64,000 nucleotides of DNA from Pseudomonas putida. GTDB taxonomy: Bacteria; Pseudomonadota; Gammaproteobacteria; Pseudomonadales; Pseudomonadaceae. Positions within the stretch are counted from its first letter, which is position 1; the number at the start of each line of letters is the position of its first letter. Below, piece after piece: positions 1 through 64,000 of this stretch. The translations under genes and the position numbers were made by a program. Location: contig CP124529.1 in NCBI GenBank assembly GCA_029953615.1, positions 4,216,501 to 4,280,500 of the forward strand, in the 5' to 3' direction. The notes under the pieces were generated by a model that searched no databases, had not been told where the DNA came from, and saw only the letters and a program-made list of their open reading frames with translations.

Positions 1-186
1 CAGGTGTTCAACATCGTCGATCGGCCGATTCCGTGCCCGGAATGCCTGACCGACCTGCCGTCCCAGGACCAGAACGAAGACGTGGTGCGTTCCAAGGTGC
101 TGGAGGCGCACAAGATCCTCATGGGCCTGAACGATTCCAACCGCGAAGCTTTCCATGACCTGGTCAGTGCGCTGGAGCGGACCTGA
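1..186 (+). CDS. C-terminal end of a probable STAS-domain anti-sigma factor antagonist (partial)
   Basis: The reading frame is open from the first base of the window and ends at the TGA at 184-186, so only about the last 61 residues are present. A GTG at position 4 is in frame, but it is probably internal. The visible part has a Cys-Pro-Glu-Cys pair (IPCPECL) followed by an amphipathic helical tail. I recall Pseudomonas genomes where a response regulator and a STAS-domain anti-anti-sigma protein lie just upstream of tal, and the tail is compatible with such a protein. No STAS core is visible, so this is an inference from context. Confidence 0.45.
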   Translation, partial: QVFNIVDRPIPCPECLTDLPSQDQNEDVVRSKVLEAHKILMGLNDSNREAFHDLVSALERT

Positions 187-202
187 TCTTCGGCCTGTAC
201 CG

Positions 203-324
203 GCCTCTTCGCGGGTGAACCCGCTCCCACAGGTTATGCATCAGCCTTGAGTCATGCACTCTCCCTGCACTGCATTCGAAACCTGTGGTGATCCTGTGGG
301 AGCGGGCGTGCCCGCGAAGAGGCC
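203..324. repeat. Convergent pair of REP palindromes
   Basis: Two inverted copies of the P. putida REP unit (GCGGGTGAACCCGCTCCCAC and its opposite-strand partner at 293-324) face each other between the partial gene and the phosphatase gene. Each can fold into a hairpin. They fill most of the 168-base gap and may serve as a transcription boundary between converging genes. Confidence 0.85.
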
Positions 325-354
325 AGCAAGGCCAACACAAGCAATACCTGCCTA

Positions 355-2205
355 TCACTCCCGCCGCGTAAACTCGGTCGCCTCACCCCCGCCCGCATCC
401 AGCTGATACACCCGCGCCGGCCGCCCGTGTTCATCGAAGAACACCTGCCCCAGCCCCGCCCCATTCCATAACCGTTCGCCAGCCTTGCTATGGCTGGGCG
501 TACGTGGCACCACCTCCATTTCCCGCCGCTTGGTAAACCAGTTGAGCGGCGAGCGCGGTGCATACAGCCAGCGGTTGAGCCGGTCGAGCACATCCAGCAG
601 GCGCCGCGGGAATTCGTTCTTGATCCCGCTGCTGGTCACCTGCCACAGGTGTGGGCTGCGCTGGCGGTGGCGGATCAGCACTTCATAGACGAACGAGTAA
701 TGCACATCGCCGGACAGCACCACGTAGTGCCCCGGCGTGCGCGAATGGCGGAAGATGTTGAGAATGACCTGCGCTGCACCGCGGTGGGCCATCCAGTTCT
801 CGGCATCCACCAGCAGCGGGTAGCCCAGCCAGCTGAACAGCTTCTGCACGGTCTCGATCAGCTTCACGCCAAAAATCGGCGCAGGCGACACGATGATCGC
901 CGATGGGTGGTCCAGCAGTGCATGCTGCAACTCGCTCAGCGCTTCCCAGTCGAGCAGGCCGGACGGCTTGGCCAGGCTGCTTTCGCTGCGCCAGCGGCGG
1001 GTGCGGGTGTCCAGCACCAGCAAGGGCGGGTTGGTGGGCAGGCTGAACTGCCAGCCCTGGAAGCGCAGCAGTGCGCCGATCAGCTTATCCTGGGTCTGGC
1101 TGTTCAACGCCTGGCATTGCCCGACCAAGGGCTTGCAGCCCTGCGGGTCGTTACCCCAGGCCTGGCACAGCAGGTAGCCGAGCAGTGCATTGCCGATGAT
1201 CCGCCGAGAGAAGGGGTGGCCGTAGGCGGTTTCTTCCCACTGCGCCGAGAGGTTCCAGTCGTCGGTGATGTCGTGGTCGTCGAAAATCATCAGGCACGGC
1301 AGGTGGGCCATCACCCGCGCTACCTGGCCGAGGTTGTCGGCAAACGCCTGGATCAGCGGCAGCTCCTGCCGGTAACGGGCCTGGCGCGGGGCGGTGAGCC
1401 CGTTGGGCATGTCCAGGTTTACCAGTTGCCAGGGCACCGGTGACCACACCAGCAGGTACATGGCCATGACTTCGGCGAAGGTCACCAGGTGGTTGTCGGC
1501 GTTGCTGGACGAGAAGATCGGCTTGCGCTTGCCGCCGAAAAAGCGCTCGCGCAGGGTCTCGTTGCGTTCCTGCGCCGGCAGCAGGTCGGCGCGGTGGTAA
1601 TAGCAGGCCGGGTGTTGGTACAGCGCCTGGCTGTCGGGCACCACCGCGCCCTCCAGTTGCTCGTCGAACAGGCCCAGGCGCGCAATCAGGCCGTGGATGG
1701 CCCGCAGCATCGGGCCGGCGACATCGTCGGCATAGACCTGGTCGCCGGTCATCAGCAGCACGGCGGGGCGCTCTGCGGGTTTTTCGCAGCCCTGCAGCAG
1801 GCGGTCGGCGCACAGCAGGCCGTCGGCGGCCGGGAAATGCGGCTTGCGACAGGAACCATGCAGCAGGTGGTCGAGCCGATCGCGCAGTACCAGGCTTGGG
1901 CGCTGGGTGCCGCTGTAGAGCAAGTGCGGTGCCCAGTCGGCGATGCCCTGGCCATTGATGAGCAGGTCATAGTCGAGCAGTTGGTTGCAGGGCAGTGGCT
2001 GGGCGAAGTGGATATCCAGCAGGTGGATGAAGGCGTGCCGGCCCACCGCGACCACCTGGCAATCGACCCGGGCCTCGCTTGCCGGAAAGATGAATTCGGG
2101 TTGCAGTGGTTGCGTGGCGACCAGCCAGATGGCCAGGCGCTGGGGTTCCAGGCGGCGGAGTACCGGGCCAGCGAGTACGTGGGGCAATGGGGTAGGGGAG
2201 GTCAT
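355..2205 (-). CDS. PhoD-like metallophosphatase family protein
   Basis: The 616-residue protein has the metallophosphatase motifs in order: MTGDQVYADD near residues 152-161, IFDDHDITDDWN near 305-317, and SGDVHYSFV near 497-505. These supply the Asp, Asn and His metal ligands of a binuclear phosphoesterase, as in PhoD/alkaline phosphatase D relatives. No signal peptide or Tat motif is evident, unlike classical secreted PhoD, so a cytoplasmic enzyme with an unknown phosphoester substrate is likelier. The gene is flanked on both sides by REP pairs and seems to be a single transcription unit. The ATG at 2205 is the first plausible start. Confidence 0.85.
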   Translation of the reverse strand: MTSPTPLPHVLAGPVLRRLEPQRLAIWLVATQPLQPEFIFPASEARVDCQVVAVGRHAFIHLLDIHFAQPLPCNQLLDYDLLINGQGIADWAPHLLYSGTQRPSLVLRDRLDHLLHGSCRKPHFPAADGLLCADRLLQGCEKPAERPAVLLMTGDQVYADDVAGPMLRAIHGLIARLGLFDEQLEGAVVPDSQALYQHPACYYHRADLLPAQERNETLRERFFGGKRKPIFSSSNADNHLVTFAEVMAMYLLVWSPVPWQLVNLDMPNGLTAPRQARYRQELPLIQAFADNLGQVARVMAHLPCLMIFDDHDITDDWNLSAQWEETAYGHPFSRRIIGNALLGYLLCQAWGNDPQGCKPLVGQCQALNSQTQDKLIGALLRFQGWQFSLPTNPPLLVLDTRTRRWRSESSLAKPSGLLDWEALSELQHALLDHPSAIIVSPAPIFGVKLIETVQKLFSWLGYPLLVDAENWMAHRGAAQVILNIFRHSRTPGHYVVLSGDVHYSFVYEVLIRHRQRSPHLWQVTSSGIKNEFPRRLLDVLDRLNRWLYAPRSPLNWFTKRREMEVVPRTPSHSKAGERLWNGAGLGQVFFDEHGRPARVYQLDAGGGEATEFTRRE

Positions 2206-2225
2206 CGACAGCTCGGGGGGCTATG

Positions 2226-2320
2226 CGGGCCCTTTCGCGGGCACGCCCGCTCCCACAGGTATGGCGGCGCTTTCAAGCACTGTGGAGATCCCTGTGGGAG
2301 CGGGCGTGCCCGCGAAGAGG
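2226..2320. repeat. Convergent pair of REP palindromes
   Basis: A pair of inverted REP units with GCGGGCACGCCCGC-type stems lies between the phosphatase start and the end of tal. Their arrangement matches the pair at 203-324, so the phosphatase gene is bracketed by REP pairs. Confidence 0.85.
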
Positions 2321-2412
2321 TCCGAGAAACAAATACACAACTATGACTCGGCAAAACAAAACGGGCGGAAAATGCTGAACACTTCCCGCCCGTCAGGCAA
2401 ACCCGAAATGTA

Positions 2413-3339
2413 TCAGGCCTTTTCAGCCATCAACTTCTCCAGCTTCTCCTGGTCCCGCGCGAACTGGCGAATACCCTCGGCCAGTTTCTCGGTACCCATG
2501 GCATCTTCGTTCATGGCCCAGCGGAACTGGCTTTCGTTCAGCGGCTGCTTGGGCTCGCCGGCATTGCCCGGCTTCAGCACCTGCGGCAAGTTACCTTGGT
2601 CGTCGCTGAGCTGCTGCAGCAGCTCTGGGCTGATGGTCAGGCGGTCGCAGCCGGCCAGCTGTTCGATCTGGCCGATATTACGGAAGCTGGCGCCCATGAC
2701 CACAGTGTCGTAGCCGTTGGCCTTGTAGTAGTTGTAGATGCGAGTGACCGACTGCACGCCCGGGTCTTCGGCGCCCACGTATTCCTTGCCGGTGCTCTTC
2801 TTGTACCAGTCGTAGATACGGCCCACGAACGGCGAGATCAGGAACACCCCGGCATCGGCGCAGGCTTGGGCCTGGGCGAAGGAGAACAGCAGGGTGAGGT
2901 TGGTCTGGATGCCTTCCTTCTCCAGCTTTTCCGCGGCGCGGATGCCTTCCCAGGTGGAGGCCAGCTTGATCAGCACGCGGTCGCGGCCAACGCCAGCGGC
3001 TTCGTACAACTCGATCAGCTTGCGCGCCTTGGCCAGCAAGGCGGGTTCATCGAACGACAGGCGGGCATCCACCTCGGTGGAGATACGCCCCGGGATGACC
3101 TTGAGAATGCCCGAGCCCACGGCCACCGCGAACTTGTCGCAAGCCAGGTCAACATTACCCTTGGCATCGGCCTTGACCTGCTTGAGCAGCTCGGCGTAAC
3201 CCGGGATGGCCGCAGCCTTGAGCAGCAGCGACGGGTTGGTGGTGGCATCGACCGGTTTCAGGCGGGTGATGGCGTCCAGGTCACCGGTGTCGGCGACCAC
3301 GGTGGTGAACTGCTTGAGTTGTTCCAGCTTGGAGGTCAT
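2413..3339 (-). CDS. tal: Transaldolase
   Basis: This 308-residue class I transaldolase transfers a dihydroxyacetone unit between sedoheptulose-7-phosphate and glyceraldehyde-3-phosphate in the non-oxidative pentose phosphate pathway in the cytoplasm. The Schiff-base lysine lies in [12 protein letters not shown], and [14 protein letters not shown] near the N terminus is a family hallmark. The ATG at 3339 ([10 protein letters not shown]) was chosen because it gives the normal TalB-like length; an in-frame extension of 18 codons upstream looks spurious. It stands alone, with a stretch of REP elements upstream. Confidence 0.97.
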
Positions 3340-3502
3340 GGGCGTGCTCTGTCCTGTGCAATGACTCGACATTACCCGAGCCCCGACGGCCACTCAAGGG
3401 CCCGCGAAGCGCGGTGCGAAAGGTGAAGATTCGAGTCGCAAGCGGCCCCGAGGTTCCGCATGCACAAAAACGGCGTGCGCTGTCATGGCGACCGCTCGGC
3501 TT

Positions 3503-3710
3503 TTGTGGGAGCGGGCGTGCCCGCGAAGAATTCAACGCGGTGGCTGGCACCGGCTGCGCCGGTGTTCGCGGGCTCGCCCGCTCCCAAAGGTACCGCGAAA
3601 TCTTGAGGGTCTGCGCCGTACCTGTGGGAGCCTGGCTTGCCGGCGATGGGCCGCAAAGCGGCCCCAAATCGCTTAACTGACTGGTATCAGTGCACGCTCG
3701 CTCCCACAGA
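3503..3710. repeat. Cluster of REP palindromes
   Basis: At least three REP-type hairpins lie in the 396-base gap between tal and dusA. Two are of the GCGGGCGTGCCCGC type (3503-3530 and 3560-3590). The third is the variant containing GGGCCGCAAAGCGGCCC (3620-3664). A partial GCTCGCTCCCACA end sits near 3698-3710. No gene is visible in this gap. Confidence 0.8.
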
Positions 3711-3735
3711 TAATGCGGCGCTTGTCAGGGCCGGG

Positions 3736-4746
<1,011 letters not shown>

Positions 4747-4762
4747 TCTGGTCTACGCATTG

Positions 4763-4843
4763 TTGTACCATTTTTCGGGAGTTTGGGGCGTTTTTGGCGT
4801 GACGGTAGTGCGATGTACCACCGCCAGCCACGCTTGTACCACC
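4763..4843 (+). repeat. Three TGTACCA(CC) direct repeats, possible integrase arm sites
   Basis: TTGTACCA at 4763-4770, ATGTACCACC at 4813-4822 and TTGTACCACC at 4834-4843 are direct repeats packed between the dusA start and the integrase remnant. Short repeated arm-type sites next to the integrase start are typical of tyrosine recombinase attachment regions. Calling them arm sites is an inference. Confidence 0.5.
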
Positions 4844-4851
4844 GGAAATCC

Positions 4852-5165
4852 ATGGCAACGATCAGAGCAACGAAAAAGGCTGATGGAACGGTTAGCTATA
4901 CCGTCCTGATCCGCCTCAAGAAAAAGGGTGTCCTATTCTACCAACAGTCCCAGATATTCGCCTGCAAGCAGGCTGCTCAAGCCTGGGCGAAGCGACGAGA
5001 GACCGAGTTGGCTGAGCCCGGCGTGATCGAACGCGCCAACCGTGGTGGCACGCAGTCAAGAACATGATCGATCGCTACCTGATGGAAGCCGAGAAAGCCC
5101 GGCCGCCGGGTAAGACGAAGCGGCAGGCCCCCTGGCTATCAAGAACAGTTACCCTGGCGAAGTGC
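4852..5165 (+). pseudogene. N-terminal remnant of a dusA-type tyrosine integrase
   Basis: From the ATG at 4852 the frame reads MATIRATKKADGTVSYTVLI and continues into YQQSQIFACKQAAQAWAKRR. This looks like the arm-binding N terminus of a site-specific tyrosine integrase. The frame breaks near 5045-5055. The continuation (MIDRYLMEAEKARPPGKTKR) is in another frame from about 5064 and breaks again near 5130-5145. Only about 100 of the usual 350-400 residues survive, with no catalytic R-H-R-Y domain. It is adjacent to dusA and reads away from it, as in dusA-integrated islands. It is not expected to be functional. Confidence 0.75.
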
Positions 5166-5454
5166 ACCGCTTTGGGTCTATCCGACTGGCAGGGTGGCCG
5201 CTTTCTGCCAAAAGCTGCCCTTCGTAAACAGACAAAAATCGGCCAAAAGTGGACTTCAGCTGAGCACAAATGAAGCACACTGGCGTGTTGTTGCCCACGT
5301 TGCCCCAGATGCCTTCTTAGGTGTAAGACTCCAACGCAAAACCGCGTGGGTCAGGTTCACCGAACCCTCGTTCACCAAACACCGTGGAGAAACGCAGGAG
5401 CATGGGGGGGTGTCTGCCAACAGACTGAAACAGCTTCGCGCTGGTGTACTTCCT
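5166..5454. other. Non-coding scar downstream of the integrase remnant
   Basis: This 289-base stretch has no convincing reading frame. It contains CCGCTTTGGGTC and CCGCTTTCTGCC-like segments of the sort scattered between Pseudomonas genes, and no recognisable terminal repeats. It is probably debris left by decay of the island that carried the integrase. Confidence 0.4.
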
Positions 5455-6909
5455 CTACCGCTCGACTCGGAGTTTTGGCTGTGCCCGAAGCGTGATTGCT
5501 ATGGCGAATTCAGCCAGTTTGCCGAAAGGTGCTCTGAGCAGGCTAGGTAGGCTCCAGCGACCTTGGACGAATATTCCCTTGGCATGGCTCAGGGAGCGAA
5601 AACCCTCGATGCCGTGGTAGGCCCCCATACCGCTCGGCCCTACACCGCCGAATGGTAGATCATCCACGGCAACGTGCAGCAGAGTGTTGTTAATGCCGAC
5701 ATTCCCGGATGTGGTGCGCTTGAGGACAGCCTCGCTGTCGGCATCCATATTGCCGAAATAGTAAAGCGCGAGTGGGCGCGGCCTGGCGTTGATGTAGTCG
5801 ATTACTTCGTCGAGAGAGCGGTAGGTACGAACCGGTAGCAGTGGGCCGAAGATTTCCTCCTGCATGACCAACGCATCGTCTTCGGCTCCCACGATCAACA
5901 CCGGAGCCAATGTCCGCGATCGTTCTGCCGCACGCTCTGGGGTCACTCCTACCTCGATCACGTCTGCTCCCTTTGCGTGTGCGTCTTTGATGAGCGTATG
6001 CAACCGCATGTAATGCCTGTCGCTGATAATCGAGGTGTAATCGGGACTGGTTGGGCCTTGCGGGTAAGAACGGGCAACAGCGTCGCGGTACTGGGTAATG
6101 AATTCGCTCAAGTCGTCTTCATGAACCAGGGCGTAGTCCGGTGCAACGCAGGTCTGACCAGCATTGGATAATTTGCCGAAGACGATGCTTTCCAATGCGC
6201 TACGCCCTGCATGGCCTGGCGCCAAGACCACGGGACTCTTGCCGCCCAGTTCAAGGGTAAGCGGTACCAGATTGTCACTGGCAGCGCGCATTACCATTCG
6301 ACCTACCTGTGTGCTGCCGGTGAACAGCAGGTGATCGAACGGAAGGCTGCTGAAATAGGCGCCTGTCTCAGGGCCGCCGAGTACCACTGCTACCTCATCG
6401 GCAGAAAAACAGCTCGCCAACATGCGCTGAATCAGTGCACTGGTGCGTGGCGTAAGTTCGGAAGGTTTGATCATCACCCGGTTGCCAGCCGCGAGCGCAG
6501 TTGCCAATGGGATGAAGGTTAGGGAGAACGGGTAGTTCCAAGGCGCCATCACTCCGATCACACCTTTGGGCTGGTACTCCACATAGGCGCGGCCGGCGCG
6601 ATGAAACGCCGCGACATGACGACGTTCGGGCTTCATGAAACGGCGCAGGTGTCGCAATAAGTAGTCAATGGACTGAACCACGCCAAGCAGTTCCATGATG
6701 TCGGTTTCATACCTGGAGCGATTGCCGAAATCAGTACTGATCGCATCCTCTACTTCACGCCTGTGAGCGAGAACCACCGCGCGCAATTTGACCAGGTTGG
6801 CCCTGCGTCGTTTAAGGCCGGGTGGCCCGTCGTTAAGAAATGCCCTTCTTTGTTGGTCGAGCATACTGGCGGTGTCGATAGCTGGGGAGTCCACTACAGC
6901 GATGGTCAT
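5455..6909 (-). CDS. Coniferyl-aldehyde-dehydrogenase-like aldehyde dehydrogenase
   Basis: The 484-residue NAD(P)-dependent aldehyde dehydrogenase has the oxyanion-hole motif MAPWNYPF, FTGSTQVGR in the Rossmann part, the general base Glu in LELGGKSPVVL and the nucleophile Cys in SNAGQTCVAPDY. The overall form matches the CalB/coniferyl aldehyde dehydrogenase group, which oxidises aromatic and aliphatic aldehydes. The ATG at 6909 is preceded by GGGAGG and overlaps the stop of the upstream flavin oxidoreductase as ATGA, so the two are translationally coupled. A longer in-frame start exists at 6954 but lies inside the upstream gene. The true substrate is not shown. Confidence 0.88.
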   Translation of the reverse strand: MTIAVVDSPAIDTASMLDQQRRAFLNDGPPGLKRRRANLVKLRAVVLAHRREVEDAISTDFGNRSRYETDIMELLGVVQSIDYLLRHLRRFMKPERRHVAAFHRAGRAYVEYQPKGVIGVMAPWNYPFSLTFIPLATALAAGNRVMIKPSELTPRTSALIQRMLASCFSADEVAVVLGGPETGAYFSSLPFDHLLFTGSTQVGRMVMRAASDNLVPLTLELGGKSPVVLAPGHAGRSALESIVFGKLSNAGQTCVAPDYALVHEDDLSEFITQYRDAVARSYPQGPTSPDYTSIISDRHYMRLHTLIKDAHAKGADVIEVGVTPERAAERSRTLAPVLIVGAEDDALVMQEEIFGPLLPVRTYRSLDEVIDYINARPRPLALYYFGNMDADSEAVLKRTTSGNVGINNTLLHVAVDDLPFGGVGPSGMGAYHGIEGFRSLSHAKGIFVQGRWSLPSLLRAPFGKLAEFAIAITLRAQPKLRVER

Positions 6910-8162
6910 CTTGCGCCTCCCAGGCCGTTGTAATGCGAAGACTTTTCTATCCATTTCCGATATTGGCGAGTGCGAAAGGCCATGGAGAGCTGTTGCAGAA
7001 TCAGCGCGCGTAACGGTGAAACTCTTGGGTCGGGCTTTTTAGCCTGACTAAGTTTGCGCAATTGAAACTTCACTACTGCCATGTTCGCCAAGGCTGCAAT
7101 GGCTTTGTTTTTCCATGTGATAGGCGGCAATTGCGGGGCATTGTCTTCGCCCTGCAACCAGTCTCGAGGCAAGTGCGGATCAATGGCTAACGCCGTTCCG
7201 ATGCCCACCATGTCCACACCACTCTGCACGACGCTTTCGGCCACCGGGCGGCGGCGTATACCGCCGGTGACCATCACCGGCATTTTGGCGACGGTCTGGA
7301 GATCACGGGCGAACTCGACGAAATAAGCTTCGCGAGCCAGGGTGCGACCATCGCGCGCGTCACCCTGCATGGCGGGTACTTCGTAGCTGCCTCCCGATAA
7401 CTCCACCATGTCCACGCTCAGGTCGTTGAGCAACTCAACCACCTTTTTTGCGTCATCGACGGTGAATCCTCCACGCTGGAAATCGGCGGAGTTGAGTTTG
7501 ACCCCCACTGCAAAATCCGCAGAAACCACGGCCCTGACCGCCTTGACGATTTCGAGCAACAGGCGCGCCCGGTTTTCCAGAGAGCCGCCCCACTCGTCCG
7601 TCCTTTGATTGGTCAACGGCGAAAGGAACTGGCTCAACAAATAGCCATGGGCGGCGTGGATTTCCACACCGGTGAATCCGGCTTGTTCGCCCAGGCGTGC
7701 GGTGTTCGCAAAGCGCTGAATGACTTCTTCTATCACGCCAGGGGTCATCGCGTGAGGCGTGGCGAAACGCTTGGACAGTTTTCCCAAATCCAGCGGCACG
7801 GCCGACGGCGCCCAGGTTTTTTGCCCAAGGTTGGACTGCATCTGCCGACCTGGGTGATTTATCTGCAACCAGAACTGCGCACCACCGGATCGACCAATAC
7901 GCGCCCAGCGCATGAACTTGTCCAGTTGTTGATCGTCCTGCAATACCACGCCACCCGGTCCGGTCATGGCGCGGCCGTCGACCATCACGTTGCCGGTGAT
8001 AATCAGGCCGGCACCACCGTCGGCCCACGCTTGATAGAGACGCATGAGTTCCTCGGACGGCGCTTGGTCGGCATCCGCCATGTTCTCTTCCATGGCGGCT
8101 TTGGCGATTCGGTTCTTGACGGTCGAACCGTTGGGAAGCATCAGGGTGTCGAACACATTCAT
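6906..8162 (-). CDS. NADH:flavin oxidoreductase (old yellow enzyme family)
   Basis: The 418-residue FMN TIM-barrel protein carries GVEIHAAHGYLLSQFLSP followed by NQRTDEWGGSLENRARLLLE, the hallmark of the OYE/NADH:flavin oxidoreductase family. Such enzymes reduce activated C=C bonds in enals, enones and quinones. It lacks the C-terminal iron-sulfur and second flavin domains of 2,4-dienoyl-CoA reductase. The ATG at 8162 has GAGGA upstream. The gene is first in a two-gene operon with the aldehyde dehydrogenase and is preceded by a MerR-type promoter at 8191-8221. Confidence 0.88.
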   Translation of the reverse strand: MNVFDTLMLPNGSTVKNRIAKAAMEENMADADQAPSEELMRLYQAWADGGAGLIITGNVMVDGRAMTGPGGVVLQDDQQLDKFMRWARIGRSGGAQFWLQINHPGRQMQSNLGQKTWAPSAVPLDLGKLSKRFATPHAMTPGVIEEVIQRFANTARLGEQAGFTGVEIHAAHGYLLSQFLSPLTNQRTDEWGGSLENRARLLLEIVKAVRAVVSADFAVGVKLNSADFQRGGFTVDDAKKVVELLNDLSVDMVELSGGSYEVPAMQGDARDGRTLAREAYFVEFARDLQTVAKMPVMVTGGIRRRPVAESVVQSGVDMVGIGTALAIDPHLPRDWLQGEDNAPQLPPITWKNKAIAALANMAVVKFQLRKLSQAKKPDPRVSPLRALILQQLSMAFRTRQYRKWIEKSSHYNGLGGAR

Positions 8163-8190
8163 GGAGCAGTCCTCAACTGGATATGAGGCC

Positions 8191-8221
8191 ACCTTAAGAT
8201 TGAAGTCAGCTTTAAGGTCAA
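8191..8221 (-). promoter_or_regulatory. MerR-type promoter/operator A (flavin oxidoreductase operon)
   Basis: On the minus strand TTGACC (8221-8216) and TAAGGT (8196-8191) are separated by exactly 19 bases. The core TTAAAGCTGACTTCAA matches three other sites nearby. A 19-bp spacer is the signature of promoters activated by MerR-family regulators. Confidence 0.7.
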
Positions 8222-8237
8222 CACCTTTTTTTCCAGG

Positions 8238-9314
8238 TCAATCCATCCTCATCTGGCCAGACCCTGGCAAGTGCGTCACCAGATTGGCGCCCAGCAGCTG
8301 GGCGGGCGTATAAGCGCCGCCAGTCGGGCGCACCTGTAGTAGGTAGTCGACCACGGCCAACGCAGCATTGATCGTCAGGGTGTACACGTTCGCTGTGTGT
8401 ACGCGTGCGACTTTGCAGTCACCGCGAGCGTTTCGGGCCTCACCCCACACATAGGTGCCTTGATCGGCACGCTTTTCCTGATCCGGGCCGACTACTGTCT
8501 TGCCGATGCGCCTTGAGCAGACTCTGCACGAAGGACAAAACCAACAGCGGACGAATGAAATTGGCGAATCAGGCGCCGCGAATCATCCCCGCTGAGCCTG
8601 GAATAAACACTTCGATATTGGCAATACCAGTGGTGCCAAGCTGTGGAAACGTCGCCCCAAGGAATGGTCATGGCCAATTTCTCTCCGGCGCCAAAGTCGA
8701 TACGCCGTACCCGATACGCCAGCGGTACCGAGACAATTTTGCCGTCACGACGAACCTTGCCGCCCTGCGCCATGCCTTTCAATCGAAGTATTGGCAGTAC
8801 CGGGTGAAAAGCTCGAGCGCGAATCAAACCCCAGCGCCAAATGCGTTGCATCCGGCAGTGCGTTTTTCAATACGGCAGCGACACAGTCAGTCGGCACCAC
8901 ATCAAAGCCGACGCCGGGGCAAATGACCACGCCCGCCGCACGCGCCCGTTCACTCAAGGACTGGGCGTGCTCGAATACGGCAATTTCGCCGGTGATGACC
9001 AGGTAGTGCGCATTGACGCGCAAGCAGGCTTCCATCATAGGGGTGGCGGTCGCTGAAAACGGCCCTGCGCAATGCAGAATCAAGCCATGGCCTTTGATCT
9101 GAGCAAGCAACCGCACTTGATCGTCCAGTCCGAACACTCGGGTTTCAAGGCCCAGCTCCCGACCCAGGGCTTCGACCTTGTCACGGTTGCGTCCCGCCAG
9201 CACAGGCTTAAGCCCACGCTTTACAGCATCACGAGCGATCAACTCGCCGGTGTAGCCATTGCCGCCATAGATCATCCATTTGAACTGCATATTCAGGTTG
9301 TCTTGCTGACTCAT
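8238..9314 (-). pseudogene. Broken saccharopine-dehydrogenase-like / trans-acting enoyl reductase gene
   Basis: The N-terminal 170 or so residues read well from 9314 or the internal ATG at 9290: MIYGGNGYTGELIARDAVKR with a Rossmann glycine motif, then GPFSATATPMMEACL. The frame breaks near 8770-8790 and resumes elsewhere with KVRRDGKIVSVPLAYRVR and AMTIPWGDVSTAW. It breaks again near 8645, meets an in-frame TGA near 8570 after GSAGMIRGA, and shifts once more before the intact C-terminal part (GTYVWGEARNA to QMRMD, 8238-8470). With at least four lesions this is a decayed gene of about 358 codons. It has its own MerR-type promoter at 9372-9402. Confidence 0.8.
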
Positions 9315-9371
9315 GCATTGCTCCGGACGGTATTGATGACGTGCGTTATTGCCTTGCCCAATCAGTGCCAG

Positions 9372-9402
9372 ACGCTAGCGTTAAAGTCAGGTTGAAGGTC
9401 AA
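9372..9402 (-). promoter_or_regulatory. MerR-type promoter/operator B (saccharopine-dehydrogenase-like pseudogene)
   Basis: On the minus strand TTGACC (9402-9397) is followed after 19 bases by TAGCGT (9377-9372). The core TTCAACCTGACTTTAA matches the other three sites well in its right half. Confidence 0.6.
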
Positions 9403-9448
9403 GCGGAAGTGAGCAACTGCCGACGGAAATTATTTGCAGCAGTGGGGA

Positions 9449-9479
9449 TTGACCTTAAAGCGAGGTTTAAGGTGAGCAT
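9449..9479 (+). promoter_or_regulatory. MerR-type promoter/operator C (DJ-1/PfpI gene)
   Basis: On the plus strand TTGACC (9449-9454) is followed by the core TTAAAGCGAGGTTTAA. ACCTTAAA and TTTAAGGT form a perfect inverted repeat. The hexamer after 19 bases (GAGCAT) is a weak -10. The site lies 31 bases ahead of the start codon at 9510. Confidence 0.6.
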
Positions 9480-9509
9480 GCACTGACCTGCTTGATTGAT
9501 GGAACCCGG

Positions 9510-10313
9510 ATGATGCTCAAGACCTTTGTTTCTTATGCGTTGGTATTGATAGGTAGCGCTTTCATGACATTGGCAAATGCTGACACCGCCCCTTCCACAA
9601 TGACTGCCAAGAATCGCCAAATTCTGGTGATTCTGACCAATCACGCCAGCTATCCATCACGAACCGATACCACGGGGTTGTGGCTGACTGAGCTGACGCA
9701 TTTCACCGATGTAGTGGAGGCGGCTGGCTACAGCACAGTTTTTGCCAGCCCCAAAGGCGGTGCGGTGCCACTGGACGAGCGCAGCCTCGGTTGGCTGTAC
9801 ATGGACAAGGCCGCCCGTGAGCATTTGCAGTCCCCGGCCTTTCGCGCTCGCCTGCAAAGCACGCTGCCGATCGCCGATATCGATCCGTCCCAGTTCGGCG
9901 TCATCTACTTCACCGGGGGCCATGGAGTGATGTGGGATTTCCCCAATAATCCCGACCTGCGTCATGTCGCCGAAACCATCTACAACCAGGGTGGCATCGT
10001 CTCGGCCGTCTGCCATGGCGTAGCGGGTCTGTTGGATCTGAAGGATGAACAAGGCCAGTTGATCATCAAGGGCAAGAACATCACCGGCTTCTCTAATCGC
10101 GAAGAGCTGTTCTCCGGCATGAAAAGCCAGGTTCCCTTCTTCCTTGAGGACAAGTTGGTGAGCCAGGGTGCGCGGTACCGCAAGGGCTGGCTGCCATTCA
10201 CGTCATTTGCCATCACGGATGGAAGGCTTGTCACCGGCCAAAACCCTCAATCGCCCAAAGCCGTAGCTGAAGCCGTGATGGCGGTGCTCTCTGGCGAAAA
10301 CGTAACTCGCTGA
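9510..10313 (+). CDS. Secreted DJ-1/PfpI (class I glutamine amidotransferase-like) protein
   Basis: The 267-residue protein begins with a hydrophobic signal sequence ending near LANA. It then has a DJ-1/PfpI fold: ILVILTNHASYP, then VIYFTGGHGVMWD, the nucleophile elbow IVSAVCHGVAGLLDL with Cys followed by His, and ITGFSNREE. This order resembles the Hsp31/glyoxalase-III branch, which acts on methylglyoxal or other reactive carbonyls, although that activity is not shown here. Two adjacent ATG codons (9510 and 9513) are possible starts; a TTG at 9492 is less likely. It is followed after 37 bases by the acetoacetate-decarboxylase-like gene, probably in one operon ending at the terminator at 11364. 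Confidence 0.8.
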   Translation: MMLKTFVSYALVLIGSAFMTLANADTAPSTMTAKNRQILVILTNHASYPSRTDTTGLWLTELTHFTDVVEAAGYSTVFASPKGGAVPLDERSLGWLYMDKAAREHLQSPAFRARLQSTLPIADIDPSQFGVIYFTGGHGVMWDFPNNPDLRHVAETIYNQGGIVSAVCHGVAGLLDLKDEQGQLIIKGKNITGFSNREELFSGMKSQVPFFLEDKLVSQGARYRKGWLPFTSFAITDGRLVTGQNPQSPKAVAEAVMAVLSGENVTR

Positions 10314-10350
10314 ACCCTGAAGTAGTTCCCACCCCCCGGAGAAAGACCGA

Positions 10351-11355
10351 TTGAAACTCGCAAGCGCCGTATTAACAGGATTGCTATTCAGCTCAATTGC
10401 CAACCATGTGTTGGCGGGGACGCCTGAAATGCTCAGCCCGACTGAAACCAGCACAATCAATATCGCAGGCCACACAGTGCCGGTCGTCAAGGGCGGCCTG
10501 TACGACCGTTATCGCTCGAACCCGCCCTTGTCGGTGATTGCAGCAGAACTGCCGGATGTTGATGTGAGCTGGTTCAAAGGACTGGAAAAGCACAAGGTCG
10601 ACATTGGCTTCGAGTCATACTCCCCGAACTTTTACTACCAGAACAGTCGCGTTACGGCGGTCTATACGGCCGATCTGGACGCACTGCGGGCCCTGATGCC
10701 TCCGGAAATAATGGCCACCGTGCAACCCCTACAAGTCTGGCCGGGCCGGGGTTTGATCGCATTCACCGCGTACACCTATGAACATTGCGATAACGACGCC
10801 TATAACGAAGTGGCCGTGTCGATCATCACCAACAAGCCCGGCAAATCGAATCTGGGGCCGTTCACGCTGATTGGCCAGTCGATGTCTGGCGATTTCTGGG
10901 GCTATGTGCTCAAGCTGCCGGTCAATACAGAGCTTGCGCGGGTTCGTGGTGTCGTCGGCTATAACCTGCCGAAATGGCTGACCGGGATTGACCGCAAAGA
11001 AGGTGCGCAATCGGTGGTCTATGACATCACCGACAGCCAGACCGGCAAGGTCGATGTGTCCTTCAAAGGGAAGAAGCTAAATGGCCTCTCGCATGATGTC
11101 GATATCGTCACCAGCAGCTTCACCAACCTCGATCATCAGGGCCGACTGGTCTATGGGTACGCTGTTTCCCGCCAGCTCAGCCACGGCTCCAGCCGCGATG
11201 CGGATTCGGCCACCCTCACTCTGGGTGACGGCAGCCTGTCGAATTACCTCCGAGCCCTGAAACTCGGGAAAATGATGAAGTATGAATACGTGCCTGAGTT
11301 CCAGAGTGCGCTCTACGCGCCTAAACCGCTTGCTACTCTGGTTGGCGAGCGCTGA
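10351..11355 (+). CDS. Exported acetoacetate-decarboxylase-family protein
   Basis: The 334-residue protein has a TTG start at 10351 preceded by GGAGAAAG, and a signal peptide ending near VLAG. The body (SRVTAVYTADLDALRALMPP, LIAFTAYTY, EVAVSII, then a beta-rich region with VVGYNLPKWL) matches the acetoacetate decarboxylase fold. Proteins of this fold include enzymes other than decarboxylases, and the catalytic lysine of the true enzyme cannot be placed by eye. Predicted export with the preceding DJ-1-like protein suggests a shared periplasmic role. Confidence 0.7.
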   Translation: MKLASAVLTGLLFSSIANHVLAGTPEMLSPTETSTINIAGHTVPVVKGGLYDRYRSNPPLSVIAAELPDVDVSWFKGLEKHKVDIGFESYSPNFYYQNSRVTAVYTADLDALRALMPPEIMATVQPLQVWPGRGLIAFTAYTYEHCDNDAYNEVAVSIITNKPGKSNLGPFTLIGQSMSGDFWGYVLKLPVNTELARVRGVVGYNLPKWLTGIDRKEGAQSVVYDITDSQTGKVDVSFKGKKLNGLSHDVDIVTSSFTNLDHQGRLVYGYAVSRQLSHGSSRDADSATLTLGDGSLSNYLRALKLGKMMKYEYVPEFQSALYAPKPLATLVGER

Positions 11356-11363
11356 AACCTGTT

Positions 11364-11402
11364 ACGCCCGTCAGGCCTCGGAGGCCTGGCGGGCGTTTTT
11401 TT
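11364..11402 (+). terminator. Rho-independent terminator
   Basis: ACGCCCGTCAGGCCT (11364-11378) pairs perfectly with AGGCCTGGCGGGCGT (11382-11396), allowing one bulge or wobble, over a three-base loop and is followed by a run of T. It lies nine bases after the acetoacetate-decarboxylase-like gene and may also stop the converging merR gene. Confidence 0.9.
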
Positions 11403-11413
11403 CGTGGAAGACG

Positions 11414-11848
11414 TTACCGCACGTTTGCCGGAAGCTTGGCCCCCCTTTTTTTCCGCAAACGATTTATCAGCATTTGCGCATTGTCCGCACACGCCATGCC
11501 TTCGGGCTTACCCTCGATGCCCTTGATGACGAGCAGAAGTTGCGCTTTATTCTGGGCTAGCCGTTCCTGTAGAACACCGATTTCCTCGACCTTTTGCTTG
11601 AGCCCACTGAGCAACTCATCGTGCTGCCAGCCGCTGGCATTCATCGGCATCAATTGCCGGATTTCTTCCAATGAAAAACCCGCCGCCTGCGCTCCGGTGA
11701 TGATCTCCAGAACCCACTCGGTATCAGGCGCGTAGTCCCTGTAGCCATTTGCTTTGCGTTCGACGGACCTGATCAGGCCGCTTGCCTCATAGAACCGGAT
11801 GCGTGACGGCGCCAATCCGCTGATTTTCGCCAGTTCGCCTATTCTCAT
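11414..11848 (-). CDS. MerR-family transcriptional regulator
   Basis: The 144-residue protein opens with the winged-helix signature MRIGELAKISGLAPSRIRFY followed by EASGLIRSVERKANGYRDY, then a long dimerisation helix (GLKQKVEEIGVLQERLAQNK). It has only one cysteine cluster candidate (GMACADNAQ), so a metal sensor of the CueR or MerR type is not obvious and a small-molecule or redox signal is possible. The ATG at 11848 was chosen because the HTH starts there; 62 upstream codons in frame show no protein-like pattern. The gene sits 20 bases from operator D and is convergent with the DJ-1 operon. Confidence 0.9.
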   Translation of the reverse strand: MRIGELAKISGLAPSRIRFYEASGLIRSVERKANGYRDYAPDTEWVLEIITGAQAAGFSLEEIRQLMPMNASGWQHDELLSGLKQKVEEIGVLQERLAQNKAQLLLVIKGIEGKPEGMACADNAQMLINRLRKKRGAKLPANVR

Positions 11849-11868
11849 AACCCACCCTGAAAAACCTA

Positions 11869-11899
11869 TTGACCTTAAAGTTGACTTTAAACCTAAAGT
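11869..11899 (+). promoter_or_regulatory. MerR-type promoter/operator D (between merR and hydrolase)
   Basis: TTGACC (11869-11874) and TAAAGT (11894-11899) are separated by 19 bases, and the core TTAAAGTTGACTTTAA is a palindrome except for its two central bases. This is the best of the four sites. It points toward the alpha/beta hydrolase, leaving an untranslated leader of about 180 bases, and it probably also overlaps the merR promoter. Confidence 0.75.
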
Positions 11900-12085
11900 C
11901 ATCGGGCGGCCAAGCAGCACAAATGCGACGTGTTGCTCAGCCGTTATGGAAGTCATGGGGCAGGCGCAACAATCCACAATCGCGCCCTCTGAACCGCCTA
12001 TCGGATGGGCTGCACTTTGTTCATTCAAGGCCATGCTCCGAACGCGATTCGGTATAGGCCCTCACTTCATTCTGGAGATACGAAC

Positions 12086-12916
12086 ATGGGGTATGTCACT
12101 ACGCAAGACGGTGTTGAAATATTTTACAAAGACTGGGGGCCACGCGATGCCCAGGTAATCTTCTTCCACCACGGATGGCCACTCAGCGCGGACGATTGGG
12201 ACGCGCAAATGCTCTTTTTCCTGGCCAACGGTTTCCGGGTTGTAGCACACGACCGACGTGGTCATGGGCGATCCAGCCAGGTCTGGGATGGACACGACAT
12301 GGATCACTATGCCGATGACGTCGCGGCAGTGGTTAATCATCTCGGCGTGCAAGGCGCTGTCCATGTCGGTCACTCCACCGGCGGAGGTGAAGTCATCCAT
12401 TACATCGCGCGCCACGGTGAAGACCGAGTGTCGAAAGCAGCCATCATCAGCGCTGTGCCGCCGCTGATGGTTCAGACCCCGAGCAATCCTGGCGGCCTGC
12501 CTAAATCAGTTTTCGACGACTTGCAGGCACAACTACAGGCGAATCGCGCACAGTTCTACCACGACGTTCCAGCAGGGCCTTTTTACGGCTATAACCGCCC
12601 GGGTTCAAAACCGTCCGAGGGCATCGTCTGGAACTGGTGGCGACAAGGCATGATGGGCTGTGCAAAGGCACACTATGACGGGATCGTGGCGTTTTCTCAG
12701 ACCGACTTCACCGAAGATTTGAAGAGCATCAAGATTCCTGTCCTGGTGATGCATGGTGATGATGACCAGATCGTTCCTTATGAGAACGCCGGCGTTCTTT
12801 CAGCCAAACTTCTGCAAAACAGTACGCTCAAAATCTACCCAGGCTTTCCGCACGGAATGCCTACAACCAATGCCGATACGATTAACGCCGATCTGCTCGC
12901 ATTCGTAAGGAGCTAA
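12086..12916 (+). CDS. Alpha/beta hydrolase (non-haem chloroperoxidase/esterase type)
   Basis: The 276-residue protein matches the cofactor-free haloperoxidase/esterase group: FFHHGWPLSADDWD (oxyanion region), HDRRGHGRS, nucleophile serine in VGHSTGGGE, acid Asp in LVMHGDDDQIVPY and a C-terminal His in PGFPHGMPTT. Natural activity is likely ester or lactone hydrolysis; perhydrolysis is often a side reaction. The ATG at 12086 has GGAG ahead; 27 in-frame upstream codons are not protein-like. It is driven from operator D and ends before a strong hairpin at 12922-12948. Confidence 0.88.
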   Translation: MGYVTTQDGVEIFYKDWGPRDAQVIFFHHGWPLSADDWDAQMLFFLANGFRVVAHDRRGHGRSSQVWDGHDMDHYADDVAAVVNHLGVQGAVHVGHSTGGGEVIHYIARHGEDRVSKAAIISAVPPLMVQTPSNPGGLPKSVFDDLQAQLQANRAQFYHDVPAGPFYGYNRPGSKPSEGIVWNWWRQGMMGCAKAHYDGIVAFSQTDFTEDLKSIKIPVLVMHGDDDQIVPYENAGVLSAKLLQNSTLKIYPGFPHGMPTTNADTINADLLAFVRS

Positions 12917-12921
12917 TCAAT

Positions 12922-12948
12922 ATAGGGCGGTGGGTAACCCCGCCCTAT
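12922..12948 (+). terminator. Hairpin after the hydrolase gene
   Basis: ATAGGGCGG (12922-12930) pairs with CCGCCCTAT (12940-12948), five bases after the hydrolase stop. There is no long T-run, so termination is likely but not certain. Confidence 0.6.
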
Positions 12949-13261
12949 TCCAAAGCCACCAAATCGACGCGTTTAAATTCAGCGAAATGCCGTCAAAAAT
13001 GTGCCATATAGATAATTGCTTTTTTATCCGAAAGAGGTATTTGGTGAGTGTCTACTTTGGGCCGAAAGCGGTCATTTTCATGTAATGGATTTGGCAGTTC
13101 GGCCATTCCATCTAGCCCATTTAGGGCGCGGATCAATAGCCCTCTGCCGGTCACCTCCGGCAGAGGGCACCAGTTTCCGCCAATCTCCGCCAAAAACGGA
13201 CGAAGGTCTCGCAGATGGCATACCTCAGAACCGCTGGAGGCCATCTCTGCCCACCAGCCAC
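12949..13261. other. Gene-poor 313-base spacer
   Basis: No convincing gene is seen. A segment near 13050-13080 contains GGGCCGAAAGCGGTCATTTT, a motif type commonly scattered in Pseudomonas intergenic DNA. CCTCTGCCGG (13141-13150) and CCGGCAGAGG (13157-13166) form a perfect inverted repeat. This spacer is a possible right edge of the accessory block that starts at dusA. Confidence 0.4.
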
Positions 13262-14131
13262 CTACTTTAGCGGCACGTAGATATCCGTTTGCCATTCCTC
13301 CAGCGGCGTTTCCGGATACACGCTCAAGTAGTGAAAGAACAACGGATGATCACGCAGTTCCTCGGTACTCGAAGGCAACCAGTCCCGATAAACCGGATAG
13401 ATGGTTTCACCAATATAGTCAGGCGACCCTGTATGCCGAATCACGGCGCAGCGGCCCGCCGGGATGATGCGTTCGTGCACGCCGAAATCATTCGGCTGCA
13501 CGGCTTCGTCTATCTCGCCACACACAGCGAAGCGAAAGGCGTGCGCCGGGGTGGTATCGGGGTTGTCGTAGGGAATGCCGAAGGTTCGGCTGCTGGCCAC
13601 CGGTGACTGACCGCTTTGAATGCGCCATTGGCGAAAACGCGCGACGCTTTCACTGACCAGGCTGGGCGCCCCTTGGTGTTCGAGCGCGGCCACATGAGTT
13701 TCGGCGAAATCCACGATACGGATCTGCATGGTAATGCTCCTGGAATGGTGGGGAACAATGAAAACCGCACTCCAGGCCTGCCAGATCGGGGCCTTGGCGA
13801 ATACGCTCGGCGCCATGCCAAAAGCACGCTTGAAGGCCCTGGAAAAGGCTTCGGGGCTTTCGAAGCCGGCGTCGAACGCTGCTTCCAGCACCGAGATGGC
13901 AGGCGAAGCGACCAGTTGATGCGCCGCGCGTCGCAGCCTCATCAGTTGCACATACCGTGAAACCGGAATGCCCATGTATGCCGTGAACTGCCGATGAAAG
14001 TGAAAGGCCGAGAAATTGGCGATACGGCTCAGGGCATTTACCGACAGGTCCCCTTCGAGGTGGCTGTCGATGTAGGCAAGCACGGCTTTGAACCGTTTTG
14101 CGTAGGTCGGGTTGTGCTGTGAGTCAGTCAA
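13262..14131 (-). CDS. AraC-family regulator with GyrI-like ligand domain
   Basis: The 289-residue protein has an N-terminal AraC/XylS DNA-binding domain (two HTH motifs, including LSVNALSRIANFSAFHFHRQ and the second around AAFDAGFESPEAFSRAFKRA, residues about 10-115). A GyrI/SbmC-like effector-binding domain follows (ETHVAALEHQGAP to the C-terminal EEWQTDIYVPL). This Rob/SoxS-with-GyrI architecture is used by regulators that sense amphipathic or drug-like compounds. The neighbours are unrelated, so its target is not apparent. Confidence 0.9.
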   Translation of the reverse strand: MTDSQHNPTYAKRFKAVLAYIDSHLEGDLSVNALSRIANFSAFHFHRQFTAYMGIPVSRYVQLMRLRRAAHQLVASPAISVLEAAFDAGFESPEAFSRAFKRAFGMAPSVFAKAPIWQAWSAVFIVPHHSRSITMQIRIVDFAETHVAALEHQGAPSLVSESVARFRQWRIQSGQSPVASSRTFGIPYDNPDTTPAHAFRFAVCGEIDEAVQPNDFGVHERIIPAGRCAVIRHTGSPDYIGETIYPVYRDWLPSSTEELRDHPLFFHYLSVYPETPLEEWQTDIYVPLK

Positions 14132-14210
14132 CGAACGGAATCTCCGGAAGGTGCGGTGAGCGCTAGCATCCGTTGTTCAGGCATGGAGGTGCCTAGCCGT
14201 GATTGCTCTA

Positions 14211-14651
14211 TCAAGGATTGTATTGACCGTGCTGTGGGTGGCCCGGTGTTGCCAGTGGTTGCAGGTGGGGGCAGTGGGCTGAGTACCAGGGGGCAGCAGA
14301 ATCGACATGAACGTGTTTCTGCTTCTTGGGCTGGAACGGGGTATCAAGAGTGCCCAGTGCTATCGAAACCCAGTCGGCAAAGTCACCCTGGGAACGTGAC
14401 CAGAACAACGTTGAGCCGCACTCGGCGCAGAACTCGCGTACTACCGTGGGCGAAGAGGCAAAGGCTTTGATGCTGTTGGTGCCGCGGAGGATTCGCAGCC
14501 TGCTGCGCGGAACGCTGCCGTATGAGGCGAAGGCTGCACCGTGGCTTTTGCGGCACTGGCTGCAATGGCAATGACTGACTGCCTTGGGAGGGGTGAGCAG
14601 CAAGTAACAGACCGCTGCGCACAAGCAGCTTCCTTCGTATGTTTCGATCAT
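14211..14651 (-). CDS. GFA-family (glutathione-dependent formaldehyde-activating enzyme-like) zinc protein
   Basis: The 146-residue protein has the GFA zinc-site pattern: GSCLCAAVCY near the N terminus, then CHCSQCRKSHGAAFAS and FCAECGSTLFW. The first motif departs from the usual GxCxCGxV by having Ala-Ala. GFA proteins include S-hydroxymethylglutathione synthase and many of unknown function. The ATG at 14651 (MIETYEGSC) matches the family start. It lies alone between the AraC gene and the oppositely oriented hydroxylase. Confidence 0.85.
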   Translation of the reverse strand: MIETYEGSCLCAAVCYLLLTPPKAVSHCHCSQCRKSHGAAFASYGSVPRSRLRILRGTNSIKAFASSPTVVREFCAECGSTLFWSRSQGDFADWVSIALGTLDTPFQPKKQKHVHVDSAAPWYSAHCPHLQPLATPGHPQHGQYNP

Positions 14652-14859
14652 TGGCGCTTCCGTGCAGGTGGAAAGCGCCAGCGTAACTGCCCTCGCATGA
14701 TCAGTCGACCGGGCGCAGCGGGTAGTTCCCCCTCGGACCTTGTCTGCAAGGTGGTACTGCCTGTGTCGGTGGAGGGTGCCAGGCGCTTGCATAAAACCGC
14801 TTGAGTAAATAAAACTGATTTACAATTGCACCCCCCGTTTTTGCCGAGGCTGACGTTTC

Positions 14860-15897
14860 GTGGATGCCCTGCCGCTTTTCTCTGAGCACCTTACCGATTG
14901 GGTTATCACGCCCGTTACCGAGCAGTTTCTCGGCATTTTCAATATGAACGGCCGTTTCGGGGTCTTGTTCCTTTGCATCTCCTATGGCGCAGCCTACGGC
15001 CTGTTCCGTTTCAGGAAGCGGCGCGGCCTGAGCGACGCCCAGTCGTTCTGGCAATTCATCGGCGGCGCCCGGGTACATCTGCATCCCTCGGCGCTGCTGG
15101 ACTACCGCTACTACTTCGTTCGGGCCATCCTCAAGGTCGCGCTGGTGCTGCCCGTCGTCCAACTGGTCGACCCCTACATCCTGCGCTCCGGCGATTACCT
15201 GGCCTTTTTCAACAACCTCTGGGGCGCGCGCCCGCGCCTGGGCGAAAACCTCGCACTGTCCTTGCTCTACGGGTTGGGGGTGTTCCTGCTCAAGGACTTC
15301 ATCCATTACTGGGCGCACCGGGCCTTTCACTCCCGCTGGCTCTGGGCCTTTCACAAGGTCCACCATTCGGCGCCCGTGCTGGTACCGGCGACGGCGAGCC
15401 GGGTGCATTTCGTGGAAAAGATCGTCGAGAAACTGAGCACCGGCATTTGCATTGGCCTCTACGCCGGATGCTTCTGGTACCTCTGCGGCGGTGAAGTCAG
15501 CCGCTACACCCTGTTCGGCGTGACCTACCTGGTGTTCATCTTCAACAGCCTGGCGGCCAACCTGCGGCATAGCCACGTCTGGCTGTCGTTCGGCCCGCAA
15601 CTGGAACATGTGTTCAACAGCCCGGCCCAGCACCAGATCCATCACAGTGACGCCACGCGCCATTACAACCGTAACTTCGGCACCAACCTGTCCCTCTGGG
15701 ACTGGATGTTCGGCACGCTCTATGTCACTACATCAACGCCCGAAAACATCCGCTTCGGCACCAGCGAGCAGGACCACCAGCGTTACCTGACGGTCTATAG
15801 CCTGATCGTCACGCCCTTTGTCGAAACCGGCCGCAAGGTCCTGGTGAAGTGCCAGCGCAAGGCTGTGCTCGGCGCGTCCGGCAGGGCGGGTCGTTAG
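14860..15897 (+). CDS. Membrane fatty acid hydroxylase / sterol desaturase family protein
   Basis: The 345-residue protein has several membrane helices and the di-iron histidine clusters of the family: HYWAHRAFH, HKVHH, and HQIHH near residues 150-260. These bind an oxo-bridged di-iron centre used for C-H hydroxylation or desaturation of lipid substrates. A GTG at 14860 gives the start; the ATG four bases later is out of frame. The substrate is unknown in bacteria of this type. Confidence 0.88.
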   Translation: MDALPLFSEHLTDWVITPVTEQFLGIFNMNGRFGVLFLCISYGAAYGLFRFRKRRGLSDAQSFWQFIGGARVHLHPSALLDYRYYFVRAILKVALVLPVVQLVDPYILRSGDYLAFFNNLWGARPRLGENLALSLLYGLGVFLLKDFIHYWAHRAFHSRWLWAFHKVHHSAPVLVPATASRVHFVEKIVEKLSTGICIGLYAGCFWYLCGGEVSRYTLFGVTYLVFIFNSLAANLRHSHVWLSFGPQLEHVFNSPAQHQIHHSDATRHYNRNFGTNLSLWDWMFGTLYVTTSTPENIRFGTSEQDHQRYLTVYSLIVTPFVETGRKVLVKCQRKAVLGASGRAGR

Positions 15898-15930
15898 CTG
15901 ATCCCGTGTTTGTTGCGAACGACTGACCGC

Positions 15931-16424
15931 TCAGGCGGGGAACTGGGCTTTCCAGTGCCTGGCAATCTCTTCGCGCCGGTAGACCCACACCCCGTCGTGG
16001 CCCTGCACGTAATCGAGAAAGCGCGCCAGCGCCATCGCACGACCAGGATGGCCACTGATCCGCCCATGCAGACCCACGCTCATCATCTTCGGGTGGTGCG
16101 CGCCCTCCTGCCACAACAGGTCGAAAGCATTCTTTAGCATCCGGAAGAAGTCTTCACCGCGCCGAACAGCTCCAGAATGCGCCACACACCTGCGCGCGAT
16201 CCGTATTCGTACATGCCCTCGACGCTCAGGTCCGGTTCCCTCACGCGCGGCGGGCGGCCCGGTAGTTCATGAAGCCAGGCCTCCGACTGTGCATCGCCAT
16301 TGAGCATGCATGACTCCGCGCCCTCTTCGATGTTGAGTACGAACTGGATCGCGACGCGCGCCCCACCGGGCCATCGCGGGTGGGGTGGGTTGCCGCCATA
16401 ACCGATCAGGTTGCGAGCGGACAT
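15931..16424 (-). pseudogene. puuE: Internally deleted allantoinase PuuE (polysaccharide-deacetylase family)
   Basis: The N-terminal part (RNLIGYGGNPPHPRWPGGAR, then the acidic IEEGAES and MYEYGSRAGVWRILELFG) and the C-terminal part (EDFFRMLKNAFDLL, MMSVGLHGRISGHPGRA, VWVYRREEIARHW) both match PuuE. That enzyme converts allantoin to allantoate and is normally about 300 residues long. Here the two parts are joined in different frames near 16140-16185 with roughly 130 residues missing, which removes most of the catalytic barrel. The remnant therefore cannot be active. Confidence 0.82.
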
Positions 16425-16581
16425 CAGCCCGGCTCGAAGGTCGTGACGGCGAACACGTTCGTACCTTTAACACGAGTATTGATCCAGGCCGTTACGACGC
16501 CTGCAGGACATGTTCATCGCCACAGATCTGAGTAGTTTCGTCATTCGTCCGATGTGGGCGACTTTTCGGTTTGGCAGGTGA

Positions 16582-17499
16582 TCAGAAGTCGTAGAGCTGA
16601 GCGGGGTTGTCGCGCAAGATCAGGGTCCGGGTTTGCTCCTTTGGAGCCCAGCGCATCAGCAGGTCAAGGATCAGCGCATCGTCGGGTTTCCGCTCGACGG
16701 CAAGCGTCGGGTGCGGCCAGTCGCTGCCCCATAGCATGCGGTCAGGGCGATGGCTGATCAGTGCAGTGGCGACTCGGCCGACGTCCTCGAACAGCGGTGC
16801 TCCGGTTTTCGAGCGAAGATAAGGTGCCGACAGCTTGATCCATGCCCGGTCGGTGTCCAGCAGCTGCACCAGTGCGGCGAAAGCCGGCGACTTCAGCGCT
16901 TCTGGCTGTGGTACATGGCCCATGTGGTCGATAACGATCTTGCCTGGCAAGGCCAGCAAGCGCGGGGCAACTTCGGGCAGCAGCGGCCCGGGAGCGACCT
17001 GTACGTTCCAGCCCAGTTCGCCGACCCGCGCGGCCAAGCTTTCCAGCCCATCGAGCGCCTGGCTGCCGACGCTCAGGTTGAAGCGGATACCACGCACTCC
17101 TGCCTGATGCAGTTCGGCAAGTTCTGCGTCGGTAATCGCATTGGACACAACCGCCACACCCCGGGCATCGCCTCGGCTGCGCAACAAGCCATCGAGCATC
17201 ACCCGGTTATCAGTGCCGTAGGTCGATGGCGTGACGATGACCATGCGGCGGGTGCCCAGGCGCTGCTGCAACTTGCGGTAATCCTCCAGCGAGGCATCCG
17301 CCGGCAGCAGGGTAGCGCCGGGTGCGGCCGGGATGCGGCTGTCATAGAGGTGCATGTGGCAGTCGATGCTGCCTGCGGGCGGCGTCAGGCGCGGGTGCGC
17401 ATCGCCCTTGCTGAAGGGCACGTCGGCCATGGCGCCCATGGAGGCGGCAGCACCCAGTGCACCGGTGGCCTGCAAGAATTGACGACGAGACAGCGTCAT
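16582..17499 (-). CDS. Tat-signal amidohydrolase of the PDC hydrolase / lactonase group
   Basis: The 305-residue protein starts with a twin-arginine signal (MTLSRRQFLQATGALGAAAS), which is unusual for this enzyme group. The mature TIM barrel has IDCHMHLYDSR (metal-site HxH), GVRGIRFNLS, KIVIDHMGH and LWGSDWPHP with the catalytic Asp. Relatives include 2-pyrone-4,6-dicarboxylate hydrolase (LigI), fucono-lactonases and galactarolactone isomerase, so a lactone substrate is likely. It is the last gene of an operon with an MFS transporter and a hydroxyacid dehydrogenase. Periplasmic location would place lactone opening or rearrangement ahead of uptake. Confidence 0.85.
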   Translation of the reverse strand: MTLSRRQFLQATGALGAAASMGAMADVPFSKGDAHPRLTPPAGSIDCHMHLYDSRIPAAPGATLLPADASLEDYRKLQQRLGTRRMVIVTPSTYGTDNRVMLDGLLRSRGDARGVAVVSNAITDAELAELHQAGVRGIRFNLSVGSQALDGLESLAARVGELGWNVQVAPGPLLPEVAPRLLALPGKIVIDHMGHVPQPEALKSPAFAALVQLLDTDRAWIKLSAPYLRSKTGAPLFEDVGRVATALISHRPDRMLWGSDWPHPTLAVERKPDDALILDLLMRWAPKEQTRTLILRDNPAQLYDF

Positions 17500-17587
17500 G
17501 GATATTCCTCGTATCTTGTTGTTGTGAAATGACGATGCCCACGTTCCTGAGGCAGGAAAGTGGGCATCGAAGTACGGCTTGCGCGGC

Positions 17588-18916
17588 TTATTTCGCGCTG
17601 ACGGCGCCGGCTGTCTCAGCTTGCTCGCGCTGGCGCTTGCGGCCGATCACCAGTACAGCGATACCGGCCACGGTGCATAGTGCGGCCAATGGCATCAGTG
17701 CCAGGGAGTAGCTGCCGGTGGCATCGTGGATGGCGCCGTAGGCGTTGACCATGATGCCCCCGCCGATCAGGTTGGCCATGGCGCCCACGGCTGCCAGCCC
17801 CGCAGCAGCGGTCGACGAAGACAGCCAGCCCGACACCAGTGCCCAGAACGGGCCTTTCATCGAGTACGCCCCCACCAGGACCATGGTCAGCATCACTACC
17901 GTCGCCGGCAGGGACGAGGTAAACAAGGTCATCAGCAGGCCCGCTGCGATCAGCAGCATGGTCATGGCCGTGTGCCAGCGACGCTCGCCGCTACGGTCGG
18001 AGCTGCGGCCCCAGATGATCATGAGCACCGAGGCGATGCCGTAAGGGATGGCATTCACGAGGCCGATTTCCATGGCGCTGAGACCAAAGGTTTTCAGCAA
18101 CTGCGGGGCCCACACGCTCATTGTGCTGCCGGCGGCAGAAGCGCCCGAGTAGATCAGTGCCAGCACCCAGATGTCTTTGTGGCGCAGCAGCTTCCACAGC
18201 GAAATATGGCCGATGGCGGTCTTTTTCGAGGCTTCATCAGCCAGGCGCTTGGTGAGCCAGCCGCGTTGCTCGTCACTCAGCCACCTGGCCTGCTCGGGGC
18301 GGTCGGTAAGCACGAACAGGCAGGCGATGCCCAACAGTACGGCAGGAATGCCTTCGAGAATGAACAGCCAGTGCCAGCCACGCATGCCCATCCAGCCGTC
18401 CAGGTTCAGTAGCAGACCCGACAGTGGCGAGCCGATGAAGTTGGCGGCAGGGATCGCCACCATGAACAGCGCCACCATGCGTGCTCGGTAGGCAGACGGC
18501 AGCCAGTAGGTGAGGTACAGCAGCACGCCCGGGAAGAAACCGGCTTCGGCAGCGCCCAGCAGAAAGCGCATCACGTACAGAGAGTTTGCACCCTGAACGA
18601 ATGCCGTGCCTGCAGAGATCAGGCCCCAGGTGATCATGATGCGGGCTATCCAGATACGTGCCCCGTATCGCTGCATGGCCAGGTTGCTGGGTACTTCGAC
18701 CAGGAAGTAGGCAAAGAAGAACAGGCTGCTGGCGAAGCCGAACACCTTGGCCGTGAGCTGCAGGTCCTCGTTCATCTGCAGGGAAGCCATGCCGATGTTG
18801 CCGCGGTCGATGATCGCGATCAGGTAGCAGACGATCAGAAAGGGCAGCAGTCGCCAGGCGATACGGCGCATGGTGCTGCGTTCGAGTTCATCCGGCAGCG
18901 ATGTTGCTGAAGTCAT
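17588..18916 (-). CDS. MFS transporter, anion:cation symporter (ACS) type
   Basis: The 442-residue protein has about 12 membrane segments and the ACS/phthalate-permease signature near the N terminus: YLIAIIDRGNIGMASLQMN, then FFFAYFLVEVPSNLAMQRYG and RFLLGAAEAGFFPGVLLYLT. Members import organic anions such as tartrate, hexuronates, phthalate or glucarate with protons. The ATG at 18916 was chosen; 81 upstream in-frame codons overlap the dehydrogenase gene antiparallel to no domain. It lies between the hydroxyacid dehydrogenase and amidohydrolase genes in one operon. Confidence 0.9.
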   Translation of the reverse strand: MTSATSLPDELERSTMRRIAWRLLPFLIVCYLIAIIDRGNIGMASLQMNEDLQLTAKVFGFASSLFFFAYFLVEVPSNLAMQRYGARIWIARIMITWGLISAGTAFVQGANSLYVMRFLLGAAEAGFFPGVLLYLTYWLPSAYRARMVALFMVAIPAANFIGSPLSGLLLNLDGWMGMRGWHWLFILEGIPAVLLGIACLFVLTDRPEQARWLSDEQRGWLTKRLADEASKKTAIGHISLWKLLRHKDIWVLALIYSGASAAGSTMSVWAPQLLKTFGLSAMEIGLVNAIPYGIASVLMIIWGRSSDRSGERRWHTAMTMLLIAAGLLMTLFTSSLPATVVMLTMVLVGAYSMKGPFWALVSGWLSSSTAAAGLAAVGAMANLIGGGIMVNAYGAIHDATGSYSLALMPLAALCTVAGIAVLVIGRKRQREQAETAGAVSAK

Positions 18917-18996
18917 GGTGCTCTCCAATTGTTTTTTTTCTGGAGTGACGCGTGTGGACGTGCCCCCGCTCACGAAGAGGCACGCGAGGGGTGCGA

Positions 18997-19974
18997 TCAG
19001 CTGGCGAAGAGGTGGCGGTTGACCACGCAACGCGGGTCCAGAGCATTGCCCGCCCACACATCGAGAACCTGCTTCAGCGCTACCAGGCCTACCCGTTCGC
19101 GGGCCTCGGTGGTGTTGGCACCGACATGCGGCGTGGCGACCAGTGTCGGCAGACCCCACAGCGGGCTGTCGGCAGGCGGCGGCTCGGGGCTGAAGGTATC
19201 CAGGCCGGCACCGGCGATGCGGCGTTCGCTGAGCGCTTTTACCAGGGCGTTGGTGTCGATCAGCTCACCACGGGCCGTGTTGATCAGGATGGCGCCAGGG
19301 CGCATGCGCTCGAGCTGGGCAGCGCCAATCAGGTTGTGGTTGGTCTCGGTCAGCGGGCAGTGCAGGCTGATGATATCGCTTTCAGCCAGCAGGCGATCGA
19401 AATCCTCTTCACGCTCGACGTGCGGGCGCTCCGGCAGTTGCTTGAGGTAGGGGTCGAATACCTTGACCTTCATCCGCAGTGGGGCCACCAGGTCCATGAG
19501 GATGCTGCCGATCGAGCCCAGACCGATAAGCCCCAGGGTTTTGCCCGACAACTCCATGCCGTTGGCCGAGGATTTGTCCCAATGCCCGTCACGCATGCGC
19601 GCATCCAGCAGTGCGGTTTGACGTGCCACGCTGAACATCAGGGCGAAAGCCAGCTCGGCCACCGACTGGGCATTGGCGCCCAGGGCGATCGATACCGGGA
19701 TGCTGCGGTCGGCGGCGGCCTGGAGATCGATGGTGTTGTAGCCCACGCCGTGCTTGGCGATCACTTTCAGGTTGGCTGAAGCATCGATCATGGCGCGGGT
19801 CAGTTTGCCCTGGCGGACCACGATGGCATCGGGCTGTTCGGCGCGAATGATGGCTTCCAGTTCTTCGGCGGGCAGGTAGGGCGTGGTGGGGACGATCCTG
19901 ACGCCCTGTTCGGCGGCAAGGTTCATGGCCTCGGCAGCAAGCTCAGGGCCGGTCAGCAGAATGGTACGGGACAT
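18997..19974 (-). CDS. D-2-hydroxyacid dehydrogenase
   Basis: The 325-residue enzyme shows the NAD-binding GLIGLGSIGSILMDL, the catalytic Arg in INTARGELIDTNAL and the His-containing ATPHVGANTTEARER, as in the phosphoglycerate dehydrogenase/glyoxylate reductase superfamily. It would interconvert a 2-hydroxyacid and 2-oxoacid with NAD(P). It is the first gene of the minus-strand operon and its promoter region carries the palindrome at 20056-20070. Clustering with the RraA aldolase and lactonases points to a catabolic hydroxyacid rather than serine biosynthesis. Confidence 0.9.
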   Translation of the reverse strand: MSRTILLTGPELAAEAMNLAAEQGVRIVPTTPYLPAEELEAIIRAEQPDAIVVRQGKLTRAMIDASANLKVIAKHGVGYNTIDLQAAADRSIPVSIALGANAQSVAELAFALMFSVARQTALLDARMRDGHWDKSSANGMELSGKTLGLIGLGSIGSILMDLVAPLRMKVKVFDPYLKQLPERPHVEREEDFDRLLAESDIISLHCPLTETNHNLIGAAQLERMRPGAILINTARGELIDTNALVKALSERRIAGAGLDTFSPEPPPADSPLWGLPTLVATPHVGANTTEARERVGLVALKQVLDVWAGNALDPRCVVNRHLFAS

Positions 19975-20055
19975 CGTGGATACCTTGTTCTTGTCAGGGG
20001 GCGGTTCGGCGCAGTCTGCCGCTCATTTGCGGCACTGGAATAAACCCTATCATAA

Positions 20056-20070
20056 TGAAACGCTGTTGCA
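20056..20070. promoter_or_regulatory. Predicted IclR operator 1 (hydroxyacid dehydrogenase operon)
   Basis: TGAAACGCTGTTGCA is an imperfect palindrome in A/T-rich flanks, 82 bases ahead of the hydroxyacid dehydrogenase start. It matches three other sites in this cluster. The AATGAAACGCTGTT context resembles the IclR-family KdgR box as I recall it. Confidence 0.6.
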
Positions 20071-20137
20071 AGAAAATTAAAGTCGGTGTCATTGTGCCCC
20101 GAAAAAAGGCGTTAAAAACCAATTGCCATGTGTTTAA

Positions 20138-20152
20138 TGAAATGACATTCTA
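20138..20152. promoter_or_regulatory. Predicted IclR operator 2 (rraA-type gene)
   Basis: TGAAATGACATTCTA lies 57 bases ahead of the RraA-type gene, in the same divergent promoter region as operator 1 and 82 bases away from it. Sites 1 and 2 could be bound cooperatively. Confidence 0.6.
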
Positions 20153-20208
20153 AAAATGGATTCGGCAGCTGCCGGCGACATCGAATAAAACCAAGAGAGG
20201 TATGTCAC

Positions 20209-20886
20209 ATGAGCATTGGCTTCCAGGTGCTTGAGCGCACACGCAAAGTCGGTGATGAATGGGTTGCACGTTATCGTGAGGTTCCGGTTGCCAACGTCAG
20301 CGATTCGATGAACCGGATGACTGCAGGCGGTGCCCGCCTGCGCCCCATGCATCGCGAAGGTGTGCTGTGCGGCCCGGCCTTGACAGTCAAGGCGCGCCCA
20401 GGTGACAACCTCATGCTGCATTACGCGATCGATATCGCTCAGCCGGGCGATGTGATCGTGGTCGATGCCGGTGGTGATCTGACCAACGCCCTGATCGGTG
20501 AAATGATGGTGGCTTACGCGGTCAAGCGTGGTTTGGCCGGTATCGTCATTAACGGCGCCATTCGCGATGCGGCCAACATCGGCGCGGGTGACTTCCCGTT
20601 GTTCGCTGCTGGCGTTTCGCACCGTGGCCCATACAAGGACGGCCCGGGCGAGATCAACGTGCCGATTGCCATTGATGGTATGGTGATCGAGCCGGGCGAC
20701 CTGGTGATCGGTGATGACGATGGCCTGCTGTGCGTGCCTTACGACCACGTCGCTGAGGTCTATGCTCGCGCCACCGCCAAGCACACTGCCGAAACCGCAC
20801 AGATGGAACACATTGCCCAAGGCACCAACGACCGTTCCTGGGTCCTGGAGTCCTTGAAGAAGAAAGGCTGCCTGCTGCCAGGCTGA
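20209..20886 (+). CDS. RraA-family aldolase (4-carboxy-4-hydroxy-2-oxoadipate aldolase-like)
   Basis: The 225-residue protein has the RraA/HMG-CHA aldolase fold: VANVSDSMNRM at the N terminus, GDVIVVDAGGD, and the active-site stretch GLAGIVINGAIRDAANI with the Arg-Asp pair that binds the carboxylate and Mg2+. Class II aldolases of this type cleave 4-hydroxy-4-methyl- or 4-carboxy-4-hydroxy-2-oxo acids to pyruvate plus a second oxoacid. Catabolic clustering with transporters argues for an aldolase and not for the RNase E inhibitor RraA. The ATG at 20209 has AAGAGAGG upstream. Confidence 0.85.
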   Translation: MSIGFQVLERTRKVGDEWVARYREVPVANVSDSMNRMTAGGARLRPMHREGVLCGPALTVKARPGDNLMLHYAIDIAQPGDVIVVDAGGDLTNALIGEMMVAYAVKRGLAGIVINGAIRDAANIGAGDFPLFAAGVSHRGPYKDGPGEINVPIAIDGMVIEPGDLVIGDDDGLLCVPYDHVAEVYARATAKHTAETAQMEHIAQGTNDRSWVLESLKKKGCLLPG

Positions 20887-20973
20887 TCCAGCATGCGCTG
20901 CGCACCTTGCGATGGGGTGTGCAGCGGCTGTCGGGTTGGTGTCGGTCGCGGGTTCTATTGAGGATTCGCAGAC

Positions 20974-22200
20974 TTGTCCGATACATCGTCACCGCATCGC
21001 AAACGTTGGCCCGCCGCCGTGCGGGCGCTCGCTCATCGCAACTTTCAGATCTATTTCGCCGGCCAGGGAGTTTCCACCCTGGGCAAGTGGGTTCAGCAGG
21101 TTGCACTGGCCTGGCTGGCCTATCATCTGACCGGCTCTGCCGTACTGCTGGGGCTGATCACCTTCCTTTCGCTCGCGCCGCAATTGCTCATCGGCCCGTT
21201 GGCGGGAGCCTGGATCGATCGGCATGACAAACGCCGGTTGCTGATCATCGTGCAACTTATCCTGATCGCGCAGTCGCTCGTGCTGGCGATTGCAACCTGG
21301 CGTAACTGGGTCGATGGCCCGTTCATTGCTGCCATGGCATTGTTGCTTGGCTTGCTCAATGCCTTGGAAACCCCTCTGCGCCAAGCGCTGATTGGCAGTT
21401 TTGTCGACGACCCGGCCGACCTGCCGAACGCGCTGGTGCTCAATGCGATGTTGATCAATGCCGCACGGTTCGTCGGCCCGCCATTGGCCGGTGGGCTCAT
21501 TGCCCTGGCCGGCGAGGCGGCCTGCTTCGCCCTTACTGCCGTGGCTTTCATGGCCTTGCTGGGTGGCTTGCTGAAAGTGCGCGGCATTGCCGGCCCGAAG
21601 GCCAGTGGCTCAACCGCGCAAGTGTTTCGCGAAGGGCTGTTGTACCTGTGGCAAACGCGCTACGTTCGCCAGCTGCTAGTCAACGTGATCATGGTCAACT
21701 TGTTGGCATCCTGCTACGCGGCACTGCTGCCGATCCTGGCCAGGGCCGTGTTCGCTGGCGATGCGCGGGTGCTTGGCTGGTTGTGGGGGGCGGCAGGCGC
21801 GGGCGCGTTCGTGGCCACGCTGGTGCTGGCGGTTGGCGGCGCATTGCCTCGCCTGCGCCAGTTCACCGATGCTGGGGCACTGCTATGCGCGGTTGCGCTG
21901 ATCGGTTTGTGCATGGCGGGTGCGCTGCCACTGGCTTTGCTGGCGCTGGGCGTTCTGGGTTTCGGCATCACCCTGAGCAATGTCAGTACGAACATGCAGT
22001 TGCAAAGTGGCGCACCCAGCCATTTGCGTGGCCGGGTGATCGCTTTCTATATTGCCATGCGCTTCGGCTTCGAAGCTTTGGGCGGCATGGCGGCGGGGCT
22101 GGTCGCGGCCCGCTGGGGAGCGCCGGCGACCTTGGGGGTCGCCGGAGGGTTTCTGGTGATCGGGCTGTTGGGTCAATACGGCATGCGTCGCCGCCGCTGA
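20974..22200 (+). CDS. MFS transporter of the EntS-like (MFS_3) type
   Basis: The 408-residue protein has a TTG start at 20974 preceded by TTGAGG. The N-terminal pattern ALAHRNFQIYFAGQGVSTLGKW, then GPLAGAWIDRHDKRRLL and LLGLLNALETPLRQALIGSF, is typical of the enterobactin-exporter-like MFS_3 group. It lies 87 bases behind the aldolase gene in the same direction and converges on the second ACS transporter with a four-base gap. Export of an intermediate or toxic by-product is possible, but the substrate is unknown. Confidence 0.82.
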   Translation: MSDTSSPHRKRWPAAVRALAHRNFQIYFAGQGVSTLGKWVQQVALAWLAYHLTGSAVLLGLITFLSLAPQLLIGPLAGAWIDRHDKRRLLIIVQLILIAQSLVLAIATWRNWVDGPFIAAMALLLGLLNALETPLRQALIGSFVDDPADLPNALVLNAMLINAARFVGPPLAGGLIALAGEAACFALTAVAFMALLGGLLKVRGIAGPKASGSTAQVFREGLLYLWQTRYVRQLLVNVIMVNLLASCYAALLPILARAVFAGDARVLGWLWGAAGAGAFVATLVLAVGGALPRLRQFTDAGALLCAVALIGLCMAGALPLALLALGVLGFGITLSNVSTNMQLQSGAPSHLRGRVIAFYIAMRFGFEALGGMAAGLVAARWGAPATLGVAGGFLVIGLLGQYGMRRRR

Positions 22201-22204
22201 GCGG

Positions 22205-23539
22205 TCAGATTGTCTGGCCTTGGCCGTGAGGCGCCTGCTGCTTGGCAGGGTCGCCCAGCCAGAGCATCAGGCAGGTGCCGACCAGCAGGATCGATGCAAC
22301 AGCAAAGAACGGCATGCTGAAGCTATGAGTGGCGTCCTTGATCAGGCCGATCAGGAACGGGCCTGTGAAGCCGCCCAGGTTGCCGATCGAGACGATCATC
22401 GCCAGGCCGCCAGCGGCGGCGCGACCGGTCAGGAAGGTCGAAGGTATCGCCCAGAACGTGGCCTGGAATGACAGGATGCTCGCCACCGCCACGCACAGGC
22501 TGGCGATCTTCAACACCGGCTGGTCAAGCAGGGCGGCGGCCACCAGGGCCACGGCGGCCAATGCCAATGCACTGACCACATAGGGCAGGCGGTGATGGCT
22601 ACGGTTGGCCAGCCGTGCCCACATCGTCATTGCCAGTGCCCCGAGCAGGTAGGGCAGGGCGACCACCAGGCCGACCGCGCCGCTATCGATGCCCAGACCT
22701 TTGATGATCTGCGGCAGCCACATGCCTATGCCAATCGAGCCGACGATGCAGCAAAAGTTGATGGCCGCCAGGGTGAACACCTTGGGGTTGGTCAAGGCTG
22801 CGCGTAGCGTATTGCCATGAGATGCACCGATGGCCTGTTGTTCTTGGGACAGGCGCTGGTCAAGCCATGCTTTCTCTCGCGGGTTGAGCCATTTTGCCTT
22901 GGACGGGGTATCGACCAGTACGAAGAGGCAAGCGATGCCAAGCAGCACGGCCGGCATCGACTCGGTGACCAGCAGCAGCTGCCAGTTCTTCAGGCCCAAA
23001 ACACCATGCTGTTCCATCAGCCAGCCGGACAGGGGCGAGCCGACGATGTTGGCCGCAGGAATGCCCAGCAGGAAGGCGGCAGTAGCTTTCGCCCGCCATT
23101 TGCCGGGGAACCAGTAGGTGAAGTACAGGTATACGCCGGGCGTGAAGCCTGCTTCGGCAAGCCCCAGCAAAAAGCGCGCAATGCTGAAACTGATTGGTCC
23201 GGTGGCGAACGCGGTGGCCATGGAGATCAGCCCCCAGGTGATCATGATTCGCGCAATCCACACCCGTGCGCCGAAGCGCTGCATCAGCAGGTTGCTGGGG
23301 ATCTCGAACATGAAGTAGCCGAAGAAGAACAGGCCGGCTGCCCAGCCGAACATCGTCGCGGTAAGGCCCAGGTCCTGGTTCATGCTGATGGCGGCGAAGC
23401 CGACATTGGTGCGGTCGAGGTAGCTGATTACGTAGCAGATGAAGATGAACGGCACCAGGCGCCACAGCACGCGGCGCATCAGGCGTTCGCCCTCGGCGTC
23501 GCTGAGCGGCGCCTGGGCAGCGGGGGTTTCGTGGGTCAT
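22205..23539 (-). CDS. MFS transporter, ACS type (second copy in cluster)
   Basis: The 444-residue protein is a paralogue of the transporter at 17588-18916. It has FIFICYVISYLDRTNVGFAA, FFFGYFMFEIPSNLLMQRFG, and RFLLGLAEAGFTPGVYLYFT. The ATG at 23539 follows GAGTGACGAC; the longer in-frame ORF overlaps the lactonase gene and is not protein-like. It is the second gene of an operon headed by the SMP-30 lactonase, so it probably imports the lactone or its hydroxyacid. Two ACS importers in one cluster suggest two related substrates. Confidence 0.9.
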   Translation of the reverse strand: MTHETPAAQAPLSDAEGERLMRRVLWRLVPFIFICYVISYLDRTNVGFAAISMNQDLGLTATMFGWAAGLFFFGYFMFEIPSNLLMQRFGARVWIARIMITWGLISMATAFATGPISFSIARFLLGLAEAGFTPGVYLYFTYWFPGKWRAKATAAFLLGIPAANIVGSPLSGWLMEQHGVLGLKNWQLLLVTESMPAVLLGIACLFVLVDTPSKAKWLNPREKAWLDQRLSQEQQAIGASHGNTLRAALTNPKVFTLAAINFCCIVGSIGIGMWLPQIIKGLGIDSGAVGLVVALPYLLGALAMTMWARLANRSHHRLPYVVSALALAAVALVAAALLDQPVLKIASLCVAVASILSFQATFWAIPSTFLTGRAAAGGLAMIVSIGNLGGFTGPFLIGLIKDATHSFSMPFFAVASILLVGTCLMLWLGDPAKQQAPHGQGQTI

Positions 23540-23585
23540 GTCGTCACTCTTTTGTAGTTGTTGTGTGCCCTGACAGGGGGCTGGT

Positions 23586-24506
23586 TCAGCTGTGGGAATA
23601 CATTGACAGCCCAGGCGCAGTGGTGCGCACCTGCAGAATGCTGCCGGTTTCGGATTCGGTGATGTACAGGGTCTGCCCGTCATTGCCGCCGAAGGCCAGG
23701 TTGGTGTTGCTGATGCCTGCGCAGGAGACGATGCGCTGCAACGGCTCAGCGACTTTCGACAGCTTCCATACCGAGCCGAAACCGGTATGGGCGATATACA
23801 GGTTGCTCTGTGCATCGAGGGCCAGGCCGTCGGGGCCGCCCAGCCCACCATGCAGCTGGGCGAAAACGCCCACCTTGCCGACGATCGAGCCGTTGCCCAA
23901 CGGGATGCGCCAGATCTGTTGCGCGCGTGTCACGGCCACCAGCAGGTGATTGAGGTGCGGGTCGTAGACGATGCCATTGGGGCTGGGGATGGTGCCAAGC
24001 AGACAGGTCAGGTTGCCGCTGGCGTCGAGCTTGTACACGCGGCCGCTGGCATCTTGCAGCCCGGTCTGGCCTTGGTCTGTGAAATACAGGTCACCGTTAG
24101 GTGCGAACACCAGGTCGTTGACGCCTTTGAAACCTTCCGAACCAGCCGAGTCCAGCAGCGCTTCGAGAGCACCGGTATCTGGGTCGAGCACCATGATCCC
24201 GCGCTTGTAGTCGGTAATGAAGATGCGTCCATCCTGGTGAATCTTCAGGCCGTTCGGCCAGCCATCGTACTGACACACCAGTTCCCAATCGCCCTGCGGC
24301 GAGATGCGGAAAATTCGCCCGTTGGGGATGTCGGTCACGTAAAGGCGGCCTTGACGATCGAATGATGGGCCTTCGAGGAACGAGTCGATGGCACGGCCCT
24401 GGCGGTTGGCATTGGCCCAGGCGGTCGGGCGCGGGTCGCGGAAGCGGTCGGGCAGGCGGGTGAATACCGTGGTCTCCACGGTCGGCGGGGCAGCAAAGAA
24501 GCTCAT
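23586..24506 (-). CDS. SMP-30/gluconolactonase-like lactonase
   Basis: The 306-residue six-bladed propeller protein has the repeated pattern of the SMP-30/gluconolactonase/LRE family, such as GPSFDRQGRLYVTDIPNGRI, GVNDLVFAPNGDLYFTDQGQ and GLALDAQSNLYIAHTG, which supply Ca2+-binding Glu, Asn and Asp. No signal peptide is visible, so it is likely cytoplasmic. It opens sugar-acid or similar lactones and is the first gene of the operon with the second ACS transporter. Operator 3 lies 59 bases ahead of its start. Confidence 0.88.
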   Translation of the reverse strand: MSFFAAPPTVETTVFTRLPDRFRDPRPTAWANANRQGRAIDSFLEGPSFDRQGRLYVTDIPNGRIFRISPQGDWELVCQYDGWPNGLKIHQDGRIFITDYKRGIMVLDPDTGALEALLDSAGSEGFKGVNDLVFAPNGDLYFTDQGQTGLQDASGRVYKLDASGNLTCLLGTIPSPNGIVYDPHLNHLLVAVTRAQQIWRIPLGNGSIVGKVGVFAQLHGGLGGPDGLALDAQSNLYIAHTGFGSVWKLSKVAEPLQRIVSCAGISNTNLAFGGNDGQTLYITESETGSILQVRTTAPGLSMYSHS

Positions 24507-24564
24507 GGGCGCTCCTGTAGGGCCGGGGACGCTTGGGCGTCCGATTGTTGTTTGATGTATTTAA

Positions 24565-24579
24565 TGCAACGACGTTGCA
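24565..24579. promoter_or_regulatory. Predicted IclR operator 3 (lactonase operon)
   Basis: TGCAACGACGTTGCA is a perfect palindrome around a central base and the most symmetrical of the four sites. It lies in the lactonase-porin divergent promoter region. Confidence 0.65.
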
Positions 24580-24690
24580 AAATAAAACAAAACCGGGCGA
24601 AGGGTGAAGCTGTTTTTGCGGCAAATTTAGATTTTCAGGCGTGTTTCGCGCTGCCTGTTGACGAGGTTGCGATAATCTGCCTCCATATAA

Positions 24691-24705
24691 AGAAATGTCG
24701 TTTCA
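24691..24705. promoter_or_regulatory. Predicted IclR operator 4 (porin gene)
   Basis: AGAAATGTCGTTTCA (reverse complement TGAAACGACATTTCT) lies 34 bases ahead of the porin start codon. This is close enough to overlap the transcription start, which suits repression. Confidence 0.6.
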
Positions 24706-24738
24706 AAATAATAACAACGATCCTTTGGAGTCTCTTGC

Positions 24739-26055
24739 TTGAAATCCCTACCTTCCCTCTGCCGCATTGCCTTGGCAGCAGGCGGCAGCGTCATAGGCTT
24801 GTCTGCCCAGGCCGACCTGATCGGTGACAGCCACGCGAACCTGTCGATGCGCAATTTCTACTTCAACAGCGATAACCGCGACGGCACGGCGCAGCCCTCC
24901 AGAACCGAGGAGTGGGCGCAAGGCTTTCTACTCGACCTGCGCTCCGGTTATACCGACGGTGTGGTTGGTTTCGGCGTGGACGCCACGGCCATGCTGGGCC
25001 TTACGCTGGACAGCGGCAGAGGGCGGCATCAGGGCGGTAGCATGATTCCTTCCGATGGCGAAGGCGCAGCCGACCGCTGGAGCAGCGCCGGTGCCACCGC
25101 CAAGATGAAGATGAGCCAGACCGAGCTGCGCGTGGGGCAACTGATGCCCAGGTTGCCGGTACTGGTGACCTCTGATGGCCGATTGCTGCCGCAGACCTTC
25201 CAGGGCGTGCAATTGCAGAGCAAAGACATCAATAACCTCACGCTCATCGGCGGGGCGCTGAACCGCGCCAGGGGCCGGGCTTCGACCGACCTCACCGGCA
25301 TGGCCGTAAGCGGCGGCACTCAGGAGAGTGACCGTTTCAACTTTGTCGGTGCCGATTACCGCGCCACCCATACGCTGCTGCTGCAGTATTACGCCGGGCA
25401 ACTCGAAGACTACTACCTGCAACAGTTCACCGGCCTCAATCACACCCTGGCGTTGACCGATGACAGCTCGTTGACCACTGACCTGCGCTATTTCCGCACC
25501 CGTGCGGACGGTGCCAACGGCAGTAGCTCAGGGCGTAGCCAGGGCTATACCGTTGGTGGATACACCAACGGTAGCGACGGGGAAATCGACAATGACCTGT
25601 GGAGTGCGGCGTTCACCTATCGTTTGCGGGGCCACTCGCTGACCCTGGGTTACCAGAGTGTTTCCGACGATAGCAACTTCGTACAGATCAACCAGGGTTC
25701 GATCGACAAGGGGGCTGGAGGCAGCAGCCTGTATCTGTGGACCGACAAGATGCTGCTCAGCTTCACGCGCGCGGGTGAGCGTACCGGGTTTGCCCAGTAC
25801 GGCTATGACTTTGCTGCCAGCGGCATACCTGGGCTGAAGGCTTCGGTGATCTATTTGAAAGGCGACCACATCCAGGCAGCCGCAGGCGCCGAACAGTCGG
25901 AGTGGGAGCGGGACTTTTCGCTGGACTACGTGATACAGGGCGGCACGCTCAAAGGGCTTGGCGTGGCCTGGCGCAACGGCAAATCGCACAGCGAGGCAGC
26001 GCGCAATGGTGACCAGAACCGCCTGATCATCAACTACACCCTGCCGCTGTTCTGA
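24739..26055 (+). CDS. OprD-family outer membrane porin
   Basis: The 438-residue protein has a signal peptide ending near LSAQADLIGDSHANL. It then has the OprD-type N terminus LSMRNFYFNSDNRDG and EWAQGFLLDLRSGYTDGVVG, GVDATAMLGLTLDSG, many amphipathic beta strands and a C-terminal Phe (INYTLPLF), as needed for outer-membrane insertion. OprD-family channels admit specific carboxylates or basic amino acids. The start is a TTG at 24739 behind TTTGGAG. In this cluster it would admit the organic-acid or lactone substrate. A strong terminator follows at 26151. Confidence 0.92.
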   Translation: MKSLPSLCRIALAAGGSVIGLSAQADLIGDSHANLSMRNFYFNSDNRDGTAQPSRTEEWAQGFLLDLRSGYTDGVVGFGVDATAMLGLTLDSGRGRHQGGSMIPSDGEGAADRWSSAGATAKMKMSQTELRVGQLMPRLPVLVTSDGRLLPQTFQGVQLQSKDINNLTLIGGALNRARGRASTDLTGMAVSGGTQESDRFNFVGADYRATHTLLLQYYAGQLEDYYLQQFTGLNHTLALTDDSSLTTDLRYFRTRADGANGSSSGRSQGYTVGGYTNGSDGEIDNDLWSAAFTYRLRGHSLTLGYQSVSDDSNFVQINQGSIDKGAGGSSLYLWTDKMLLSFTRAGERTGFAQYGYDFAASGIPGLKASVIYLKGDHIQAAAGAEQSEWERDFSLDYVIQGGTLKGLGVAWRNGKSHSEAARNGDQNRLIINYTLPLF

Positions 26056-26150
26056 GCATCGGCCAGTACAGCGAACGGGCCGCATCGGCTGTAAAGTTCG
26101 CTGATTGCCAGGTCAGTGGATATTTGCCCATACGATTGCGATCAACCTCT

Positions 26151-26192
26151 AGCCAGCAGGCGCACATATATTGCCCTGCTGGCTTTTTTTTC
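26151..26192 (+). terminator. Rho-independent terminator
   Basis: AGCCAGCAGG (26151-26160) pairs with CCTGCTGGCT (26175-26184) and is followed by eight T. It separates the porin gene from the IclR gene, giving the latter its own promoter within 26193-26302. Confidence 0.9.
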
Positions 26193-26302
26193 CTGGCACA
26201 CACAGCGCATGCTACGTTGGCGGGGGCCGGCCGTTGTCGGATAATGAGGTTTTTCCGCCCTTGCGTACAGATTGAGGGCTTCGATCCTGTGAGGTTTTGC
26301 AA

Positions 26303-27019
26303 ATGGTGAAAGCGCGGCCGCGTCCAGCGGTAAATGGTGTGGCATCGGCAGACCGTGTTTTGACCGTGCTGACCGCGTTTCAGATAGGCGACTCTGCGCT
26401 GAGCCTGGTTCAGCTGGTAGAACGTACCGGCCTCATCAAAAGCACGATCATGCGCTTGATGGTGTCTCTGGAAAACCATGGCTTCATCACGCGCATGGCT
26501 GACGGGCGTTATCAGCTAGCCAGCGAAGTCATGCGGTTGAACACGGTCTATCAAGAGGCGCTGGACCTCGAAAGGCATGTGATGCCACGTTTGCATGATT
26601 TGGCTGAAAAGTCAGGTGAGACCGCCTCCTTCTATGTGCGTCACGGTGCATATCGGATGTGTCAGTACCGTGTTAACTCTTCCCATCGACTTCGCCTCAA
26701 TCTTCAACCCGGAGACATGCGTCCGATGGATGAAGCGGCAGGGGCACAGGCCTTGCGCGCGCCTTATCAAGTCGGCATTGCATTGCAGAAACCGTTCTAC
26801 TCGAAGGGAGCCACCGACCCGCATGCGGCTTCAATGGCACTGCCCATCTACGGTGCGCAACAGGAACTGATGGGAGCCCTTGTAATTTCAGGGCCTGCGA
26901 GCCGTTTGACGGAGGAATATGCCGAAAGCCTCAAGCTCATGTTCTTCGAAGCTGCACGTGATCTGATGCGAAGCCTGGGCTTCAAGCCTGCGTCATTGGA
27001 GCCCGAGTCGGTCCAATAG
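26303..27019 (+). CDS. IclR-family transcriptional regulator
   Basis: The 238-residue protein has an N-terminal winged helix (SADRVLTVLTAFQIGDSALS, LVERTGLIKSTIMRLMVSLE, residues about 10-70) and an IclR effector domain (ETASFYVRHGAYRMCQYRVN, ALVISGPASRLTEEY). The ATG at 26303 has GAGG eight bases ahead; a TTG two codons upstream is also possible. It is the only regulator in the 16.5-27 kb cluster and the natural candidate for the four palindromic sites. The signal molecule is not known. Confidence 0.92.
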   Translation: MVKARPRPAVNGVASADRVLTVLTAFQIGDSALSLVQLVERTGLIKSTIMRLMVSLENHGFITRMADGRYQLASEVMRLNTVYQEALDLERHVMPRLHDLAEKSGETASFYVRHGAYRMCQYRVNSSHRLRLNLQPGDMRPMDEAAGAQALRAPYQVGIALQKPFYSKGATDPHAASMALPIYGAQQELMGALVISGPASRLTEEYAESLKLMFFEAARDLMRSLGFKPASLEPESVQ

Positions 27020-27028
27020 GTCGAGCGC

Positions 27029-27099
27029 ACGCTCACTCAACCAAGGCCAGCCACGGCCAACATGCCTGGTAGCTGGCAGCTTTTTCCCTGAACAAGCCT
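27029..27099 (-). repeat. 71-bp duplicated tail of the nucleotidyltransferase gene, copy 1
   Basis: This segment matches 29154-29224 at about 68 of 71 positions by eye. On the minus strand it encodes the ending GLFREKAASYQACWPWLALV of the nucleotidyltransferase without the rest of the gene. It is a broken copy or one end of a duplication. The remaining stretch to 27558 holds REP units but no supportable gene. Confidence 0.85.
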
Positions 27100-27339
27100 G
27101 GTCGGGGGGTGAGTGGCTGTGCTTTCGCGTAGAACACTGAATTCGCAAGCGGTCCGCGTACCCTGTGGGCTTTAGCCGCGAAGCATCCAGCTCGGTGCAT
27201 GGCATTGGCTGCGCCGGTATGGCTATTCGAATGTCGCTGGTTCCATGACACATCGAACGTCTGCAAGGGGACCCAAAGCTGCCGGTGAGCCGAACAGCAA
27301 TATTGTGCAGGGCGCAGGTGCCGGGTGCTTCGCGTACCG

Positions 27340-27425
27340 CTGTGGGAGCGGGCGCGCCCGCGAAGAATCCAATGCGGAGCCTGGCACCGGCTGCGCCGGT
27401 GTTCGCGGGCCCGCCCGCTCCCACA
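27340..27425. repeat. Convergent pair of REP palindromes
   Basis: A pair of GCGGGCGCGCCCGC-type hairpins in inverted orientation, separated by the CACCGGCTGCGCCGGTG palindrome, sits between the IclR gene and the cupin gene. Confidence 0.85.
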
Positions 27426-27558
27426 AAGTGCGCGTCGCACTAACGAAATCAATTTTTCAGCGTCGGCTATAGGGCAGTACCGGCCTCGTTGCCTGCAACG
27501 TCAACTCAGATCCAGACGTCATTCATAGCAGTTCGCTTACTTATGTTTCCCCCCGTGC

Positions 27559-27918
27559 CTAGTTCGCGGGCAAGAGGATCACGAAGTTCTTTTTCATGTC
27601 TTCCAGTACGGTCCATTTGCCCTTGGCGCCCGGTTCGATAATGAACGTGTCGCCAGCGGCCAGGGTGACGGGGGCGCACCCCTGAAGCTCGATGACGCAG
27701 CATCCACTCAGTACATGGCAGAACTCCCACACTTTGTAGTCGATGCGCCACGCCCCGGTGCTGGCTTCCCATTCTCCGGAAATGCGACCTTGCTGTTCAT
27801 CGTGATAGTACTTGGACGTCAGCGTATGAGGGGTGCCTTCCACGACCTCTTCAAAAAAGGGAAGGTCGCGCACCGGTTGGATATCCAGTTCGCGGAACAC
27901 GGTCAGTTTCTTGTTCAT
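27559..27918 (-). CDS. Small cupin-domain protein
   Basis: The 119-residue protein is a single cupin barrel (EFCHVLSGCCVIELQG and GDTFIIEPGAKGKWTVLED) of the type found in DUF861-like or EutQ-like proteins. The usual metal-binding His-x-His pair is not obvious: the first motif has only one His. Its ATG overlaps the stop of the GNAT gene as ATGA, so the two form an operon with the GNAT gene first. Function is unknown; small cupins of this kind are often linked to amine metabolism. Confidence 0.82.
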   Translation of the reverse strand: MNKKLTVFRELDIQPVRDLPFFEEVVEGTPHTLTSKYYHDEQQGRISGEWEASTGAWRIDYKVWEFCHVLSGCCVIELQGCAPVTLAAGDTFIIEPGAKGKWTVLEDMKKNFVILLPAN

Positions 27919-28523
27919 GGTGTTTTCTCGAGCACGTTGTGGGTAGGGCGATACATCAAATAGGCTTCACCGGTTACGCCCAGCATCGGGTGCGGAACGA
28001 TCTGGCAGGTTTTAACAATCTGAAAACCGTGACGTTCATAGAAGCGGCGTGCACCGTGGTTTTCTGCATAATCGATCAGGCATAGCCCATTCAGGCCGTA
28101 GTCCTCGGCGCGCTGCTGGGCGTGGCGAAGAAACTGGACGCCCAGCCCCTGGCTGCGCCAGGCCTCATCCAGGGCCAGGCTGGAGATGTACAGGGTGTCG
28201 GGTATTTCCATGTCGGAATATGGCGCGAGCACCGGGTCTGTCTCGACAGGCCTGTCAGGTGTCTCGCGCAAGGCATAGCTATGCATCATGCCGATGACGC
28301 GCCCTTCGAAAGTGGCCATCAGGCAATTCTTGTAGGAAAAGTCGCCCTGTTCCCTGGCATAGCGAGACGCACCGACACTCAGCAATGCTTGTCCAGGTGC
28401 GGCAAGCTTGCTCCATATGTAATCGGCCATGCCCTCCGATGTCAGTTGAAAGAAGCGCGCAATATCGTGCGCGTCCGAGGCTTGAGCGGGTCTGAAGGCG
28501 ATAGGCAAGTACAGTGCTCCCAT
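27915..28523 (-). CDS. GNAT-family N-acetyltransferase
   Basis: The 202-residue protein has the acetyl-CoA-binding motif A (YISSLALDEAWRSQGLGVQF, with Arg-Ser-Gln-Gly-Leu-Gly) and motif B (LCLIDYAENHGARRFYERHG). This places it in the GCN5-related acetyltransferase superfamily, but the substrate cannot be read from the sequence. It is translationally coupled to the downstream cupin. The pair is bracketed by the two copies of a 71-bp repeat. Confidence 0.88.
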   Translation of the reverse strand: MGALYLPIAFRPAQASDAHDIARFFQLTSEGMADYIWSKLAAPGQALLSVGASRYAREQGDFSYKNCLMATFEGRVIGMMHSYALRETPDRPVETDPVLAPYSDMEIPDTLYISSLALDEAWRSQGLGVQFLRHAQQRAEDYGLNGLCLIDYAENHGARRFYERHGFQIVKTCQIVPHPMLGVTGEAYLMYRPTHNVLEKTP

Positions 28524-29153
28524 GGGATCGGGTGGTCGGTTTTCAAGGATTACGCCTTTGGCAGGGTGGCAGGGTAGGCGGGTTCAACGGTTGCCATCAT
28601 GCTCTGGGCGAACACCTTCAGCACGGTGTGCGACGCTGCCCCCTGCTCAAAGGCACATGACCATCTGATGGCTCAGGCCTGAGGCATCGATCGTGCAGTT
28701 GCCGGAGGTGGTGAGGCGAGAAGCGGGGTGACGTGGACTTCCATGGCGGAATGGCCGGACTCAGCGCAAGCCCGCTCCCAGAGGTAATGCACCTGGCTTG
28801 AGGCCACCGCAATCGAGGTGAGAGCAACAGTCTTGCTCAATTTCTAAAAAGCTGGCGCGATCCCTGTGGGAGCGGGCGTGTCGAGGCGTCGAACCGCCGC
28901 GAACACGGGCGAAGCCCGTGCCATCCACCGCGTCGCCTGTTTCGCGGGCTTGCCCGCTCCCACAGATACTGCGCATGGCTTGAGGTCAGCGCGGTCGGGT
29001 GGGAGCAACAGTCTTGCTCCATCAGGTTGCCTCATTGCCTGTAGGAGCAGCCTGTGCATGCCTGAAAGTCGGTGCTGACAATGTGGGCTGGCTTGCCTGC
29101 GATGGGCTGCATGGCAGCCCCGTTCCAGCACGGCCTTTACAGGTCAAAAGCGG
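28524..29153. other. 630-base gene-free stretch rich in REP elements
   Basis: No supportable gene is present. GCGGGCGTGTC-type and TTCGCGGGCTTGCCCGCTCC REP units lie at 28863-28890 and 28938-28974. A diverged unit (TAGGAGCAGCCTGTGCATGCC and GGGCTGCATGGCAGCCC) lies at about 29040-29122. Two near-identical tracts ending in GGGAGCAACAGTCTTGCTC or GAGAGCAACAGTCTTGCTC occur around 28799-28840 and 28977-29020, indicating local duplication. Confidence 0.6.
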
Positions 29154-29224
29154 ACGCTCACTCAACCAAGGCCAGCCACGGCCAACGTGCCTGATAGCTG
29201 GCAGCTTTCTCCCTGAACAAGCCT
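29154..29224 (-). repeat. 71-bp repeat, copy 2 (end of the nucleotidyltransferase gene)
   Basis: This is the intact counterpart of the segment at 27029-27099 and covers the last 22 or so codons of the nucleotidyltransferase gene. The two copies are in the same orientation and 2.1 kb apart. Confidence 0.85.
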
Positions 29225-29718
29225 TGCCGTGGGTTCAGCTCGTTCATCCTGAGCAGGTCGTTCTGCAGGTCGTCCAGACCATGCGTGCTGTAAAGTTCGC
29301 CAGTGCCCACATCGACCCCCAGGCAGGTCGACCGGATCAGATACCGGTCGATGCCGTCCGTGGCCTTGTTCAAGGGCGAATAGGTGCCGCCGAACTTCGC
29401 CTCGTACCACAAGTGAACACGGGCCTGATTGCGCACCTCAACGTTGATGCCCAAGTGCGCACACGCTTGATGAACCCGGGCGATGACACGGTCTTCTGCC
29501 TCCCAGGACAAGTCGGCGTCGAAATAGGCGATGTCATAGTCCTTGATACCCCATTCGGCAGGTAGCCCGGCGCGGTGGTTCCAGAACGTCTGGAACAGCG
29601 CGCCTGCCGTCAACATGCAGTGTGGGATATCCAGCTTTGGCAGGGTCGCCAGCAATGCCCGGTTTATCGGGTTCTCGCGGATGATTGCCAGCACCTGTTC
29701 GTTCGTCAGTGAATGCAT
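29158..29718 (-). CDS. Nucleotidyltransferase family protein (DUF925/NTP_transf_6-like)
   Basis: The 186-residue protein has the pattern of this family: CMLTAGALFQTFWNHRAG, then KDYDIAYFDADLSWEAED with the Asp-x-Asp metal site, NVEVRNQARVHLWYEAKFG and a C-terminal WPWLALVE. The biochemical role of the family is not established. The ATG at 29718 has AGGACGG ahead and is preferred over the upstream in-frame ATG at 29742. Its last 71 bases occur again at 27029-27099. Confidence 0.82.
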   Translation of the reverse strand: MHSLTNEQVLAIIRENPINRALLATLPKLDIPHCMLTAGALFQTFWNHRAGLPAEWGIKDYDIAYFDADLSWEAEDRVIARVHQACAHLGINVEVRNQARVHLWYEAKFGGTYSPLNKATDGIDRYLIRSTCLGVDVGTGELYSTHGLDDLQNDLLRMNELNPRQGLFREKAASYQARWPWLALVE

Positions 29719-29887
29719 GGGTACCGTCCTTGGTGGTTGCATTGCGCTGGGCTGAGCTTACCTGAATGACGCCTCGGTAATGTGGCGATGAGAGCAGGTT
29801 TTGCCCTCGAATGGTCAGTCGGAAAAGGCCATGAAAGCGTTGGTTACATTGCTCTACGCCGTCCTGCGGTCAATCGGACCATAGTTC

Positions 29888-30004
29888 ATGCGTGTTCCGT
29901 ATCACTGCCGTGAGCTGCTCGAGGTGCCGCTGGTCGCCCGGGCTCGGCAAACGGTAGATTTGATTCGGGTTTTGTACGATGATTTTCGTAATTGGCAGGG
30001 ATGA
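29888..30004 (+). CDS. Possible 38-residue leader peptide ahead of the toxin-like gene
   Basis: An ATG at 29888 opens a 38-codon frame (MRVPYHCRELLEVPLVARAR, then a helical tail ending NWQG) that stops at 30002-30004, three bases before the next ATG. Its stop region GGGATGAG would double as the ribosome-binding site of the next gene, implying coupling. It is too short to judge by homology and could be chance. Confidence 0.3.
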   Translation: MRVPYHCRELLEVPLVARARQTVDLIRVLYDDFRNWQG

Positions 30005-30007
30005 GCT

Positions 30008-30298
30008 ATGAAATTCGGCTTCAGGGAGGCCCAGCGAGCGGTGATAGCGGCGCTTGAGTCAGGGGAGTATCAACACGTTTCACGCAGGGATATCGACGTA
30101 AAGAACCTGCTGGCTACAGGAGAAGTGTCAGCCGGCGAGGTTTCCGAAGTCGTTCGCTCATGTCGGGGTATCCATCACGTCAGCACCCCTAACCATGCCG
30201 TTGCAGCCATCGAGGTGCATGTGCTCCAACGGGAGGGTTGGTACATAAAGTTCTTTTTCATCGAGCCAGACACCTGGTTCATCAGCGTTCACCAGTGA
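30008..30298 (+). CDS. Small basic/aromatic protein, candidate toxin of a two-gene module
   Basis: The 96-residue protein has an N-terminal helical part (REAQRAVIAALESGEYQHVS) and a C-terminal beta pattern (AAIEVHVLQREGWYIKFFFI ending WFISVHQ). The size and the helix-then-beta-sheet order recall MqsR/RelE-type mRNA interferases, and the YIK and closing SVH are reminiscent of MqsR, but no catalytic set can be assigned with confidence. The next gene overlaps or nearly touches it and encodes a zinc-ribbon protein, as MqsA does. The toxin role is therefore an inference from size and arrangement only. Confidence 0.5.
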   Translation: MKFGFREAQRAVIAALESGEYQHVSRRDIDVKNLLATGEVSAGEVSEVVRSCRGIHHVSTPNHAVAAIEVHVLQREGWYIKFFFIEPDTWFISVHQ

Positions 30299-30309
30299 GT
30301 ACCCAGATC

Positions 30310-30942
30310 ATGAAGATCTTTTTTGAAGGCGACAGAGGAAAAGCGCTTTGCGAGCATTGCCAGGCCGTGGTGCCCACGCACTATGCTCGCCGGGATGTGC
30401 CGTTTAGCGATGGCCAAGGGGTGGCCAAGGACATTCTGGTGGGGGTGTGCGCCCGTTGTGATGGTGTGGTCGCCATTCCATCGCAATCCACGCCGGCCAT
30501 CCGGGAGGCGCGCAAGCAGCAGCTCAAGTCGATCGAGGCGCGTTTGCCGGCGGTCTATCTGGATGTACTCGATGCGGCCATGCATGCGGTCAGTAATGAG
30601 GCGGGAGCAAATTTGCGCAAGTTGTTCCTTGCCCACTATTTCCAACAGTTGGTGCAGGCGCAGCAGTGTGGGCAATTGCATACGGCGCATCAAACGTTCC
30701 TTCAGGCGCTGGAGGAACAGCGAGAGGAGCGCGGGCTTGCGCGTTCCAATGCAACCCGGCGCTTGTCGATGAAGGTCAATCCATACATGGCAGAGGACAT
30801 GCTTGCGCTTCAGCAGCATACAGAGATGAACCAGACCGAATTGCTGAAGGCTGTGATCGCGCGTATTCAGGCGGATGTGCTGGAGAATCGGGATCAGGAG
30901 GTGATTCGAGTCTTGCAGCGACTGGCGCGGTTGGCGTTGTAG
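30310..30942 (+). CDS. Zinc-ribbon protein with RHH-like tail, candidate antitoxin
   Basis: The 210-residue protein begins with a zinc ribbon made of two Cys-x2-Cys pairs (ALCEHCQ and GVCARCDG). A helical middle (ARKQQLKSIEARLPAVYLDV, MHAVSNEAGANLRKLFLAHY) follows. The C-terminal segment ATRRLSMKVNPYMAEDMLAL, then MNQTELLKAVIARI, resembles a ribbon-helix-helix or similar DNA-binding element. The ATG at 30310 is used; a GTG at 30295 would overlap the preceding stop as GTGA. MqsA also joins an N-terminal zinc domain to a C-terminal DNA-binding domain, but it is shorter and uses an HTH. I do not recognise this protein as a named family. Confidence 0.55.
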   Translation: MKIFFEGDRGKALCEHCQAVVPTHYARRDVPFSDGQGVAKDILVGVCARCDGVVAIPSQSTPAIREARKQQLKSIEARLPAVYLDVLDAAMHAVSNEAGANLRKLFLAHYFQQLVQAQQCGQLHTAHQTFLQALEEQREERGLARSNATRRLSMKVNPYMAEDMLALQQHTEMNQTELLKAVIARIQADVLENRDQEVIRVLQRLARLAL

Positions 30943-30955
30943 TGAGCATTTGAAA

Positions 30956-30987
30956 GAAGCACAGCGTACCGCCAAGCGCTGTGCTTC
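30956..30987. terminator. Strong hairpin after the candidate antitoxin gene
   Basis: GAAGCACAGCG (30956-30966) and CGCTGTGCTTC (30977-30987) are perfect 11-base inverted repeats, 14 bases after the stop codon. A T-run occurs only further on (GAGTCTTTTTG near 31001-31011), so it is a probable but imperfect terminator. Confidence 0.7.
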
Positions 30988-31206
30988 ACATTCGGATCTT
31001 GAGTCTTTTTGAAGAAACTCGTACCTGTTCCTACAAGAACTAATCAGATTTTTCCCCTTCCTCGTAGTCCATTTCTGAATCATCCTTTTCAAGCCGTTTC
31101 ACCATTGCGATGGAAACCTGAGCCCCCTAGTCTCGCCCTGTCGTTGCAAATTCAACGACCGGGTCTGCAAGCCTGGGGAAGTATCGAAAGCGTGCTCATC
31201 ATCGAG

Positions 31207-31340
31207 CCGTTGGTGTGTGCCAACGGTTGTGCTTAATGGTGGCTGCGTACGGGTGACCTTCGGGTCAGCCGGGTTTTTCTCGATCTTCCCCGGTCTTGCA
31301 GGCCCGTACGCAGCCGCCACCCATTCTCTGCAAGGGATGG
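31207..31340 (+). ncRNA. Structured leader RNA with three-way junction ahead of the DUF6124-type gene
   Basis: A 13-bp perfect long-range stem joins GGCTGCGTACGGG (31241-31253) to CCCGTACGCAGCC (31303-31315). It encloses TGACC-TTCG-GGTCA (31254-31267) and CCGGG/CCCGG (31269-31273 with 31289-31293). It is preceded by CCGTTGG/CCAACGG (31207-31226) and followed by a CCATTC/GGATGG hairpin (31321-31340), 35 bases before the next start codon. This is a strong RNA secondary structure of the riboregulator or leader kind. I recall similar elements ahead of small DUF3077/DUF6124 genes in Pseudomonas but cannot name an Rfam family. Confidence 0.6.
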
Positions 31341-31375
31341 GGTGTGGTTTTCTCTCACGAAATCGAGATGTGACC

Positions 31376-31633
31376 ATGCTCAAAATAGTCCCGGATCCAC
31401 CCATTTTTTCTGACCCATCCCATCACCTGGAAGACACCCTGACCCAGGCCACGGAATACGTGCTCTGCGCCTTGTCCGTAGGCCATCACGCCATTGCCTT
31501 GCTCCCCAGATCTCCCGCCACGATCATGACCCTGGTGGTCGTGCATGAAATGGAGGCTGTGCGCACGCTGCTGGAGTCGGCGATTGCGCAGGTGCAGCTC
31601 AGGGGCAGGCCACAGATGCATACGTTGCATTGA
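31376..31633 (+). CDS. DUF6124-like small protein
   Basis: The 85-residue protein starts MLKIVPDPPIFSDPSHHLED, matching the conserved opening (FKI/LKI-x-PNPP or PDPP) of the small DUF6124/DUF3077 proteins common in Pseudomonas. It continues with a helical part (ATEYVLCALSVGHHAIALLP). The function of these families is unknown. The ATG at 31376 is used because an in-frame extension to 31217 runs through the structured leader. It may be controlled by that leader. Confidence 0.75.
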   Translation: MLKIVPDPPIFSDPSHHLEDTLTQATEYVLCALSVGHHAIALLPRSPATIMTLVVVHEMEAVRTLLESAIAQVQLRGRPQMHTLH

Positions 31634-31653
31634 CTGGCTGACTATCAATTTTT

Positions 31654-31811
31654 GCCAGGCTGGGTGGTGTGATTTCCCTGCCAAGGCAGCGATGCGGGAT
31701 CAATGTTGTGGGGGATGGCACGGGCTGCGCCCGTGTTCGCGGTGAACCCGCTCCCACAGAATAGGGGGTAGCCCCAGATTCTACCTCCTGAGGGAAATCG
31801 CACTGGCTGGC
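31654..31811. repeat. Long inverted repeat enclosing a REP unit, ahead of the DUF3077-type gene
   Basis: GTGTGATTTCCCT (31667-31679) and AGGGAAATCGCAC (31791-31803) are near-perfect inverted repeats with GCCAG and CTGGC further out. Between them is a REP hairpin (CACGGGCTGCGCCCGTG and CGCGGTGAACCCGCTCCCAC, 31718-31759). The structure lies 22 bases ahead of the next gene and resembles a leader stem into which a REP unit has inserted. Confidence 0.55.
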
Positions 31812-31832
31812 GGATTCACAAGAGGGTTTCAG

Positions 31833-32120
31833 ATGGACAAGGATATGGATGACGACACCGGCACACTGGGCCTGACCGTAGGTTCGGCGACGTTCCTGGA
31901 CGGTGTACTGGACGGCAAGAAACTGTTCCGCGTAGAACCGGGAAACTGCTGCGACCATGCCATCGAACAAGCGTCGGTCTTGATGGACTGCTCACGGCGA
32001 GCGTCGTTCATCGGGGTAATGGACAACGAACCGGTGCTGGTCTGGGCTTCGCACTTTCTCTGCGACATGGCCAAGGCGTTGATGGATGACGCCCATATGG
32101 GCATGCGCAAGAACCGATAA
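31833..32120 (+). CDS. DUF3077-family small protein
   Basis: The 95-residue protein has the DUF3077 pattern in its central and C-terminal part: LFRVEPGNCCDHAIEQASVL followed by MDCSRRA and a closing SHFLCDMAKALMDD. These proteins are small, cytoplasmic and of unknown function, and often occur in multiple copies in Pseudomonas. It follows the related DUF6124-type gene by 199 bases in the same direction. The start ATG at 31833 follows AAGAGGG. Confidence 0.75.
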   Translation: MDKDMDDDTGTLGLTVGSATFLDGVLDGKKLFRVEPGNCCDHAIEQASVLMDCSRRASFIGVMDNEPVLVWASHFLCDMAKALMDDAHMGMRKNR

Positions 32121-32217
32121 CCGTGGACGGGGCAGGGTGCGCTTGGCACCCTGCCAGTATTGTCTGGTTTTCCTGTAGGGGTTAGGTTGACGGGCTCTCT
32201 TCAAGGAAGATTACCCC

Positions 32218-32793
32218 ATGAAACGGACCTTACCGCTGCTGTTCGCCTGCGCGTTTTTCCCCCTGCAAGCCTGGTCGGCGCTGGAAGTCGGCCAGTTCAC
32301 CCTGGGCATGCCCAAGCCCCAGACCATGGCCATTCTGCAGCAGCAGTTCGGCGAGGTGAAGCAGTTCACCGGCTATCACTACCAGGTGCCCACCGAGTTC
32401 TTTCAGGGGCGCAACCCCAAGGGTAATTACAGCCTCGGCGGTATTGCCATCACGCAAGTGAAGGCGTCGTTCAATGAGGCCGACCAACTTCGCCAGGTGG
32501 AGGTGCGGCTGGCCAGCACCGACGAGGCGCGGGTCCAGCAACTGTTGCCGATGACCAGGCAGGCCAGGCCTGTACCGAATAGCGGTGGCCGGCTCGAGGC
32601 GTTTTCCGCGGACGGCGAGCTGGTCTACTGGGTGTCCAAAGACCGGGACTGGATCGTGGTGACCATCGCCGACAAGGCCAGCTCGGAACAGAACATCAAG
32701 GCGCGAGCCAAGAGTGATGAACGCTTTGCCCAGCTGAACCGCAAGTTCGACAAGCTGATCGAGACGGCCGAGGCGGTGGAAGGCAAGCACTGA
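32218..32793 (+). CDS. Secreted protein of unknown function
   Basis: The 191-residue protein has a clear signal peptide (MKRTLPLLFACAFFPLQAWS, cleavage after WSA or before ALE) and a predicted periplasmic body with the repeated beta pattern VGQFTLGMPKPQTMAILQQQ. No lipobox, metal motif or named domain is recognised. The ATG at 32218 follows AAGGAAG. It stands alone ahead of a REP pair. Confidence 0.75.
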   Translation: MKRTLPLLFACAFFPLQAWSALEVGQFTLGMPKPQTMAILQQQFGEVKQFTGYHYQVPTEFFQGRNPKGNYSLGGIAITQVKASFNEADQLRQVEVRLASTDEARVQQLLPMTRQARPVPNSGGRLEAFSADGELVYWVSKDRDWIVVTIADKASSEQNIKARAKSDERFAQLNRKFDKLIETAEAVEGKH

Positions 32794-33230
32794 TCGGCAA
32801 AGCCGGGCAGCTTTCAAGCCTTGCGCAGGCCTGTTCTCATGGAACGGCACATAATTCATTGAATCAGCAGGGCCATTGTGGGAGCGGGCAGGCCCGCGAA
32901 CACCGGCGTAGCCGGTGCCATCTATTGCGCCGCCTGCTTCGCGGTCACGCTCGCTCCCACATGGGACGCGGACCACTTGCGAACTCGGCCCAATACGCGA
33001 AACCCGCGTCGGTTTCAGGATGCGCCTGGTCGTTCGCACGCAACCCCTCGACGCCACAAATGCCATGCTTGCAGGATGCCTTCGGACCAGCGCGCACAGA
33101 CGTGCGGCCGTGGGCAAGGAGGCCGCTGGCAGCACGCAACCGTGACGTGGCCGGCGCGCCGCAGCAGAACACGCCGGATACCTGCCCTCACAACAATTCA
33201 GGCAGGGTCCGTGATGCCGAGGTCCGCTGA
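32794..33230. other. 437-base spacer upstream of the formate dehydrogenase operon, with a REP pair
   Basis: A REP pair (GGAGCGGGCAGGCCCGCGAA, then GCGGTCACGCTCGCTCCCAC) with a central CACCGGCGTAGCCGGTG palindrome lies at 32876-32960. The remaining 270 bases to the fdsG start contain no convincing gene and should hold the fds promoter. I cannot assign a specific regulator site. Confidence 0.6.
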
Positions 33231-33713
33231 ATGCCTGATGAATTGCTCCACTTGCCTGTGATCCACCGCATCCTGGCCCGCGACAAGGATACCCCCGGCG
33301 CCCTGTTGCCGATCCTGCATGCCATTCAACACGACGTTGGCTACATTCCCGATGCCGCTGTCGCCGAAATTGCCCACGCCCTGAACCTCAGCCTTGCCGA
33401 GGTGCGCGGGGTGATCAGTTTCTACCATGATTTCCGCACCACGCCACCGGCGCGCCATACCCTGCGCCTGTGCCGCGCCGAGTCCTGCCAGAGCCGGGGC
33501 TCCGAGGCGCTGGCCGCGCAACTGCGCGAACAGCTGGCGCTGGACGACCACGGCACCAGCGCCGACGGCGCCATCAGCCTGCGCCCGGTGTACTGCCTGG
33601 GCGCCTGTGCCTGCTCGCCAGCGCTGGAACTCGACGGCCAGGTGCACGCGCGCCTTACCCCTGAGCGCCTGCGCGCGCTGGTCAATGCCTGCCGGGAGGA
33701 CGCAGCATGCTGA
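33231..33713 (+). CDS. fdsG: NAD-dependent formate dehydrogenase, gamma subunit
   Basis: The 160-residue NuoE-like subunit carries a [2Fe-2S] cluster with cysteines in RLCRAESCQSRG and in YCLGACACSPA. It also has the thioredoxin-like core LPILHAIQHDVGYIPDAAVA. It relays electrons between the FdsA and FdsB parts of the soluble molybdenum formate dehydrogenase, which oxidises formate to CO2 with reduction of NAD+. The ATG at 33231 opens the operon and its end overlaps fdsB by seven bases. Order and spacing match fdsGBA operons of other proteobacteria. Confidence 0.92.
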   Translation: MPDELLHLPVIHRILARDKDTPGALLPILHAIQHDVGYIPDAAVAEIAHALNLSLAEVRGVISFYHDFRTTPPARHTLRLCRAESCQSRGSEALAAQLREQLALDDHGTSADGAISLRPVYCLGACACSPALELDGQVHARLTPERLRALVNACREDAAC

Positions 33714-35275
33714 AGCTGTATATCCCCTGCGACTCGGTAGCCCGCGCCGTGGGCGCCGACCAGGTCGCCGCTACCTTGCTGCGCGAGGCCGAGCGCCGCC
33801 AGCTGCCGCTGGACATCCAGCGCACCAGTTCCCGCGGGCTGTACTGGCTGGAGCCATTGCTGGAATGCGACAGCGCGCAAGGGCGCCTGGGTTTCGGCCC
33901 GGTTACCCCGGAAGACGTGCCGTCCTTGCTCGACGCCTTGACCGTTGAGCCCGGTGAACCCGGCGGCCATTCGCTGGCGCTGGGGCCCGTCGAAGACATC
34001 CCTTACCTCAAGACCCAGCAGCGCCTGCTGTTCGCCCGCGCCGGCATTACCCGCCCATTGTCGCTGGACGACTACCGCGCCCATGGCGGCTTCGCCGGCC
34101 TGGAAGCGGCCGTGGCCCTGGACGGTGCCGAGGTGGTCGCCGCCGTGCTCGATTCCGGCTTGCGCGGTCGCGGCGGTGCAGCGTTCCCGGCCGGCATCAA
34201 GTGGCGCACCGTGCGTGACGCCGGGGCCGGGCAGAAGTACGTGGTATGCAACGCCGACGAGGGTGACTCCGGTACCTTTGCCGACCGGATGCTGATGGAA
34301 GGTGACCCGTTCCTGCTGATCGAGGGCATGATCATTGCCGGCCTCGCCGTGGGTGCCGACAAGGGCTACATCTATGTGCGCTCGGAATACCCCGACGCCA
34401 TCCGCGTGCTCGACCAGGCTTTCGCCATCGCCCGTGACGCTGGATACCTCGGCAACGACGTGGCCGGTAGCGGCCAGGCCTTCGACCTGGAAGTGCGGGT
34501 CGGCGCCGGCGCCTATATCTGCGGCGAAGAAACCGCGCTGCTCGAATCCATCGAAGGCAAGCGCGGCATCGTCCGCGCCAAGCCTCCGCTGCCCGCACTG
34601 CAGGGCCTGTTCGGCCTGCCGACGCTGGTGCACAACGTACTCACCCTGGCCTCGGTACCCATCATCATGGCCAAGGGCGCGGCGTTCTATCGCGACTTCG
34701 GCATGGGCCGCTCGCTGGGCACCATGCCATTCCAGCTGGCCGGCAACATCCGCCAGGGCGGCCTGGTGGAACGCGCCTTTGGCCTGACCCTGCGCGAACT
34801 GGTGGAAGGCTATGGCGGCGGCACGGCCAGTGGCCGGCCGCTGAAGGCCGCGCAGGTGGGTGGCCCGCTCGGTGCCTGGGTACCGCCCAGCCATTTCGAC
34901 ACGCCGCTGGACTATGAAGCCTTCGCTGCCATGGGCGCGATGCTCGGCCATGGTGGTGTGGTAGTGGCCGACGACACCTTGAACATGGCCAGCATGGCGC
35001 GCTTTGCCTTGCAGTTCTGTGCCGAAGAGTCCTGTGGCAAATGTACCCCGTGCCGCATCGGCTCGACCCGGGGCATGGAAGTGGTCGACCGGCTGATCGC
35101 CACCAGCGACCTGTCCGAGCGGCATGACCAGGCCCTGTTGCTGCGCGACCTGTGCGACACCATGCAATACGGGTCGCTGTGCGCCATGGGCGGCATGACC
35201 GCCTATCCGGTGGCCAGCGCCCTCAAGTACTTCCCTGCCGATTTCGGGCTGACCCACACGGAGGCCGCACAGTGA
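33707..35275 (+). CDS. fdsB: NAD-dependent formate dehydrogenase, beta (flavin) subunit
   Basis: The 522-residue NuoF-like protein binds FMN, NAD(H) and a [4Fe-4S] cluster. GLRGRGGAAFPAGIKWRT and NADEGDSGTFADR form the flavin/NADH site, and ESCGKCTPCRIGSTRG holds the cluster ligands. The first 150 or so residues are an NuoE-type thioredoxin-like extension found in FdsB. It is the NAD+-reducing site of the complex. It overlaps fdsG by seven bases and fdsA by four. Confidence 0.94.
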   Translation: MLKLYIPCDSVARAVGADQVAATLLREAERRQLPLDIQRTSSRGLYWLEPLLECDSAQGRLGFGPVTPEDVPSLLDALTVEPGEPGGHSLALGPVEDIPYLKTQQRLLFARAGITRPLSLDDYRAHGGFAGLEAAVALDGAEVVAAVLDSGLRGRGGAAFPAGIKWRTVRDAGAGQKYVVCNADEGDSGTFADRMLMEGDPFLLIEGMIIAGLAVGADKGYIYVRSEYPDAIRVLDQAFAIARDAGYLGNDVAGSGQAFDLEVRVGAGAYICGEETALLESIEGKRGIVRAKPPLPALQGLFGLPTLVHNVLTLASVPIIMAKGAAFYRDFGMGRSLGTMPFQLAGNIRQGGLVERAFGLTLRELVEGYGGGTASGRPLKAAQVGGPLGAWVPPSHFDTPLDYEAFAAMGAMLGHGGVVVADDTLNMASMARFALQFCAEESCGKCTPCRIGSTRGMEVVDRLIATSDLSERHDQALLLRDLCDTMQYGSLCAMGGMTAYPVASALKYFPADFGLTHTEAAQ

Positions 35276-38154
35276 TCAATTTTTTCGACCCCGCTTCTGA
35301 TAAAAGCAGCGACCTCGGCACCCCGGCCCGTGACAGCGAGGTACAGGTCAGCCTGAGCATCGATGGCCGCGCCATCACCGTGCCCGCCGGCACCTCGGTG
35401 ATGCGTGCCGCGGCCATGCTCGGCACCAGCATCCCCAAACTGTGCGCCACCGACAGCCTCGAAGCCTTCGGCTCGTGCCGCATGTGCATGGTGGAAATCG
35501 AAGGCATGCGTGGCTACCCGGCCTCCTGCACCACCCCGGTCAGCGAAGGTATGGTGGTGCACACTGAAACCCCGCGCCTGGCCGGTTTGCGCCGCAACGT
35601 GATGGAGCTGTACATCTCCGACCACCCGCTGGACTGCCTGACCTGTTCGGCCAACGGCAACTGCGAGCTGCAGACCGTGGCCGGCCAGGTGGGCCTGCGC
35701 GAGGTACGCTACGGCTATGACGGTGCCAACCACCTGGCCGAGAAGAAGGATGTATCCAACCCGTATTTCGACTACGAGCCGAGCAAGTGCATCGTCTGCA
35801 GCCGCTGCGTGCGTGCCTGCGAGGACATCCAGGGCACCTTCGCCCTGACCATCACCGGGCGCGGCTTTGAATCGAGGGTGGCGGCGGCGGGTGGTGAAAA
35901 CTTCCTCGCCTCCGAGTGCGTGTCGTGCGGCGCCTGCGTGCAGGCCTGCCCGACCGCGACCCTGACCGAAAAGAGCCTGGTGCAGCTGGGCCAACCCGAG
36001 CGTGCGGTCATCACCACCTGCGCCTACTGCGGCGTCGGTTGCTCGTTCCGTGCCGAGATGAAGGGCGACCAGCTGGTGCGCATGGTCCCGGACAAGAACG
36101 GCGGCGCCAACCACGGCCACGCCTGCGTCAAGGGCCGCTTCGCCTGGGGCTACGCCACTCACCCGGACCGCATCACCAAGCCGATGATCCGCAAGCGCCT
36201 GGAAGACCCATGGCAGGAAGTCAGCTGGGACGAGGCGGTGACCTACGCCGCCAGCGAATTCCGCCGTATCCAGCTGAAGTACGGTCGCGACTCCATCGGT
36301 GGCATCACCTCCAGCCGCTGCACCAACGAAGAAGCCTACCTGGTGCAGAAACTGGTGCGCACGGCGTTCGGCAACAACAACGTGGATACCTGCGCACGGG
36401 TATGCCATTCGCCCACCGGCTACGGCCTGAAGCAGACCCTGGGTGAATCGGCCGGTACGCAAAGCTTCGACTCGGTGATGCAGGCCGACGTGGTGCTGGT
36501 GATCGGCGCCAACCCCACCGATGCCCACCCGGTATTCGGCTCGCAGCTCAAGCGCCGCCTGCGCCAGGGCGCGCGGCTGATCGTGATCGACCCGCGACGC
36601 ATCGACCTGGTCGACTCGCCGCACGCTCGCGCCGAGCTGCACCTGCAACTGCGCCCCGGCACCAACGTGGCCATGCTCAACGCCCTGGCCCACGTGATCG
36701 TTACCGAAGGCCTGCTGGCCCAGCGCTTCATTGATGCCCGCTGCGAAACCGAGGATTTCGCCCGCTGGCGCGACTTCGTCAGCCTGGCGGAAAACGCCCC
36801 CGAAGTGCTTGGCCCGGTCTGCGGCGTGCCTGCCGAGCAGATCCGCGCCGCCGCCCGGCTGTATGCCACCGGCGGCAACGCGGCGATCTACTACGGCCTG
36901 GGCGTGACCGAGCACAGCCAGGGCAGCACCGCGGTGATGGGCATCGCCAACCTGGCCATGGCCACCGGCAACATCGGCCGGGAAGGGGTAGGGGTGAACC
37001 CGCTGCGCGGGCAGAACAATGTGCAGGGCTCGTGCGACATGGGCTCGTTCCCTCACGAACTGCCCGGCTACCGGCATATTTCCAACGAGGGCGTGCGTGC
37101 CGAGTTCGAGCGTGCCTGGGGCGTGACCCTGCAGCCCGACCCGGGCTTGCGCATCCCCAACATGTTCGAGGCAGCGCTGGACGGCAGCTTCAAGGCCCTG
37201 TACTGCCAGGGCGAAGACATTGCCCAGAGCGACCCCAACACCCAGCACGTCACCGCGGCCCTGCTGGCCATGGAGTGCGTGGTGGTGCAGGACATCTTCC
37301 TCAATGAAACAGCCAAGTTCGCCCATGTGTTCCTGCCGGGCAGCTCGTTCCTGGAGAAGGACGGCACCTTCACCAACGCCGAGCGACGCATCTCGCGGGT
37401 GCGCAAGGTCATGGAGCCGCTGGCCGGCAAGGCCGACTGGGAGGCGACCATGGCCCTGGCCAACGCCCTGGGCTACCCGATGAACTACCGTCATCCGTCC
37501 GAGATCATGGACGAGATCGCCCGCCTGACGCCTACCTTCCACCGTGTCAGCTACGCCGAGATCGACCGCCACGGCAGCCTGCAGTGGCCGTGCAACGACG
37601 CAGCGCCGGATGGCACGCCAACCATGCACATTGACCAGTTCGTGCGCGGCAAGGGGCGCTTCATGCTCACTGGCTACGTGCCCACCGAGGAGAAGGTCAA
37701 CAACCGCTTCCCGCTGCTGCTGACCACCGGGCGCATCCTCAGCCAGTACAACGTCGGCGCCCAGACCCGGCGCACCGGCAACGTCGCCTGGCATGACGCC
37801 GACCGTCTGGAAATCCACCCCACCGACGCTGAAAGCCGTGGCATCCAGGATGGCGACTGGGTTGGCATTGGCAGCCGCGCCGGGCAGACGGTGCTGCGCG
37901 CCAAGGTCAGTGCGCGGGTAGCGCCAGGGGTGGTGTACACCACGTTCCACTTCCCCGAATCGGGGGCCAACGTGATTACCACCGACAACTCCGACTGGGC
38001 TACCAACTGCCCTGAGTACAAGGTGACGGCGGTGGAGGTGGTGAAGGTATTCCAGCCTTCGCAGTGGCAGAAGCGTTACCAGGACTTCAGTGACGAGCAA
38101 CGGCGTTTGCTGAAGGAGCGCCGTATTGCGGAGAAAACCGAGGTGCGCCGATGA
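35272..38154 (+). CDS. fdsA: NAD-dependent formate dehydrogenase, alpha (molybdenum) subunit
   Basis: The 960-residue catalytic subunit has an N-terminal [2Fe-2S] ferredoxin domain (CATDSLEAFGSCRMCMVE), the His-ligated cluster region DHPLDCLTCSANGNC, two [4Fe-4S] motifs (CIVCSRCVRAC and CVSCGACVQACPTA), the Fdh cluster CAYCGVGCSF and the molybdenum-ligand cysteine in CARVCHSPTGYGL. A C-terminal molybdopterin-dinucleotide domain ends the protein. The cysteine, not selenocysteine, form is used. A GTG at 35272, overlapping the fdsB stop as GTGA and preceded by GGAGG, is the start. A long in-frame extension upstream lies inside fdsB. The chaperone gene fdsC/fdhD is not adjacent. Confidence 0.96.
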   Translation: MINFFDPASDKSSDLGTPARDSEVQVSLSIDGRAITVPAGTSVMRAAAMLGTSIPKLCATDSLEAFGSCRMCMVEIEGMRGYPASCTTPVSEGMVVHTETPRLAGLRRNVMELYISDHPLDCLTCSANGNCELQTVAGQVGLREVRYGYDGANHLAEKKDVSNPYFDYEPSKCIVCSRCVRACEDIQGTFALTITGRGFESRVAAAGGENFLASECVSCGACVQACPTATLTEKSLVQLGQPERAVITTCAYCGVGCSFRAEMKGDQLVRMVPDKNGGANHGHACVKGRFAWGYATHPDRITKPMIRKRLEDPWQEVSWDEAVTYAASEFRRIQLKYGRDSIGGITSSRCTNEEAYLVQKLVRTAFGNNNVDTCARVCHSPTGYGLKQTLGESAGTQSFDSVMQADVVLVIGANPTDAHPVFGSQLKRRLRQGARLIVIDPRRIDLVDSPHARAELHLQLRPGTNVAMLNALAHVIVTEGLLAQRFIDARCETEDFARWRDFVSLAENAPEVLGPVCGVPAEQIRAAARLYATGGNAAIYYGLGVTEHSQGSTAVMGIANLAMATGNIGREGVGVNPLRGQNNVQGSCDMGSFPHELPGYRHISNEGVRAEFERAWGVTLQPDPGLRIPNMFEAALDGSFKALYCQGEDIAQSDPNTQHVTAALLAMECVVVQDIFLNETAKFAHVFLPGSSFLEKDGTFTNAERRISRVRKVMEPLAGKADWEATMALANALGYPMNYRHPSEIMDEIARLTPTFHRVSYAEIDRHGSLQWPCNDAAPDGTPTMHIDQFVRGKGRFMLTGYVPTEEKVNNRFPLLLTTGRILSQYNVGAQTRRTGNVAWHDADRLEIHPTDAESRGIQDGDWVGIGSRAGQTVLRAKVSARVAPGVVYTTFHFPESGANVITTDNSDWATNCPEYKVTAVEVVKVFQPSQWQKRYQDFSDEQRRLLKERRIAEKTEVRR

Positions 38155-38354
38155 GCGCTGAGAACCTGGTCAAGATGGCCAACCAGATTGCCCATTACTT
38201 CGACAGCGAGCCAGACCGGGCGCTGGCGGTGCAAGGGGTACGGCAGCATCTGCAAAGCTTCTGGACGCCGGCGATGCGCCGGCAGCTGGCGGAATGGGCC
38301 GAGGCCAATGCAGGGGAGGGCCTGGACCCGAAGGTGCGGGAGGCGTTGGCCTAG
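38151..38354 (+). CDS. fdsD: NAD-dependent formate dehydrogenase, delta subunit
   Basis: The 67-residue protein overlaps the fdsA stop by four bases (ATGA) and has the FdsD pattern: LVKMANQIAHYFDSEPDRAL, then VRQHLQSFWTPAMRRQLAEW. FdsD is a small subunit needed for full activity or stability of the complex in other species. The opposite strand is covered almost entirely by an extended universal stress protein frame (see the finding on its lost stop codon). Confidence 0.9.
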   Translation: MSAENLVKMANQIAHYFDSEPDRALAVQGVRQHLQSFWTPAMRRQLAEWAEANAGEGLDPKVREALA

Positions 38355-39354
38355 CTATCGGTACTGATTGGGGCTGCTGCGCAGCCCATCGCCGGCAAGC
38401 CAGCTCCCACAGGTACTGCACATGACTTGAGGTCAATGCGGTCGATGTGGGAGCTGGCTTGCCGGCGACAGGGCCCTGACAGATTGAATTCCAGCCGCGG
38501 GCCAGCTCGGCCAGGTGCGCGATGGCTTCCTCGCTCTTGAGTACCAGCACATCCCCCTCCAGCGCATCCAGCACCACCTCCGAGGTATTACCAATCAACG
38601 CCCCGGAAATCCCCGTGCGGCACACCGTGCCGATCACCGTCACGACCGCATCGAGCTTCTTCTCGGTATGCGGGATCAGCACATCCGCCGGCCCTTCAGC
38701 CACATGCAGGCGGTCGTCGCTGATGCCGTACTCTGCCTGGAATGCCTTGCACGCCTCGCGGTAACGCTTCTCGATGGTTTCGCTCAACTGGTACACCGGG
38801 TCCGACGCCGACAGCATCGGCGAAGGATGGGCGCTGATGACGTGCAACTCGCCCTTGGCCAGTTTGGCAATCTGGAAGCCATGGTCGATGATGCTGGCAT
38901 GCAGGCGGCGGTGGTCCTCGTCCTGGTTGCCCACGTCCACCGCGGCCAGGAACTTGCCGCCGGTCCACGGCCGCTCGCTCTTCACCATCAGCACGGCACA
39001 CGGGCACTGGCGCAGCAGCTTCCAGTCGCTGGGAGTGAGCAGGGCCTTTTTCAGCGGGTTGTCCGGGCGGTGTTCCTTGATCACCAGCTCGCAGCCCTCG
39101 GCCTGTTGCACATAGATGATGGTGTCGTGCAGGTTGTCGCGCCAGGCCTCTTCATGGGTGACATTGTCATACCCGTCATCATGCAACTGGCTGCTCAGCA
39201 GGCTCAGCAGCGCGCAGTGGTCATGCCTTCTGTCGCACATCAGCAGGTGCAGGCGGGCGCCGGTGACGCCGGCGATCAGCTTGGCCCGGGTCAGTGCCCG
39301 GCTGTGGGCGTGCTCGGGGTCGAGAACGACAAGGATGCTGCGGACGGCTTGCAT
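38170..39354 (-). CDS. Tandem universal stress protein with an apparent C-terminal read-through
   Basis: The first 287 residues form two Usp domains (SILVVLDPEHAHSRALTRAK near the N terminus, CAVLMVKSERPW closing domain 1, VVTVIGTVCRTGISGALIGN with the ATP-loop-like GxxGG-type region in domain 2). The normal end would be near HLAELARG, but codon 288 is TGG (38493-38491). The frame then runs on for 107 codons through REP DNA and antisense of fdsD. The added tail (Pro/Ala/Arg-rich) is not domain-like. A perfect Anr box and a well-placed -10 lie upstream, fitting the low-oxygen induction usual for such proteins in Pseudomonas. Confidence 0.85.
   Translation of the reverse strand: MQAVRSILVVLDPEHAHSRALTRAKLIAGVTGARLHLLMCDRRHDHCALLSLLSSQLHDDGYDNVTHEEAWRDNLHDTIIYVQQAEGCELVIKEHRPDNPLKKALLTPSDWKLLRQCPCAVLMVKSERPWTGGKFLAAVDVGNQDEDHRRLHASIIDHGFQIAKLAKGELHVISAHPSPMLSASDPVYQLSETIEKRYREACKAFQAEYGISDDRLHVAEGPADVLIPHTEKKLDAVVTVIGTVCRTGISGALIGNTSEVVLDALEGDVLVLKSEEAIAHLAELARGWNSICQGPVAGKPAPTSTALTSSHVQYLWELACRRWAAQQPQSVPIARPTPPAPSGPGPPLHWPRPIPPAAGASPASRSFADAAVPLAPPAPGLARCRSNGQSGWPS
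38370..38476. repeat. REP pair between fdsD and the universal stress protein
   Basis: Two inverted units of the TGGGAGCTGGCTTGCCGGCGA variant lie at 38381-38411 and 38445-38474, with GGGGCTGCTGCGCAGCCC adjoining at 38370-38387. On the minus strand they are translated as part of the read-through tail of the stress protein. Confidence 0.8.
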
Positions 39355-39392
39355 GGGCGTTAGCTCCCTTCAAAGGTGGCGACCAATGCCTG

Positions 39393-39435
39393 ACTATAGT
39401 CGGCGCTTCCCCCGCTGGCGCTTGATGCATATCAA
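39393..39435 (-). promoter_or_regulatory. Anr (FNR-type) box and -10 of the universal stress protein gene
   Basis: TTGATGCATATCAA (39422-39435) is a perfect Anr/FNR consensus TTGAT-N4-ATCAA. On the minus strand a -10 hexamer TATAGT lies at 39398-39393. With a start point near 39386, the box centre would be at about -42, the standard class II activation position. Confidence 0.8.
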
Positions 39436-39508
39436 GCATAGTCACTGGCGCCGCCCACCGCCGCCGGTATAATCGCCGGCCTTGCCCGTTCTGTGTGGTT
39501 GCACGCTT

Positions 39509-40126
39509 ATGTCCCTGATCCCCGAAATCGACGCCTTTCTTGGTTGCCCGACCCCAGACGCCTGGATCGAAGCGGCGCTCGCCGACCAGGAAACCCTGCT
39601 GATCGACCACAAGAACTGCGAATTCAAGGCTGCCAGCACCGCCCTGAGCCTGATCGCCAAGTACAACACCCACCTCGACCTGATCAACATGATGTCGCGC
39701 CTGGCCCGCGAGGAACTGGTGCACCACGAACAGGTTCTGCGCCTGATGAAACGCCGTGGCGTGCCGCTGCGCCCGGTGTCGGCGGGGCGTTATGCGTCGG
39801 GGCTGCGGCGTCTGGTGCGCGCTCACGAGCCGGTCAAGCTGGTGGATACGCTGGTGGTGGGGGCGTTCATCGAGGCGCGCAGCTGCGAGCGCTTCGCCGC
39901 GCTGGTACCGCACCTGGACGAGGAGCTGGGCCGCTTCTACCACGGCCTGCTGAAGAGCGAAGCGCGCCACTACCAGGGTTACCTGAAGCTGGCGCACAAC
40001 TACGGCGATGAGGCGGACATCGCCCGCCGGGTGGAACTGGTGCGCGCGGCGGAGGTGGAGTTGATCCAGTCACCGGACCAGGAGCTGCGCTTTCACAGCG
40101 GCATCCCGCTGGCGCAGGCCGCCTGA
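39509..40126 (+). CDS. miaE: tRNA 2-methylthio-N6-isopentenyladenosine-37 hydroxylase MiaE
   Basis: The 205-residue di-iron enzyme uses O2 to hydroxylate the isopentenyl chain of ms2i6A at position 37 of tRNAs. Ferritin-like helices carry the ligands: LLIDHKNCEFKAAS, LAREELVHHEQVLRLMKRRG (Glu-Leu-Val-His-His-Glu), GAFIEARSCERFAALV and SEARHYQGYL. The ATG at 39509 matches the known family start; a TTG nine codons upstream is in frame but unlikely. It is divergent from the stress protein gene. Confidence 0.94.
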   Translation: MSLIPEIDAFLGCPTPDAWIEAALADQETLLIDHKNCEFKAASTALSLIAKYNTHLDLINMMSRLAREELVHHEQVLRLMKRRGVPLRPVSAGRYASGLRRLVRAHEPVKLVDTLVVGAFIEARSCERFAALVPHLDEELGRFYHGLLKSEARHYQGYLKLAHNYGDEADIARRVELVRAAEVELIQSPDQELRFHSGIPLAQAA

Positions 40127-40148
40127 TTCGCACCAGGCGGCCCTGGCG

Positions 40149-40469
40149 TCAGTGACGGCGTCCCAGCAGCAGGCCGACCACCAGCCCGAGGCCCGCGGAA
40201 ATGGCCACGGTCTGCCACGGGTGGCCACCGATGTAGTCCTGGGTAGCCGCCACCACCGGTTGCGCCTTGCCGCGTACCTTGTTGGCGGCTTGGCGCGCCT
40301 GGCGTAGCTTGAGGCTTACCTGCGCGCGCAGGGTTTCCGCTTCGTCACCCACCAGGGCGGCGCTTTCGTTCAGCAGCTTTTCCGATTCTTCGATCAGCGC
40401 CTGCAGTTCGCTGAATACCTGGTCCTTGATCTGATCGCTGTCGGCCAGCGCGGCGTTTTTCCGGGCCAT
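40149..40469 (-). CDS. DUF883 (ElaB/YqjD) family membrane-anchored protein
   Basis: The 106-residue protein has a long acidic helix (VFSELQALIEESEKLLNESA) and a C-terminal membrane anchor (TVAISAGLGLVVGLLLGRRH), the layout of ElaB/YqjD. In E. coli, YqjD ties ribosomes to the inner membrane in stationary phase. Here the role is unproven. The ATG at 40469 gives the family-typical start; the 27 extra in-frame codons upstream are not conserved-looking. Confidence 0.88.
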   Translation of the reverse strand: MARKNAALADSDQIKDQVFSELQALIEESEKLLNESAALVGDEAETLRAQVSLKLRQARQAANKVRGKAQPVVAATQDYIGGHPWQTVAISAGLGLVVGLLLGRRH

Positions 40470-40597
40470 GAACTCGTCCTCGTCGATGGTGTGGCTAGAA
40501 CAATGGATGCCGGCGCGTCGGGAAAGTTGCGGCGGCATTGGGTGTTGCAATACCTGGGTGTAAGATAGCGGCCATTTTCAAAGTTGCAGGTACCTTC

Positions 40598-40861
40598 ATG
40601 AGTTTCAATCTGGCCAACATGAGCTTCGAGGAACGGGCGCAGATCGAGGCAGAGAAGGCCCGGCTGTTCGAACTGTGGCAGAACAACCTGGGCAAGGCCA
40701 AGGGCGAAGCGGCGCGGCTGATTGCCGAAAAACCACGGCGCAAAGGCAAATGGGCCGAGTGGGTGCGCGCCGAGCTGGATGGCATGTCGCCGCCCGAATA
40801 CGCCAACATGGTGCGCAGCGAAGTCAACAAGCTGATGGCCGCAGCCAGCGCCAACCGCTGA
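40598..40861 (+). CDS. Small uncharacterised protein
   Basis: The 87-residue protein is highly charged and helical (MSFEERAQIEAEKARLFELW, then AKGEAARLIAEKPRRKGKWA). No signal peptide or known domain is recognised. The ATG at 40598 (MSFNLANMSF) is preferred; an in-frame frame open from 40538 lacks a plausible start. It is divergent from the DUF883 gene and convergent with the LEA-type lipoprotein gene. Confidence 0.7.
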   Translation: MSFNLANMSFEERAQIEAEKARLFELWQNNLGKAKGEAARLIAEKPRRKGKWAEWVRAELDGMSPPEYANMVRSEVNKLMAAASANR

Positions 40862-40879
40862 TCACACCCCGCCAGGCGC

Positions 40880-41362
40880 CTACCAGTAGGCGCCCTTGGG
40901 CAGGTCCAGCTTGCCCTCGTCGGTAAAACGCACGGTCCCCAGCAGCCCGCCGGCCAGCTTGCCGCGCAGCACATAGGGCAGGCCCTGCAACGAGCCCGCC
41001 TGGCCCAGCCCATAGGCCTGGCGCAGGAAGGAAAACGCCGTGATGCTCACCGGTACCACGACCACCGCTTCGCCATAACGGCCGATATGCCCCTGCTGGT
41101 CGCTGACCCCGGCCGCCAGCGGCTGGCCGTTCACTTCCAGGTTCAGGGCGATGCCGTTGTAGTCGATTGGCGCCTCGTTGGGGTTTTGCACTCGCATCTT
41201 CACCGCCATGCGCAATTCCAGCTCTTGCCCGGTTAGCGGCTCTATCCCGATCACGCTGATATTGACCGGGTCGCGTGGCTGGAACAGCGCACAGGCCCCC
41301 AGGCCGCAGGCCAGCAGCAGGACCAGGAGCAGGCGGGCGTAGCGGTGCAGACGGGCAGCCAT
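40880..41362 (-). CDS. LEA type 2 / WHy-domain lipoprotein
   Basis: The 160-residue protein has a lipoprotein signal with lipobox LGAC (LLLACGLGACALFQPRDPVN) and then a single water-stress/hypersensitive-response domain: ELRMAVKMRVQNPNEAPIDY, followed by NGIALNLEVNGQPLAAGVSD. In plants LEA-2 domains protect under dehydration; bacterial members are envelope proteins of unknown role. The residue after the lipobox Cys is Ala, compatible with outer-membrane sorting. Confidence 0.85.
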   Translation of the reverse strand: MAARLHRYARLLLVLLLACGLGACALFQPRDPVNISVIGIEPLTGQELELRMAVKMRVQNPNEAPIDYNGIALNLEVNGQPLAAGVSDQQGHIGRYGEAVVVVPVSITAFSFLRQAYGLGQAGSLQGLPYVLRGKLAGGLLGTVRFTDEGKLDLPKGAYW

Positions 41363-41442
41363 GGAGTGCGACCTTGCCAGAGTGGGCGAATGGGCAGTGT
41401 GGCAAATACGCGTCGGCGTTGAAAGTCTCCCTCCGGATGAAA

Positions 41443-41461
41443 GATACTGTTTCTCATTAAC
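41443..41461. promoter_or_regulatory. Fur box upstream of iutY
   Basis: GATACTGTTTCTCATTAAC matches the 19-bp Fur consensus GATAATGATAATCATTATC at 14 positions and lies 25 bases ahead of the iutY start. It fits iron repression of the iutY-iutA genes. Confidence 0.65.
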
Positions 41462-41485
41462 GCCCGATAAAACTTCCTACTGGCC

Positions 41486-42619
41486 ATGCCCAAACCCATG
41501 CTGACCTCACCCGTGTCGGGCCTGCTGGCGAGTTTCCAGGAGCACCACGACGACCTGCTGCAGTTTCTGACCCGGCGCATGAGCGACCGCCAGCGCGCTG
41601 CCGACGTTGCGCAGGAAACCTACCTGAAGCTGGTGAGCATCGACCAGCAGGCGGTGCCGGTGTTGCACGCGCGCAGTTTCATCTTCCGCGTGGCCGGCAA
41701 CTTGGCGATCGATGCCTTGCGCCGCGAGCAGCGCATTGCCGCCAGCCACGACGACAGTGAGCGGGCAGCTGAGGTGGTTTGCCCGGCGCCGGCACCCGAG
41801 GCGGTGTTGCTGGCCCGGGAGCGCCTGCAGATCCTCGATCAGGCGCTGCTGCAGCTGTCCGACAATGCCCGTCAGGCGCTGTTGCTCAACCGCGTCGAAG
41901 GCCTGACCCAGGCGCAGATCGCGCAACGCTTGGGCGTTTCCGAAAGCATGGTGGCGAAATACATCGGCCAGGCCCTGCGCCATTGCCGAGGCTGGCTCAA
42001 GCAGGCGGGTGTTGCTGCTGCACTGCTGTTGGCGGTTGGTGTGGCGGGTTGGCAGCAGGCGCCGGTGCTGCTGGCGGATTACCGCACGGGGGTGGGTGAG
42101 CGGCAGGTGTTGACCCTGGCCGATGGCACACGGGTGACGCTGAACAGCGCCAGTGCGCTGAGCGTGGTGTTCAGCGACCGTGAGCGGCGGGTGGTGCTGG
42201 CGTCTGGCGAAGCCTTGTTCGAGACCACGGACGATTCACGGCCCTTCGTGGTCGATACGGCCGGTGAGCGAGTGCAGGGGAGTGCGGCCACCTTCAGCGT
42301 GCGTCGCGATGGCCGCGTGGTATTGGCACAGGGCGAAGCCAAGGTTGGCGCGCATGAACTGGCAGTTGCGGCGGATGCCGGCACGCAGATGGCCTGGCAG
42401 CGAGGCAAGCTGATCTTCAACGGCAAGCCGCTGGGGCAGGTGCTGGCGGAGCTCGAGCGTTACCGGCATGGGCGCATTGTGCTGTCGGATAGCAGGCTGG
42501 CGGCGATGGAGGTGAGCGGGGTGTTCGACCTCGATGAGCCGGAGGCCCTGTTGCGGACCCTTGAACAGCGGTATGGGCTGAAGGTGACCTACCTGCCGTG
42601 GCTGGCCGTGGTGCATTGA
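41486..42619 (+). CDS. iutY: Hybrid sigma factor / anti-sigma factor (FecI-FecR fusion, IutY type)
   Basis: The 377-residue protein joins two normally separate proteins. Residues about 20-80 are ECF sigma region 2 (DVAQETYLKLVS, then FRVAGNLAIDALRREQR) and about 113-166 are region 4 (LSDNARQALLLNRVEGLTQA). A transmembrane helix at 174-190 and a periplasmic FecR domain follow (LTLADGTRVTLNSASALSVV, then GEALFETTDDSRPFVVDT). Such a hybrid, IutY, is known in P. putida for control of the adjacent aerobactin receptor, where proteolysis frees the sigma domain. The ATG at 41486 or the one four codons later may be the start. Confidence 0.93.
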   Translation: MPKPMLTSPVSGLLASFQEHHDDLLQFLTRRMSDRQRAADVAQETYLKLVSIDQQAVPVLHARSFIFRVAGNLAIDALRREQRIAASHDDSERAAEVVCPAPAPEAVLLARERLQILDQALLQLSDNARQALLLNRVEGLTQAQIAQRLGVSESMVAKYIGQALRHCRGWLKQAGVAAALLLAVGVAGWQQAPVLLADYRTGVGERQVLTLADGTRVTLNSASALSVVFSDRERRVVLASGEALFETTDDSRPFVVDTAGERVQGSAATFSVRRDGRVVLAQGEAKVGAHELAVAADAGTQMAWQRGKLIFNGKPLGQVLAELERYRHGRIVLSDSRLAAMEVSGVFDLDEPEALLRTLEQRYGLKVTYLPWLAVVH

Positions 42620-42629
42620 TTCGTCTGTG

Positions 42630-42725
42630 CCGGCCTCTTCGCAGCGCAAGGCTGCTCCTGCAACGAACGCACAGCCTTCAGACGGGCGCGATCCCTGTAG
42701 GAGCAGCCTTGTGCTGCGAAGAGGC
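42630..42725. repeat. REP-like inverted pair between iutY and iutA
   Basis: Two inverted copies of a diverged unit, CTCTTCGCAGCGCAAGGCTG and its partner GCAGCCTTGTGCTGCGAAGAG, are separated by about 30 bases. They lie just after iutY and may weaken read-through into iutA, which would then need its own promoter in 42726-42841. Confidence 0.75.
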
Positions 42726-42841
42726 TGGTACAGAAATAAAAATATTTTCCATTTGGCACTGCAAGTTCCAGCCAGCCAGATCGTCGTAGTGAGACTGATC
42801 AGCAACCAATTCTCATTTACGACTTGTCAGGAAGCTCATTC

Positions 42842-45277
42842 GTGCCTCTGATGCTCAAGCCTTTGCACCGCCGCCGCGGTCCACTTCACCATGCCCTGAT
42901 GTCCTGCAGTGCCCTGGCCATGCTGGTTGGCCCGCTGCAAGCGTCGGCCTCGACCACCACCGAACAGGCCCAGACCCAGGCCCGCCTGGTCCAGCTCGAC
43001 CTGCCGGCCCAGCCGCTGGACCAGGCCCTGACCACGTTCGCCGACCAGGCCGGCCTGCACCTGCTGTACACCACCGGCGATGTCGCCGGCCAGGGCAGCC
43101 CGGCCTTGCAGGGTAACTACAGCATCGAGCAGGCCCTGCAGCAGTTGCTGGCCGGCAGCGGCATGAGCTGGCACTTCAGCGATGCCCGCACGGTGACCCT
43201 GCGCAGGGCAGACGCCGCGCCGCAGGCGGTCAACCTCAAGCCGATCGAGGTCAGCGTGGCCTCGCGCACCAGCACCGCGATCAGCGAAATCCCCGGCACC
43301 GTGTGGGTGGTCGACCAGCAGCAGCTGCGCGAGCAGATCGACAGCGGCGTCAGCCTGAAGGAAGCCATCGGCAAGCTGGTCCCAGGCCTCGACCTAGCGC
43401 CGGAAGGGCGCACCAACTACGGCCAGAACATGCGTGGGCGCAACGTGCTGGTGATGATCGACGGGGTCAGCCAGAACAGCTCGCGCGGCCTGTCGCGCCA
43501 GTTCGACAGCATTTCGCCGTTCAACGTCGAGCGCGTCGAAGTGCTGTCCGGCGCCAGTGCCATTTACGGTGGCGGCGCGACCGGCGGCATCATCAACATC
43601 GTGACCAAGAAGGGCGAACCCGGCCCGGCGCGTTTCGAGACCCAACTCGGTGCCAGCAGCGGCTTCAACAACAGCGACGACCTCGCCACCCGCTTCGCCC
43701 AGTCGATCAGTGGCGGCAACGAGCGGTTCAACGGCCGGCTGGGGGTTTCCGGCGAGCAGAACGAAGCCTTCTACGACGGCGCCGGCGACCAGATTTTCAT
43801 CGACAATACCCAGACCGACTTGCAGTACAACCGCACCATCGACGTACTCGGCACCTTGGGAATGCAACTGAACGACCAGCAGAGCCTGGACCTGTTGGCC
43901 CAGTACTATGACTCCGGCAACCACGGCAGCACCGGCATCTACTTCCCCAACCTGAACTACAACGCCCCGTCCGACCTGGAAGACGCTGAACTGCGCAGTG
44001 GCTACTCGTCGGACCTGGAGCCGCGCACCCGGCGCCTGCTGCTAAATGCCAACTACCACCACACCGACGTGCTGGGCCAGGATTTCTACCTGCAGGCCTC
44101 GTACCGCAAGGAAGACGACAACTTCTACCCGTTCCCGTACTACAACCGCGCCACGCCTACCGGCGCGCGCGGTGTGTACTTCGCCGCCTCGCAGCAGAAC
44201 TTCGAGGTCACCAGCCTCAAGGGCCTGTTCGCCAAGCAGTGGGACACGCTGAAGCTGACCTATGGCGTCGACCTGGACCGTGAGCGCTTCAACGCCGAGC
44301 AGACCACCTTCAACGCCCAGACATCCTCCGAGTCGGGTGGCCTGGAGCTGGAAAAGGACAGCAAGGCCGCACGCTACCCCAGCTACCGGGTCGATGGCGT
44401 GTCGGTATACGCCCAGCTGGACTGGCATGCCACCGATAACCTGACCCTGTCCGGCGGCGCCCGGCGCCAGCAGATGGATGTGGACGTCAGTGACTTCAAG
44501 GGCGTGCCGGGCGGTAGCAACGATTACCAGGTCAACCTGTTCAACGTCGGTGCCATCTACGACTTCAAGAACGGCCACCAGGCATGGGCCAACTACGGCG
44601 AAGGCTTCGACCTGCCCGACCCGGCCAAGTACTACGGCAAGCCCGGGCTGAGCGTGGCCGACAACCCGCTGGCCGGCATCAAGAGCCGCCAGGTGGAGCT
44701 GGGCTGGCGCTATGCCGACCTGGACTGGGATGCCCAGGCGGCGCTGTACTACATCTGGTCGGACAAGATCATCAACGTCGATTCGCAGACGCTGACCATC
44801 AATGTGGAAGATCAGAAGAGCCGTGACTTCGGTTTCGAAGGCGCGCTGACCCGCCACTTCCAGACCGGCTGGGAAGCCGGTGGCACCCTGCACCTGACCC
44901 GCTCCGAGGAAGAAGATGCCGATGGTGGCTGGATCAAGCGCGATGCCCGCTATGCCTCGTTGTCCAAGGCTACCGCGTTCGTCGGCTGGAAGGGCGATGG
45001 CCGCAGTGCGCGGCTGCAGGCCAACCATGCCTTCAGCCTGAAGGACGATGCCGACCACGAGATCGACGGCTACACCACCTTCGACCTGCTGGGCAGCCAG
45101 GACACCGGCTTCGGTACCTTCAGCGCCGGCATCCAGAACCTGCTGGACAAGCAGTACAGCACGGTCTGGGGGCAGCGTGCGACGCTGTTCTACTCGCCGA
45201 CCTACGGGCCGGCGTACCTGTATGACTACCAGGGGCGCGGGCGTACCTACACCCTGACCTGGAGCATGGCTTACTGA
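42842..45277 (+). CDS. iutA: TonB-dependent siderophore receptor with signalling domain (IutA type)
   Basis: The roughly 811-residue outer-membrane receptor has a signal peptide ending near LQASA. It then has an STN signalling domain (LDLPAQPLDQALTTFADQAG, about residues 45-115), a plug (EIPGTVWVVDQQQLREQIDS, SGASAIYGGGATGGIINIV) and a 22-strand barrel. The STN domain is what contacts the FecR part of IutY for cell-surface signalling. The GTG at 42842 with AGGA ahead is the chosen start; an ATG nine bases further on is possible. Aerobactin or a related hydroxamate is the likely ligand by analogy with P. putida. Confidence 0.92.
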   Translation: MPLMLKPLHRRRGPLHHALMSCSALAMLVGPLQASASTTTEQAQTQARLVQLDLPAQPLDQALTTFADQAGLHLLYTTGDVAGQGSPALQGNYSIEQALQQLLAGSGMSWHFSDARTVTLRRADAAPQAVNLKPIEVSVASRTSTAISEIPGTVWVVDQQQLREQIDSGVSLKEAIGKLVPGLDLAPEGRTNYGQNMRGRNVLVMIDGVSQNSSRGLSRQFDSISPFNVERVEVLSGASAIYGGGATGGIINIVTKKGEPGPARFETQLGASSGFNNSDDLATRFAQSISGGNERFNGRLGVSGEQNEAFYDGAGDQIFIDNTQTDLQYNRTIDVLGTLGMQLNDQQSLDLLAQYYDSGNHGSTGIYFPNLNYNAPSDLEDAELRSGYSSDLEPRTRRLLLNANYHHTDVLGQDFYLQASYRKEDDNFYPFPYYNRATPTGARGVYFAASQQNFEVTSLKGLFAKQWDTLKLTYGVDLDRERFNAEQTTFNAQTSSESGGLELEKDSKAARYPSYRVDGVSVYAQLDWHATDNLTLSGGARRQQMDVDVSDFKGVPGGSNDYQVNLFNVGAIYDFKNGHQAWANYGEGFDLPDPAKYYGKPGLSVADNPLAGIKSRQVELGWRYADLDWDAQAALYYIWSDKIINVDSQTLTINVEDQKSRDFGFEGALTRHFQTGWEAGGTLHLTRSEEEDADGGWIKRDARYASLSKATAFVGWKGDGRSARLQANHAFSLKDDADHEIDGYTTFDLLGSQDTGFGTFSAGIQNLLDKQYSTVWGQRATLFYSPTYGPAYLYDYQGRGRTYTLTWSMAY

Positions 45278-45296
45278 TTGATGTTGCCTGAACTTG

Positions 45297-45389
45297 CCTC
45301 TTCGCGGGCTTGCCCGCTCCCACAGGTACGGCGCCGCCCTCTGGCATTGTGAGGTCCCTGTGGGAGCGGGCAAGCCCGCGAAGAGGCCG
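45297..45389. repeat. Convergent pair of REP palindromes
   Basis: CTTCGCGGGCTTGCCCGCTC and GGGAGCGGGCAAGCCCGCGA occur in inverted orientation between the convergent iutA and LysR genes, a position where REP pairs often sit. Confidence 0.9.
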
Positions 45390-45391
45390 GT

Positions 45392-46282
45392 TCAGGAGAA
45401 CGTCGCCAGCAAATCCTGCGCAAACGCCTGCTGCGCCTCGCCAACCGCCTGTGCCCGATGCCTGGCCAGGGTAAACGGCACCACAAAGTCCAGCCCCCGG
45501 TCCAGCGCCCACAGCAGCCCCTCAGCCTCCCAGGCGTGCGCGCAATGGCACGGCAGATAGCCAATATGCCGCCCCGACAGAATGAACGTCAGCACGCTTT
45601 CGATCTGCTCCGCCACCGCCATGCTGCGCTGGCTCTGGAACGGCTCACCGCCCTTTAGAAACCGGTACGGATGGCGCACCTGGTCCATCGCCAGCAACCG
45701 CTCCCGGCTGACGCCAGCCGCACCGAACAGCACATGCCCCTTGCCGCAATACAGCCGCTGCCGCTCTTCGAACAGCGGCTGGTAATCGAAGGCTGCCTGG
45801 TTGCCGGAAAAGTAGCTGATGGCGTAATCCAGCCGCTGCTCCAGCAATAGCCGCTCCAGCTCTGCCGGCGGCGCACTGATCAGTTCCAGCTGCACCGCCT
45901 CCTCGCGCCTGCGAAACGCCGTAATGGCCGCTGCCAGCTTCAGGCTTACCGTCTTGTCCTGGTTCTCCGCCATGCCGATCCGCACGGTCCCCAGTAGCCG
46001 CCCGGCAACGCCATTGGCCTGCTGGCGAAACTGTTCGATGTTCAGCAATAACCCACGGGCGGCGTCCAGCAACAACGTGCCTTTTTCCGTCAGGTGAAAA
46101 CCGCCCTTGCCGCGGCTGCACAGGCGGTAGCCCAGCCGCGCTTCCAGCTGCGCCATGCGCTGGCTGATGGTGGGCTGGCTCAGCCCCAGCACGCCTTGCG
46201 CGGCACTGAAGCCACCGGCCTCGACTACAGTGACGAACAGCCGCAGCAGGTGCAGGTCGGGGTCGTGCACTTGTCCGAGCAT
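45392..46282 (-). CDS. LysR-family transcriptional regulator
   Basis: The 296-residue protein has an N-terminal HTH (HLLRLFVTVVEAGGFSAAQG, then LSQPTISQRMAQLEARLGYR) and a typical LysR substrate-binding domain. The ATG at 46282 is used because the HTH begins there; upstream in-frame codons overlap the divergent promoter region. It is divergent from the binding-protein and agmatinase genes and probably controls them in response to a guanidino or polyamine compound. Confidence 0.9.
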   Translation of the reverse strand: MLGQVHDPDLHLLRLFVTVVEAGGFSAAQGVLGLSQPTISQRMAQLEARLGYRLCSRGKGGFHLTEKGTLLLDAARGLLLNIEQFRQQANGVAGRLLGTVRIGMAENQDKTVSLKLAAAITAFRRREEAVQLELISAPPAELERLLLEQRLDYAISYFSGNQAAFDYQPLFEERQRLYCGKGHVLFGAAGVSRERLLAMDQVRHPYRFLKGGEPFQSQRSMAVAEQIESVLTFILSGRHIGYLPCHCAHAWEAEGLLWALDRGLDFVVPFTLARHRAQAVGEAQQAFAQDLLATFS

Positions 46283-46384
46283 TACATTGCTCCTGATAAA
46301 TGTCAGCTTTGCAAACTTGCCATTCCTGCAATGTAACCCGGCTGGCATGCTCGCGGCATCCACCCATTTGCCGAGGTGTCCGCC

Positions 46385-47464
46385 ATGCGTCGATCGTTAT
46401 GCCTGTTGTCTCTGGTCCTGGCCTTGCCGCTGCAGGCTGAAGAAAAGGTCGTCAACCTCTACAGCTGGGCCGACTATGTCGCCCCGCAAACCCTCCAGCG
46501 TTTCGAACAGGAAACTGGCTACAAGGTGCGCTACGACACCTTCGATACCACCGAGGTACTGGAAACCAAGCTGCTGACCGGTGGCAGCGGCTATGACGTG
46601 GTGGTGCCGTCGTCGACCGTGCTGGCCCGGGCACTCAAGGCCAATGCCCTGCAACCGCTCGACCCCCAGGCCATGCCCGGCTACGCCAACCTCGACAAGG
46701 ACCTGCTGGCCAAGCTGGCCGAGGCCGACCCCGGCAACCGCCATGCCGTACCCTACACTTGGGGCACCCTGGGCCTGGGGGTGAATGTGGAGGCCGTGCG
46801 CCAGCGCCTGGGTGATGTGCCGCTGGACAGCCTCGATCTGCTGTTCAAGCCTGAGTACGCCAGCCGGTTGAAGGACTGCGGCATCGCCATGCCCGACTCG
46901 CCGCAGGAGGTGATCGGCGTGGCCCTGAATTACCTGGGCAAGGACCCTTACAGCCAGAACAAGGACGACCTGGCCGCCGCGCAGGACCTGCTGAGCCAGC
47001 TGCAGCCGTCGATCAGCTACGTCGCCAATGGCCGGCAGATCAGCGACCTGGCCAACGGCAGCGTGTGCCTGGCACTGACCTACAACGGCGATGCGGCGAT
47101 GGCCGCCGACCAGGCGCGCCGCGCCGGCAAGCCGTTCGAGCTGATCTACCGCATCCCCCGCGAAGGCACGCTGGTGTGGCAGGACAACCTGGTCATCCCC
47201 AAGGACGCCCCGCACCCCGAGGCCGCGCGGGCGTTCATCGCCTTCATGCTCAAGCCCGAGTCGGTGGCCGCGCTGACCAACACGCTGTTCTTCGCCAACG
47301 CCAACCAGGCGGCCACGCCGCTGGTGGACGAAGCACTGCGCAACGACCCGGACATCTACCCGCCGGCCACAGTGCGCCAGCGCCTGTATGCCGACCGCAG
47401 CATGGCCCTGGCCGACCTGCGCCAGCGCAACCGCCTGTGGACCGCGTTCCGCAGCCGCCAGTAA
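46385..47464 (+). CDS. Periplasmic polyamine-type substrate-binding protein (PotF/SpuD-like)
   Basis: The 359-residue protein has a short signal peptide (LCLLSLVLALPLQAEEK) and the binding-protein pattern VVNLYSWADYVAPQTLQRFE, YDVVVPSSTVLARALKANAL, and LVWQDNLVIPKDAPHPEAAR seen in PotF/PotD relatives. The ATG at 46385 has GAGGTG seven bases ahead; a GTG at 46376 is in frame. No ABC permease or ATPase genes are adjacent, so it either shares a distant transporter or acts as a sensor. It is followed by the agmatinase-like gene after 25 bases. Confidence 0.88.
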   Translation: MRRSLCLLSLVLALPLQAEEKVVNLYSWADYVAPQTLQRFEQETGYKVRYDTFDTTEVLETKLLTGGSGYDVVVPSSTVLARALKANALQPLDPQAMPGYANLDKDLLAKLAEADPGNRHAVPYTWGTLGLGVNVEAVRQRLGDVPLDSLDLLFKPEYASRLKDCGIAMPDSPQEVIGVALNYLGKDPYSQNKDDLAAAQDLLSQLQPSISYVANGRQISDLANGSVCLALTYNGDAAMAADQARRAGKPFELIYRIPREGTLVWQDNLVIPKDAPHPEAARAFIAFMLKPESVAALTNTLFFANANQAATPLVDEALRNDPDIYPPATVRQRLYADRSMALADLRQRNRLWTAFRSRQ

Positions 47465-47489
47465 CCCACAGCGACAAAGGAGCCCGACC

Positions 47490-48455
47490 GTGGAGCAAGC
47501 CGCAAATAACGACCAGGCCATGACCCGCGACAGCCTGTATGGCACCGCTGCGGAAAGTACCTACGCAGGCATTACCAGTTTCTCCAGGCGCCGTTACAGC
47601 CGCGACCTGCGTGGTGTCGATGTGGTGGTCAGCGGTGTGCCGTTCGATACGGCCACCAGCAACCGCCCCGGTGCGCGGTTCGGCCCGCGGGCGATCCGCG
47701 CTGCCTCGGTACAGCAGGCCTGGGCCCGGCACTGGCCGTGGGCGTTCGACCCGTTCGACCACCTGGCGGTGATCGACTATGGCGATTGCGCCTTCGACAG
47801 CGGCACCCCACAGGCGGTACCGGACAGCATCGAGGCCCATGCCACGCATATTCTGCAAGCAGGCTGCGCCATGCTCACCCTGGGTGGCGACCACTTCATC
47901 AGTTACCCGCTGCTCAAGGCCCATGCCCGCCGCCATGGCCCGCTGGCGCTGATTCACTTCGATGCGCACAGCGACACCTGGCCGGACGAGGAAGGCAAGC
48001 GCATCGACCACGGCACCATGTTCTGGCATGCCGCCCGCGAAGGCCTGGTGGACCCGGCCAGCTCGGTGCAGATCGGCCTGCGCACCACCAATGACGACAG
48101 CCAGGGCTTTGCCATCCTCGATGCCCGCCAGGTGCACCGGCAGGGCACCGAGGCGGTGATCGCGGCGATTCGTCAGCGGGTGGGCGAGCGGCCGGTGTAC
48201 CTGACCTTCGATATCGACTGCCTCGACCCGGCCTATGCGCCCGGTACCGGCACACCGGTGTGCGGCGGGCTGAGCACGGTACAGGCGCTGGAAATCCTCG
48301 GCGGGCTGCGCGGCATCAACCTGGTGGGCATGGACCTGGTGGAGGTGGCGCCAGCCTATGACCATGCCGACATCACCGCACTGGCGGGGGCGACCCTGGC
48401 GATGGAAATGCTGTGCCTGTATGCGGCGCGGCACAAGGTGGACAAGGGCCTGTAA
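47490..48455 (+). CDS. speB: Agmatinase / guanidino-acid ureohydrolase
   Basis: The 321-residue binuclear manganese enzyme has the ureohydrolase metal motifs LTLGGDHFISYPLL, IHFDAHSDTW and FDIDCLDPAYAPGTGTP. It releases urea from agmatine or a related guanidino compound (guanidinobutyrate or guanidinopropionate are alternatives that cannot be separated by eye). A GTG at 47490 preceded by AAAGGAG is the start. It forms an operon with the polyamine-binding protein gene, and a divergent LysR gene is the likely regulator. Confidence 0.85.
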   Translation: MEQAANNDQAMTRDSLYGTAAESTYAGITSFSRRRYSRDLRGVDVVVSGVPFDTATSNRPGARFGPRAIRAASVQQAWARHWPWAFDPFDHLAVIDYGDCAFDSGTPQAVPDSIEAHATHILQAGCAMLTLGGDHFISYPLLKAHARRHGPLALIHFDAHSDTWPDEEGKRIDHGTMFWHAAREGLVDPASSVQIGLRTTNDDSQGFAILDARQVHRQGTEAVIAAIRQRVGERPVYLTFDIDCLDPAYAPGTGTPVCGGLSTVQALEILGGLRGINLVGMDLVEVAPAYDHADITALAGATLAMEMLCLYAARHKVDKGL

Positions 48456-48458
48456 CCT

Positions 48459-48565
48459 GGGGCCGCTTTACGGCCCATTCGCAGCACAAGGCTGCTCCCA
48501 CAGGGTTACGCGATTCCCTGTAGGAGCGGCCTTGTGTCGCGATGGGCTGCAAAGCAGCCCCCAGG
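48459..48565. repeat. REP-like inverted repeats
   Basis: GGGGCCGCTTTACGGCCC, the unit TTCGCAGCACAAGGCTGCTC and its inverted partner GAGCGGCCTTGTGTCGCGAT, and GGGCTGCAAAGCAGCCC are arranged symmetrically after the agmatinase gene. Confidence 0.75.
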
Positions 48566-48682
48566 GCCCATACTGAAACATCAGGAATCATCTCCACCCA
48601 TATTCACACTTTTGCCGCGAACCCTTCGCGCCTTAGGCTATCAAACCCACCAGGCGCGGCATTTTCGTACAGGAGGTGAAGC

Positions 48683-49000
48683 ATGACCCCGACATTGCCC
48701 ATCCTGGCCCTCGGCCTGGCCCTGTACCTGCCTGCGCAAGCGGCCCCCGAACTACCCTTGCAACTCGCCGCCGGCAACAACAACCCCTACAACAGCCCGA
48801 TCCAGCGCGCCAACCCCAACAGCCGCCAGGGCAGCATGCCGGCCACACCGCCCGTGCGCGGCCCGTCCACCGACCCGTACCAGCGCACGCCTACCCTGGA
48901 CAACCGCGGCATCGGCAACGGCGACAACCTGCGCCGTCAGCAGCAAACCCCGAACCTGGAGCCTACCCGCCCGGCCCGCGGCAACCCGCGCGCGCCATGA
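48683..49000 (+). CDS. Small secreted Asn/Pro-rich protein
   Basis: The 105-residue protein has a signal peptide (MTPTLPILALGLALYLPAQA) and a mature part of low complexity, rich in Asn, Pro, Arg and Gln (NNNPYNSPIQRANPNSRQGS). It has a near-perfect ribosome-binding site (AGGAGGTG). No domain is recognised, and the mature part is probably disordered in the periplasm. It is followed after 23 bases by the sugar dehydrogenase gene, suggesting one operon. Confidence 0.78.
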   Translation: MTPTLPILALGLALYLPAQAAPELPLQLAAGNNNPYNSPIQRANPNSRQGSMPATPPVRGPSTDPYQRTPTLDNRGIGNGDNLRRQQQTPNLEPTRPARGNPRAP

Positions 49001-49023
49001 GCGCCCTACGAAAGGAATCCTGC

Positions 49024-50172
49024 ATGCTTCGAGCACCCTGGCTTGTCACCCTGACCACCGCCGCATTGCTGCCATTGCTGGCGCAGGCGGCGGCCGAACA
49101 GCAGTTTCGCAGTGAAGAAGGCACGTTGACCGTCAGCACAGTGGCCGATGGCCTGCGCAACCCTTGGGCCCTGGCGTTCCTGCCGGGCGGTAAGGACATG
49201 CTGGTCACCGAGCGCGCCGGCAACTTGCGGGTGGTCAACGCCGAAGGCAAGGTCGGCCCGCCGATCAGCGGTGTGCCCAACGTCTGGGCCGAGGGCCAGG
49301 GCGGCCTGCTGGATGTGGTGCTGTCGCCGGAATTCGCCAAGGACCGCACCGTCTATCTGTCCTACGCCGAAGAGGGCAGTGACGGCAAGGCCGGCACAGC
49401 GGTCGGCCGTGGCCAGTTGTCCCAGGACCGCGCCCGGCTGGAAAACTTCAGTGTGATTTTCCGCCAGCAGCCCAAGCTGTCGGAGGGCAACCACTTTGGC
49501 TCGCGCTTGGTGTTCGACCGCGACGGCTATCTGTTCATCGCCCTCGGCGAGAACAACCAGCGCCCGACTGCCCAGGACCTGGACAAGCTGCAAGGCAAGA
49601 TCGTGCGTATCTTGCCGGACGGCGAGGTGCCCACGGACAACCCCTTCGTCGGCAAGGACAATGTGCGGCCGGAAATCTGGTCGTTCGGCCATCGCAACCA
49701 GCAAGGTGCCGCGCTCAACCCCTGGACCGGCAAGCTGTGGACCCACGAGCATGGCCCGCGTGGTGGCGACGAGATCAACATTCCCGAGCCCGGCAAGAAC
49801 TATGGCTGGCCGGTCGCGACCCACGGCATCAACTACTCGCTTCTGCCCATTCCCGAGGCCAAGGGCAAGCATGTGCAGGGCATGGTCGACCCGCATCATG
49901 TGTGGGAGAAGTCGCCGGGTATCAGCGGCATGGCGTTCTACGACAGCCCCACGTTCAAGGCCTGGGACCACAACCTGTTCATTGGCGCGCTGGCCACCCA
50001 GGAGCTGATCCGCTTGCAGCTGGATGGCGACAAGGTGGTGCATGAAGAGCGTTTGCTGGGTGAGCTGAAGGCGCGTATCCGCGATGTGCGGGTGGGGCCG
50101 GACGGGTACCTGTATGTGCTGACCGATGACAAGGACGGCGCGCTGCTCAAGGTAGGCCTGGGCGACACTTGA
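49024..50172 (+). CDS. PQQ-dependent aldose sugar dehydrogenase (YliI/Asd type)
   Basis: The 382-residue protein has a signal peptide (LLPLLAQAAAEQ) and a six-bladed propeller with the soluble glucose dehydrogenase motifs: GLRNPWALAFLPGGKDMLVT, GEGNHFG-like SEGNHFGSRLVFDRDGYLFI, and EIWSFGHRNQQGAALNPWTG with the base His and LWTHEHGPRGGDE. It oxidises aldoses to lactones in the periplasm with PQQ. The ATG at 49024 follows AAGGAATCC. Confidence 0.9.
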   Translation: MLRAPWLVTLTTAALLPLLAQAAAEQQFRSEEGTLTVSTVADGLRNPWALAFLPGGKDMLVTERAGNLRVVNAEGKVGPPISGVPNVWAEGQGGLLDVVLSPEFAKDRTVYLSYAEEGSDGKAGTAVGRGQLSQDRARLENFSVIFRQQPKLSEGNHFGSRLVFDRDGYLFIALGENNQRPTAQDLDKLQGKIVRILPDGEVPTDNPFVGKDNVRPEIWSFGHRNQQGAALNPWTGKLWTHEHGPRGGDEINIPEPGKNYGWPVATHGINYSLLPIPEAKGKHVQGMVDPHHVWEKSPGISGMAFYDSPTFKAWDHNLFIGALATQELIRLQLDGDKVVHEERLLGELKARIRDVRVGPDGYLYVLTDDKDGALLKVGLGDT

Positions 50173-50241
50173 TCACCACTGTTGTACGCGCTCCCACAGG
50201 GATCGCGGCAGCCTTTTGAATTCAGCCGTGTAGAATGCCGC

Positions 50242-51348
50242 ATGGCTATCGATCCCCACTCCCTCTACCAGCAAGCCCTGGCCACCCAGGGCTATGTCGC
50301 CGACCCCGCCCAGGCTTGCGCCGTCGAGGCCTTGCAAGCCTGCTTCCAGGCCGTCGAACAAGGCCACCCCACCCAGGGCATCTACCTCTGGGGCCCGGTC
50401 GGTCGCGGCAAGACCTGGCTGATGGACCAGTTCCACCGCTGCCTGCGGGTACCCAGCCGGCGTCAGCACTTCCATCACTTCATGGCCTGGGTCCACCAGC
50501 GCCTGTTCCAGCTAAACGGCACTGCCGACCCGCTGCTGGCGTTGGCTGAGGAACTGGCCGGGCAGATTCGCGTGCTGTGCTTCGACGAGCTGTTCGTCAA
50601 CGACATCGGTGACGCGATCATCCTCGGCCGCCTGTTCCAGGTCCTGTTCGACCAAGGCGTGGTGATTGTCGCCACCTCCAACCAGCCACCCGGGCAGCTT
50701 TATCGCGACGGCTTCAACCGCGAGCGTTTCCTGCCGGCCATTGCCGCCATCCAGCGGCACATGCAGGTATTGCCGGTAGCCGGCGAGCAGGACCACCGCC
50801 TGCACCCCGGCGCCGAGCGCCAGCGTTACTGGGTGGTGCAAGCGGGGCAGGCCAGCCAGCTGGGCGAGGTGTTCCGCCAGCTCAGCCCCGGCGAAGCAGG
50901 CCACGATCAGCCCTTGACCATCGGCTCCCGACAGGTCCAGGTGGTACGGCGCAGCGCGCAGGCCATCTGGTGCCGCTTCACCGACCTGTGCGAGCAACCC
51001 TTGGCGGCCATGGAGTTCATGGCCCTGTGCGACCGTTTCCCGGCCATCCTGGTGTCGGGCATTCCGGCGCTGGGCGGCGAACAGCGGGCCGGGCGCATTG
51101 CCCGAGGCACCGAGGATGCTGCGGCGCGGGTGATGGCGGGCGATCGCGAACTGCCGGCGCTGTCGCCCAAGGACGACGCCGTGCGCCGCTTCATTGCCCT
51201 GGTCGACGAATGCTACGACCGCCGGGTGGCGTTGTACCTGGAAGCACAGGTGCCGCTGGATGCCCTCTACACTCAAGGGTATCTGGCGTTCCCGTACCAG
51301 CGGACCCTGAGCCGGCTACGGGAGATGCAACTGCAACGCTTCGCCTGA
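50242..51348 (+). CDS. zapE: Cell division AFG1/ZapE-family ATPase
   Basis: The 368-residue ATPase has the Walker A motif GPVGRGKTWLMD, a family-specific FHHFMAWVH, Walker B VLCFDELFVNDIGDA, and an ATSNQPPGQLY sensor region followed by YRDGFNRERFLPAI. ZapE of E. coli associates with the Z-ring under stress, and this family is otherwise a mitochondrial AFG1/LACE1 relative. Many Pseudomonas carry two paralogues; which this is cannot be told here. The ATG at 50242 gives the usual N terminus. Confidence 0.82.
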   Translation: MAIDPHSLYQQALATQGYVADPAQACAVEALQACFQAVEQGHPTQGIYLWGPVGRGKTWLMDQFHRCLRVPSRRQHFHHFMAWVHQRLFQLNGTADPLLALAEELAGQIRVLCFDELFVNDIGDAIILGRLFQVLFDQGVVIVATSNQPPGQLYRDGFNRERFLPAIAAIQRHMQVLPVAGEQDHRLHPGAERQRYWVVQAGQASQLGEVFRQLSPGEAGHDQPLTIGSRQVQVVRRSAQAIWCRFTDLCEQPLAAMEFMALCDRFPAILVSGIPALGGEQRAGRIARGTEDAAARVMAGDRELPALSPKDDAVRRFIALVDECYDRRVALYLEAQVPLDALYTQGYLAFPYQRTLSRLREMQLQRFA

Positions 51349-51362
51349 AAAGGAGCCGAACC

Positions 51363-51944
51363 ATGGAGCCGTTGTCGCATCATCTGCTGACCCAGGCCTA
51401 CAACAATGGCTGGGCCAACCACCGCCTGTACAAGGCCTGCCTGCAACTGACGCAGGACGAATTCGTCGCCCCTCGCTGCAGCTTCTTCCCGTCGATCAAG
51501 GCCACCCTCAACCACCTGCTGACGGTGGACTGGTTCTACCTGCACATGCTCGAGTGCGAGCAGCGTGGCGAGCAGCCCGACGCCGATGGCGAGCGTTTCT
51601 TCGACCCGGAACAGCCGTTTGCCACCTGCACCGACCTGCATGCCGAGCAGGCCCAGGCCGATCACCGGCTGATCGCCTATTGCAGGGGCCTGCGCGATAG
51701 TGAACTGGGGCGCTATGTCAGCATCGTGCGCCCCGAACGGGTGCAGCGCGAGCAACGGCTGCGCCTGTTGGCGCACCTGTTCGAGCACCAGGTGCATCAC
51801 CGTGGGCAGGTGCATGCGATGCTCAGTGATACGGCGGTGAGGCCGCCGCAGCTGGATGAGTTTTTCTGCGAGGAAGAGGCGGGGTTGCGGGCGGCGGACT
51901 TTGCCGAGCTGGGCTGGACTGAGGAGCAGGTCTGGAAAATATAG
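51363..51944 (+). CDS. DinB-family protein
   Basis: The 193-residue four-helix-bundle protein has the DinB/YfiT metal-site histidines: IKATLNHLLTVDWFYLHMLE early and LFEHQVHHRGQVHAML late. Members include mycothiol- or bacillithiol-dependent transferases, but most are uncharacterised, and Pseudomonas makes neither thiol. The ATG at 51363 has AAAAGGAG ahead and sits 14 bases after zapE, so it is probably in the same operon. Confidence 0.88.
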   Translation: MEPLSHHLLTQAYNNGWANHRLYKACLQLTQDEFVAPRCSFFPSIKATLNHLLTVDWFYLHMLECEQRGEQPDADGERFFDPEQPFATCTDLHAEQAQADHRLIAYCRGLRDSELGRYVSIVRPERVQREQRLRLLAHLFEHQVHHRGQVHAMLSDTAVRPPQLDEFFCEEEAGLRAADFAELGWTEEQVWKI

Positions 51945-52063
51945 GGGGCTGCTTTGCAGCCCTTCGCGGGCTCGCCCGCTCCCACAGGTAAATCACAGCT
52001 TCCGAAACCTGTGCAGTACCTGTGGGAGCTGGCTTGCCGGCGATGGGCCGCAAAGCGGCCCCC
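51944..52063. repeat. REP pair with flanking GC-rich palindromes
   Basis: TTCGCGGGCTCGCCCGCTCC and the inverted TGGGAGCTGGCTTGCCGGCG unit lie between convergent genes. They are bracketed by GGGGGCTGCTTTGCAGCCC and GGGCCGCAAAGCGGCCCC, which can act as terminators in both directions. Confidence 0.85.
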
Positions 52064-52066
52064 TAA

Positions 52067-53071
52067 TCAGATCTGGCGCCCTAACCACTCCACCAGCGTA
52101 CGGTTGAACCGCACCGGCTCCTCGATCTGCGGCGCATGCCCCATACCTTTGAAGGTAATCAGCTCACCCTTGGGAATCAGCTTGGCCACCTGCGGCCCCA
52201 GCTCTGCATACTTGCCCAGCTTCGCTTTCACCTCCGGCGGCGCGATGTCACTGCCGATGGCCGTGGTGTCCCGGTCACCGATCAGCAGCAGGGTGGGCAT
52301 CTGCAGGTCCTTGAACTCGTGGTACACCGGCTGCGTGAAGATCATGTCGTAGATCAGCGCCGAGTTCCACGCCACCGCTTCATGCCCCGGCCCCTTGTTC
52401 AGGCCCACCAGCATCTGCACCCAGCGCTCGTACTCCGGCTTCCAGCGCCCGGCGTAGTAGGTCTTGCGCTCATACTCGCGCACGCCTTCGGCATCCAGTT
52501 CGAGCTCGCGCGCATACCACTGGTCCACCGTGCGATAGGGCACCCCCAGGGCTTTCCAGTCTTCCAGCCCGATGGGGTTGACCATCGCCAGGCGCTCCAC
52601 CTGCCGCGGGTACATCAGCGCATAGCGTGTGGCGAGCATGCCACCGGTGGAGTGGCCGAGCACGATGCTTTGTTTCACGCCCAGTTGCTCGAGCAGGGCA
52701 TGGGTGTTGCTCGCCAGTTGCTGGAAGCTGTACTGGTAGTGCGCCGGTTTGCTGGAGCTGCAGAACCCGACCTGGTCGGGGGCAATGACCCGGTAGCCAG
52801 CCTTGCTCAGGGCGTCGATGGTGGTTTCCCAGGTGGCGGCGCAGAAGTTCTTGCCGTGCATCAGCACCACGCTGTGGCCGTTGGCCTGGCCCTGGGCGGG
52901 CACGTCCATGTAGCCCATCTGCAGGGCCTGGCCCTGGGACTTGAAGTCGAAATGCTTGAGCGGATGCGGGTAACTGAAGCCCTCCAGCTGGGGGCCGTAG
53001 GTAGGCGGTTCGGCGGCGATGGCCGAACTGCCGGCGAGGCAGGCCAGGGCCAGGGCGGTTGCGCGCAGCAT
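52067..53071 (-). CDS. Exported alpha/beta hydrolase
   Basis: The 334-residue protein has a signal peptide (ALALACLAGSSAIAAEPPTY) and a standard catalytic triad arrangement: oxyanion HGKNFCAATWE, nucleophile VLGHSTGGMLATRYALMYPR, acid LLIGDRDTTAIG, and base GMGHAPQIEEP. The domain order matches epoxide-hydrolase/haloalkane-dehalogenase-like hydrolases, but the substrate is not deducible. It is alone on its strand, bordered by REP units. Confidence 0.88.
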   Translation of the reverse strand: MLRATALALACLAGSSAIAAEPPTYGPQLEGFSYPHPLKHFDFKSQGQALQMGYMDVPAQGQANGHSVVLMHGKNFCAATWETTIDALSKAGYRVIAPDQVGFCSSSKPAHYQYSFQQLASNTHALLEQLGVKQSIVLGHSTGGMLATRYALMYPRQVERLAMVNPIGLEDWKALGVPYRTVDQWYARELELDAEGVREYERKTYYAGRWKPEYERWVQMLVGLNKGPGHEAVAWNSALIYDMIFTQPVYHEFKDLQMPTLLLIGDRDTTAIGSDIAPPEVKAKLGKYAELGPQVAKLIPKGELITFKGMGHAPQIEEPVRFNRTLVEWLGRQI

Positions 53072-53146
53072 GGGGGCACTCCGTGTAGGGCCATGTAGGA
53101 AGGGGCGACTGTAACAGCCAGTGGACCACGCGGAACGTGAAAGGTG

Positions 53147-53584
53147 TTACCAGGCGTGAGACCAGCCCATGGTAATCATCGCCAGCACCCCATAGCGGCC
53201 GGCCTTGGCCAGGGTCACCAGCAGCAAGAAGCGCCAGAACGGCTCACGCATGATGCCCGCGATCAGCGTCAGCGGGTCACCGATCACTGGCATCCAGCTG
53301 AGCAACAGCGACCATTGCCCCCAGCGCTGGTAGCGCTGTTGCGCGCGCTCCAGCTGGGCAGGGCTGAACGGGAACCAGCGCTTGTCACGCAGGTGCTCGA
53401 TGGCCCGCCCCAGCCCCCAGTTGACCACCGAGCCCAGCACATTGCCCAAGGTAGCCACCAGCAGCAGGGTGGCCCAGGCCTCGGGCTGGCGCAGCAAAAG
53501 GCCGACCAGCACGGCCTCCGATTGCAACGGTAGCAGGGTGGCGGCGCCGAAGGCGCTGAGGAACAGCGCCCACAGGCTGAGCAT
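53147..53584 (-). CDS. YqaA-type DedA-like membrane protein
   Basis: The 145-residue protein has about four membrane segments and the VTT/DedA-like core: AATLLPLQSEAVLVGLLLRQ, GNVLGSVVNWGLGRAIEHLR, and SLLLSWMPVIGDPLTLIAGI. It matches the YqaA subgroup of the DedA/SNARE-associated family, some members of which are lipid scramblases or transporters. Its ATG overlaps the last base of the upstream stop (TGATG at 53586-53582), so it is coupled to the DUF411 gene. Confidence 0.88.
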   Translation of the reverse strand: MLSLWALFLSAFGAATLLPLQSEAVLVGLLLRQPEAWATLLLVATLGNVLGSVVNWGLGRAIEHLRDKRWFPFSPAQLERAQQRYQRWGQWSLLLSWMPVIGDPLTLIAGIMREPFWRFLLLVTLAKAGRYGVLAMITMGWSHAW

Positions 53585-54012
53585 CAGTAGTTGGCGACCA
53601 CGGTGTCCTTGCCGTCCTGGGTCACGCCAATGACCTGGTAGGCATCCTTGTGGTCACCCATTTCCATGCCGGGCGAGCCCATCGGCATGCCCGGCACGGC
53701 CAGGCCCTTGAGGTCGTTGCGCTTGGCCAGCAGGCGCACCTGCTCGGCCGGCACGTGGCCTTCGACGAACTTGCCGTCGATCACCCCGGTATGGCATGAC
53801 GCCAGGCGTGGCGCCACGCCCAGGCGTTGCTTGACCGCACTCATGTTCGGCTCGACATGGTCGTTCACGGTAAAGCCGTTGTCGCGCAGGTGGCTGATCC
53901 AGGCCTTGCAGCAGCCGCAGTTGGGGTCGCGGTAGACGTCGATGGTCTCGGCAGCCTGGGCCAGGCCGGTGGCGGCCAGCAGGCCCAGGGTCAGCAAGTG
54001 TTTGCGCAGCAT
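53584..54012 (-). CDS. DUF411 periplasmic metal-binding-type protein
   Basis: The 142-residue protein has a signal peptide (LLTLGLLAATGLAQAAE) and the DUF411 signature IDVYRDPNCGCCKAWISHLR with its CxCC motif, followed by LASCHTGVIDGKFVEGHVPA. DUF411 proteins are usually linked to copper handling, though here the neighbours are a DedA-like gene and trhP. The ATG at 54012 is chosen because the signal peptide starts there. Confidence 0.88.
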   Translation of the reverse strand: MLRKHLLTLGLLAATGLAQAAETIDVYRDPNCGCCKAWISHLRDNGFTVNDHVEPNMSAVKQRLGVAPRLASCHTGVIDGKFVEGHVPAEQVRLLAKRNDLKGLAVPGMPMGSPGMEMGDHKDAYQVIGVTQDGKDTVVANY

Positions 54013-54118
54013 GGTGAAGCACTCCTTCCAGCGGTAGGTCAGCAGCATAGCGTAAGCGGCTTGCACGATGTTCGCTGCTGGCAGCTGACAGGTAGCTGAG
54101 GCGCACATTACAGGATTG

Positions 54119-55453
54119 TCAGCTGGCCGCCTCGTCGGTGCCGAGGTCGCGCATCAGCAGGGCGTAGTCGAGCGCGACCTGTTCCGGGATCGGCAGGTAC
54201 ACCACGTGGCCGTCACCCGGTGCCACCTCGATGGCTTGCTGCTGGCGGTCGCACAGGCGGTGCAGGTCGAAGTGGTAATTGCCGCGCGGGGTCATCAGCT
54301 CCAGGTGGTCACCCACGGCGAAACGGTTCTTCACCTTGACCTCCGCCAGGCCGTCCACACGCAAGCCGGTCAATTCGCCGACGAACTGCTGGCGCTCGGA
54401 AACCGAGTTGCCGCGCAGGTAGTTCTGGTATTCATCGTGCACATGGCGGCGCAGGAAACCTTCGGTGTAGCCGCGTTGGGCCAGGGATTCGAGGTTGCCC
54501 ATCAGCGTGCGGTCGAACGGCCGCCCGGCCACCGCGTCGTCAATCGCCTGGCGGTACGCCTGTACCGCGCGGGCGCAGTAGAAGTGCGACTTGGTGCGGC
54601 CTTCGATCTTCAGCGAGTGCACGCCCATGGCGGCCAGGCGCCCGACGTGCTGGATGGCGCGCAGGTCCTTGGCATTCATGATGTAGGTGCCGTGCTCGTC
54701 TTCGAACGCCGGCATTTCGGTGCCGGGGCGGTTGCTCTCCTGCAGCAGGAATACCTGTTCGGTCGGCGCACCCAGGCCCAGGGTCGGCTGCACTTCACGC
54801 ACGATGTCGCCGGTGGCGTTCTCGGTGGCCGGGGTGGCGTCGTACTTCCAGCGGCAGGCGTTGGTGCAGGTGCCCTGGTTGGCATCGCGCCTGTTGAGGT
54901 AGCCCGACAGCAAGCAACGGCCGGAGTAGGCCATGCACAGGGCGCCGTGTACGAAAACCTCCAGCTCCATGTCTGGCACCTGCTGGCGGATTTCCTCGAT
55001 CTCTTCGAGCGACAGTTCGCGCGACAGGATCACCCGGCTCAGGCCCAGTTGCTGCCAGAACTGCACACTGGCCCAGTTGACCGTGTTGGCCTGCACCGAC
55101 AGGTGCACCGGCATCTTCGGGAAGTGCTGGCGCACCAGCATGATCAGGCCGGGGTCGGACATGATCAGCGCATCCGGCGCCATCTCTATCACCGGCGCCA
55201 GGTCCTTGAGGAAGGTCTTGAGCTTGGCATTGTGCGGGGCGATGTTGACCACCACGTAGAAGCGCTTGCCCAGGGCATGCGCCTCCTGGATGCCCAGGGC
55301 CAGGTTGGCATGGTCGAACTCGTTGTTGCGCACCCGCAAGCTGTAGCGAGGCTGGCCGGCGTAGACCGCGTCGGCGCCATAGGCGAAGGCGTAGCGCATG
55401 GTCTTGAGGGTGCCGGCGGGGGCCAGCAGTTCGGGCTTGGCGATAGGGGTCAT
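54119..55453 (-). CDS. trhP: Peptidase U32-family tRNA uridine-34 hydroxylation protein TrhP (YegQ)
   Basis: The 444-residue U32-family protein has the TrhP/YegQ hallmarks: KPELLAPAGTLKTMRYAFAY, the family signature ELEVFVHGALCMAYSGRCLL, and further Cys residues in QGTCTNACRW. TrhP makes 5-hydroxyuridine at position 34 of tRNAs by an O2-independent route using prephenate-derived cofactor chemistry, while TrhO does the O2-dependent version. The start ATG at 55453 gives the family N terminus. A perfect Anr box lies upstream at the class II position. Confidence 0.93.
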   Translation of the reverse strand: MTPIAKPELLAPAGTLKTMRYAFAYGADAVYAGQPRYSLRVRNNEFDHANLALGIQEAHALGKRFYVVVNIAPHNAKLKTFLKDLAPVIEMAPDALIMSDPGLIMLVRQHFPKMPVHLSVQANTVNWASVQFWQQLGLSRVILSRELSLEEIEEIRQQVPDMELEVFVHGALCMAYSGRCLLSGYLNRRDANQGTCTNACRWKYDATPATENATGDIVREVQPTLGLGAPTEQVFLLQESNRPGTEMPAFEDEHGTYIMNAKDLRAIQHVGRLAAMGVHSLKIEGRTKSHFYCARAVQAYRQAIDDAVAGRPFDRTLMGNLESLAQRGYTEGFLRRHVHDEYQNYLRGNSVSERQQFVGELTGLRVDGLAEVKVKNRFAVGDHLELMTPRGNYHFDLHRLCDRQQQAIEVAPGDGHVVYLPIPEQVALDYALLMRDLGTDEAAS

Positions 55454-55478
55454 GTGCGCACCGGGGCAAAAGGCGCGG

Positions 55479-55520
55479 ATGCTAGGGCGGGTAGACACGG
55501 CGTGTATTGATTTACATCAA
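55479..55520 (-). promoter_or_regulatory. Anr (FNR-type) box and -10 of trhP
   Basis: TTGATTTACATCAA (55507-55520) is a perfect TTGAT-N4-ATCAA site. On the minus strand a -10 hexamer TAGCAT lies at 55484-55479; a start point near 55472 would put the box centre at -41.5. The site is also 67 bases ahead of the divergent AI-2E transporter gene. Confidence 0.75.
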
Positions 55521-55586
55521 CGGAACAGCGGCACTTTTGCCCGGGCGCGGTGCACTAATACCGCATAAGCCATTCGAGGACCCGCG

Positions 55587-56652
55587 ATGAACCAGACCGC
55601 CCTGCAGAACAAAGCCCTGGCAGTACTGCTGGCGCTGGTGACCATCGCCTTCATCTGGATCCTGTTGCCCTACTACGGTGCGATTTTCTGGGCGGTGATA
55701 CTGGGCATACTGTTCGCCCCGCTGCAGCGGCACCTGCTGTTGCGTTTCGGTCGCCGGCGCAACCTGGCCGCGGCGACCACCTTGCTGGTGTGCCTGCTGG
55801 TGGCGATCCTGCCGGTGATCATCACCAGCGCGCTGCTGGTGCAGGAGGGCGCTGCCTTGTACCAGCGCATCGAGCACGGGGAGCTGGATATCGCCGGTTA
55901 TGTCGAGCGCGGCAAGGACATGCTTCCGGCGTTTGCCCAGCAGGCCCTGGACAGCATGGGCATGGGCAACCTTGACGGGCTGCGCGACAAGATCAGCAAG
56001 TGGGCTACCCAGGGTAGCCAGGTGCTGGCTAGCCAGGCGTTCAACTTCGGGCAGGGAACGTTCGAGTTCGTGGTCAGCTTCGGCATCATGCTGTACCTGT
56101 TGTTCTTTTTCCTGCGCGAAGGCGCGGAGGTCGCCCGCCAGGTGCGTCTGGCGGTGCCGCTGCCGGAGCAGCAGAAGCGCCGTTTGCAGCTGAAGTTCAA
56201 CCGTGTGGTACGGGCGACGGTGAAAGGCAACGTGCTGGTGGCCATTACCCAGGGGGCGTTGGGCGGGTTCATCTTCTGGGTACTGGATATCCCCAGTGCG
56301 CTGGTGTGGGCGGTGCTGATGGCGTTTCTGTCGCTGTTGCCGGCGGTAGGGGCGGGGATCGTGTGGGCGCCGGTGGCGGCGTATTTCCTGCTGACCGGGG
56401 CGATACTGCCGGGGCTGATCCTGACCGCGTTCGGCGTACTGGTGATCGGCCTGGTGGACAACCTGCTGCGGCCGATCCTGGTGGGCAATGGACACGCGCA
56501 TGCCGGACTACCTGATCCTGGTGTCGACCTTGGGTGGGCTGGCGGTGTTCGGGCTCAACGGCTTTGTGATCGGGCCGTTGATCGCGGCGCTGTTCGTGTC
56601 GAGCTGGGCGATCTTTGCGGCCACCAAGCCGCAGGTACAATTGCCGCAGTAG
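55587..56652 (+). pseudogene. AI-2E/PerM-family transporter with a one-base frameshift
   Basis: The first 300 codons encode a typical AI-2E-exporter-family (PerM/YdiK-like) membrane protein (FIWILLPYYGAIFWAVILGI, VSFGIMLYLLFFFLREGAEV, LPAVGAGIVWAPVAAYFLLT). At 56487-56490 the sequence reads GGCAATGGACACG where the conserved form is GGCAAGGACACG. One extra T, at about 56489, shifts the frame. The missing end (DTRMPDYLILVSTLGGLAVF, ending KPQVQLPQ at a TAG at 56650) is intact in the next frame. Without the insertion the protein would have about 354 residues. A real mutation or a sequencing error are both possible. Confidence 0.88.
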
Positions 56653-56732
56653 GGCTTTACCGGCGGGCGTGTCGGGTTCAGTGTAGGCGCGACACAAGGC
56701 CGATCCTGCAAAAGCGGTGCATAGACAAGGTT

Positions 56733-58139
56733 ATGGAAAACAGGTCGAACAACAACCCCGAATACACCTACCAGGCGGTTTACCGCTACCTGCTCGAACG
56801 TATCGAGGCCGCCCCATGCGACGTGGAACAACGCCTGCCGTCGCTGCGCGAGCTGGCCCGGCGCCTGAGTGTTTCGGTGTCCAGCACCAAGTACGCCTAT
56901 GCGCTGCTCGAAGATGAAGGGCGGGTGCATGCACGGCCCAAGCTGGGCTATTTCACCCGCACTCGCCCCTCTGCATTGCGCGGGCATTCCCCGGGCTTGC
57001 TTGACACGGTATTCGCCAGTGCCCGTCAGCCGGGTATGCTCGCCCTGGGCAGTGATGCGCCAGCCATGCTGCTGTCGCTGGAGCAGCCACTGCTGATGAT
57101 CGAGCGCGAACTGGCGCGCCAGTACCCACGTGCACAGGCCCCCCTTTACCAACCGTTCGGTGAACCGGAGCTGCGCAGCGTGCTGGCCGACCGCTACACC
57201 CATTCGGCGCAGCACTACTGGCAGGCCAACCAGGTGTTCATCGGTGCAGACTTGCGCAGCGTCCTTGAACTGGCATTGCGCGCGCTGGACTTCGAGGGCC
57301 AGGTGGCGCTGGTGGAGTCGCCTTGCAATTGGGCGGTATTGCGACAGTTGCAGGCGGCAGGCATGACCATCCTTGAAGTGCCACTGGGTGAAGACGGGCG
57401 TTTCGACCTGCAGCACTTTCACCAGTTGCTGTGTGATCATCCGGTTCGTCTGGCCGTGCTGTCGTCGGCGGCCAACGTGCCGCAAGGTGGGCTGATGCCG
57501 GCGGCAGACAAGCAGCAGATCTGCCACTGGCTGGCCAGCTACAATGTGTGGCTTTTCGAAAACGATGCTTACGGCGAATTGTGTTTCCATCCGGCAGCGC
57601 CACGCTACCGCGACTTCGCCGACCCCGATCGGCTGCTGGTGTTCGCTACGTTCGACAAGCTGATTGGTGCGGAGGCGCCCTTTGGCTATCTGCTATGCCG
57701 GCATCATGCCGAACGCTTGCAGCAGCTGTTTCTTGAGCGTGCCTTTCGCCTATCACCCATTCGCCAGCGAGCGATCGCCAGGCTGTTCACTTCGCGCCGA
57801 CTTGAGCAGCATCTACAGCGTTTGCGGCCCATGCTGCAAGAACGCCTGCAACAGATGGCGGCGCTGTTGCAAACCCACGGCCAGGGGCGCCTGCACATCG
57901 TCGCGCCGCAGGGCGGGGCCAGCCTGTGGTTGCAGGCGACCCGCCCGGTGGACATGCGCCGGGTCTTCGCCCGGTTGCTGGCGCAGCGCATCGTCATTGC
58001 CCCAGGCGAAATCTTCAGCCAGTGCGGCCTTTGGCGCAGCCACTTACGGCTGTGTTGCAGCGTGGACTGGAGCAAGGATATTGCCTTGGCCCTGCAATGC
58101 CTGGTCAAGGCGATCGAGGATGAAGCTCACACGCCGTAG
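56733..58139 (+). CDS. MocR/PdxR-type regulator (GntR HTH with aminotransferase-like domain)
   Basis: The 468-residue protein has an N-terminal GntR winged helix (residues about 10-75: [40 protein letters not shown]) and a type I aminotransferase-like domain. The putative PLP lysine is in [19 protein letters not shown], aligned with the TFSK of MocR proteins. It is shorter in its linker than many MocR proteins. The ATG at 56733 has AAGG ahead; the longer frame that fuses it to the AI-2E gene is produced by the frameshift in that gene. It overlaps the end of the convergent panB-like gene by 13 bases. Confidence 0.88.
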
Positions 58140-58942
58140 CAGTGTTGCAAGGTTGGAAACACGCCGTTGCGTACTTCCTGCGCATAGCGGCCACAAGCCT
58201 CGCGGATTACCTGGCCGACGTCGGCGTACTGCTTGACGAAGCGCGGCGCATGACCGCTGCCCAGGCCGAGCAGGTCTTCGGTCACCAGCACCTGGCCATC
58301 GCAGGTGGGTGAAGCGCCAATACCAATGGTCGGCTTGGCGCTGGCTTCGGTGATGGCGCGGGCCACTGGCTCGGCCACGCCTTCGAGCAACAGGCTGAAA
58401 GCGCCGGCGCGCAGGTTGGCCTGTGCGTCGGCCAATAGCGTCGCAGCACTGTCCTCGCTCAGCCCCTGGGCCTTGTAACCACCCATGGCATTGACGAATT
58501 GCGGCATCAGGCCGATGTGCGCCATTACCGGGATGCCACGGGCGACGAGGAACTCGACAGTGCTCGCCAACACCTGGTTGGCCTCCAGCTTGACGGCATC
58601 GCAGCCGCTGCTGGCCAGTACCTGGGCGCAGTTGCGAAACGCCTGCTCGTGGGACGCCTGGTAGCTGCCGAACGGCATGTCGGCGATCACGCAGGCCAGG
58701 CGGGTGCTGTCGACCACGGCGCGGGTATGGGCGATGGTCTCGTCCAGGCGCATGCCGAGGGTGGACGGCCGACCGTAGCCGACCATGGCCGTGGAGTCGC
58801 CGACCAGGATGAAATCGACCAGCGGGTCGATCACTTGAGCGATGGTGCTGGAGTAGGCGGTCAGCGAAACGATCTTCTGCCGACCTTTCATGGCCACCAG
58901 TTGCGGAATTGTCAGGCGGCGGGTGCGGGCGTGTGTGCTCAT
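58127..58942 (-). CDS. panB: 3-methyl-2-oxobutanoate hydroxymethyltransferase (PanB-like, probable paralogue)
   Basis: The 271-residue protein keeps the PanB catalytic residues: Asp in [10 protein letters not shown], Asp in [11 protein letters not shown], Lys-Leu-Glu in [10 protein letters not shown], His in [10 protein letters not shown], Glu in [10 protein letters not shown]. It therefore probably transfers a hydroxymethyl group from methylenetetrahydrofolate to 3-methyl-2-oxobutanoate. Several motifs deviate from canonical forms ([11 protein letters not shown] where GIGAG is usual). There is no adjacent panC, so it is more likely a paralogue than the biosynthetic gene. It lies beside the phosphonate genes, 124 bases downstream of phnX. 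Confidence 0.82.
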
Positions 58943-59037
58943 CGGGGCTGGGTATCTCCGGACAGGGAGAGCCCATGTTTTGGCAATTGCAGCGACAACT
59001 CAATATACAGATCCGGGCCAGATCGCAACCCAGAACA

Positions 59038-59057
59038 AGGGGCCGCAAAGCGGCCCC
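59038..59057. terminator. GC-rich hairpin between phnX and panB
   Basis: GGGGCCGCAAAGCGGCCCC is a perfect inverted repeat just after the phnX stop, without a T-run. It may reduce read-through from phnX into the panB-like gene. Confidence 0.6.
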
Positions 59058-59066
59058 AATGCCGGT

Positions 59067-59894
59067 TCAGGAAGCTTGCGGCATCTCACCCTTGGCCAGG
59101 CGCCGGTTGATGTCGGCGATCACTTCGGGCAGTTCGTTGATGGTGTCGATCAGGTAGTGCGGGCGGCTGCCGGCGAACAGGGCATGGATGCGCTGGCGCT
59201 CGCTTTGCAGCTGCTCGGCGCTCAGCGCGCGGTAGCCTTCCCAGGTCAGCCCCAGGGCATTGCCCGAGCACACCAGGGCCACGGTCCACATGCCGGCGCG
59301 GCGGCCTTCGAGAATGCCCGGCACGGTGTCGTCGACCTTCACGCACGCCGCCACATCGTCGATACCCAGCGCGATCACGTTGGCCAGTGCCTGGGCCGGC
59401 CATGGGCGGCCGTTCGGGGTTTCGTCGGTGGCCACCACATGGTCGGCCACGTAGCCGTTCTGCGCGGCCAGCTCTACCACCTTGTCCATCACCACCTTCG
59501 GGTAGCCCGAGCACGAGCCGATCTTCAGGCCGTCCTGGCGCAGCCCGGTAAGGGTGTCCAGGGCGCCGGGGATCAGCGCCGAGTGCACCGCGATCTTCTC
59601 GATCTGCAGGGGCATGAAGCGGTTGTAGATGGCGGTGACATCATCGTCGGTCGGGGTACGGCCGAACACCTTGCGGTAGCGCTCGGCTATTTCCGGCACA
59701 TCGCACAGGGTGCGGATGTGGTCCCATTTGCCCATGCCCATCGGGCCGCGGGCTTCTTCGATGGACACCTGCACATCGAATTCGGCAAAGGCTTCGACAA
59801 ATATCTGGGTCGGGGCGAAGGAGCCAAAGTCGACCACGGTGCCGGCCCAGTCGAGGATGGCGGCTTGCAGCTGAGTGGGGTTGCTGTAGTTCAT
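59067..59894 (-). CDS. phnX: Phosphonoacetaldehyde hydrolase
   Basis: The 275-residue HAD-superfamily enzyme cleaves the C-P bond of phosphonoacetaldehyde to acetaldehyde and phosphate. It has the nucleophile motif [17 protein letters not shown], the Schiff-base lysine in [28 protein letters not shown], and [18 protein letters not shown] with the second Asp pair. The ATG at 59894 follows the usual N terminus ([10 protein letters not shown]). It is the second gene of the phnW-phnX operon. Confidence 0.94.
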
Positions 59895-59928
59895 GTGCGC
59901 GTGTTCCTGAAATTGGGTGGGCAAAGGG

Positions 59929-61035
59929 TCAGATATCCAGCACTTCCATTTCCCGCAGCACCTCGGCCACGGCATTCACGGCAGCCTGCATGCCATCGGC
60001 TCCGACCACGCCGATGCAACCGACACGGAAGGTTTCCACCTGGGTCAGTTTGCCGGGGTAGAGGATGAAGCCCTTGGCCTTGACCCGCTCATAGAAGTCC
60101 TTGAACTGGTAGCGGGGATCGTTCGGCGCGTGGAAGGTGACGATGATCGGTGCCTGGATCGCGGCAGGCAGGAAGCTGCGCAGGCCGATGGCGGCCATGC
60201 CGTCGAGCAGGGTCTTGCAGTTGTCGGCATAGCGCCGGTGGCGTGCCGGCAGGCCACCTTCCTCGTTGTACTGCTGCAACGCTTCGTGCAGGGCAGCGAC
60301 CACGTGGGTCGGCGGGGTAAAGCGCCACTGGCCGGTCTTGGCCATGTAGGTGTGCTGGTCGTGCAAATCCATGGCCAGCGAGTGGGCGTTGCCCTCGGCG
60401 GCGGCCAGGGCGGTTTTCTCGGCGAATACGAAGCCCATGCCGGGTACCCCTTCCAGGCACTTGCCAGAGGCGGCGATCAGCGCTTCGAAGGGGATTTCGC
60501 GGGCGTCGATCGGCAGCGCGCCGAACGAGCTCATGGCGTCGATGATCAGGCGCTTGCCGTGGCCTTTGACCACTTGGGCGATCTCGGGCAGCGGGTTGAG
60601 GATACCGGTGCTGGTTTCGCAGTGGATCAGCGCGACATGGGTGATGGCCGGGTCGGCGGCCAGCAGGCGGTCGACGTCGGCGGCGGTGGTCGGCTGGTCT
60701 TCGGCGGTTTCGAAGGTGCTGTAGGCGCGGCCCAGTACCTTGCAGATCTTTGCCAGGCGCTGGCCGTAAGCGCCGTTGATCAGCACCAGGACCTTGCCGT
60801 CACGTGGCACCAGGGTACCGATAGCCGCTTCCACGGCGAAGGTACCGCTGCCTTGCAGGGGCACGCAGTGGTGGCTGGCGCTGCCATCGATGATGGCCAG
60901 CAGTTGCTCGCATACACTGGCAGTCAACTGGTTGAAGTCGCGGTCCCAGGAGCCCCAGTCCACCAGCATGGCTTGGCGGGTGCGGATTGATGTGGTCAGG
61001 GGACCTGGGGTCAGCAGAATCGGGGCGTTGCTCAT
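59929..61035 (-). CDS. phnW: 2-aminoethylphosphonate:pyruvate transaminase
   Basis: The 368-residue class V PLP aminotransferase converts 2-aminoethylphosphonate and pyruvate to phosphonoacetaldehyde and alanine. The hallmarks are [56 protein letters not shown], and the PLP lysine in [15 protein letters not shown]. The ATG at 61035 gives the normal start. It is the first gene of the operon with phnX, and a LysR gene is divergent. Confidence 0.95.
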
Positions 61036-61147
61036 TCCGTTATTCCTCACAAGCGGTGGGCTGAAACTACGGGGCCTAGGTTGCAATTGGCGCTTCCATC
61101 AATCAAATTGTTTGTTGTTATCCGAGCTATAAGTCAGGCCGATACTC

Positions 61148-62011
61148 ATGAACCTGTTTCAACTGCGCGCCTTCGATGCCGTTGCCCGTGAAGGCAGCTT
61201 CACCCGCGCCGCCGCACGCCTGTTCATCAGCCAGCCGGCAGTGACCGGGCACGTCAAGGCCCTGGAAGAGCACTACCAGATCACCTTGCTGCGGCGCACC
61301 GCGCGGCGGGTGGAACTGACCGAAGAGGGCACCCGCCTGGCGGCGATCACGCGGGCCATGTTCGGCCTGGCCGAAGAGGCGCAGGCCATGCTTGAGGCCA
61401 ATCGGCAGTTACTGACCGGGCGCCTGGAGGTGGCGGCCGATGGCCCGCACCGGGTCATGCCAATGTTGGCGCTGCTGCGCGAGCGCTACCCGGGCATCAC
61501 CGTCAACCTGCGCTTGGGCAATGCCCAGGAAACCCTGGCGGCGTTGCTCAGCGAGCACGCCGACGTTGCCGTGCTGACCGAAATCGAGCCGCGCAAGGGC
61601 CTGTACCTGCAAAGCCTCTGCGAATCGCGGCTGTGCGCTCTGCTCCCAGCCGGGCACGCCTGGGCGCAGGTACAGGAGGATCTGCCACTGGCCGAACTGC
61701 ACCAGCAGATCATGGTGTTGCGCGAGCCCAGTTCCACCACCCGCCGTACGTTCGACAAGGCCTGTGGCGCTGCCGGTGTACAGCCGCGGGTGCTGCTGGA
61801 GCTGGACAGCCGCGAGGCGGTGACCGAGGCGGTGGCTTCGGAGCTGGGCGTTGGCGTGGTGTCGTCGACCGAGGTCGCCAACGACCCGCGGGTGGTGGCG
61901 CGCCCCTTGGCAGGTGAGGGCCTGCGCAACCAGCACATGCTCGGCTGCCTGGAACGGCGCCGGGAACTGCGCCTGATCCAGGCGTTCCTGGGCCTGGCGT
62001 CGGGACTTTGA
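61148..62011 (+). CDS. LysR-family regulator of the phnWX genes
   Basis: The 287-residue protein has an N-terminal HTH (NLFQLRAFDAVAREGSFTRA, FISQPAVTGHVKALEEHYQI) and a LysR effector domain. It is divergent from phnW with 112 bases between the start codons. That gap includes a GTTTGTTGTTATCC-type A/T-rich tract (around 61105-61125) where a LysR site would be expected. In several Pseudomonas the phnWX operon is controlled by such a divergent LysR activator responding to 2-aminoethylphosphonate. The ATG at 61148 is used. Confidence 0.9.
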   Translation: MNLFQLRAFDAVAREGSFTRAAARLFISQPAVTGHVKALEEHYQITLLRRTARRVELTEEGTRLAAITRAMFGLAEEAQAMLEANRQLLTGRLEVAADGPHRVMPMLALLRERYPGITVNLRLGNAQETLAALLSEHADVAVLTEIEPRKGLYLQSLCESRLCALLPAGHAWAQVQEDLPLAELHQQIMVLREPSSTTRRTFDKACGAAGVQPRVLLELDSREAVTEAVASELGVGVVSSTEVANDPRVVARPLAGEGLRNQHMLGCLERRRELRLIQAFLGLASGL

Positions 62012-62049
62012 GCCAGCCTAATATGCCGGCATCAGCGAATGGATTGGCA

Positions 62050-63072
62050 ATGAGCGAGAAAGACACGATCTCCATGCAACTGGTGCGCGAAGCCCTGTTG
62101 CAATCCTGCCCGGCGGGGGAGCCCGATGCCGCGCTGCTGGCCCGGGCCGGGATTGATGCCGGGCAGTTGCAGGCGCCTGCCGCACGGGTCAGTGCCGAGG
62201 CCTACGCCAGGCTCTGGCGCCTGCTGGCGCGGCGCTGCAACGACGAGTTCTTCGCCATGGACCCACGCGGCCTGCGCAGCGGCAGCCTGGCCTTCATGTG
62301 TCGGGCGAGCATGGCTCAGCCGACCTTGGGCGAGGGCCTGGACACCGCACTGGCGTTTCTCTCGCTGACGCTCGAAGACCTGCAGCCGAGCCTGGTTCGC
62401 CAGCAAAGCCTGGCCGAGATTGTCATCAACGAACCGCGTGACGAGCCCCGGCGGGCATTCACTTATTTCACCTTCTGGATGATCGTGCATGGCGTGGCCT
62501 GCTGGCTTGCCGGGCGGCGCATTCCGATCCTGGCCATCGACCTGCGCTGCGCCGAGCCGCCTTTCTGTGACGACTACCGGGTGCTGTTCTCGGACAACCT
62601 GCACTTTGATCGCCCACGCACGCGCATGATCATCGCCGCCGATTGCCTGGACCTGCCACTCAAGCGCAATGCCGAGGAGCTGCAGCGCTTCCTGGCCGAG
62701 GCGCCGGGCAACATCCTGGTCAAGTACCGCGATCCGTCCAGCCTCGCCCGGCGAATACGCAGCGACCTGCTGCAGCTGGCGCCGGGGCAATGGCCCGACG
62801 GCGATACCCTGGCGTGCCAGTTGTGCCTGTCGCCCTCGACCCTGCGCCGGCGCCTGGCCGAGGAAGGGCAGACCTATCAAGGGCTCAAGGACAGCGTCCG
62901 GCGCGAACTGGCGATTGCCTGGCTGAGCCAGGAAGAGCCAGCCATGGGTGAAATCGCCGAGCGCCTGGGCTTTGCCGACAGCAGTTCGTTCTACAAGGCC
63001 TTCCGTAAATGGTTCGGCTGCAACCCGGGGCACTACCGCACGTTGATCCAGGCGCGCGGCAGCCGCAGCTGA
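62050..63072 (+). CDS. AraC-family regulator with arabinose_bd-type N-terminal domain
   Basis: The 340-residue protein has an N-terminal domain of the PF12625-like type (PTLGEGLDTALAFLSLTLED) and a C-terminal AraC HTH: LSPSTLRRRLAEEGQTYQGL, then EIAERLGFADSSSFYKAFRK. The ATG at 62050 (MSEKDTISMQ) is preferred, but in-frame ATG 62023 and TTG 62008 also exist, and the latter would overlap the end of the LysR gene. The target is unknown. Confidence 0.87.
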   Translation: MSEKDTISMQLVREALLQSCPAGEPDAALLARAGIDAGQLQAPAARVSAEAYARLWRLLARRCNDEFFAMDPRGLRSGSLAFMCRASMAQPTLGEGLDTALAFLSLTLEDLQPSLVRQQSLAEIVINEPRDEPRRAFTYFTFWMIVHGVACWLAGRRIPILAIDLRCAEPPFCDDYRVLFSDNLHFDRPRTRMIIAADCLDLPLKRNAEELQRFLAEAPGNILVKYRDPSSLARRIRSDLLQLAPGQWPDGDTLACQLCLSPSTLRRRLAEEGQTYQGLKDSVRRELAIAWLSQEEPAMGEIAERLGFADSSSFYKAFRKWFGCNPGHYRTLIQARGSRS

Positions 63073-63150
63073 ACTGTGCCCGCTTCCTTCTGAAAACGGC
63101 AGGCAGCAACTGCCAGATTGCCTGCCCTTTTCAGCGACGTGGAGCACATC

Positions 63151-63993
63151 GTGCGCAATTTCCCGACTGTATCGAGCAATCAGACCTTCCCAACGGATGA
63201 AGACGTGCGACGCGCGCAGGATGCGTTCATCCACCAGCGGCTGCCCCAGTGGCTCAAGGATGCCTCAGCGCAGGAAATCAGCATCCTGCGCAGCTTGTTT
63301 GCCGCCCATAAAGCCAGCCAGGATGCCTTCCGCCAAGCCACGGCCGCTGCCTTGTCCGTGCCTGAGTATGCGCGGCAGCAGTTTTCCCGGGCGCTGAAAG
63401 ATCTGCTGCCAGCCGATCAGAGCCTGGATACGCTGGAGTGGCGACAGCAATTGATCCGAGGGATAAGCGGCCAGCCGCCCTATGTCGATACCGACTTCCG
63501 GCTGGAGCCCGGCCTGCTGCGGCTGATGCAGAACTTTGGCGTAGGTGCCACGCCGTTGGAAGGCAGTGGGCTGGTTGCACCCGGTACCAGCAAGGTGATA
63601 TCTGGCGACCTGGAGGCTTTGGTCAAGGCTTGCCGCGAGCTGGATGCGGGTAGCCGTTATCAGGCACTGCTGCACGATACCTTCGGCAAGCACCGGGCAC
63701 TGCTGGTCAAGGACAAGCAGGCAGGGTTCAAGCTTGCCGTGCACATCGCGTTCCTCAAGAAGACCATCGATGCCGATACCAAGGCTGCGCTGGAAGCCTG
63801 CATCAGTGGGGGCCAGGCCGAGTCGGGACTCACCGCCTATCCAGGACTGATGTCGGTGATGAAGGTGCGCATCCATGAGGCTCTTTTCGTGCAGCTGCGT
63901 GGGCCAGATGACAGTGATCGAGGTGTGGTGGTCTATCTCCCGGGCGACCCGGTCGAACCGCTGCGCTGGTATGCATCCAACAAAGCACTGTGA
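63151..63993 (+). CDS. DUF6543-like protein, short form, possibly truncated
   Basis: The 280-residue protein begins with a GTG at 63151 behind GGAG. It matches the N-terminal DUF6543 region of the large NEL-type E3-ligase-like proteins of Pseudomonas: RLPQWLKDASAQEISILRSL, FSRALKDLLP, and closing VVVYLPGDPVEPLRWYASNK. In the long proteins this last segment is followed by hundreds more residues including LRR and NEL domains; here a TGA follows at 63991, nine bases before the window ends. It may be a truncated gene, or the rest may follow in another reading frame outside the window. Confidence 0.7.
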   Translation: MRNFPTVSSNQTFPTDEDVRRAQDAFIHQRLPQWLKDASAQEISILRSLFAAHKASQDAFRQATAAALSVPEYARQQFSRALKDLLPADQSLDTLEWRQQLIRGISGQPPYVDTDFRLEPGLLRLMQNFGVGATPLEGSGLVAPGTSKVISGDLEALVKACRELDAGSRYQALLHDTFGKHRALLVKDKQAGFKLAVHIAFLKKTIDADTKAALEACISGGQAESGLTAYPGLMSVMKVRIHEALFVQLRGPDDSDRGVVVYLPGDPVEPLRWYASNKAL

Positions 63994-64000
63994 GTGCCGC

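Follow-up and report, generated by a model that had tools for sequence, protein, structure and literature searches.

The 64,000 nt of Pseudomonas putida analysed here (CP124529.1, GCA_029953615.1; this whole stretch is referred to below as the window) contain, in a block beside dusA, four similar promoters ahead of enzyme genes and a gene for a MerR-family regulator, which raises the question of whether one regulator governs all four and, if so, what it responds to. The membership of the four predicted promoters in one regulon is well supported by our analysis, and the adjacent regulator very probably switches them on. We consider it likely that this is a MerR regulon activated by DNA distortion, with an inducer that is probably an electrophile sensed through the cysteine C120 of the regulator.

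Predicted operators and their target genes

All four sites combine TTGACC, a 19-bp spacer and a second hexamer. Site A (8191-8221, minus strand, TTGACC-TTAAAGCTGACTTCAATCT-TAAGGT) is the predicted MerR-type promoter/operator of an OYE-ALDH operon and lies 28 bp upstream of the OYE start codon, a distance that is usual among relatives. Site B (9372-9402, minus strand, TTGACC-TTCAACCTGACTTTAACGC-TAGCGT) is predicted to serve a broken saccharopine-dehydrogenase-like gene, and site C (9449-9479, plus strand, TTGACC-TTAAAGCGAGGTTTAAGGT-GAGCAT) a DJ-1/ADC operon; the -10 hexamer of site C is weak, and the nine relatives chosen for inspection all have the identical hexamer at their counterpart of this site. 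Site D (11869-11899, plus strand, TTGACC-TTAAAGTTGACTTTAAACC-TAAAGT), the predicted promoter/operator of an alpha/beta hydrolase, is located between merR and the hydrolase gene. Re-reading the sequence confirmed the positions of the four sites and the 19-bp spacer at every one of them, as originally predicted, but the central dyad that had been described within the spacer was overstated: counted with fixed arms (a scan for the dyad centre had given other centres for A and B), the left and right 8-mers match imperfectly, poorly at A (5/8) and B (4/8), and at 6/8 and 7/8 positions in C and D.

The sites stand out from the rest of the genome. The core of site D, with up to three mismatches allowed, matched all but one of sites A-D within the window and nothing in 100 shuffles. 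A degenerate pattern derived from sites A-D, which match it without mismatch by construction, found nothing further in the whole 5.76-Mb host genome at zero or one mismatch, two matches at two mismatches (one of them being site C read on the other strand) and, at three mismatches, 50, a level that is background because the total of 56 matches compares with 42 for the reversed control. A weight matrix trained on loci from other genomes scored sites A-D at 51.6, 41.8, 33.7 and 53.5, compared with -7.0 for the best of 600 shuffled upstream regions, and exceeded 8 at only one other place in the window (8.3), overlapping site A on the opposite strand. A search of 4600-13400 revealed no repeats of at least 20 nt at the borders of the dusA-side block, and the short frame beside dusA matched no recognised Pfam family.

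The OYE-family FMN ene-reductase (6906..8162, minus strand, 418 aa; PF00724, 2.6e-55) carries an Oxidored_FMN domain at 188.5 bits (cut-off 27) and matches FMN-protein structures in sequence. Its stop codon is overlapped by the start of the aldehyde dehydrogenase gene (5455..6909, minus strand, 484 aa; PF00171, 6.9e-80), the best solved relative of whose product is 9nxl, a steroid aldehyde dehydrogenase. The saccharopine-dehydrogenase-like (NADP-binding) gene (8492..9314, minus strand) is indeed broken, as had been claimed, comprising here two partial frames (8745-9314, with PF03435 at 9.9e-11, and 8492-8851, with no Pfam match) compared with a single frame of 349-359 aa in 11 of the 13 other loci checked. 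The DJ-1/PfpI protein (9510..10313, plus strand, 267 aa; PF01965, 3.9e-10; DJ-1_PfpI domain 40.2 bits, cut-off 26.6) is nearest, by its solved relatives, to the Hsp31/glyoxalase III types, and its C168-H169 and E61 are invariant in 14/14 sequences. The catalytic residues of Hsp31 are Cys-185, His-186 and Glu-77 (excerpt of PMC5297802). C168, H169 and E61 may correspond to these; the NCBIfam HchA model gives the protein 37.8 bits (cut-off 365).

The acetoacetate-decarboxylase-like protein (10351..11355, plus strand, 334 aa) falls below the cut-off of Pfam ADC (3.1e-4; 20.8 bits, cut-off 29.8), and as modelled it has the ADC fold. Its model matched ADC, MppR and Swit_4259, with Foldseek returning 11 ADC-superfamily chains at E-values of 3.4e-9 to 5.3e-7 and TM-scores of 0.40-0.50 by query and 0.50-0.63 by target. 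K208, a candidate counterpart of the known Schiff-base lysine, lies in a PKW stretch that is invariant (23/23) and where the model is of low confidence (191-210). Both the DJ-1 and the ADC-like proteins begin with a signal-like segment, judged by eye. The alpha/beta hydrolase (12086..12916, plus strand, 276 aa) was placed by phmmer in the esterase/non-haem haloperoxidase group (1.4e-163 to the esterase 1zoi, 4.2e-153 to 4dgq). Among the matches listed, no NCBIfam model exceeded its cut-off for the hydrolase, DJ-1 or ADC-like proteins.

Motif and regulator across genomes

A survey of 149 Pseudomonas genomes found 67 homologues of the regulator in 65 genomes, leaving 84 genomes MerR-negative. 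A site lies 0-300 bp upstream of 62 of these homologues, and the other five have none within 300 bp, so that the co-occurrence of motif and regulator proposed in the original prediction is borne out. The possibility that the motif is as frequent at random positions held only for genomes lacking the regulator (27 sites, 27 control matches), compared with 114 sites and 13 control matches in MerR-positive genomes; this enrichment beside MerR and the same enzymes agrees with the proposal of a single regulon under the adjacent regulator.

Two further sets of loci, 80 named proteobacterial loci and 40 others (with genomes overlapping between the sets), allowed the motif and the genes behind it to be compared. 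In the named set, 104 of the 123 sites have a TANNNT hexamer at exactly 19 bp and two have it at another spacer length (within 14-24 bp); in the second set, 49 of 54 have it at 19 bp and three at another length. The exact core site is absent altogether from 7/80 named and 3/40 other loci, and shuffled controls gave no motif matches. A family gene (OYE, alpha/beta-hydrolase, ADC-like, DJ-1 or saccharopine-dehydrogenase-like) begins within 400 bp downstream of 97/123 and 52/54 sites, respectively, most commonly OYE. Of the 26 sites of the named set without a family gene on the first count, 14 precede a different type of member or a more distant relative, and the remaining 12 precede no recognised gene, though two of the 12 are followed by apparent hydrolase or ADC remnants. 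The place of the aldehyde dehydrogenase in the set had been overstated: it was near the regulator in just 5/80 and 0/40 loci, and we reject it as a core member. The commonest single form of the locus is MerR with OYE alone (24/80 and 22/40).

Sites away from the regulator show the same association. Of 20 distant sites fetched, eight precede ADC, hydrolase or OYE genes that, in MerR-positive genomes, lie 40 kb or more away from the regulator or on a different contig. Hydrolase orthologues carry a site in 14/20 MerR-positive genomes (six do not) versus 1/10 MerR-negative genomes (Fisher p 0.005). This test was confined to the hydrolase and, out of 69 genomes with a match, to the 30 hits for which a locus was obtained; genomes that are related do not count as independent cases, and many hydrolase sites are the same sites counted upstream of merR. 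Sites A-D all recur in nine chosen relatives; the hydrolase is absent beside merR in four of these, three of which have an altered site D. Comparative genomics establishes the motif, its spacing and its tie to the regulator and to the gene set, and regulator, motif and enzymes recur in shuffled order in many other bacteria. A remoter MerR protein (~35% identity) also adjoins similar sites and could cross-talk.

The regulator and its relation to known systems

The regulator (11414..11848, minus strand, 144 aa) exceeds the Pfam cut-offs for MerR_1 (8e-15), MerR and MerR-DNA-bind (8.8e-11) and has the traits of the family, namely the MerR winged helix-turn-helix, a long dimer helix (76-112 in the structure model) and an operator within a 19-bp spacer (19-20 bp in the family), long spacers being a mark of MerR promoters (excerpt of PMC9909328). 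Its single cysteine, C120, sits in the model where the last helix begins and is invariant in 81/81 aligned homologues and in 29/29 sequences of a wider Pseudomonas alignment; in 73/81 homologues it is the sole cysteine, which does not prove thiol sensing. Residue 52 is glycine here and cysteine in 3/81 homologues and 9/29 of the wider alignment, and this second cysteine, C52, may take part in sensing in part of the clade.

The metal sensors CueR, CadR and ZntR have two cysteines that bracket a metal-binding loop. CueR and CadR share the fold, the helix-loop arrangement and the long-spacer promoters of the present system, CueR being closest in the fold comparison, and C120 aligns with the second loop cysteine of the same genome's CueR and CadR. 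The first metal cysteine, however, is absent here, and the recognised targets are enzymes. Our regulator scores far below the curated cut-offs of the CueR, ZntR, CadR-PbrR and MerR models; the CadR and CueR encoded in the same genome each exceed the cut-off of their own model. With one cysteine and the first metal cysteine unmatched, membership of CueR or CadR was rejected. With fixed arms, the dyad centre at our sites is 8 bp from the -35, the distance given for the MerR and HMRTR groups as opposed to 7 bp for CueR and CadR (excerpt of PMC5045206).

Membership of SoxR was likewise rejected (40.5 bits, cut-off 116.9). SoxR resembles the present system in its AT-rich operator within a long spacer and in its redox theme, but its [2Fe-2S] cluster requires four cysteines, so a single cysteine cannot hold it. 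YraA belongs to the DJ-1/PfpI family. The AdhR/NmlR regulons (AdhR of B. subtilis with adhA, yraC and yraA; NmlR of H. influenzae with adhC and estD) similarly join a MerR-family regulator to carbonyl stress, controlling an aldehyde-handling enzyme plus an esterase or the YraA cysteine proteinase, and in the NmlR clade Cys54/Cys52 is absolutely conserved (excerpts of PMC4776306 and PMC9909328). In contrast, the regulator here has G52 (position 52 being equated by numbering only) and an invariant C120, and its target set is different; with 41.4 bits in the NCBIfam NmlR model (cut-off 175), it was excluded from NmlR/AdhR. NemR-nemA-gloA of E. coli also places an OYE, with a glyoxalase, under a cysteine-based electrophile regulator (excerpt of PMC5297802), but NemR is of the TetR family, unlike the MerR-type regulator at long-spacer promoters seen here. 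Among the matches listed, we found no description of this enzyme set or regulon in the literature, and the excerpts of PMC12274486 and PMC3646685 contain nothing on it.

Proposed regulation and alternative explanations

By analogy with known MerR biology, we infer repression and activation by distortion: the product of 11414-11848 would bind operators A-D as a dimer, each within its 19-bp promoter spacer, keeping the promoters poorly usable when no inducer is present and, with inducer, introducing a kink in the DNA that brings the -35 and -10 boxes into line. The OYE-ALDH operon, the saccharopine-dehydrogenase-like gene (broken here), the DJ-1/ADC operon and the hydrolase would then be induced jointly. 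As for the inducer, C120 as its sensor and the substrate of each enzyme, we infer that a soft electrophile (enal, enone, quinone or dicarbonyl) most probably modifies C120, that OYE would reduce activated C=C bonds and ALDH oxidise aldehydes, that DJ-1 would deal with dicarbonyls or glycation damage, and that the hydrolase and ADC-like protein might hydrolyse or remodel esters as well as carbonyls of the beta-keto or aldol type. Defence against reactive carbonyls, as originally suggested, would fit both these enzymes and the invariant cysteine.

The regulon could be real and yet catabolic or biotransforming, its inducer being one particular plant- or soil-derived unsaturated carbonyl or ester that is converted stepwise by the hydrolase, OYE, dehydrogenases and ADC-like enzyme, with exported DJ-1 and ADC proteins acting outside the cytoplasm. 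A set that holds a hydrolase, an ene-reductase, dehydrogenases and an ADC-type fold would suit such a role, as would the signal-like N-termini and the ADC-superfamily relative MppR, crystallised with an aldol-type condensation product according to the structure title. We nevertheless think this rather unlikely, as the set is loose, with MerR and OYE alone its commonest form, a pattern more in keeping with a stress regulon than with a pathway, and neither a transporter nor a growth substrate was recognised at the sites. Metal sensing through C120 and other ligands, with the enzymes repairing metal-induced damage, would agree with CueR, MerR and CadR being the nearest relatives in sequence and fold, and is made improbable by the single cysteine of most homologues, by the scores below the metal-sensor cut-offs that the genome's own CadR and CueR pass, and by the fact that none of the genes recognised at the sites encodes a metal exporter.

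The host genome has 11 matches to MerR_1 including this regulator, CadR and CueR among them, and SoxR operators are also AT-rich dyads within long spacers, so another MerR-family protein (SoxR, CueR or CadR) might govern the promoters, the adjacent gene being incidental. This is very improbable given that the motif excess is confined to genomes with this MerR, the 84 others being at control level, and that a site lies just upstream of nearly all homologues. The surroundings of sites A and D form an inverted repeat (40 nt, 80% complementary), and one site may be a copy of the other; that duplication of intergenic DNA, or chance, gave rise to the motif as a whole is scarcely credible in view of the absence of shuffle matches, the fixed spacing and the same genes behind sites in other orders and places, and we regard such an origin as refuted by the MerR-linked enrichment, the 19-bp spacing and the recurring target genes.

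Returning to the electrophile-responsive regulon, we put forward tentatively, as a possibility, that an undescribed MerR clade has turned a metal-sensor loop into a one-cysteine (C120) electrophile switch. This switch would control a modular regulon for carbonyl defence in alpha-, beta- and gammaproteobacteria, acting partly outside the cytoplasm, where exported DJ-1 and ADC-fold proteins would meet reactive carbonyls in the periplasm ahead of their entry into the cell. The physiological role of OYE-type ene-reductases is often unclear, and the present locus supplies a regulator, an operator and a set of genes with which to test it, while linking DJ-1 and an orphan family of ADC fold to that same signal. 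With the tight 31-bp motif the regulon can be mapped in further genomes, and the motif could also find use as a carbonyl biosensor. If C120 is the sensor, the system shows how a single cysteine can convert a metal-responsive MerR scaffold into an electrophile switch.

Four MerR-type sites in the window and the genome

Direct reading of positions 4000-15500, with their open reading frames, bore out the original prediction that four sites, each with TTGACC and a 19-bp spacer, occupy this region: site A (8191-8221, minus strand; hexamer TAAGGT) before the OYE-ALDH operon (ene-reductase of the old yellow enzyme type and aldehyde dehydrogenase), site B (9372-9402, minus strand; TAGCGT) before a saccharopine-dehydrogenase-like gene, site C (9449-9479, plus strand; GAGCAT) before the DJ-1/ADC operon (ADC, acetoacetate decarboxylase-like), and site D (11869-11899, plus strand; TAAAGT) before an alpha/beta hydrolase gene. 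The dyad is partial, its arms agreeing at 5 (A), 4 (B), 6 (C) and 7 (D) of 8 positions. With up to three mismatches, the core of site D recovered three of the four sites in the window; shuffles gave none. Across the whole own genome (5,764,016 bases), TTGACCTTMAANNNNNNTTYAA matched without mismatch at A-D only, which holds by construction, the pattern having been derived from them. No further place matched at one mismatch, 2 did at two mismatches (one being the reverse face of site C) and 50 at three, giving a total of 56 vs 42 for the reversed control. A weight matrix built from 104 distinct sites at other loci scored A at 51.6, B at 41.8, C at 33.7 and D at 53.5, against a maximum of -7.0 over 600 shuffled upstream regions; the sole further place in the window scoring above 8 (8.3) lies on the opposite strand, overlapping site A. 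Around sites A and D there is a 40-nt inverted repeat (8191-8230, 11860-11899; 80% complementary), and one of these promoters may be a copy of the other.

Co-occurrence with the regulator and choice of targets

The sample of 149 Pseudomonas genomes contained 67 regulator homologues (E 1e-25 or better) in 65 genomes and 141 motif occurrences (at most one mismatch) in 87. Motif and MerR clade did co-occur, as the original prediction had proposed to check: regulator-positive genomes held 114 sites vs 13 reversed-control matches, an excess absent from the 84 regulator-negative genomes (27 vs 27). A site lies 0-300 bp upstream of the start in 62 of the 67 regulator genes; none was found in that interval in genomes G074, G062, G097, G081 and G078. 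At 30 loci with hydrolase hits, one per genome, a good upstream site was present in 14/20 regulator-positive and 1/10 regulator-negative genomes, counts that ignore phylogeny and in which many sites are identical to those counted upstream of merR; the other 6 of the 20 carried the hydrolase hit with no site upstream. At six hydrolase promoters lacking a complete operator (L265, L266, L271-L274) an apparent right half and -10 (GACTTTAATCCTACAGT) are retained ~105 bp before the gene, which looks like erosion of the operator; the regulator is present in the L265 and L274 genomes. The own genome has a second hydrolase (L275, G000:C1:281499-282326), 84% identical to that of the cluster, and no motif site was found in the surrounding 2.1 kb (best score -36.2).

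Targets were read at 40 of the 67 regulator genes and their surroundings, and in a named set, the best 80 of at least 549 confirmed stretches (Pseudomonas, Cupriavidus, Burkholderia, Ralstonia, Variovorax, Bradyrhizobium, Solimonas and others), some genomes being common to both. The named set yielded 123 exact core sites, with TANNNT at the 19-bp spacer in 104 and at other spacers of 14-24 in 2; at the 40 loci the hexamer stood at 19 bp in 49 of 54 sites and at other spacers in 3. No exact core site was found in 7/80 named and 3/40 other loci, and five local shuffles of the loci gave no sites. A same-strand family gene began within 400 bp downstream of 97/123 named sites (OYE 48, hydrolase 22, ADC 13, DJ-1 12, saccharopine-dehydrogenase-like 2) and 52/54 others (OYE 35, hydrolase 10, DJ-1 4, ADC 2, saccharopine-dehydrogenase-like 1), the distance to the OYE start being near constant (mostly 27-30 bp). 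Among the 28 remaining sites, for which a Pfam scan covered eight downstream proteins, 16 (including 14 of the 26 from the named set) stand before a different member type or a remoter relative missed by thresholds or start rule (ADC-like, DJ-1, another saccharopine-dehydrogenase-like, NAD epimerase-type and PAF-acetylhydrolase-like proteins). No gene was recognised downstream of the other 12; two of these stand before apparent remnants of a hydrolase (L173) and an ADC (L162).

The set is modular. The single arrangement seen most often is MerR accompanied by OYE alone (24/80 named and 22/40 other loci); near the regulator, OYE occurs at 51/80 and 37/40 loci, ADC at 37/80 and 10/40, hydrolase at 29/80 and 11/40, DJ-1 at 24/80 and 9/40, the saccharopine-dehydrogenase-like gene at 9/80 and 5/40, and ALDH at 5/80 and 0/40. 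Of 20 hand-picked distant sites, eight precede set genes and are either at least 40 kb away from the regulator or not on its contig (ADC at L140, L145, L146 and L147; hydrolase at L142 and L144; OYE at L141 and L143). In regulator-negative genomes, one precedes an OYE gene adjoining a regulator fragment (L148) and one a hydrolase, with a damaged -10 (L149). Of the ten others, L151 has a piece of ADC, and no target was recognised at L138, L139 and L150. The remaining six (L132-L137) adjoin a remoter MerR (~35% identity), which may represent a sister regulon whose operator is almost the same; this MerR adjoins a TTGACCTTCAAGTTG[GA]CTTTAA site in mid-locus, and the downstream gene at L137 appears nitroreductase-like by eye. 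Caballeronia plasmid pNK84 carries MerR, ADC, saccharopine-dehydrogenase-like, MerR and DJ-1-type genes in a row, with good sites ~70 bp before ADC (score 48.7) and ~40 bp before the DJ-1 gene (30.8). All four sites were found in nine chosen cluster-bearing relatives; site D is unaltered in 5/5 with the hydrolase beside merR and altered in 3/4 without it (L093, L152 and L160; not L161). In two relatives (L154, L161) DJ-1 and ADC are separated by an additional site, which can give the DJ-1/ADC operon a second regulated start. Among the open-licence literature matches listed, we found no description of such a regulon; an account may exist elsewhere.

Setting and gene content of the block

The block spans 5411-13071 and has a counterpart in a gamma proteobacterium (L18, KI547165.1), the two stretches aligning at 95%. 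The flanking DusA, TalB, AraC-type and sterol-desaturase-like genes had no match above 150 bits in 120 other stretches of ~9-18 kb, so the block sits in different neighbourhoods elsewhere and forms an accessory segment next to dusA. Just past dusA, a short frame (4852-5067) shows weak similarity to the beginning of phrog_22184, a family of unknown function (E 7.5e-5); it resembles a dusA-type integrase of which only an N-terminal part is left. On the mobilizable enterobacterial plasmid NZ_CP046349.1 of Citrobacter portucalensis (L243), a hydrolase gene (6153-6983) with 85% DNA identity adjoins a catalase gene, with no motif site within the 13-kb stretch.

Pfam assigned aldehyde dehydrogenase, Oxidored_FMN (OYE), DJ-1/PfpI, MerR and alpha/beta hydrolase domains; the match of the ADC-like protein was sub-threshold. 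The saccharopine-dehydrogenase-like gene is indeed broken, as predicted, into two pieces, the first bearing the NADP domain, whereas 11 of the 13 other loci checked have it as a single frame of 349-359 aa (the anchor search gave no match in L105 and L161). The hydrolase is closest by sequence to 1zoi (esterase) and 4dgq (non-haem chloroperoxidase), the ALDH to a steroid aldehyde dehydrogenase, and the DJ-1 protein to solved structures of ThiJ/PfpI, glyoxalase III and Hsp31 types, with C168-H169 and E61 invariant across 14 DJ-1 proteins. The ADC-like protein had no sequence relative at E <0.5 among solved structures; a search with its model (mean pLDDT 79) gave fold matches to acetoacetate decarboxylase, MppR and Swit_4259 at E values of 3.4e-9 to 5.3e-7, and a PKW stretch including K208, where the model is poor, is invariant in 23 aligned proteins. 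The DJ-1 and ADC proteins carry signal-like N-terminal segments, as judged by eye.

The regulator and its putative signal

The regulator (11414-11848, minus strand; 144 aa) has a single cysteine, C120. Across 81 homologues (the window protein plus 80, found with patterns that do not cover C120) this residue is invariant, being the sole cysteine in 73, and C52 (AdhR numbering) occurs in three. A wider Pseudomonas alignment has C120 in 29/29 and C52 in 9/29, and part of the clade possibly has two sensor cysteines; each regulator with both adjoins an OYE gene. As CueR, NmlR or SoxR, the regulator scores far below curated cut-offs (59.7/147.4, 41.4/175 and 40.5/116.9). The own-genome paralogues pass theirs (CadR-PbrR, 212.5 vs 151.45; CueR, 184.3 vs 147.4); in the loop of these CadR and CueR paralogues, C120 aligns with the second cysteine, whereas the first is unmatched in the regulator. 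In the model (mean pLDDT 83), whose best fold match is CueR, C120 lies where the last helix begins, past the long dimer helix.

According to excerpts of PMC9909328, MerR promoters have 19-20 bp spacers and lose their response when these are shortened, and kinking of the dyad by the activated regulator brings the two boxes near to those of a 17-bp promoter. Sites A-D are consistent with this mechanism. We infer that the regulator would sense its signal through C120, because of the presence of that cysteine, and that the inducer would be an electrophile, because of the enzyme set and of parallels with AdhR/NmlR and NemR in passages of PMC4776306 and PMC5297802.
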